Source: Tribonema minus (lineage: Eukaryota > Sar > Xanthophyceae > Tribonematales > Tribonemataceae). From it: 64,000 nt of DNA. The stretch is taken from assembly GCA_017506865.1 (NCBI GenBank), contig JAFCMP010000101.1, positions 992,001 to 1,056,000 of the forward strand, in the 5' to 3' direction. The notes under the pieces were generated by a model. That model was not told where the DNA came from. It saw nothing but the letters and a program-made list of their open reading frames with translations, and did not search any database. A program made the translations under genes and the position numbers. Shown piece after piece: positions 1 to 64,000 of the stretch (the stretch's first letter is position 1; the number at the start of each line of letters is the position of its first letter).

Positions 1-734
1 CACGTCTGGCTGTACATGAAGTTGTGCCTTCGGTGTTGTGTTGCTGGGGTTTGCAGGCTGTAATGCCATGATGCAGTGCTTCACTCTGCCTATGACATCA
101 TGTGCTGCACTCATCCATTTGCATGCAGTTGCCATTTAGCATGCATGTACGCTTGAAATGCGTGCAATGACTTGAGCAGCACACCACGGCTGTTCCATGC
201 ACCCACAGCATTCCTACTCCACGCATGCATGCACCATGTGCTGTGCTCTGCAAGTTCGTGTGCCACGGACGTCCTCGTGACTTCAAATAAGCAGGAAGCA
301 TCTGACACATGGCAAATGTGACCTTCCTTGGTGCACACATCCACCTTTCCCCCCACGAGCCCAGTACGCAGTGCACCGCCAGCTCCATCACACTGAGTTC
401 CTTCAGCGTCATCTAGCTAGCACGCCACTCATATATGCAGCGGAAGCCCCGCAAGCTAATGTTGTCTTCAATTGCTTCTTGTATTCAAACCCCCACCAAG
501 GTGCTGATTGCAAGAATGCCAGAGTCCAGTGCGAAATGGCCATCAAAAAAATACCAGTACATGCATCACAGGCGATCAAGAGATCCGTACTGTACTGCAC
601 GCATGCATGCCAGTACCATGAGCAAGCAGCACAACACCACAGTGATCAGCAACAAGGCCGCAACCATCATCCAGTCACAGCAGCGGGACGCAGCAATGAA
701 AACGCCAACGCAGCATATTGTCTCTTGTTGCTTC
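1..734. other. Left-edge stretch, no gene seen
   Basis: This lies downstream of the minus-strand OST3/OST6 stop codon, so it should hold the 3' untranslated region of that gene and then intergenic DNA. Open frames here are short, rich in Cys, His and Met, overlap one another on both strands and show no recognisable domain. No RNA gene or repeat was seen. A gene entering from the left edge cannot be excluded. Confidence 0.5.
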
Positions 735-3700
735 TCATGGCATGTATCGAGTCCGGAACGCCTCTTTGACTGTCCGCACAACGTAGTCTACCAACAGGAC
801 CTTGACCTTGCGCCCAAATGCCTTCAGCCCCGGGTATTGATTCAACCAGATGGCACTCAGTCGGACAACGCGAAACCCGATACCACTGCTTTTTCTAATG
901 GTGCCTGTTGACAGTAGCGCCGCCAGTGGTGCAGGCAGCATCTGTACTTGACTGGAGAAGTTGTACCACGGTGATTTGAGGATGTAGAGAGCTAGAAATT
1001 CCCTTATACAGTGCACTAGCACTGCGATGCAACAGCAGACTGCCAAGTTTCGCAGCAGCGGGTGCGCACGTCGCCACTGTACTGCTGATGTAATACCCCA
1101 TGTTGCTCCTGCCATCAAGAGGTAGAGGAACGCAACAACAATGCCTTCCCACCACCATTGGTCCCTGCACAATGGCATTGTCAAGTCCGGTCAGAGTTCA
1201 AAGTCAGCAGATAACACAGGAGGGTGGGGAAATGTGTGTTGGTCGCAGCAGGCAAGCTGAACAGACCGATGTGCTGGGCAGGCAGTTGAGCCTGGTTGCT
1301 CCAAGGTGCATCAAGACCCGGTCGATCAGCTTGAAAGCCAAATTCACTACTGAGCGCAGTAACTGTCCAGGGCACTGTGAGGCATCGTTTCTGTGCTGCA
1401 AGCAATGGCAAGCAAGTACTTGACACCGCAGCTGCTACGCACGAGCACAATGACCAACGAGCAGAACCACAACTTCTTGTTCTTGGTGCGCAGCTCAAAG
1501 TGCCTTGTGATTGGTATTGGACAGATCGGGCAGTCTCACGCTGCCAGACTTTCGATTGAGGCTACAAGCCACCATGACCAGCAATGCATCAGGCTGCTGC
1601 ATCCTCTGTCCTCATCTTTCAATCATAGCTCTGTGCAGCAGGTACCAAGCACTTGATTAGCATTTGCAAGTACAAGGCGACACACCTACAACATGGCATT
1701 TCCACAGCCACAAGTGGAATATAATAAAAGTACATACCATAACATTGTGCATGTGGGGTGTAACTTTTCACCTGGCATTTGTACTGAAGAGCACAACTTT
1801 GTGGCCTGTGCTGTTGATACCCGTTGGCTTTGTACCATACTCCTGCGGGTTGCGGATGATGCAGTATATCTGCACGTACACACACGCAAGGCAACAACAA
1901 ATGTAGCAACATCGTGAGCACTCTCTGTTTGATGTTCAGCTTTAGATGGCAGATTGGCGCAAAACTTCAGTTGCCTCGTCCCCCGCACACACAAAAATCA
2001 TTCGCAGCGGTCCTGAAGCATGATGATGTACCGCGCAGTGTATACAAGCTGCAGCATGGTTTTATCAGTCACCCATACAGTCAAATTGCAGAGCACCCCT
2101 GTGCGGTGCCAGCAGAGGCATAGATGGCAACCTGCTGATTGTGTGGCTGATTGGGCCCCAGATCCGTGTCACTGCGGTTTGCTTCCATGCCAAAGGCATG
2201 GCATGGAGCAAGACGTTCTGTAACTTTCACTGCCCAACATGCCACAATGGTACCAGCAAATTCTGTGCAACTATTGACCCATTTGCGAGCAGCCCTGCCA
2301 GTTCCCTGCCACGTGGGGAAGCAACGCACCTTCCTCCTCATGTGCCAGTGACAGCAATCACATTTTTCCCAACAACAGTACAATCCTGCACTCAAGCAAA
2401 TACATGCAGGAGTTTGCTCCTAATGACAAGTGCATGTACATCACAAAGTATTTCTGAAGTATAATGCCATCATTTTACTGCCACTATCAACTCAATACGT
2501 ACCAGCCCCCCCACTCCCACGGTGTACGTAGCCAGGCTGACCATCAGCCACAGCGCCTTGCTGCGCACCAGTGCCAGCATGCGCGTTGGTTCCAACACCA
2601 CAAAGTGCGCTAGGACGGCCACCAGCGCAGCCGCCAGGCACACCGCCAGCTGCAGGTAGGTCATGTCACGCAGGACGACCAGGCTTTCACCGGTGGTCTC
2701 TGTGAACAACGCTGCAAATGTGTCCGGGCCTGCAGCAAGCACACAGGGGAGCGCGGTCAGATTGGCATGTCTTGCGCAAGCGACCAGTTGTGTAGGTAAG
2801 GTAGTGCCTTAAGGTTTTGAGGCGTGAGTTAGGTCAGACATAGCATATCTGCCCACGGGGTGCGCTGCTATTATTGAAGGGCTGCCTGGTGAAGCACAGT
2901 CGAACACGGACGCGTATGCTTATGTCGCCACTTGGTAGCATAAGTGCAGTCCAAGCTGTGCAGGCGATGCAGAACACAGCAAGGTGAAGCAACCAGATTT
3001 ACCTGAAGCCAGCAGCACATGCGTTCCTGCACCCAGCTTTTCTGGCAGGGCCTTCCCCATTGGGTACGCCTTGTCCGGTGGAAGCATGAAGATATGCGGG
3101 GCGCTCTGCAGCTGCACATTCATGAATGCCGATTTGCCACTGTCGACGTCGATGGTGACCTGTGTTGGCAAGACACCACATGACAGTCAAGTGGCTCTCA
3201 TCAATAAAAAAAGTCGCGTAACAATGCAATCATTCAGCTTGGTACCAGTGCTTTGAATTATTGTATGCATCCAATGCTGCATATATGGTGTTCATCAGGC
3301 AAGACAGGCAGGTGAGTGTGGTGCGCTGTGTCTTGTCGTGTTCAAATGGTTCAACTGCTACATGATGTACACATTATAGCTGTACCAGCTTGCTCCACCA
3401 GAAACCAGCCCGAGCGCCTTTCTCAATTGCACACAAGCGCCAGTACAGCCCGGCCCCACAACAGCGGTGAGATCATGTACTGTAGCAGGGATATGATGAA
3501 GCGTCATCACATGCTGGACGCTTCCGTGTCAAAGCTGACAGACAGTACAAACAGGCGCAGGCTGCACAGCGATCTGTGTGAGCGCATGCATCAAATGAAG
3601 CTATTGACAACACCAAATCTATTGAAATGATCACTGGTCTTAGCTGCTGCTTACCCAGAAAACAGGGCGATCTTCGTTCTGTACATCGTGTACAAGGTGG

Positions 3701-4119
3701 TAGCTCCTCGCCAGCTCCGCAAACTTTGGCTTGATGACGAGGCATTGCGAACATTTGAAGTGGGGGGCAGCGGCATTGAAAAGGATGACAACGTGGTATG
3801 GTCGAGGCGTGTTCATGACGAACCTGCAGCACGGAGTAGAAATTCAAAGTTGGGGTTAGTTGAGTGTCAACTAACGCGCTTCTGTTTGTGACTGGATCTC
3901 AAAATTGTGCCTTAATGGTATGCAACAATGAACGACTTGCCTGGTGAAATTTGCGTCTACGAGCGTAATGACATCACTTGGAGCTTGGCTGTGGGCCTGG
4001 CGCAGCGCAGCCAATTTGCTGGCTCCCGTATTGACAGTGCTGCTGCGTGCGGCGTGGACAGCTGCCACCAGGAGCCCACATAGCAGCAGCTCCAGCAGTC
4101 GCCGCGCACCCAAGCCCAT
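735..4119 (-). CDS. OST3/OST6 (TUSC3/MAGT1-type) oligosaccharyltransferase subunit
   Basis: Predicted ER membrane thiol-oxidoreductase subunit of the N-glycosylation complex. Six exons, in coding order: 4119-3941, 3823-3655, 3159-3003, 2729-2503, 2217-2132, 1164-735. All phases agree and give 415 residues. A signal peptide (GLGARRLLELLLCGLLVAAV) is followed by a thioredoxin-like domain. Its motif FKCSQCLVIKPKFAELARSY carries the CxxC pair used by the family to form mixed disulfides with substrates. Four membrane segments follow, and the end of the last one (HCIREFLALYILKSPWYNF) matches the family's C-terminal signature. Intron 1 starts with GC (CAG|GCAAGT), and the reading frame requires it. 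A tail of about 75 residues beyond the usual C-terminus is unusual; animal, plant and yeast members have about 330-350 residues. The family call is firm; OST3 versus OST6 is not resolved. Confidence 0.88.
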
Positions 4120-4253
4120 AGAGCTACCCTCACCACGGAAAGGTTTAGTTCTGATGTTCGAACTTCAACAGTTCAGAAAAAATGGGGAATTGAAGTTTGG
4201 GGTTGCGACGAAAACGTAGTCCTGCGCATGCATGGCTCGCAGCCATGCCTACT
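4120..4253. promoter_or_regulatory. Shared divergent promoter region, OST3/OST6 and MFSD1-like
   Basis: Only 134 bases separate the two start codons, so both 5' untranslated regions and promoters must share this space unless one gene has an upstream noncoding exon. No clear TATA box is visible. Inference from spacing only. Confidence 0.4.
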
Positions 4254-7200
4254 ATGATTCAAGCCTCACCTGGTCCGCCAGGCGGGGGTGGTGCAGCGGC
4301 CTCAGGTATGCATCGGGCTACGCAATCTCCCTGAAAAAACCAAGTCGGTTCTCAGCTTTGCCCTGCCTCCGTTGCTGCCGCTTGCTGACAGAAGGTGAAG
4401 AGGAGGAGTTGCTGGCGCAATCGGCTACGCAAGGAAATGGCTCAAGGGCGTACCAGTCAATGCAGGGGTCGCATACGACGGGAACGGAGACTCCGACATC
4501 CGAGGCACAGCTCTCTGCCAATGCGAGTCCTTCAATTCATTTCGATGAACGGCTCAAGGACCTCACGTCATCTGTGCAAAACCCGGTCATGTACTTCGCA
4601 ACGGAGGATTTTGCAATGTGGAACCCCACCGACCACCATCGACCGGAGTCGTTCAGGTGAGAGAGCCCTCGGCAACGCGCTCTCAACAATTGTTTACAAT
4701 CAGGTGACCACACAGGATACTACCCAATGCCTTCTTGCCGCTTGCTGTCTGGCAGAGAGATGGAGGAGACACTGGGAGAGGAGGAGGTGGTGGTGTCGCG
4801 GTGGCCTTGCATAGCATGTGCACAGAGGGCATCACCACGAGCTGTGCGTTTTGGGATTCTGGTACGTCAGGGGTGTGTGTGTTACTAGCGGCATATGCAA
4901 GCTGTTGTTGTTTTAGCTGTCATGCCATCTATGATGCAGCTGGATGGATTATCTTCGGTAAAGCGACGACTCACCGACGAGTACACATGCTTGCCTGCCA
5001 TTCCGCAGCTACATCCTCATTAGTGTATTGTCTGTGATCATGTACTCGACAAGAGTGAGGCTTCGACGCTTTGCCGGTCTGCTGTCACAAAAAGGCAACC
5101 CACGCTTGCACAGGTCGTTTCCATGCTATACCATAAAAACGCTCATGCTCGGTCAATGGCTTAGTGTTGATGGGCCACACAGATGAAGCCCGTGAGCTCT
5201 TGTTAACATCGTACGCCTCGTCTTGCTGTATTGCAGATCCTCGTGTCCCTGGTGCCCTTTGGGTCCCACTTTGTCAAAAACTCGCTTAGCAGCCTGCAGG
5301 TGTACTTCATGGACAACCCAAAGCTCAACTTCACAGGTGTCAAGTATGGGTCAATCATGAGCGCGCAGAGCCTTCCAAATATTGTCATGCCATTCCTGGG
5401 GGGCGTCATACTTGACAGCAAGGTATGTTGATTCAATCAATAGCAATACCTACGCTGCGCTTTGGTACGATGATAACATGCTGCAAGCATCATCTCAGTG
5501 CTGATGCTTTCATCCTGATGTGCTGTTCTTGGCTGTGTACAGCATCGGTCACTTCATGTGTTCACCCTGCTTCCACTTTTGCGGCCTGTTGCCAATGTGC
5601 ATGATGTCCTGCTTGCAGCTAAATACTATGAGACCTGTGCTCAGCTGCTCACCTGTCACACTTCTGGCCTCCGCATCTCAGGGCCCACGCGTGGGGATCA
5701 AGACTTTCTTGGCGATTGCGTTGGCAGGGCACATTGCATTTACACTGGCGATGGGCGCGGGGAATTTCCCGCTTGCAATGGGGGGCTCTGTCATATTTGG
5801 CTTGGGGACGGGCACGCTGGTGGTGGCACAACGAGCTGTGGTTTCCCAGGTGTGTCAAGCAGTCAGCCACATTCAATATGGACTTGATGACTCTGTATTA
5901 TTGGAACAGTGCAGAGTCATCGTACAGACCTAACTGAGGGGAAAGAGCTTTCGCATCAGCGCTGTTTGCACAGGTTGACGCTGCCACATGAACGTATGCC
6001 ACCTTGCCCAGTCAGCGTCAGCCCGAATCCCGGCCCTGAGGCATATAGCGGGACCTTTTGCATGCACCGCCAACATCATTGCTGACGTATAAAAGTGCGC
6101 CCTGCTTTACCTGTTGCAGTATTTCTATGACAAGGAGCTGACATTTGCTCTGGGAGTCACTGTGGCGGTGGCATGCGTTGCCAAGAGCTCAGCCAAAGCG
6201 GCGGCAGCAGCCATTGCGGAGGCATTTGGGGGATATATGGCAGCACTGTGGTGCGGTGGTCTGCTATTGGTAAGTCGCCGCGCCAGAGTGCACCGGTTAT
6301 CACTGTTCCCTGAGTGGTTTAACGTGCTCATTGTGTTCGAAAAGGGTGTGCTTAGTGTTAGTGTCATCCGGTAATGTATACTTGTACTACAAAGTACGAC
6401 GTAGTATGCTTGCACTTGCCATCTGATCTGGTCCTTCTTCAGACTCTGGCCATTGGCACAGTGGGTTCTTGCGTCCGCTCATGTTGATAGCACAATATTG
6501 AAACGAATTGCAATGAACGCGTGCTGCTCAAACGTATTGGACCAAAAGCAGCTGAGATGATGGCGCAATGCACACATAGCAATACACATCATGGCATGCA
6601 CGGACTGCTGGTTGAACATTGCCAGCATGTTTGACACCTGGCGCCCTAACCCAAGCCTGCACAGACCTGGCTTCGCTGGCACAAAGCTTGCCATCAAGCA
6701 GCACACTCAGAACATGATGTCTTCAGATTATCGACCAATCGCTTAACTCCTGTGCGCAATGACGGGAAGAGCATTGCATCAGCAAATACGGGGAGAGCAT
6801 TACATTAGCATGTCGATCATGCCAGGCTCAGACACTCTCACTTAAGCTTCACAGGGCTCTACTAGGAGGCGTAACTCTGTGCATGAAGTATGGTGGCGAA
6901 GGGCATGTCGCAATTATGATCGACTGCTGATTGTGCCCTGCAGGGGATGTCATTTGCGGCCGGGGCCGTATATGCAAAAGTGTCTGAGAGGGCAGCCAGC
7001 AGAGCAGGAGTGGAGGAGCACGGGGTGGGGCATGTGGCGTTGACACCTGCAGCAGTGGGTCTCACGCTAAGGCGCAGCACGCTGGCGTTTCTGTGCCTGG
7101 TCATTCTGCACACTGTCTTCATCATGGTCTACCACCTGTTTGGTGAGCTGCAGAACCACCGGTGAAGAATGCTGGTGTGATCGTGCCAGGCATCTGTCGC

Positions 7201-9529
7201 TTGCTCATCACCAAATGCAAGTAGAGGAGCGAGCACATGATAGTGCAATGACCTGTACTGCTTCACATGTCACTGCCTTGCATGTGACGCCATTTAGTTT
7301 CACATTATAAGTCGCAAATAGCAGCACATCCTGTTGACTCATGAGTGTATCATGTGAGACGGCCTGCGCACTTGCATCGCTGGCAGTACTTGTGCTTTCA
7401 TGTATTCATCCAATACTTCGAAGTATGCTGCTGCGCACAATGTGCGTGCATTGACTTGAGGTAGATGTACAGATGTACGCGCCAGTAGCATAACTGCCAT
7501 CGTCGTCATTAGCAGATCCGTAATGACGGCACCTGAATTTTGTCCCACTGTATTGTCATCAAGTCACGAGAGCCACAGATGCTCAGGCCTACTACTGCAT
7601 ACTGTTTTCGACAAACTACCCACATACGCCTCACGTGCCCTTGTGCCTGCTGCAGCCAACTTCAGCGGCCACTACTTGGTCCAGATGTATGGCATGACGG
7701 CTGTGCAGGCGGGGCTGGCCAGTAGCGTCATGCCACTGGCGGTGGTCTTCTGCGCGCCAGTTGCGGGGTTTGTCCTGGACAAGTTTGGGGGACAGCTCTA
7801 CGTGCTGCTCGTGTGCAACATCGTCACGCTGCTGGCATACGTCCTGCTGCTCAAGGTGACGGGGCAGTTGCTTCTGATTGGCATGAGAACACGTGGGCAT
7901 GCTCTCACCGCATGATGCCTACCTTGCTTGGTGGTGGTCATGCCCATCTGTCCTTTCATCCTTTCAACTGGAGGCCCGAGTGCTATCCCCTTGGTCGAGC
8001 ACTTTGTATTGCAGACGTGTATCCAGGATGCACCGTTGTGCATGCGGTCTGAATGTTGAAAGGGGTGTGCACCAGGGTGACTATAGTGGCACCGCACCCG
8101 CATCATTATGCTTGTAGGAACCAGCACAGTACTGATGGGTACTGGTGAACGGGGTGCCTTGTGCACATGGCGCTGCGTGATGCGCCTTGCCTTTTTCATG
8201 CATTGTCTGGCTGGCTGCTGTGTGTTCTTGTCACCTGGTGCAGGACTTGTGGAGCCCTGTCGCTTGCATCGTGCTTCTGGCACTGTGCGAGAGCTTTGTA
8301 CCGACGATACTGCTTTCGGCCTACCCACTCACAGGTATACAGTCTGGTCTGCAATATAACCCTGTAGCTTCACAGGCCAATAGCACATGTACTACTAGTA
8401 GTAGTGACATTTACATCTGGCGCGCGTCACATGTGATGGACATGGTGGGACCAGTGCTCTTGTCAACGGCAGCGGTTCTCTGCTGGCTTCTGGTGGACCA
8501 CTGTTGGACAGCGCAGTTCTTGCTGAAGACATGTACACACTGTAGCTGGTGTTACTTGTGGCCTGCAGTCTCGCTTCATCATGCTGCATGGCTGCACGTG
8601 TTTGAGATGGGCATCATGGTTGTAGTGCCGGTTTATTTGAGCCTATGCTGCGCAAAGCAAGTTGCAACATGCACCATGACACAGCATTGCTCAACTTGGG
8701 GGACCGCGTTCTGCGAACCAGCAGCAGTGTACTACGTGGGCTCATTGATGACATCCCTTCTGATATGGAGCTGAAAGCAGCTTCGACAGACAATTGCTAA
8801 TAACCCCCACAATCGTGCATCTTGAAGCGCGCCAAGTCCCTCACTGCGATATGTATGCAGGGGGCTTCACCATGAATTTGACAGCCGCTGATAGTGTCTC
8901 GTGCTCATCCGTTGCTGTCTCCAGTTGACAGGAGTGTATACGGTGCTGCGTTTGGCTTCAGCGAGGTGAGTCACACTTGTGCGACAGCTCCACTCGAGCG
9001 GTGTGCTGTGATGCATCCAGCAGGCTACGTTGACTGTTAGTCTTTAGTGTTGCTGCAAGTTGGCAAACCATGATTTGTGCTGCCAGGGCACAGAATGCTG
9101 AACTGCAGGGGCGTAAAGCATCATGGTCTGTCACATTGTGCACTGCATTTGTGCAAGTACAAGGACGCTGTATGGCCGGTGTATTCAACAAATGTGGGCT
9201 ATGCTTTCACAGCCAATGGTCATTATCAGGCACACAGTTTATTGTTGCAGAGCAGTGGCGCATCACTGCTGACCAATCTGACGCACAAACACTTGTTTGC
9301 GTGCCATTCTGTGCAGGTTGTGCAAGCCTTCGGGCTGCTGCTTGGCAACGTGTACATGGGGTGGGTGCGGGACACAACATCCTCCTACGAGGGGGACATA
9401 ATCTTTGTCATCTGCATGACTTTGGCATGCCTGTGCCTCACTCTGCTGCTCATAGTGTGGGACTGCAGACACGGCAACATTTTGAACTGCCCGCGTGGGC
9501 ATTATGGGTATAGAAGCCTCCAAGCATAG
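4254..9529 (+). CDS. MFSD1-like lysosomal major facilitator transporter
   Basis: Eleven exons: 4254-4305, 4392-4656, 4756-4861, 5237-5422, 5682-5849, 6120-6269, 6944-7142, 7656-7855, 8244-8334, 8925-8965, 9317-9529. They close in phase to 556 residues. The N-terminal cytosolic region of about 135 residues is Ser/Thr/Gly-rich and contains EGEEEELLAQS, an acidic dileucine of the kind that sorts MFSD1 to lysosomes. The first membrane segment (ILVSLVPFGSHFVKN) and the motif VIFGLGTGTLVVAQRAVVSQ, equivalent to the family's GIGGESLAVAQ, support MFSD1 over other MFS groups. The C-terminus ends YGYRSLQA, which includes a second possible sorting signal of the YxxL type. The start was chosen because only this ATG joins the acidic exon in phase. 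The substrate is not predictable from sequence; animal MFSD1 exports dipeptides. A central loop (residues near ERAASRAGVEEHG) is longer than usual. Confidence 0.85.
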
Positions 9530-10461
9530 TCCCTCCTCTCCCTTCGACACGACTCAAATGCACATGCCGCACAACGTGCCACCAGAGGCAAGGCACCCAG
9601 CTCAATAGACATCACATCACAGTTTCACATCTTGGTACACTGTTGACGGTGCATCGCTGCCAACAACAATGTATGCTACAGTGCCACATTATCTTCACCG
9701 TTGACAGTGGAGCCACCTTTTGTTATTGCAGTGCTGCACTGTGGAGTAGGGTTCAGATGAAGGCGCTCATTTCACGCCCTCCTTTTCCCCACGACATCAG
9801 TCAGCAATGATGATGTATGCTTTTGTTTTTGCGACCAGTGTTGTCCTGTAAATGGCGGTATAGTCATGGACCTAGCCTGGGTGCTTGTGCTTCCTGCGTG
9901 CCGTGCGTAACTCTGTGCCTGTTATGCCTTAAAAGCAGCAGTCCAGCACGACAGAATCCAATGAAAATGAACGACGTCATTACACATCCCCACCACTTTC
10001 ACAGCGGCCGCACTGATGTGTGGTGATTGGAGGCATACTAAATGGTCAGGTTGCCACGTACTACTGTAAATGTTGCGAAATGACACTCCACTGATGATGC
10101 AATCGCTGCCCTTTGACTCGGCTACAGAAGCGCTGACATGAGCCAGTTGCAAGCTTCAAGATATGTCAGGCATACAAACTCATTGCACGAAATCATACAC
10201 TTGGGAAGTTTTGATCATTGCCCAATCAATGCCATTGTTTGGTGCCGACAAGACCTCGTGAACGCTATTCCTTAATCTCATTGCTTGAACCACAAAACTG
10301 GCGGATGCGGCTCGCAGGCTGCTGCGAGAGCCGCTGACAACATCCGGAAGACAGAGATTACATACAGTGTACTATGTGCTCTGCACGCCACACAGGCGGC
10401 CTTTGCCCAGCCCTGCTGATGCTCCAGCTCCAGGCAACACGAAAGTACTCCACTATACACA
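9530..10461. other. Convergent intergenic region, no gene seen
   Basis: This separates the stop codons of the plus-strand transporter and the minus-strand Rdx gene, so it holds two 3' untranslated regions. TGTAA motifs occur near 9848 and 10067 but are not proof of polyadenylation sites. No open frame shows domain similarity. Confidence 0.5.
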
Positions 10462-12702
10462 CTAGATTTCGCCGGTATGCGAACCACTGCCTGCACCGTT
10501 TGGCAGGTCAAATGTTGACGGCTCGCCGTAGACAGCTTTGCCATGCCGCCGCTCCTTCCGCTGCTTCCGGATGGCCTCTTTGATGACGGACATTTGCAAG
10601 TAGACACTTGACCTGTCCCGCCGCTTGCTGTACACCACCTGCTAGAACAAAGCGCACCGCAGTCGATGTGTCAGTCAACACACCAGCAGCACTCAAGAAG
10701 CGCGAGATTGGCGTTGAAAGGGCGCGGCAATTCGCATGCTGACACCAATGAATGGCTATAGGCAAGCAATGCGGTGTGCGACTGCACGTGCCTTAGGGTT
10801 AGCGTTAGGGAAACCCTAACCCTAACTTACAACTTCACGTGGAACGCTTGCAGCCAGGGGCATGAACCACAACGGTCATACACAGTTGTCACCTTTTCAA
10901 GACTGGGCAATACTTACGGCAGTGGAGCTGAGCTACCAAATATGACCACCTTGTAACCGGGTGCCCCAAATCGTGGCCCCTGGTGTCTTGCGGGCAGCAT
11001 ATATACCAGAAACACACAAATTGCAATGTACAGCACACCTGGTGTATGCTGGTATGTAATACATACCCTTATTACCTGTCAGTCTACCCTTGACCCTTGG
11101 TACAATGATTTCAGCAACTATGCGGAGTCCATACAAACGACAGACAGGCAATCATATATGCCTGCATCTGCTACCAGAAGCACAGCAACGGCGAGAGAGC
11201 TAGAGCTGGATGGTGGTGATGTCAGCATGATAACGGCGGCAGGCGGGCTTGATTTCTGAGATAGCCTGCCTGCCAGCAAAGAGTCTACCTTTGCAGCTTG
11301 ATTTCGAACTTCTTCACAGGGGCGCCTACTGCCTCGATTGCTCTTGGGCATGCCCCACAACAGCAGCGTGTTGTTCGACGTAGGACTTATGTATCTCAAG
11401 CAACATGGTGAGCGGTGACCTGCTAAACACAAGAGTTGGATTGCGCTGGCGTTGACATATAACTGCACTGCAATAGCTCTCTACCCCGGGATCATTCCAC
11501 CAACGCCATTCCACAAGTACCAACCACAACCACCCTTGTGCTGCATCCACCAAGCCGCCGGCGACCCTACGTTGAGATGTGTACGCAAGACACGTTTAGT
11601 GCTTGAAGTACTTGAAAGGGCCAAGTAGGTACCACTAGCAGCAAATAATATATTATGTTGATCAACTTAGAGTTGGCCTGGTTGGCTCTTTTGAAAGCAA
11701 AGGTTTTCGTGACTGTCGCTGCAGCCAACCAACCGTTTACAGAAAAACATGGTGTTGAGACACACAGGCGAGGATGGTCTGCAGTCAAAGCAACCATTAC
11801 ATCTGCAGCACGGTATATTGTACCCGACTTCACTTCAGAATTGCCACACACGCACCTCGCCATCCACAAGCAGGTCAAATGCGCCCTCACTCCGAGGCCC
11901 AAGAACAGGCAGCACCTCCCGCTTGATAAGCACATCCGGGCATTGCTCCTTGATGATCTGCTCCGCTGCGTCACAATACACAGCGTATCCTCCAAATCCA
12001 GCGTCTGCATCACAGAGCAGGCAGCAGCAGGTAAGCTCATGTCCTGTCGTCATCAAGTTCAAGTTGTTCTTGTTGCATCTCACAAGGCTCAAAGTATTAA
12101 TTGTACATGTTCACACCACCGCATTGTACACAGACCGGAAATTCAGAAGGTGCTCTCACAAATTCATTTCTTCGGCGAGCTAGGGATGGATGGCCCAGAA
12201 GATTCCGCAAGGTTGCCACACGGGCGCTTTGAAGTACGTGCAGCGCAATAAATCGCAATATGAATAGTACCAGTAACTTACATTGGATGGTGACCAGCAC
12301 ACGCCTCTCAGTCATCGCCTCATACTTGGCGATCGTCATCGCTGGTGCAAAATCAAACTGGTACTCCTGCCGTTGTGCATCGTCATCTGCACTGGCCGCT
12401 GTCCTGGGAGTGAACCCTCTCTCCCGGTCAGCGCTGTGAGTCTGCGTATGCGTTCTGGCTCCAGCAGCGTTTGCGCTATTTGCCAGGCGCCCCTCTCTCT
12501 GCTTCTTCAGAGATCCAAAGATCCCAGAGAGCCCGCGCGACTCTCGGGTGTTGCCACCTCCCCTGAAGCCAAACTGCTTGTGACCCTGCTTAGGAAGGTG
12601 TTGCCTGCCTCCAAAGTTCGGTTTGAGGGCCGCCGCCATCGAGCTGGAGGTCAGCACTATGGTCAAGACCAGCAGACATGCCTGCACGGAGGGCGAGGGC
12701 AT
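10462..12702 (-). CDS. Secretory Rdx-fold (SelW/SelT-like) protein without CxxC
   Basis: Three exons: 12702-12282, 12004-11856, 10638-10462, in phase, 248 residues. The N-terminus PSPSVQACLLVLTIVLTSSS reads as a signal peptide or anchor. About 100 low-complexity Gly/Arg/Thr residues follow. Residues about 133-220 match the Rdx family, whose members are thioredoxin-like and include selenoproteins W, T and H: VLVTIQ, then YAGFGGYAVYCDAAEQIIKE, then the diagnostic GAFDLLVDGEVVYSKR. In relatives the segment after the first strand is CxxC or CxxSec; here it reads YAGFGGY across the exon junction, with no Cys pair and no in-frame TGA. The redox centre therefore seems lost. A basic helix and a Gly/Ser tail end the protein. 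An alternative splice site could change the junction, but only this acceptor keeps phase. Function unknown; a role in the secretory pathway is inferred. Confidence 0.7.
10793..10829. repeat. Inverted telomere-like TTAGGG motifs
   Basis: Two to three TTAGGG-type units are followed after a short AAA loop by their complement, CCCTAACCCTAA. The whole can fold as a hairpin. It lies in intron 2 of the Rdx gene. It is too short to be called a relic telomere with certainty. Confidence 0.5.
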
Positions 12703-13139
12703 GGCTGCTTTTGTTTGGAAAAAAAGGCCTGGCGCGATGATGCGAATCCAGGGTGCGCGTCGTTGTGCCAGGTAGGAGTCCCAAGAAAGGGTGTTGGCGC
12801 AGCGCAGAGTGCTACAACTGTTGGTTCACAATATTCAGCAGCCTAGCCCAGCCCAGCCAGCCAGATGCGCTCTCTAGGAGACCGCGGCTGCGTCCAGAGG
12901 TCCTTATTAAGGCTGGTCTCGCCATATGATTTCCGGAAAGACATTAATATCGGGCTGGCCAAAAACCAGCAGAGCACCGGGGGCAGAGCCTCAGAGGAAG
13001 GCATAGCAGAGGTGCCCCACCAGGGTGAGTAAATTGTGCGCTCGAATGTCGGCACCTTTGTTTGTCCCTTTTTCCTGCTGTGCGTGTACACGCGCACTGA
13101 ACCTCTGCGATTTGGGTGCTTGCTCGCACACGTCTGCAG
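12703..13139. promoter_or_regulatory. Divergent upstream region, Rdx and AMP-binding genes
   Basis: Both neighbouring genes start away from this 437-base stretch. The plus-strand gene's start codon directly follows an acceptor-like CAG, and a GTGAGT donor-like site sits near 13023. A 5' untranslated exon of that gene may therefore lie here. No promoter motif recognised. Confidence 0.35.
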
Positions 13140-15394
13140 ATGCTGGCTCTGGGGCGCATCGGGAGATCCCGGGCACTCGGCTTCGTGGACGGGCTGCTGC
13201 AGCAAAGTAAGTTGCAGTCTACTGTTTTGCCTCATGTGATGTGGTCTCAACAAAAGTAGACCCTGGTGTGGTGGCGGATTTTTAAACCCTGCTCTCACGA
13301 AGCTGTTGATGCTGCTGTCTGCTGCAGCACGAAGTGCATCATGTGTGGCAACGGTTCTGAACGACTTGACAGAGGAGCTGCCGATGAAGGACACTGTACG
13401 CTTCACTAAGCACAACAGGCTCTGGACGCGTGCAGAACTCAAGCTGCAGAGCGAGGCGCTGGCCACGGGATGGTATGATTTGGGATGCAGGACTGGCGAT
13501 GCAGTGGCTATATGGTTGCCAGATTACGCAGAGAAGGTGAGTGAAACATGCTAGATGTGAACTTGTTACTGGCATCTGGGTCATAACGTGCGCTGGGAGG
13601 TAGAGGTGCGTTTGTATGCTGACTGTTGTGCTTCCTTGTGTCTCATATGTGGCTGTTTCCTGCGTCACAGATTGCATGCCAGCTGGCGGCTGCGATTGGA
13701 GGATACAAAATCGTCATTGTGGATCCTGCTTTGGACAGGTACACTGACAGTATCAATGCTGTGTTAGTCGACAGCATTCTGTGGTGCTGCAGATGGTGCA
13801 ACTTTTAAGGTCATGGTTTTCAAGGCAGACAACACTTGCTGCCATAATCATGCCAGCTCTAGGTCTGCTCCCGCTGTCTCATTGACCACGACTGCCGCGT
13901 CTGCATATGCTGATGGCTAATCATCAGCTTGCATATGCTGATGGCTACCATTGTTGATCTTCCATTGCTTGGTGCACAGAGTGGAGCACTTTGACAAGGT
14001 GCTGTTTGAGACAGGCGCCAGAATAGCCGTGGTGACTGAGAAACACAATGAAAGGTAAGCGATCCTGCCATCTTACATGCTGGTTCCGGGAGTGTTGTGT
14101 GTTGTAGCATGGTTACACCTTATCAAGTACATCATCTTCATACTGCCGATGGGCCGCTGGTGCGTGCCCAAATTATGCAGTGATGCTAATTCTGTTGAAC
14201 CTGTGAAGTTTGTGCAGTGCCCTCGCAACTTGGTGCAGATTTTCTCTTGTGCTGCACCTATAGTATTTTATGTTTTGCCCAGTGGCTTGTGTGACTTCTA
14301 CGCTGTGTTGCTCAGAATGAAGATAAGAGAACTCACCAGTAGCCTGCACGTCTCGCTCGTGCGTTGCATCGCTAGCTACTGAGATGTGTGTGCCCGGTGG
14401 GTGGCTGGATCCAACGCGTTGTCAATAGCTCCCAAAGCATTCCAACACACTGTTCCACACAAGCAAAGCTTCAAATGCAATGTGTGGTTGACGCTGTGTG
14501 ATGATACGATTACTTGATTGTTCTGTCTGTTTCAGCTTGAAGAAAGCCATCCCGGAAATGGAGTTCTATGCAGCAAACCACGACTTCTCTGGACGTCACT
14601 TTCGGTCGCGCCGCTTCACCAAACTGCGTTTCTGCTCACACACGGTGAGGCAAAAGCGTCAATTGTTGTCACCTGCATGCACCAGTGCCACGGAGCGCAT
14701 TGCGTGTGAACATGCACCTGTAACAGCCGGTAGACTACGCTTGTGGTGCAGGAGCATATTCCAAGTTGATAGCCTGACAGATGCTGTCTTGGAGGTTTGT
14801 GTGCACTGATCGGGCGTTGTGTGGTCTCACGCTTGATGCTGCCCAATGATGTGATGGTAGTACTACAAATTGCATTGAGACGTCATGTGTGCTCATAGAC
14901 GTCTACCTCATTTGTGATCTTTGTTGTGTTCCAAGGTCACATCAACACGCTTTCAACGGGGGTATCTTGATTAGCTTCAATGCATGTTGATCAGTTTGAG
15001 ATCAGCACAAAAAGCATCAGGGTAGGGCATCGGCTTCAGTGTGAATCAACCAGACGCAGTGGCTTTGGCTTGATGCCTGAGTGTCAGTCACATCATGCCA
15101 ATTCTTATGTGCTTGTGCGCTCTATGCTGTTGGTTGCTATTCCTGTGTCAGGGCTTTGACCTGGAGAGCGGCTTCCTGCAGTTCCGCAACATGCTCGTGT
15201 ACCACATGGACATCTCCCCCATACCACAGCTGCAGGCTGCCATCACTGATGACTCGCCGCTCAGTGTAACCTACAGTGAGAAAAATGGGGAGGCAGTCGC
15301 AGGGCCCACCGTGTCTCACAAAGACGTGCTAGCAAAGGAAAGCTCATGGGCTGTTGTGGCCAGCATCCTCAACAAGGAGTACGTGGAGGTCTGA
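13140..15394 (+). CDS. Half-length AMP-binding (acyl-CoA synthetase-like) protein, degenerate
   Basis: Six exons: 13140-13206, 13328-13536, 13671-13738, 13980-14054, 14536-14644, 15152-15394, in phase, 256 residues. The N-terminus (LALGRIGRSRALGFVDGLLQ) is Arg-rich without early acids and could be a mitochondrial presequence. The rest follows the N-terminal half of ANL-superfamily enzymes: GWYDLGCRTGDAVAIWLPDY, then EKIACQLAAAIGGYKIVIVD, then FTKLRFCSHTGFD. Where those enzymes carry the Ser/Thr/Gly-rich phosphate loop (A3, YTSGTTGxPKG) this protein has TYSEKNGEAVAGPTVSHKDV, and it stops about 35 residues later. The adenylate-forming centre and whole C-terminal lobe are absent, so activity is unlikely. 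No frameshift or stop suggests decay, and splicing is orderly, so it is read as a functional derived protein, perhaps a subunit of a complex. An upstream exon is possible. Confidence 0.75.
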
Positions 15395-16340
15395 GGCGTT
15401 TAGGAAAAGGGCGGGGCGTCGAAAGCTGGTCGAATGATTGGCAGATGGGGTCAACACACTCCTGCTGCCATGGCATTGACCATGAGGGGGAGAGCTACTA
15501 GGCGGCAGTTATAGCAAGCGAGCGTCTGCATCGCTACGTCGCAACACAAGAGGCAATGATAAGCAGATTACATGGTGCTCAATGGTGTTTGGTGCTTCTG
15601 CTGTTTGTACCTGGCTCTTTGAGGTAGCTGCGGCAATGTTCTCAAACAGCAATTGCAGCAGTCATGCTTTTTGTGCACTTGCATGCGTCCCTCGTAATTC
15701 TCATGTCCATTTGAAGTGATTGAACGTGGTCGTGCATACACAGTGGAAGGGTGCCAGTAGTCCTGTGTCATGAGACATTTCCCACATACCAGAAAATGCT
15801 TCAATTAAAAGGAAGTGAACTCCTTTTCGACTGGCTGCAGCATCCTCGAGACAGCTTCACCAGACGAACCTCACTTTCGAGTCTGGCACAGGGAGTCCAG
15901 ATTCCAGGCCCAAGGCTGGGACTCAAGTAGCCACGACAGCCTTGAACATGAATTTTGCTTGCGGAGTACTTGAAAGCTGTCTAAAGCAGTGCTGTGGGCA
16001 TCAGTGGTGGCAATGGCAGCACTACAACCCAGGCTGGGACTGCTCAGCGTGAGATTGAGGTCGTCGGTGCAGATGATTTTTTCTGTACATTGAATACGCA
16101 CATCACATGTGATGATATGAAGGTCGATGAAATTTGTATCATATGATACCACTTTACTGTATTCAAGCAATCAATGCGTGTGCACTGTGTGTGGGGCAGC
16201 TCCGTCCTGTCCCCCCCCCCGTCCCCTCTGTTTTTTTTCGTTTTACTTCCCTGACACTGTTGAACTTCCTGACGCTCGGTGTGCACAGACAAACAGCGCA
16301 GCGCCAGCCAACACGTCCGGAGAGGTGTGATTGGGGAGAT
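15395..16340. other. Intergenic region with homopolymer tracts
   Basis: This lies between two plus-strand genes. A run of ten C at 16211-16220 and eight T at 16231-16238 lies about 110-130 bases before the PEX14-RidA start codon and may be in its promoter or leader. No convincing coding frame. Confidence 0.45.
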
Positions 16341-18112
16341 ATGTCGTTCAGGGAGGAGATGGTCGCCCGCGCTGTCAAGTACGTGCAGACTGAGCCTAAT
16401 CGGGTGGGGGAGACTCGCCATGTCATGGAAAAAGCTGAGACCTGCTCCTGCGTGTGCTGTGTGCTGTCCTGCTGCCACAGGTTCTTGTTACACCCGAAGG
16501 TAGTGGACGCGCCTCTCAGCAAAAAGGTCAGTCTGAGTGCAGACATCATGTGTCATTACGACTGTTGTTTGTGCCTGCTTTCTCCAGCTCGTTCCGCATG
16601 TTGATCCATCGCTCATCGCCCTCTTGCTGCGCCTGTTGTCGCGTTGCTGTTCGCGACCTGCAGATCAGCTTTTTGGAAGAAAAGGAGCTGACGCGGGAGG
16701 TAAGCGCCCTTTGCTGCTGACCTGGCTGAGCTTCACAGGAAGTTGAAGTAATTGTGATCCGTGAGCACTACTGGTCCTCTAGGAAGGGCTCACCAGCAAC
16801 TAGTTTGCTTGCACTGACTGGCTGCATTATCAGCAGAGTACAGGATGGACTGCGTGCGCAGACAAGATGCTGGCCAGCATTTTTTAGCAGGCTCGTCGGG
16901 CTCGCTGCACATGCAGCTGACGTAATGATGGAATTATCGCGAAACCAAACGTACAGCCCCTTTTGCAACAAAGAGCTCACCAGCAATCGGGTTTATCTGC
17001 ACTAACTCAGTGCAGGATCAACGGAGTACAGAATACACAGATAAGGAGCTTGCGCCTGAAACATCCGCAATGTCTCAAACCTGTCAGACGCTTGACAAGG
17101 CAGAAAACACGCCTTATGTGTGTTGAACTGCTACTATGGAAAAGCACAGTACTCATGGTTGCATGCGCTCCACCGTTTTTTGATCAGGAAATAGATGAAG
17201 CACTGAAGCGGGCAGAGTCGCCAGAGTCTATTGGAGCAGCAGCATCCACAAGCAAGGCAAAGGCGCAACGAGAAACCATACAGCGGTTCGAACACGCGGG
17301 AGTACAGGGTGTGATCACAGGTGGCGTCCTGCATCTGAGCGCAGTGGCTGCCAAGGACCTGGGGGCGGATGCAGCAGGCCAGGCGCGGCAGGTGGGATAA
17401 CCTTCTTGTTGGTTTTGCCTCTTGGAAGGATGCCGCTAAACAGCTGTCACGTTGATGACTATGTACATCCAGCGGCCTGATTGACAGGCTACGCTTTGTT
17501 TACTGCACAATTGCTTGAGCGCACTTGGGCATGTGTGTTGGCGATCAACATAGCAAGTACAACGGCGGCTGACTTGAAATGGCGCCCATCGCTTTAAATG
17601 CAAAGACTATGGCGGGCTCTGTCTTTATTTGCTTGCATGCAACACGGAAGTGGGCAGGTGCGTTGTAGCTGTGCCTTAGGCATCATGGCGTGAACTGCTT
17701 GTAGTTGACTGACTCATGGGGTAATGCACAATTGATTGGTTCTGTGTGTGGAGCCTAACGACTTTGGCTCGTCTGTGTTTGCCAGTATGTATTTATATAA
17801 TAAATTATGATGGTGACACGGCACAAGCTGCGCTGTTTATCACGAAGTGTGTTGCTGCTGTTGGCTCATTTGCGCCTGCTCTTTCAGGTTCTGGAGCAAA
17901 TAGATGCAGTGTTACAGGCAAAAGGCGCCAGCAGGAGCCGCATCATATCGGCGACAGTGTTTGTACGCAATGCACAAACAGATGGGGGGGCAGTTGCTGC
18001 TGAGTGGGAGCTGTGGCTAGGAGGAGAGAATCACCCAGCGTTTGCTTGCGTGGAAGCAGGCACTGCAGTGCCAGCGCAGTTGGTGACCATACAAGTGACG
18101 GCAGCCATGTAA
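16341..18112 (+). CDS. PEX14 N-terminal domain fused to a RidA (YjgF/UK114) domain
   Basis: Five exons: 16341-16378, 16481-16526, 16664-16699, 17188-17391, 17888-18112, in phase, 182 residues. Residues 1-50 (REEMVARAVKFLLHPKVVDA, PLSKKISFLEEKELTREEID, EALKRAE) are a textbook PEX14 N-terminal domain, the helical module that binds WxxxF motifs of the peroxisomal receptor PEX5. After a short Ala/Ser linker, residues about 66-182 are a RidA-family domain: VITGGVLHLSAVAAKDLGAD, AGQARQVLEQIDAVLQAKGA, RIISATVFV. Exon 4 alone encodes both the end of the first domain and the start of the second, so the fusion does not rest on a doubtful splice. Normal PEX14 continues into a membrane segment and coiled coil, which are missing. 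The RidA catalytic arginine in PARxxVE is Phe160 here (PAFACVE). No PTS1 is present. Function unknown; a peroxisome-docking oligomer is an inference. Confidence 0.85.
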
Positions 18113-18851
18113 AAATAATCAGCTGCGCCATCCACATCATGTTCATGTTTGCCTCTTGGTGGCAACACAATGGCACCTTCATGGATGGCAAGCTACATCT
18201 TCACCAGCTGCAATTGCCAGCAGCACACAACACAAGAAAGCAAAACACACCCCTTTGTTTGTGCTGGTGGCTAAGCTTGTATTTGTTGGCTGTTACCTGG
18301 GAACTCTTGTGCAATGTGTACAGATCGCCTTCCATGCCATACTACTTACAGTGAGTGAGTTGTGCCGCTGGGGCTGTGATTGACAAAATTGAGGCGATGA
18401 ATTCCGATGGGCTTTGCTTGGTCGGCAATGTGCAATACAAATGGGCCTTGGCGCGGATGTACATCGCTGCGCACGCATGACAGATGGATGGACGGCACCA
18501 GCGCTTTCACGACACAATGCAGCCAGCAGGTTGGTTGCACCGGCTGCTGATGAACGTGTGCCCTGCTGCCACCACGCTTTCCAGAAATTCCAGTGCGGCA
18601 AGATCGATGCCTGCACGATATGCAGCATCGCAGTAGCAACACGCTTTTGTAAGCAAACGCCCAAGTAAGTTTGTGTGACTTGAGACATAAGAATGAGGTG
18701 AGAGGCATCAATCAGATTATTGAATAGTGTCTCGTCACATTGTGATAATCTGAGGTTTGACATGCATCAGCTTGTCGAATGTTCACTCAGCATCAAATGG
18801 TGATCTCACTGAAGGACTGCATGTTGTCAGTCGTGCTGCCGAAGCACAATG
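18113..18851. other. Convergent intergenic region, no gene seen
   Basis: This holds the 3' ends of the PEX14-RidA gene (plus) and the IFI44-like gene (minus). Overlapping short frames on both strands show no domain. No repeat noticed. Confidence 0.5.
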
Positions 18852-21766
18852 TCAACGCCGAAGTTGAAATACAGCGTCGAATACGTCAGGAGCCACTATG
18901 ACAAGTGTTAAACATGTGAACTGCGACCGCCCGATGGTTGAATGGCCGCATATGCTCACCTGTATCTCTTGCAGACTTGCTGGCACGATAGTTCTCCATT
19001 GCAAATACGTGCTGCGGCACCAAGAACCCTGGGCCGCTTTTTGGAGGGTTGTGGCTGCCGCACAGGGCTCGACACAACTCATGCTGCCAGCGCTCAATCA
19101 ATGCGGGCATGTCTCGTTCGCGGTTGAATGTCATTGGAGGCGGGCCATTGTCTTGGACGTTCTTGGGCGTGGTGGCATCGCTGTCGCTATCGCTGGACAC
19201 GCGGAGATCAACAAGCCAAGAGTTTGGTCACACACTCTGTCAACGACTGTCTGCATGCGGAAGTGTGGACGAGTGTGGAGACTGGTGGCATCTGTTTCAC
19301 AAGACAGGGGTGTTATGACATGACACAATGTCTCAGAGTAAGTGCGCTCAGACAGCCTGCAAACCTGAAGCAAGCCGTTGTTGTACTGCTCTAAACAAGC
19401 GTGCTACCTGCAAATTGAATAGACTACATGTGTTTGCTGCATTTGTACATGCCTCGTTCAATTGTTCACTGGCAGCAGTAGCACACACATGATGCCGCGG
19501 TCTAATGTCCCAGACCAACAGACTGGAGAGCGTCCATAGCATGCACAAGCTGCAATAATGTCATTTGGGAAAGGCTGCCACTTGATACTAGAAAGAAGAT
19601 TCTGTTCATGGCGAGCATGGCCACAACAACCGCCACATTGACTACTATGTACCCACGGGCACAAGCATGACAGGTGCATCATTCAAACCCACGAATGTGC
19701 TGGAGCACTTGTTACTTCTATACCTGTCAAGCTCCTCGTCTGGCTCATACGCGTCCACATGCGTCAGCGCCGCAAACACCTCCAGCCCATACTGCCGCGC
19801 GCGCCGCAGCACAGATCGATAGCAGCGCACAAGTGCAGGCGGCTGCTGTTGTGGCTGTTGGCCGCTGCCATTTGCTGTGTCACAGCCGCATGTTCGCAGC
19901 ATGGCCTCAAAGCTGCGCAGCGTTACGTCGAATACGAGGACCACTGCATGCGGTGCGGACGCCAATGAAGATATTGGTCCAATGCCAAATTGGCCCAGCA
20001 TGAACCAATACCTGTGGAACAGCACAAAGTTTTGCAGGTCAATCATGGTCCTCTGGGTACCATTTGGCGACAGAGTTGCGACCATTTCATTTTTATGCGG
20101 GCATGCTTTTTGAAAGGCATCGCTTGCAGGTGGCTAATGCTTGTACTGGCTATACGCGAGAAGAGGCGATGCTTCAAGAGGGCACACTGTGCACACTCAG
20201 GCGGGTGGAAGTTTCCAACATCCTAATATCTGTGACAAGCCATACAGTAGTACAAACCTATAATTCCTGCTTTCAGCAGTGGATCCTGGCAGCAGCTTCC
20301 CTTCCAGCAGGTGTTCAGCAAAGCGCTCCTCCTCGTGTGTGAAGAACTGCTGTCCCTTTGTGTCGTGCACTGCAATGCCTGCCACGCCTGATGGCCCTGC
20401 CGGCCGCAGCTCAAATGCCTCCAGCCTGGGTGCATGACAGTGATTGAGACCACAGGCAGCAGCAGAACATGTGATTGCTGAGGTCGATCGTGACGAGTGT
20501 TTGCTACAGGGGGCAGCAATGAGATGCAAAGCTATCGCCAAGAGCATATTGGAGAGGGGATTGGTCAATAGCAGATGTCAGTGTATTGCCGACAATGCGC
20601 TGCTTGGACCCTTTGCGTTGGCGATCACTCTAGCCTTCATTTACTGCACCAGCTTCGTGCAGCATCGACAGTGTTGTGGGTATGTTACCTGGTAGTGCCG
20701 TGCCGTGCTGCAGCCTCCAAAACTGATGGGGGCACCACGTGTGTCGCCTTGGGGTCATCACTGTCAGCAACATCTCCCAGCTCCCAGCCCAAATTGAGCT
20801 TACCCATGAGATCCGCATGAGCTGCTGTTGCCTCAAAGCCTTTGTCACCACTGAGTGCCCTCCACCAAGTATATATCAAGCTGTGGAGCGAGGGTGACAG
20901 GTGCACTTGTCTATTCATGGGATCATGATAGTATGTGAAACATGTAATGTGATACTTCAACTACATGCTATATGAACAAGTGGCCAGTAGAGCAGCTGCA
21001 AGCGTGCAGGTGTCATGATGTGCACGCCCACAGGTTGATGCATTGACGACAATAGTTGAATTGGGGGGAAGAAGATAGCCCAATGGCTAAGCCTAGACCA
21101 TTGCACCTGATCTTGATGCTTCCACAGCATTGTGATGAAACCATGCCCTTGACCCTATCGACCGTCCATCTCGATAAGTGCAGCACCCTTGCTCGCAATG
21201 CCAATGACTCCCAGTCTTTGACTGATACAGCACAATGCCCCTACCATGGCTTGAAACTCTGCGTAATGAAGCATTCAGGATGTGACCACTGCAACAGCAC
21301 ATAACCAAATGCACCTGCTTTTGCCACTGCCAGTAGGTCCTAAAAGCAGAATATTGGCATGGCTTCCATTCCAGCTGCCAGTATGCGCCGGCGCACGCAC
21401 TGCGTGCAGTCGGCTGCGAGCTCTTCTGGTGAAGGCGTCACCTCCCCAGCTCTCCAATGAAGCTGTTTTGTCAAGACCAGCAACCTGCAGCGATCGCAGA
21501 CACGATGGCGTTTGATGTCAGAAAGCACGCACGCACACAAGCAAGCACAGGTAAGCAAGCCAAAAGATGTAGGTGGTCGCTTCACTTACCTGCTCGACGA
21601 CCTGAGCAGCTGCCTGCGCTTTCAACAGCTCACTCATGAGCCGCCTCTCTAGCCTGATGCCGTCAAGCACTGACAGCCTGGTCTGCCACAGTGACTGGCT
21701 GAAGTTTGCGATGTCCGGGCGGCAGCGAGTGGCCACAGAGACCTTTAAGCTTTGTGAAAGCAGCAC
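18852..21766 (-). CDS. IFI44/IFI44L-like GTPase (start not resolved)
   Basis: Exons in coding order: about 21766-21590, 21484-21315, 20880-20689, 20425-20258, 20050-19724, 19192-18960, 18895-18852. Phases agree and give about 436 residues, close to human IFI44 (444). G1 is ILLLGPTGSGKS, completed across a junction to GKSSLIYTWWRALSG. G3 is AVHDTKGQQF, and the strand HAVVLVFDVTLRSF is followed by the G4-like ALTHVDAYEPD. The tail HVFAMENYRA matches the SVVSNYSSE region of IFI44. An N-terminal helical part (FSQSLWQTRLSVLDGIRLER) also matches the animal layout. No in-frame ATG precedes the first exon before a stop, so an upstream exon is probably missing from this model. The last exon is short and its acceptor is weak. 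Vertebrate relatives are interferon-induced; the role in protists is unknown. Confidence 0.75.
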
Positions 21767-22134
21767 TCTACCATCGCAACCCGCACTGCTGGCATGTCTC
21801 TCGAGAGCTCAGAGAGAAGTTGACGTTCCATATTCTAGTGGGGTTTGAAGTTGTGCGTCTCTCAGGACTCCATGAAGGGTTGATCATTTCAGCCTAGGAG
21901 CTGATCACCTACACGGGGAGATCTTGAACTATGTATAGCGGTGTATTTGCTGTAAACCTCCCTGGGCGCACCACTGACCATGTTCATGCGCCTCTGCGTG
22001 TCGGCTGCCGTGGTCAGAGCGTGGACGAATTATCTGGCTGTGCACACACACAAACAGCCATCTTCCTTGGTGCACGTATGTTCAAAACTGACAAGAGCAA
22101 GCACAGTGGCAATCCCCAGAGCATGACGCTGGCG
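21767..22134. other. Short gap between two minus-strand genes
   Basis: This lies between the stop of the coiled-coil gene and the first recognised exon of the IFI44-like gene, both minus strand. An ATG-led frame near 21843-21780 (ERQLLSELSRDMPAVRVAM) could be part of the missing first exon, but it is out of frame with the next exon without a donor in between. Confidence 0.35.
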
Positions 22135-23781
22135 TTATGTCAAGAACCGTTCATTATCATCGTCAACAAAATGTTTTTCATCTCGTGCGCACTGCACCAT
22201 GATGCGCAGCTTTGACGTTGATTGTGTTTGAGTTTGCGGCAGCTGTCGCTGCTTTACGCAAGCATCGTCACTGCTAGATCTCGGTGCCTCTGCGCCAATG
22301 TTGGTTTCTGCATCTGATGGTGGCTTCAGGCCTGGAAGTGCCCCAGGCATCTTTGGTAACATGTGCTTCTGATGACGAGATTCATTCTTACCCAACAACA
22401 CAGCTTCACAACCAGGGGTGCAAGTGCTGCGCTGCTGCACGTGGTGTTGCAGTTTTCTTCTAAATTTCTGCAGCCCTTCCTTGCTGACGCCATTAGCATA
22501 TCTTCTGCCGCCTGTTGACAATTCCAATTTCGCTTGCGCTTCTGCAGCCAGTAATTGATTGAGGTATCTGATGTCTTCTGCCAGGTCCTGTCAACAGAGT
22601 ACCGCATGTACGAACGCGTTAGCAAGAAGGAGCATGTACAAAGCAATCATGCGTCTTCCATCAACTGCTTGGTTGAAAATGTTGTGCCTGCCCATAAGTG
22701 CTCAGCAGCACCCAGCTACCAGATGTAAAGCTCGCACAAGCGCACACTGACTGCTTCAAAGCGCTTGTTTGCATGGTTTAAAGTGTGTGACTGACCTGAT
22801 GATGTGACATCATTGATGTCTGATACACAACGACATACCAGATAGTTCCACACGTCAAGCATTTTGGTTGAGTATGGCTAACAGCGCACGCATTGCTTGA
22901 ACAGCTGCTGCAACTAAAAGCCTACGCATTGAAATATAAGTTTGGAGATGCGCATGATTGCACACTGTCAACACAACGGACAGTACCCATTTGAACTGCT
23001 CGCTCATCCCAAGTGTGTTGAGTTGGTTGCAATATAACTGCTTGGGTACGGGAGGGGCCAACTTCTTTTCAAAAAGCTGTCTTGATGCTTTTGACGGCCT
23101 GCGCTATCTAGAGCAGTGTCAGCCGAGACGGACTGCTGCGGTGCAGCACACCATTTTTGCGCGCCGCTTCCTCACCTGAGCCTCCTCCGCAAAGGCACCC
23201 CGCACCTGGTGCACCACAGAGTCAATAGCGTCCACTCCTAGCTCTCCATGCGTATTGCTACCAAGGACAGGCGCAGACTGCACCGATCTCTCGCTGAAAG
23301 CAGAAGCTGGGCGCGTTCTGCTGCACGTGCGCGCGCTGGCTGCATGTCGTTGCTCTGTTGCTGCGATATATTCGTAAACAGCCTTGTCGCTGCCATCCGC
23401 TATGAGCACTTGCGCACCATATCTGCTGTCGGTCTCGCACTCTCTGAGAAGCATTCGGATGTGTTGTTCTAGCAGTGACCAGCCAGGTTCGTCTCCCTGC
23501 AGAGCTCCGGGTCGGCGCATCGTGCCGCCTGCGCCCTTCTCTTCATCGATGCTGTCCAGAATGTCTTCAAGAGCTTTCACTTCTGCACGCAGGCTTTCAT
23601 TCTGTTCTATGACGTGATGCCCGATGACCCTCTGTATGACTGCCTTTTCTTGTGGCCTCAGCGTGGCCTCCATGCGCTGCCAGAGGGTCGCCATGATTTG
23701 GAGTGTGTGAGCTTGGACCTCGCAGCGCACTCCGAGTTGTGTGGAATAGAGTGACAGCTCTTTGAGCTCAGAAGCTAGCAC
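22135..23781 (-). CDS. Unrecognised coiled-coil protein
   Basis: Four exons: about 23781-23176, 23076-22987, 22877-22839, 22587-22135, in phase, about 395 residues. I do not recognise the family. Exon 1 is strongly helical (LRPQEKAVIQRVIGHHVIEQ, NESLRAEVKALEDILDSIDE) and then Arg/Ser-rich. Exon 2 is distinctive, FEKKLAPPVPKQLYCNQLNT then LGMSEQFKW, which looks like a conserved short domain rather than generic coil. It is followed by MLDVWNYLDLAEDIRYLNQL. The C-terminal 130 residues are polar and low complexity. The first codon of the open frame is GTG; the first in-frame ATG is at 23694, so an upstream exon or a later start is likely. The acceptors of exons 2 and 3 lack strong pyrimidine tracts. 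It is co-directional with the IFI44-like gene and divergent from PGAP6. Confidence 0.55.
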
Positions 23782-24012
23782 TAGGTCTCTTCAAGCTCTC
23801 GCTGCGTTCTGACTTTACTGAAAGACACTGCCCATGCTGTCCTCACATGCTGTCTACGCTGTCACACCATCAAAAACGTTCTGACGTTACATTGACAACG
23901 GCGAGAAGAACTTCAACACACCTTGATCCCGAGGTGAACGAGGTGGTCCTGCTATGTAGCTGCGCTATGCATTTCCTGATTAGTATTGCAGCTCTCTGTC
24001 TCGGCAGTCTCC
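23782..24012. promoter_or_regulatory. Divergent upstream region, coiled-coil and PGAP6-like genes
   Basis: About 230 bases lie between the visible starts of oppositely oriented genes. No recognised motif. Inference from layout. Confidence 0.3.
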
Positions 24013-27000
24013 ATGCGACATAGTGCTAGGCTGCTGCTGGTGCTGGCCAATTGGCTACGCCTGCAACAGGCAAGAGCACAGACCAACACATCGTATGCTG
24101 GATCCATCGCTTTTGATGACATCGACTGGATAGAGGTGCCCACTGCAGTGGCTCAGACGACCAGATACGCTATAGTGGTGGATTCCTGTGGAGGCCTGAC
24201 TACAGTACTTGCAAGATTTGGGGCCCTGCCTCAACCCAGCGAACATGATTTCGTCATGCCTCTACAACCGCTGGAACACGGCCTGTGTGGTGTGAACGCG
24301 TCATCGACTCCTCTGACTCGTCAGGTATGCTGCTGGCCTGAAGCCGTCTGTACAGGGCTCCTCAAACTAGCATGTTGCAGACGAGCCATTGCACACCTTA
24401 CTTCTGTCCCTCATTTGGATTGCAGGGTTTGTGGTATTTTGGACTGGCTGGCGGCCTGCCATTGCATGGCTCACGCTACTTTGGCGCTGCGCCGGCGCAG
24501 CTGAGGTTCGAAGCACTTGTGGAGCTGGTGCCTGCTCCCTTGGGCAACTGCTGCTTGGATCAAGGACGGGAAGGTATGTTACTCCAAGGCGTACTTCATG
24601 TGCTGGTTTGTAGCGCATTTGAAATCCTGCATCTAACATTCATTTTTCACCACTGGCAGAGCAATGTCAGATGGCTGACCGCATTGCCATTCTTTTGTTC
24701 CTGTGAGCCATTGATTACCTTGGCTGTACAGTGTACAGCTTTCTACGTCACAAGACATAATGCTCGATGTGCAGTCACAGCGGTGCATCCGACAACAACG
24801 TCGTGTGTATTTCGTCTGCATACATGGCAGGTGCAGTAGCAGTTACGCAGCCAACTGCGCCGTTGACGGCAGGTGCCAGTGCGGCCATCACGGCAGCACA
24901 ACCGGCACATGCACTGCATTGGGCCAACAGTACTTCGCCTCTGTCGTATGTGGGGGTCGCTGCACTGGCGGATGGCGAGTCATTTACTGGCAACCTCTAC
25001 TTCTCTGTCATCAGCAATGGCACCGCCGTCACCGGAAGCCTGCATGTGTGTGCTGCACAGGGACAGGCAGGTAAGCAACACATGTGAAGCTGCATAATGC
25101 CCACGAATCTTGACTCAATGATCCACCATGCCGCCTCTGCACTTGGCAACCCAGCGTGGCTGTCAGCACCTGTGTGTACTCGCATGTCAATGTGTACACT
25201 CAAGAAGTACGAGGTTTGGGAGATCGTTGCCGAAAAGGCCTGCGGAGCTCTTCTACGCACACAATATATCTATGATGTGCGTCACTGTTCTACACATACG
25301 TGATCACGCTGATGTGCTCTCGCAGCCTTGCCCAGCCATGCCTCCTGCGAAATGGTCATTTTGAACGGCACTGGAGTCACAGCGGACGCTGTGTTGCCAT
25401 TGTCTGGCAACAATGGCACCGGACCTTGGCACATCTCTGCCATACTACTGAATGATGACGCAGCGCTTGAGGATGTAGTGAGCTTGCTGGAGGTGCCAAA
25501 TGCAGAGTGGGTAAATGCAAGTGACCGAGAGCGGGACACCTGGCCGTCATGCGTGTGTGATGTGGGGACTGACAGCGGGTATTTGTTGCAAATGGTAAGT
25601 CACACACTTGCGATCATCAACAGCTCCTTGTATTGCATCAACATGTCCTCTGCTCACTTTTGCAGCCAATGCACTGCACTGCCATATCATGCGTTGCGCA
25701 TCCAATTTGGTGGCACATTCTCAGGCCCTTCATCCCTTCAGCATCTGCGTGCTGATGCTGCTGTATGACAATACACATTTTTGGGTTTGCCAACCCGTGT
25801 TGGTATCCTCATTGCTGCTCTTGACAGCCTGCTCTTGACACAGCAAGATTTGTATGCCAACACGTGCTGCCGTGCTCATTGCTGCTCTTGCCAGGCTGCT
25901 ATTGGCGCACCAGAATGTGAACTCGGCTGGGCTCATGCGGCATACGGAGCTGTTGCAGGCAATGCTTGTACGCAGCGCGTACGCACTACAAGTGAAATAG
26001 CAGCGGGAGGGGCAGAGCGGGCTTTCATTGGAGACATGGCAGTGTTGGCACCTTTTTTGAGTCAGCAAACACCCGACGCCAATGCTCAAGGTATGACATA
26101 CATGAAGCTTCAGTTGATATGTAGCGTGCCTGGAAGGCTCAAACCCCCTTTCGCTGTGCGTCCTATGCTGATCCATGCTTGCCTGTGAACCTGTGATTAG
26201 GCTTCTTGAACCCGGCAGACCTGTCTCACCTACAGATGGTGTGCATTGCGTTCGGGCTGAATTGCCCTGTCTCGTCAGTGATACACTGGCCAGCACTCGC
26301 TGTTTTGCACACTTGATATCAGGTTACCGCACACAGCCAAATTAGTGCCTTGCTTGATGCAATCATGTGGTTGTGAAGGCCAATGCTCATTCAGTGCACA
26401 CTTTTGGTGGAAATCTAACCTTGCATATTCTCTCTCTTTATCAATCTGCAGAATCTGAATGCCATAGTGAGCTATGGCATAACATCTCTGCCGAGACCTC
26501 CCTGGTGCAATGGCAAGGCCCAGTGTCTGCAGCTGGAGATGGCCCGATAGGTGCTGAAATTGAGGTAAGCCTGTGCCTGCTGACATTTGGCGCACAACAC
26601 ATGATAAAAGCTCTCTGCAGCCGACAAGAAGGCGTTTGCCTTCTGATAAGCATGATGCTCATTGGTCTGTCACGCAATGGCTCTCATGAGGGGTTGGATA
26701 AGCATGATGCCCATTGGTCTGTCACGCAATGGCTCTCACGTGGGTTGGTTCCTCTGTGTTCGTACACCGTTTAGTATGCAGGTTCAAGCAAAGTGCCTTG
26801 GCTTGCAGTCCTGCGTATGGTCCTCTATGCATCGCAGAAGCGCACGGCCGGTCGTTGCGATGCCACAAATGTATGTATATAGCATGCAGCATGCAATCCA
26901 TGCATTTGATCACAAGGTACACATTGCTGCGTGTGTATGCAATTCAATGTACATAGCATGCAGACTTGTGTCTCATCTCGTGCCCATCTGCATAATCTGT

Positions 27001-30000
27001 ACTTCCACGCGCAGGTGCGACTGCTGGTGTACAGTTACAATGCCTCTCAAGCAGCGGAGACGGCTGTGAATGGTCACTGGAACATGGGTGTGGCTGGTGG
27101 ATGTGATCTTCCTGACATCCCTCTCAAGGTGTCCATGAGCATCACGATTGACTTGGCAGGCGGTGCGGCTGAGACCCTGCAGCTGAACACAGGTACAGAA
27201 CGGCCATGCCTCTCAGTGGACCAGATGATGCTGTGCCATACACAATATATATGTCTCGCACATTTGACAAACATGGTTGCATAAGCTCCAACATCATTTT
27301 GCTTGCGCAACACAGGTCCGTTTGCTCACGCACCACTGCCGCGCCGGCACCAGAGTTGAATTAGCCTTGCAATTCACACTGCCTGTGTGCACGTATATTA
27401 TCAGTTGATTTGCCTCGCAGCAGACATGGGCTAGCCAAATGCAGATGTTGAAATTATCGGTGCGGCCTCGATGCGAACATGCATCATGCTTAGCGTGTGC
27501 AACATGAGTCAAATGTATGCATATGCCCTCTCATTACAGGACGTGACTGCTTTTGCTCTGCAGCGGATGCTGACTACGTCAAGTTTGCGGACAGCGACGA
27601 TGGATCAATTGGGTCATACCAGTGGTTTGCACAGCCTCCGCCCCTGGCGGGCACGGTACTGACTATCACGGTGGCACTCAGCAGCAAGGCAATAGCAACG
27701 TTTCCTCAGGATGGCGCGGTGATGGTGCAGCCGATGGTGTCCTTCACTCGCTGCAGTTCTCAAGCGTGCCCCCAAAGCAAGGGTGAGTTGCCGCTTTGTG
27801 GACTGGCAGTTGCACTGGTTGACATGAACTGCAGCGTCTGCAGAGTGACCGTCAGTCGATCGCCTGCGTGTGACAATTCACTTTATCATTTGTTTCCACA
27901 TACTGAAGCTACGAGTGAGGCATGTTCGTGGAGCTTGCATACTGTAGCAGACCCCACACAAATTTGATGATGATGATCATGCACGCCAATGCAGTGCTGT
28001 CAGCTGCCTCATGGTGCCCAAGCTTGTGTGTGTGTCACTTGCAATTCTCTTACCTGTGTGATGCTGCGGCTGTGCTTGCAGGCTCATGTTCTGTAAGTAT
28101 GGGCACCGCTGAGGGCGTCCTGGTGGGAACGTGCTACTGCAAGTACGGCTGGGGGGGCGAGGGCTGTGCTGATCGGCTAGTGTCGACGCAAACCATTGCG
28201 CTGCAGGCAGCGGCTCTGGTTTTGACGAATCTCGCGGTGGTCCCGTCAGTGGTGCTGGCTTACAGGCTAAGGTACGCGCATGGCGGCAGCGTCTGACAGC
28301 ATAGATCTGCTTCTCAAGTGTTGTAGAGTCTGACATGTTGGCATATACTGATGCCTGCATTGACCCACCACCCAAGCAAAGTGCGCCGCTGCATATGCAG
28401 TCCTTAAATTGTGACAGTGAATCATGAATGTGCGCCGTTTATCTGTTTTGCTATCCACAAACATGCTGCTCCTTCACAGCATCGAATGTGAGTGCTCTTG
28501 AGTGAGTGCACGCCAATGTGCATATAAATACACACAGAATTTTCCCTCGCACCACATGATAATCTCCCGTTTCATAGCCACACCTGTGGGTTCACTTTCA
28601 ATGTTTTGTCCTTGTGAGCAGTGGCATGGAGCCGAGCTTCATGGTACCTGTACATTGAGCAGCTGTCAGTTTGATTGCCATGTCTATCTTGCATGTACAT
28701 CAGTGTGGATTTCCTCTGATGGCCATTGTTCACAGGAAGGTCACGGACTCTGCGGCTGGCCCAGGGGCAGTGTTTGGGGTTGCGGGTGCATCATCAGGTA
28801 TTTTATTGTCATAGTTCGAAGTGTTCAACCGAAGTGCTGAGTTCGTAAATGATCCTACTTAGGCCACAATGGCATGATTGCGTGTGCAATGCTTGCAAAG
28901 CCTGCTCTGCATGGTCATACAGCACCGCTCATCAGACATGCCCCTTGCGTGCTTGAAACATTGCTGTACTCTTGTCTCTTGGGTGTCGCATGAACGAACA
29001 TGTGTGCCTCACTTTGCAAGGCATCTTGTTGCTTGCTGCAATGCTGCATGCGTGCATGGCGTGCATGTATGGCTGCCTCTACACCGACTTCACTTTCTTG
29101 TCAGTTGACCAAGGCCAGCTTATCCAGTCCTAACAGCTTGACGGATGCTGTGCCCACGTTACTGCCCACGCAGCCCTGTACCATCTTTGTGACATTGGCA
29201 TTGCCTGCATCGGCGGGCTACGTTATGGGGCCATCCAATCACTGGACATCTTGTTCAGCTACATGTCAAGTGCAGCTGTGGCGACCTACCTGGTAAGGGT
29301 GCACTGGGTTTAGCTGGAGAAGGCCACCATGTAAAACTTTGCCTATCAAGTTGTCAGTGTGGTGACCCGGCAAAGTGCCGTGAAAGTGCTGCGGTGCACA
29401 GATCTTGACGCTTTCAAGGGTTGCAAACTATACATCTGCTTTGCCGGAGTGATGCAAAATCATCTGTTAGTGTGCAAGTCTGAGCCACAGTTGCGCTTTT
29501 CTGTTGCTTTAATGAAAGTGCCGAAGTCCACAGGCAGTGCACCCCAGTACCTGGGTCATCCATGTTACTCTCCAAACAACGAGCTATGTGCTCTGTTTTC
29601 AAGCAACTTTGTGGCAGTGTGTGTCGATTGCTGGCAGTTGCACAGCTTCAGTGGTACGGGGCCTTCATTTCCTGCATTGCACAGCCCCATGTTATAGTCT
29701 GTAACATTGAGTGCACAACACATGGCACTACTGCGTGATGACATGCTGACATGATCCTCACACCCTGTTCACTTGGATGCCCTGCTTCTGAGTCAACAGG
29801 CATACTGGCCGCCAGGCACATCCTACCTGGTTCCCGCCCTTTACACCGTTGTCTTCTCACTATTTATGCTGGCGTCAGTCGATGGTCCAGTCCAGGCCGC
29901 CAATGTTATCATAGGGTTTATCATAGTCGGCACGCTGCTCGTGCTCTCATGGGGAGTGCAGATAGTGCGCAAGGCAACGGCACTCAAAGTCGCATCCAGC

Positions 30001-30937
30001 ACGCAGACGGTGCCATCGACATGGATGCACTGTCTGCGCAATGCCGTGGTTGCCGTTCTGGTTACTCCAGGACACTTTGACTTGAGGATGCTCGCGTGCG
30101 GAGTGGCACTACTGGTGGCCGCCATGGTGACGTTCGCGCTGCAGGGCAATGTGCACTACGCGCTCACGCACAGCTGCTGGCATGTGCTATCGCTGGCATC
30201 CACCTACTTCTTCCTGAGGGCCAGGTACGTTAGGGATATCCTAAACGAGTGGATGTATGCCACATACATAGTGCCCTGCTTTCCATTGCATTTGACCACA
30301 GTAAGAACACCATCCCTTGAGTTGAAGCAAGACAGTGTAAGTGTTGTGCAACACATGGTCCACTTGCCAATGGACTTGAGATCGCAAGGTGTGCAGGCTG
30401 GCATCCTCTCGTAAAGTCGTTCCAGTTAAAACGAGTTAACTTCAACACAATGCAGGCGTGCAGTTGGTAACAGACGGCGCCAACAGCATGCCACGTCTCG
30501 CGATCATCAGGTGCTGCTTTTGAGCTCAATGAGCTGGAGATGGCTGATGTCATGCGCCAGAAAGGCCAGTGCTGTTCTCTTGATGCACCTGGCTGGACAG
30601 GATGCTGTCAGCTCAGTTGGTAACAGACGGCGCCAACAGCATGCCACGTCTCGCGATCATCAGGTGCTGCTTTTGAGCTCAATGAGCTGGAGATGGCTGA
30701 TGTCATGCGCCAGAAAGGCCAGTGCTGTCCTCTTGATGCACCTGGCTGGACAGGATGCTGTCAGCTCAGTTGGGTCATGCATGCCACCTTTATTAAATGT
30801 TTGAAATGGATTGCTGCCTTGTGCTCTTCAGGCAATGGCACGGCAGCGACGGCTCGCAGCTGATGCCGAATGGCGCTGATGCCAACCCCACTCAATGCCT
30901 CTTTGACGTGGAGGAAGACAGGGCAGACGAGGGGTGA
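24013..30937 (+). CDS. PGAP6/TMEM8-like membrane protein of the CREST superfamily
   Basis: Exons found: 24013-24324, 24426-24573, 24831-25070, 25326-25594, 25895-26090, 26452-26564, 27015-27192, 27540-27782, 28082-28271, 29137-29292, 29800-30224, 30832-30937. They give about 858 residues; human TMEM8A has 771. A signal peptide (HSARLLLVLANWLRL) leads a long lumenal region with several N-glycosylation sites. An EGF-like Cys cluster (VGTCYCKYGWGGEGC) comes next and then seven membrane segments. The core has ALYHLCD and HSCWH, the paired His/Asp and HxxxH motifs of putative CREST hydrolases; PGAP6 acts as a phospholipase on GPI anchors. The position four residues before the first His is Ala, where human has Ser. 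One short exon between 28272 and 29136, of length 1 modulo 3, is not resolved. The acidic C-terminus ends with ADEG. Confidence 0.8.
26645..26748 (+). repeat. 52-bp tandem duplication
   Basis: Two near-identical copies of 52 bases sit head to tail in the PGAP6-like intron between 26565 and 27014. They differ at a few positions. Both contain GCCCATTGG or GCTCATTGG and then TCTGTCACGCAATGG. Confidence 0.85.
30463..30772 (+). repeat. 152-bp tandem duplication in last PGAP6-like intron
   Basis: Two almost identical copies (starts at 30463 and 30615) lie head to tail, with a short third start at 30768. Only about one substitution is seen (CTGTTCTC versus CTGTCCTC), so the duplication looks recent. 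One open frame runs through both copies but ignores the exon structure around it. Confidence 0.92.
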
Positions 30938-31964
30938 TCCATGGAGACTCGTATTGTCATGTACTTCTTCTAGTATGCAGCATGCTCTTGAAGGTGCCAT
31001 GCTCATCATTAGCTGCTTTGTCCATACGTGTGCAGCTGTGCATTGAGTGGGTCGTCATTTTTGAATGATCTGTGGTTTCCTCTGTTTGGACGGAGGCTAG
31101 GAATGACAGATTGTTTCAACGATGCCTGCAGCGTTGGCTGCAACAATGATCAGAATGGGTAATGCGTGCCATTGCACAGTACATGATAGCTATGAGTGTG
31201 CACAAATCGGTAGTTGCAGGCAGCACATCGTCCTGGGCAACGTGCAAACTTGAAGATGAGGTAGCCAACTAATCCATACCGTGCCATTTCGCAGGGAAGA
31301 CGTTTGTTGCAGTGATTGAATTCAATGGTCCGCCACCGCTGCAGTAGAGTTATTGATAGGCTGAAGTTACACCACCGTTGCATCAACTCAGACACGATAC
31401 GCAAGTGAACAGCCGCTTACTTCGTTCATCGGTCTGTGCATGGTATCACGGCGCATGAGCGCAGTGGGGTGCTTGCTTTTTTAATCGCAATGCATGTCAG
31501 CAATGCTCTTAGGTGGCATTGCGGCAAAGCGCATTATGTCGTTCATTGCTTACCAGCATCCCTTTGGTATAATTACTTAAGGGGCATGTATCCGGCGGTA
31601 TCAGCTGGAGCTGTATGTACCTTCTTGCAAAGATACGACCTTCTAAAGTTGATGAAGCAATGTGTCTGCACGTCCGTGAGATAGTGAGGCAGACCTCAGG
31701 AAAATGGACTGCACACACCACGAGTGCCTGCGCTGGCTCCCTCTTTGTTACAAAAAGAAGTTGTCTCCCAGCAACACTACAGTACGCATGTGCCACGCTA
31801 CAGGTACGCCACAATGAACACACAGAGTAGCTTGTTGCAAGATGGCTTACGATTTGTGCGTTCTACGCGTCGAATTGCCACGACAACAGCAAGGATGCAA
31901 CAATGCGAGCACCACGGTTCGAAACCACCTGATTGATATGGTAGTAAAAGATGAGTGTATTTGA
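30938..31964. other. Convergent intergenic region, no gene seen
   Basis: This holds the 3' ends of the PGAP6-like gene and LSm5. Short frames on both strands show no domain or codon bias. No RNA gene recognised. Confidence 0.5.
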
Positions 31965-32219
31965 TCAGCTGTCCGGACTCCCTCCAGGAACCAGCAAGGC
32001 AACATTATTTCCGTTCAACAGTATCTGCTCCAGCTTCACCTCTCTTCGCACGCCCTCTGCATCTACCTCGTACTCTGTCACGTCCTCCAGCACCATGTTC
32101 ACGTAGTCATCGAATCCTCGCAGCGTCCCCACCAGCTCCTTGTCCCCCTTCATGATAATCCAGAGCTTGCTGCCTATGCATTTGTCAATGAGCTCCAAGG
32201 GCATAAGACGTCCCGCCAT
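31965..32219 (-). CDS. LSM5: U6 snRNA-associated Sm-like protein LSm5
   Basis: A single-exon gene of 84 residues (human LSm5 has 91). LSm5 is one subunit of the LSm1-7 ring in cytoplasmic mRNA decay and of the LSm2-8 ring that binds the U6 snRNA tail in the spliceosome. The Sm1 motif is present as [20 protein letters not shown] and [19 protein letters not shown]. The Sm2 motif is [19 protein letters not shown], with the LSm5-typical LLNGNN in place of the usual IRG box. The start is the ATG giving [12 protein letters not shown]; an upstream in-frame GTG at 32246 is not needed. It is one of only two genes here without a supported intron near its start, unlike its neighbours. Confidence 0.96.
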
Positions 32220-34319
32220 GGTGCCGCTTTTTTGTTCTCCTTTCACTTGTTCGAGATGGAAACTTCAACAACGATTTGAAGTTTATTTTTTGTGTGCAGT
32301 AAAATACGCATGCATGATGCTGCCGAGCAAGAACTCGATGGCTGCAAACCCAGATGCAGGCAAGTAAACCAATTTGCCTCTTCTTGGTGTTGGGGCTGGA
32401 GCACATACTCTGAAGGTTCATACATGATGCCAGGACATGCTCTGTAGGCGCATGGTTGCCGTGCATATACATCAGTTGACGTGGGGACCAACGCTGGCAG
32501 TTGGTCAGACAGTCGCAACGCCACCTCCGTGGTGCTAGATTTAAAGTGTCAAGATTTGGATGGGTATCCGGACAAAGCTTCTCATTGATTGTGCACTGCG
32601 CCTCACAGAGGATGTGAACTACGACTATGGCTTTGCCGCATCGTGTGTGGGGGTTGGGGTCATTGTGATGACGCGCATGCAAGCGATGACACTGCTCATG
32701 GTGCACCATCGTGTACACTCTTATGGAACAAGAGAATCGTGAAACTTGACTTTTTACATGCTGCCTCCAAGGCGGCAGTTCAGAACGCAGCGCACAAACT
32801 GAAACCAGATCATTCCTTGCCATCATTGCATCATACACATGCTAATTCGGGAGGTATTGTGCACATTCACGCACATGGTTCGTATGCGGGGGTCACGGTG
32901 GTGCACCCTGACAGCACTTTGATGTAACCACTCAACTTGTTTGCGTAGCCGGGGCAAACATATTCCTTGCATTTCATCTAGAAGAAAATAGCCAGCCACA
33001 GCTATGCTGCCGCTGTGACAGTCACAGTGTGCACCCCTGTCTCCCCGCATCTCAGGAAGTGACGGTGAAGCAAAGCAGAAACAGCTGTGACAACCGGTAC
33101 CCCATCGATTTTCATTTTGTCAGCAACGCTGCTCAACGCCGGACTTGGAAAATGCTTGTAGCCACGTTGTCCCATGTGACGTGTTGCAGACACACCATGG
33201 TGCACCCATGCATCAATCTTTTTAAAGCCAGCAGGAAACGGAATGCTCAGGTGAACCATGATTCAACCACCCCTGTCATTCTCAGAACTTAACTCGTTAC
33301 CACACACTGACATGTTTGAAATCCCCTCGAGTCCATGGCAGTGCGACCAGGCGGATGTGTGATGAAGCAAGACTGATTGTCCTCCTGAACTGGGCCATCA
33401 GTAAATCTCCGCTTCGGCCACAGCCGCTTCACCGGTTGCTGCGCTCCTCTCCAGGGGACATGACGGCAGCCGACGCATGTGGCGCCTTTGGGTGATGGGC
33501 ATCAGTTGCCCACATTCTCCACATCATATAGTTGGACTAGTAGAACATCAAGCAGCTGGAGAGGGAAGATTAGAGGATACAAGCTCTGCAAGCTGCAAGA
33601 TAAGGCAATGCACAGGTTGACCTGCTTGTGTCCGATGAAGGTGGCTCAGCAATCAGGACGCTGACACCAGCAGGTCAGCTAAGCATTGGTTGCTGAAAGG
33701 CTAGCGCCTAAGATCAGCAATGATGTTGACAGGGCGACCTGTCGTGCAGCCTGTGTCCACAAGTATTCAGCCCAGCAACAAAAGGCGCACATCAGGAATG
33801 TGACTCACCTGGCTCCACTACATGCCGACGACCAGCTGCGACTCCGACGTCCACCACCTGAACCTGCATGGCAAGGGGCACATGCATAATTCACGGATCA
33901 TCGTGACATATCTTACAGTTGTGTGCGTCCTTGCGACACACAGTGGTGGCATTTGCATTTGCTTGCTTTACCTAAAACTGCTTCCGTATTCGCGAGCGCA
34001 TACTGCGCGGTCGGCTTGATCACCACCATAGGAAGCCCTCAGGGGCCCTCCCGCGCAAAGGCGGCAGGCGAGAAGAAGAAAATATCTTTGGCTCGGGATG
34101 AAGCATGCGGCGCGAGAAGCGGCCAGGCCGCGCCTCACTGTGCTGCTGACATTCTACCTGATTGCGCGCCTGACTTTCATTGCGCCCTGCAACTGCTGCT
34201 GTCTGGACTTGGACTTGGACTTGATTCGGGGAGTAGTTGGCACAACTTCAACAATGGTTTGAAGTTGATTCGATTCGCGGACACAGGCTGGTGTGTGCGC
34301 TCTACTGCGACGGTGAATC
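32220..34319. other. Long upstream region between LSm5 and RPL35; one weak open frame
   Basis: The two genes diverge from this 2.1-kb stretch, so it contains both promoters. A minus-strand frame at 33259-33002 begins with ATG and encodes 85 residues (VHLSIPFPAGFKKIDAWVHH, later KMKIDGVPVVTAVSALLHRH). It looks less random than other frames here, but I recognise no domain. It could be a small gene, a terminal exon or chance. Nothing else is supported. Confidence 0.35.
33002..33259 (-). CDS. Possible small hypothetical protein
   Basis: An 85-codon ATG-to-stop frame, described only because it has an even amino-acid composition and a plausible hydrophobic pattern. No similarity recognised and no splice partner found on the minus strand upstream. 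The C-terminus is HTVTVTAAA. It may be spurious. Confidence 0.2.
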   Translation of the reverse strand: MVHLSIPFPAGFKKIDAWVHHGVSATRHMGQRGYKHFPSPALSSVADKMKIDGVPVVTAVSALLHRHFLRCGETGVHTVTVTAAA

Positions 34320-35057
34320 ATGGGTGAGTGTCTGGTGGCGGTCTCGGAAGACAGCTGGTACCTGCTGGCGTGCCTATGTGACGCTGGTGCAAAGAGGCTT
34401 CGAGTGGCACCGCAGCAGCACACAGGGCCATTGAGGAGCACGATTTTGAACCAGCACTTACACTAAGCCGTTCCTGCGCTCCGATGTTTGCAATCGGACG
34501 TAATCGTTGCAGTAGTCACTTAGCTGGGGTCTGCAGCCAGCTTGCGACGGCTGCATGCCCCGGTTCAGGACAATGCTTGGCCTGCGAGCTGAGCTGAACT
34601 CGGCGCAGTGCCTTTGCCGCCGGGTCGCTTTGCTTTTACATCATCGTTGATTATCTGCAACTTGACGCGCAATCTTGTTGTTACAGGCAAGCTTCGCGCA
34701 CACGAGCTGACCAAGAGGAGCAAGTCGGACCTGGAGGGCCAGCTGGAGGAGCTTAAGAAGGAACTCGCACAGCTGCGTGTGGCACAGCACCTGGGTGGAA
34801 CCGCTGCCTCCAAGCTCGCCAAGATCAAGGTTGTGCGCAAGAACATTGCCCGTGTTCTGACTGTCTACAACCAGACCCAGAAGGCAGCTCTCCGGGTGCA
34901 GTACAAGAACGCCAAGTACATGCCGCTGGACCTCAGGCCCAAGAAGACCCGTGCTATCCGCAGGCGCCTGACCACCGCGCAGCTGACCAAGAAGACAGTG
35001 CGCGTCCAGAAGCGCGAGGCCAACTTCCCTCGCAGGCGCTACGCACTCAAGGCGTAG
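34320..35057 (+). CDS. RPL35: 60S ribosomal protein L35 (uL29)
   Basis: Large-subunit ribosomal protein near the peptide exit tunnel. Two exons: 34320-34323, which is only ATGG, and 34687-35057. The joined protein has 124 residues (human 123) and begins [20 protein letters not shown]. The core shows [14 protein letters not shown], then [20 protein letters not shown] and [15 protein letters not shown], and ends [10 protein letters not shown], all family hallmarks. The intron (GTGAGT...TTACAG, 363 bases) follows the first base of codon 2. The start was chosen because it alone joins exon 2 in phase with a strong donor and restores the expected N-terminus. Codon use in exon 2 is more biased toward C/G endings than in neighbours, as expected for a highly expressed gene. 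Confidence 0.96.
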
Positions 35058-36227
35058 GCATGCTGCGTGTGTCGCACTTGCCGATGTCCTGAGTTAATGC
35101 ACTAGCCGTTTTGCCACCAAGCAAGCCTTGCTGCAAGTCGTTGGCTGCAATTTTGCCGTTTGCATGCATTTCTTTGCCTGCACCTGTCAATCTGTTAGCA
35201 TGCTGGCGGGCAAAGCGGGAGGAAGGAGATGTGGAGCACGGAAGCAGTCCCTGCAGGTGAGAGCATTACTTGCACCAAAACACTATTCTCATCTTCAAGT
35301 TCTCCATGACCAAAGGCCAGTGTCATGACCAAAGGCCAGTGTCAGCACGTTGTGTTACTCTGTGCCTCGCGGTCCACGCGCAGTTCAGGCGTGCTGTAAT
35401 AATCAGAGCAGTATGCAACTGTGCATATCGCTGATTTTGTTCACTTGAAAACGCAGTTGGGATCAGTTGCTGCTCGTCCAGCGGGAACAACCAGGGAACT
35501 GCCAAGCTTATTGTTACGCTGGTTCTCTGCACAGGTCGGTCACACTGTGGTGTTGCTGCACAGCAAGCGTGCTCTGATTTCAGCGTGCTGGCGCTTGGCT
35601 TGTATTGGACTGCAATCTCAATGGCGTGGCTGCGCTTAGCGCCTGCAAGGACTCTGTACACTACTTGCGCCACATGAAGTTTGCGCGTAACCTTGAAATT
35701 AGGTGCCGGAAGCTTTCGTGGCGCTGCGTTGCCAGAGCGTGGTGCTATTAACTGTGCTTTGGCGTGGCTGTGCTTGTAGAGCAGGTGGTGGGGACTACAA
35801 ACAGTGTGTTGCTATCTGTAAGGCTCAATGCCATTATGCCCCCAACATGCACGTGTCGTGTGATTGCAGGTGCATTGCAAAACACACAGCCATGTTGTAG
35901 TGATGGCCTCTGACTCGTTTCAAGCTCGACTTACTATGCAACTGTCTCTTGCCGGGACATGTGCAGGGGGTGCTTTCTTGTGTGTGAATACACCACTGTG
36001 ATCAAAGTGGGTCAGCAATTGTCAGAACGATACATAGCACATGCCCGGTGCATGGTGTGCTCTGATGCATCTTGGCCATGTTAGTACAAACACCAGTAGC
36101 ACAGCAGCAGGAAGTCAACGAGCCTCATTGCACCTGCACATGTTGAGTAGCAAGGTAGAAAAACACACAGCATGCCTTGGACTCGTTCAGGCAAGAGTTT
36201 ACATGAGTTTTCATACTCATAAAAAAT
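35058..36227. other. Convergent intergenic region
   Basis: This lies between the stops of RPL35 (plus) and the kinesin gene (minus). A 20-bp direct repeat (CATGACCAAAGGCCAGTGT) sits at about 35307-35345. No coding frame or RNA gene recognised. Confidence 0.5.
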
Positions 36228-54519
<18,292 letters not shown>

Positions 54520-54929
54520 GGTGCACCATCAAAACAGCTGAATCAAGCCCGACGGTTTCACGCAAATGGAACGGTTGTTTTCTGTTGCCACCCGCAGACG
54601 AACGCTGCAGCCCTAACCCTAGGCCGCCGACGAACGCTGCAGTCGAAGTGGCGGCGGCGGAGTACAGTGCTTGGCATGTGTGGCGTCTGCATGCATGGAC
54701 TACTGCACGTTGTGGAGTTGAAGCCCACGCATGCATGATTATGATGGAACAGTGGGGCAGCTTTTGTGAGGAAGGTTGTCGCGCGCGCCTTGTGCTGGTA
54801 ACGCATGTATGTGCCAAGATGCTGCTGTGTACACCATTCATATCAGACCCACAGCACAGACACGCAGCAGCACGCTAGAAGTTTAGGCACCAAAATGTAC
54901 CATGCAAGCACGACACAAGAAACGATGCA
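54520..54929. other. Gap between kinesin start and MKS1 stop
   Basis: About 410 bases that must hold the MKS1 3' end and the kinesin promoter, both minus strand. It contains two CGAACGCTGCAG copies and a CCCTAACCCTA telomere-like motif near 54610. No gene seen. Confidence 0.5.
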
Positions 54930-57087
54930 TTACAAGCCTTGCGGTCGTGACTTGGATCGTTCCAACTGCTCACGCATGCGGCGTACCAGGTCTGGCACTG
55001 ATGCTGTGGCAGCTGAGAAGACTGGGACGGTTTTGTCTGATACAGGATTCCCACTGGGGTGCAATGCTGACTGTGGTGGCAGCAGCACCTGCTCAGCAAC
55101 ATGTACCCGCACATGCATACTACTGCCTGCGCAAGTGCGGAATCCATACTTGCCGCTGCTGCTCTCATGCAGTTGCATCTGAGCAGAAGCGGGTCCCGGT
55201 GCATGTCTGAGTGAACTTGCTCCGCCCAAATGGTAATCCCACAGCTGCGCGCTTAGGGTTGGTTGCGGGCACCATGTTCGGACATCCACATCATGAGTGC
55301 CAGGTGTCCGCGGGAGAAAAACATGCCCGTAGCCTGCCACCGTCTGCTTACCAAAGTTGTGTGTACTGCACAATTTGACGAACAACTGCGGTGTGCTGCC
55401 AATGCTATTGGGCTCTTCATGATGAATCAGCTCCATCTCTACTGGATGGCCAAAGTGCACACACTCTGAGCTGGAGCTGTCCTGTGGACCGATTCCCGCA
55501 TACACGCTGCAGAGAAGCACCAGCAGCAGTGCAGTAAGGAAAATGGATTCGCTGCCTACAACGAGGGCCACTGCCAGCAGGACTGCCAGCAACGCGGCGC
55601 AGCCCTTCATGGGCAAGTGCGGAGCATGCACACTTTCGGAGGCCGCTGCAGACCGCCATACAATGGTGCTGTAAGCTGCATGTGTGCTGCCAGAAAGTGC
55701 ACACCTGCCATCTTCAAACTGGTGCCATGTGCCTGAGTCAGCACTCTCAACTGATGACCAGCCTAAAGGAAGGACAACTTCAAACTCTGTGGTGCAGCAG
55801 CCGCCAAGGTCACCAGCGGCTGACATCAGCTCCAAAAGCAGGTACACACGACTTGACGACGGCAAAACTGATGCAGGTGACAAATTCAACCCTGCTCCCT
55901 GCCGCTGGCCAGCAACTTGCTTTGCATCCGCAATATTCTGCTGCACGGTCCACTCCTCGGTGTGCTTGGAACTGCTGGCACCTTCTGCTATGTTCTCTAT
56001 TGTGTACTCAAACACATTGCCCCTGCGGGAGGTGAAGGAGTAGCTGTTCAATCGCGGGCCTGCCTTGTCTTCCTTGTGAAGCATGTGGTCAGAGGGGAAG
56101 GCGCCTTCCTCGCCAACGTCGGCCTGTTTGGTACTGAAGCCTGGCGTCACCTCCAGCAATCCGCTGTCATGGGCCTTGACCTCACATAGCACCTTTTCTG
56201 TCATATCCAGCACACCATCGCGAGCGGCGGCAAGATCTACGTCCACTGCTGCAACAATGAAGAATGCAGAGCAAGTGCCATCAGGCTCTGCTGCTCTGGG
56301 CAAGCGAATAGCTGACACTGTCTCACTTGTTGCCCGTGGCTGATGCCCTGTAGTCTGGTGCTCGGACACGCTGTTGTGCGCACTACGCACAAATCGGTCT
56401 TTCTCAACATACGTGTAGAGTATAATCTCCGACAGTCCGTCCTGGAAGGGCTCGCCATCGTCAGCTCCGAGCCCTTGCCTTCCTCGCAGCGCGTTACGCC
56501 TCTCAATCAGCTCGTGGGGACACAGCACTTTCTCCTGCCAGCGCAGTTCCAGTACAGTCTCTGCTGCACTGTCAATGGCCTTCTCGTCCCTGTGAATCTC
56601 ATTGATGGAGGCGCCACTGATCTGAAGCGGCACGGGGTGAGGCATAGACACTGTCAGGTGCGTCACACTACTACTCAGTTGATGAAGTTTGCTGCGTTTA
56701 GGTACCTAAGAAGATTTTGTGCTGATAGTCCTGATGCTGCCAGGTGAGCCAGATACATGTGCAGGACACTAGCGCGTTGTGCACTACACATCTGGCATTA
56801 TAATACAAAAGTGCATCTCCAATGACCAGGACATGAACTTTGCTGCATTGCGGATTCCACGCGGAGTAAGAGTACAATCGTCACTCAAATGGTGGTGGCA
56901 CACAACTGTTTCTTATCCCACGCATGTCATGTGAGATAAGGCAGCAGAGAGTTGCGAGGTCATCTGCTAGCACTAGCGAGCTGATTCTGACTTTTGTGAA
57001 GCTCACCCTTTGCAACCTGACTCGGAAAAGCACGGAGGCGCTAGGATCCGGAACACGGTAGTACTGGGGCTGAAGAAGAGGATCCAT
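54930..57087 (-). CDS. MKS1: MKS1-like B9-domain ciliary transition-zone protein
   Basis: Two exons: 57087-57007 and 56621-54930, in phase, 590 residues (human MKS1 559). MKS1 acts at the ciliary base, where with other B9 and membrane proteins it forms the transition-zone gate. The N-terminus YYRVPDPSASVLFRVRLQR matches human YRSRDPVRNLRLRVHLQR. Then come ELRWQEKVL (human IGWQEKLF), IILYTYVEKDRF and FEYTIENI. The C-terminal third is the B9 domain: EVVLPLGWSS, VAGYGHVFLPRTPGTHDVDV, DYHLGGASSL, KYGFRTCAGS. A Pro/Arg-poor hydrophobic stretch at about residues 364-402 (55610-55494), including GCAALLAVLLAVALVVG and SIFLTALLLVLLCSVYAG, interrupts the B9 domain and could span or dip into a membrane. 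It might instead be an in-frame retained intron, but no clean frame-preserving splice pair was found. The ends of the gene are well supported. Confidence 0.88.
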
Positions 57088-62192
<5,105 letters not shown>

Positions 62193-64000
62193 GTACATGA
62201 TAAATCACTGCTTTCAACCAGTGAGGATGTGCCTCACTTTACTGCTACTGCTGCCTTTGCTGTTGCTTGTGTGCTGATAATAATGCATGGCGGGTATAAG
62301 GTTTCTGTCTGAGCCAGACCCACTTCGTGAAGCGTCATCTGACTTCTTCTTGGCTGTGATAGCGTGCATTCGTTGTCTTTCTGGTACATCTGCAGATGGA
62401 AACTACGCACGCCACGCACTTTGCAAAGCGCACACGCCTCTTGTCACATCACATGCTGCCTGTTATGCATATGATCACATAATTGCCCACGACTGCCTAC
62501 TTGGGGACTGCTCTGAGATTAGCACCAATGCGAGCCTCATGTAGAAGGTATCGAGCTGTAGTTGTAGCAAAGTGGTATAGTGTAGCAGTGTAGTAGTGGA
62601 GGCTGTGTTCTTTGCAGTAGCCAGCGCGACAGGCGGCTTGCCGCGGATTCTGCAAAAAACAAAAGGCCCTCGCTCCAGTGCATGCCGTCAACATCCCAGG
62701 GATGTGCCTAGACGTCATTCGCGAGTCAAGGTTGCAGCAGTTTTGCAAGGTTGCAGCCGACAGATGCCGCCCATTGCCTAGACCAGGAGTGTCGCCAGTG
62801 GTCTACGCTACACAGCCTTTTTTTCAAGCAGGGCTGTGGACCGAGCGCGCACTGAACACTCCAGGCTCCAAAAACATGTACAAGAGCGATCGGAGAACAG
62901 AACGCTGGCCTGTCAGTGAACTGTGGCGGTGCCAGGACGTCAGCGGATGGCCACAGCATCTTCGCCCGGGTGCTGCTTGCTGCACTGCAACAGCCCCCCG
63001 CACAGCCAGCAGCAGCGGCAGCCCGACATTGTCAATTATGGTTTCGTCAACCAGTGACCTACCTGACCTTGATGATGTGGGGGCTTAGCTCTGGGCAAGC
63101 AGCTCCGCCTACAGTGTCTCGCCGCGCTTGGGGCTGTGCCATGTGGGTGCTGGACGCTGTCGCAGACGAGTGGACAGGGTTCACCCGCAGGCTCAAACGC
63201 GATGACCTCCTGAAGTGCGTGCAGCCGCAGCTGGACCACTGCTTGCTGCATAGACTGCAAGAGGCAAGGTGTCGCGCGTGCAGTGGTACGCCCACCGTGC
63301 CTCATTCAATCAGCAAACAGCGTTTTGTCGTCGGCATGTCGAGTTTTGGGGCTCATGGGCCGCGCCCTGGCCACAGCACTATGGCACGAGCGGCTGCTTG
63401 ACATAGCGGGCAAGGGGGATGGCGTGAACTTGCAGTTTTCCTCACAGGCTATTGCATGTACGTCGCCTGAACGCTGGTCAAGATTTGCCAAATAGAGCCA
63501 CCAAAATAAGCCAAATACATACAACAGCCAGCTCGATCGTGAAGTCGCTGAAGTGAAGTCACAACGGTTGCAGTACGTATGCCGCAATGCAGTCAAGAAT
63601 CCGTGAGGTGGCGTCTGCTTCGAAAATCTTTGGGAGCGCCGAGCACTAAGGTATGTACAGAGAACTGCAGAGGGCCTAGGTTTCGGGCTAGGTTTAACCA
63701 ACCCTAATGCTAACATGAGTCGGTTTTACGACGATACTATGCAAATCCTACACACTTTTATGTTACCTTGTGCTTTGCGTACGTACTCCCTCCTAATTAT
63801 GAACACTGATGCTCAGTGCCCAACACCGAGGTTTGAGGTCTCAGAAGCACTGATGCCTGGGACTGTTATAGCAAACACTGTCGTTTGTATGTCTGTACGG
63901 ATGCAAATCACTTGGCAGCAGTTCGTTGCACATCAAAAGCGCCTGATTGGCTCGTTTACAGATTTGGTGCACAGCACAAGTGCCGGCAACTGCACTACGC
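62193..64000. other. Right-edge stretch with one possible exon
   Basis: Downstream of Rac. Apart from the possible coding segment noted separately at 62916-63285, frames are short and overlap in opposite senses. AGGTTT and CCCTAA fragments near 63680-63710 are too diverged to be called telomeric. Confidence 0.4.
62916..63285 (+). CDS. Possible exon of an unrecognised gene
   Basis: A plus-strand open frame contains helical segments that look coding: DGHSIFARVLLAALQQ, then MWVLDAVADEWTGFTRRLKR and DDLLKCVQPQLDHCLLHRLQ. The run may end at a donor-like AAG|GTGTCG near 63268. I found no partner exons with confidence and recognise no family. GC content is higher than in the surrounding introns. 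Confidence 0.3.

Follow-up and report, generated by a model that had tools for sequence, protein, structure and literature searches.

A predicted gene joining a PEX14 N-terminal domain to a degenerate Rid2-like domain in Tribonema minus

The fusion gene and its exons

The window, which is the whole stretch of DNA analysed, comprises 64,000 nucleotides of contig JAFCMP010000101.1 of Tribonema minus (positions 992,001 to 1,056,000 of the forward strand, assembly GCA_017506865.1). The fusion gene lies at 16341-18112 on the plus strand of this window and consists of five exons forming a single frame of 182 residues, for which a mass of 19.3 kDa is calculated. All four introns are of the GT-AG type, with lengths of 102, 137, 488 and 496 bases. 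The original prediction of a 182-residue protein from this region was reproduced when the gene model was derived again, with the following exons:

16341-16378, plus strand: exon 1, the ATG and the first Pex14_N residues (aa 1-13, codon 13 split), with the donor GTACGTGCAG
16481-16526, plus strand: exon 2, the Pex14_N core FLLHPKVVDAPLSKK (aa 13-28)
16664-16699, plus strand: exon 3, Pex14_N ISFLEEKELTRE (aa 29-40)
17188-17391, plus strand: exon 4, the end of Pex14_N (EIDEALKR), the linker and the N-terminal portion of the Rid domain (aa 41-108)
17888-18112, plus strand: exon 5, the remainder of the Rid2-like domain and the stop codon, with the conserved Arg replaced by Phe and the conserved Glu by Thr

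An extension of exon 1 to a CGG/GTGGGG donor was dropped as it would put Pex14_N out of frame; with GTACGTGC as donor, AVK/FLL results. By codon log-odds, calculated from a table built from four stretches only, the coding frame outscores the two other forward frames in all five exons, and one reverse frame outscores the coding frame in exon 1. Of 5000 stretches of equal length drawn at random from the window, 0.34% reach the codon score of the gene. At the DNA level, the fusion is well supported as a real spliced gene.

The whole protein matches two Pfam families at E values up to 10. These are Pex14_N, with 54.7 bits over residues 4-48 (cut-off 23.2), and Ribonuc_L-PSP, with 50.6 bits over residues 79-181 (cut-off 27.3). 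The fusion point lies inside exon 4, a single uninterrupted open exon of 204 bases. Exons 1-3 alone give a Pex14_N match of 43.2 bits to profile positions 2-38, and in the whole protein this match extends to position 46 of 46, with the last eight residues encoded by exon 4. The start of exon 4 adds 11.5 bits to Pex14_N, exactly at the canonical acceptor. For Ribonuc_L-PSP, exon 5 alone scores 36.1 bits (profile positions 48-120), and addition of exon 4 brings this to 50.2 bits (positions 12-120). Taken alone, exon 4 has no Pfam match with an E value of 10 or below. The earlier claim that this exon crosses the domain boundary in one open frame is borne out by the bits that it contributes to both matches.

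One objection to this model would be that two tandem genes, one for a PEX14 fragment and one for Rid, were merged, the start of the Rid gene lying within intron 3. The frame of exon 4 is indeed open upstream from 16921, inside this intron, and contains ATGs at 17116 and 17155, so that a transcript could begin there; the missing Pfam match of exon 4 alone would also suit two genes. Against this, there is no in-frame ATG inside exon 4, and its first residues finish the Pex14_N profile at the acceptor. Because exon 4 raises the scores of both domain matches, a merged model is judged highly improbable, although the frame runs open into the intron; the statement that the fusion is not a splice artefact agrees with this.

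The PEX14-like half and the second PEX14 of the genome

The genome comprises 158 Mb in 554 contigs. With each exon counted separately, it has 92 chlorophyll-binding matches, which mark the organism as photosynthetic. A second Pex14_N is encoded on contig C532 (L009, G000:C532:94500-104000, minus strand), with a score of 52.8 bits, or 50.1 bits when the typed frame is scored. A hydrophobic segment with a 19-residue mean of 1.61 comes next in this open frame. Downstream are coiled-coil-like exons and a PUB-like end, recognised by eye, which may belong to another gene; the PUB match scores 18.1 bits, under the cut-off of 34.3. From these matches, an ordinary PEX14 is very probably encoded on C532, and the fusion in the window is an extra, PEX14-derived gene. 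The idea that the fusion is the sole PEX14 of the organism was rejected, as C532 carries another. The genome search with PF04695 missed the intron-split copy in the window itself, and other split copies could be missed likewise. The Pex14_N stretch forms one open frame on C532 and is split by three introns in the window. As these introns interrupt the window copy only, the fusion is not a fresh copy of the C532 gene.

The Pex14_N of the fusion shares identical residues with that of the C532 PEX14 at 24 of 40 positions and with the PEX14 chain of rat at 22 of 46. Residues K34, F35, F52 and K56 of PEX14, which we take to be those gripping the WxxxF of PEX5, align with K13, F14, F31 and K35 of the fusion and are all kept. 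In the same alignment, N38 of PEX14 is replaced by His and G57 by Glu. Since the four contact positions are kept, this half seems suited to binding WxxxF/Y motifs. A PEX5-like TPR exon is located on contig C42, and about 14 kb upstream of it lies an open frame containing WAAEF that could be part of PEX5 or separate from it. The sequence near the TPR exon is repetitive (L040, about 8060-9100), with YEY-rich repeats in several frames and NRSEEALPVYE-like pieces recurring at about 7.8, 9.3 and 9.4 kb.

No PEX14-type transmembrane segment is evident in the fusion by simple hydropathy, the measure on which the predicted lack of one is upheld. The maximum 19-residue Kyte-Doolittle mean of 1.38 is found at residues 77-95, the start of the Rid match. 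Residues 1-76 reach a maximum of 0.85, compared with the 1.61 of the C532 segment. Across the window, tblastn with pieces of the C532 PEX14 returned no convincing further membrane or C-terminal exons of PEX14, and no convincing rival PEX14 exon set at the locus. The best match of the membrane piece covers 16 residues on the other strand (10405-10452, E 0.031), and none is close to the fusion gene. Two coiled-coil-like exons of C532 had no tblastn match near the fusion gene by a method that is weak for short exons; these could escape, the fusion's own exon 2 being recovered only at E 0.033. The protein ends in TAAM, by eye not a PTS1-like ending.

The Rid-like half, its relatives and comparable proteins

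The protein had originally been described as a fusion of Pex14_N and RidA. The fusion itself stands, with both Pfam domains above cut-off, and the RidA identity does not, as the second domain is nearer to Rid2/YoaB, in a degenerate form, than to RidA proper. Four NCBIfam models match the fusion protein, none of them at cut-off; the best is RutC (30.1 bits, cut-off 169.1), and the archetypal RidA model TIGR00004 gives 29.1 bits against a cut-off of 106.25. A total of 38 matches to solved structures (E up to 0.1) comprise the Rid family over the C-terminal part, PEX14 N-domains over the N-terminal part and one ribosomal S20 chain (E 0.093). PSPTO_0102 and PA5083, both classed as Rid2 in excerpts of PMC5619798, are among the top four. 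As expected of a Rid2 protein, the domain matches the Ribonuc_L-PSP profile and has Rid2 proteins among its best structural matches.

The conserved substrate-binding Arg is Phe in the fusion and the conserved Glu is Thr, and both residues are present in 15/15 Rid2-like relatives, 12 of them aligned and three (L032-L034) read by eye. These relatives are all nine from the genome_contigs collection, five of 157 plasmid records and a stand-alone gene of the same genome on contig C201. The usual AGQ is SAV in the fusion and is also missing from the relatives L023, L036 and L037. In excerpts of PMC4433059 it is reported that exchange of the Arg for Ala almost abolished activity in plant and Salmonella RidA, and that exchange of the Glu for Ala had a small effect in Salmonella RidA. 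Given the latter result, little can be concluded from the lost Glu alone. Ordinary imine hydrolysis is argued against by the lost Arg, to which the Glu adds little, and the domain is probably no imine deaminase of known kind. The same source notes Ser in place of the Arg in about 10% of RidA proteins, and a domain that lacks the Arg may thus still have a function.

Identity of the fusion's Rid domain to 11 bacterial rows of a tree is 35-42% (37-42% for ten and 35% for one), and 30% to the C201 gene. The tree has 15 rows, L032-L034 being omitted as near-copies, and does not settle the placement of the domain, with eight of its 12 inner branches open. The end branch of the fusion measures 1.21 against a median of 0.32, a length that also fits relaxed constraint.

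The subfamilies Rid1-7 have been termed exclusively prokaryotic (PMC5619798, in part) and primarily bacterial (PMC4433059, in part). Both the C201 gene and the fusion are taken to be eukaryotic because they have introns. The C201 gene (L010, G000:C201:1041500-1050000, exons at about 1541-3888) retains the Arg (APPRATV), has introns at other places than the fusion as read, and possibly begins with a targeting leader. It is 58% identical to a Variovorax Rid2-like protein, despite the description of Rid2 as prokaryotic. A further, intronless Rid frame is found beside frames that look bacterial by eye on the 25-kb contig C283 (L012, G000:C283:3000-11000), possibly a bacterial contaminant.

The fusion is known from one genome, the collections searched being bacterial, viral and plasmid. 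In genome_contigs, the fusion query gave 299 pattern matches, of which nine were confirmed, all in bacterial records. Ribonuc_L-PSP is present in all nine and Pex14_N in none (Pfam, E up to 1). Four bacterial tblastn matches begin at query residues 43, 45, 48 and 71, in the PEX14-linker part or just behind it. None of 33 pattern matches in viral_contigs was confirmed, and 157 records of the plasmid collection match the query, five of which were fetched.

No description of a Pex14_N and Rid layout was found in open-licence papers at the level of title and abstract, in line with the earlier statement that no protein of this layout had been described. As far as the searches of this literature reach, the fusion combines known parts in a new domain layout. 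It shares with PEX14 the PEX5-binding Pex14_N domain, above the Pfam cut-off, and differs in having a Rid2-like domain in place of an evident membrane segment or coiled coil, and in its length of 182 residues. The PEX33 of filamentous fungi is likewise a PEX14 paralogue; it is part of the docking complex, and no Rid domain is mentioned in the excerpts concerned (PMC8172628). Pex14_N is also joined to an extra domain in the Thalassiosira PEX14, the partner being PUB rather than Rid in the part of PMC3407069 that tabulates it; the C532 PEX14, with its weak PUB match below cut-off, resembles this diatom layout. Among Rid proteins, the Rid2/YoaB members PSPTO_0102 and PA5083 belong to the same domain family as the second half of the fusion, which differs in lacking the Arg and the Glu and in carrying an N-terminal Pex14_N. 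In the 3x-RidA tandems, Rid domains are joined to each other (PMC4433059, in part), unlike the fusion. Dph6 proteins with Rid domains are a further case of Rid joined to a different partner. The genome encodes one such frame of 946 residues on contig C528 (L011, 2999-5836, minus strand), with Diphthami_syn_2 and Rid matches in the ordinary Dph6-like layout and no Pex14_N.

Possible roles of the fusion protein

The known setting of the PEX14 N-domain is a membrane protein. The fusion may be a soluble, probably trimeric Pex14_N mimic that binds PEX5, built on a Rid domain without the hydrolysis arginine; this is the leading candidate, proposed from the sequence with somewhat less than even confidence. 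Rid proteins are typically trimers (PMC4433059, in part). PEX14 is itself mentioned as a trimer whose N-domain is the PEX5-binding part, and its N-domains bind several Wxxx(F/Y) motifs of PEX5 (excerpts of PMC12738837). The Rid domain would now most likely serve as an assembly scaffold only, from which three Pex14_N modules project, each on a linker of some 20-30 residues. Bound to the WxxxF/Y motifs of PEX5, this particle would either compete with membrane PEX14 or aid it and thereby tune the availability of the receptor. We infer expression, trimer formation, PEX5 binding and a regulatory effect of the fusion protein. The long Rid branch, the replacements of G57 by Glu and N38 by His, and the occurrence in one genome count against the soluble binder.

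A more specific and more doubtful proposal is that of a soluble trimeric PEX14 surrogate, in which a disarmed bacterial-type Rid trimer has replaced both the membrane anchor and the coiled-coil trimeriser, and which regulates or chaperones the PEX5 receptor in free form. In the leading reading too, a soluble arrangement would stand in place of the trimeric, membrane-anchored one of PEX14, keeping the number of Pex14_N arms and dropping the membrane. In yeast, PEX14 and PEX17 form a 3:1 complex, mainly via coiled coils (excerpts of PMC8172628).

Alternatively, Pex14_N could be a targeting handle that binds cytosolic PEX5 and carries the Rid-like domain by piggy-back into the peroxisome, where amino-acid oxidases produce imines. 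This is considered unlikely. The missing PTS1 and the intact PEX5-contact positions are consistent with such a route, although we know of no cargo that enters the peroxisome via a Pex14_N of its own. Three of five bacterial Rid2 loci adjoin an FAD-binding oxidoreductase, amino acid deaminase or alanine racemase, which speaks for this route; one of the others has a membrane dipeptidase neighbour and one is without annotation. Tested Rid2 proteins act on imines from amino-acid oxidase and D-arginine dehydrogenase (PMC5619798 and PMC4433059, both in part). With the arginine lost, however, there is little known reason to bring the domain to oxidases.

It is similarly improbable that the fusion arose by rearrangement, lost its Rid function and is now decaying or neutral with no selected role. 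The lost conserved residues, the long branch and the single genome would be explained by decay. On the other hand, the frame stays open for 182 codons in five exons, its four introns are canonical, its codon use resembles that of coding sequence, and the PEX5-contact positions are intact. Still less probable is an enzyme of changed specificity, acting like Rid4-7 and tethered to the import receptor. In excerpts of PMC4433059, Rid4-7 lack the arginine and presumably have other functions, and the RidA proteins with Ser at this position point the same way; Rid4-7 nevertheless retain the glutamate, which is Thr in the fusion, and the fusion is nearest to Rid2 among solved structures.

If the soluble PEX5 binder is real, it would provide a natural soluble Pex14_N on an oligomer scaffold, with which the effect of the domain on PEX5 could be studied without the membrane. 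This effect is still debated for cargo release (PMC12738837 and PMC4065332, in part). With the fusion, a subfamily described as restricted to prokaryotes or mainly bacterial would also gain a disarmed Rid2-like domain from a eukaryote. Provided that it is conserved and expressed, the fusion would point to a layer of peroxisome-import control, none of which was found described in the open-licence literature, and a true trimeric PEX14 surrogate would represent a new class of peroxisome-import factor.

Other features were recorded elsewhere in the window. A CCDC24-family match of 51.1 bits is located at 23122-23790 on the minus strand. At 30461-30773 there is a tandem repeat of two copies of a 153-base unit with 99% matches, just behind an open frame with a DUF3522 match below cut-off. 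A match of 71.3 bits to a B9-C2 ciliary basal-body protein at 54933-56705 on the minus strand suggests that the alga may make cilia.
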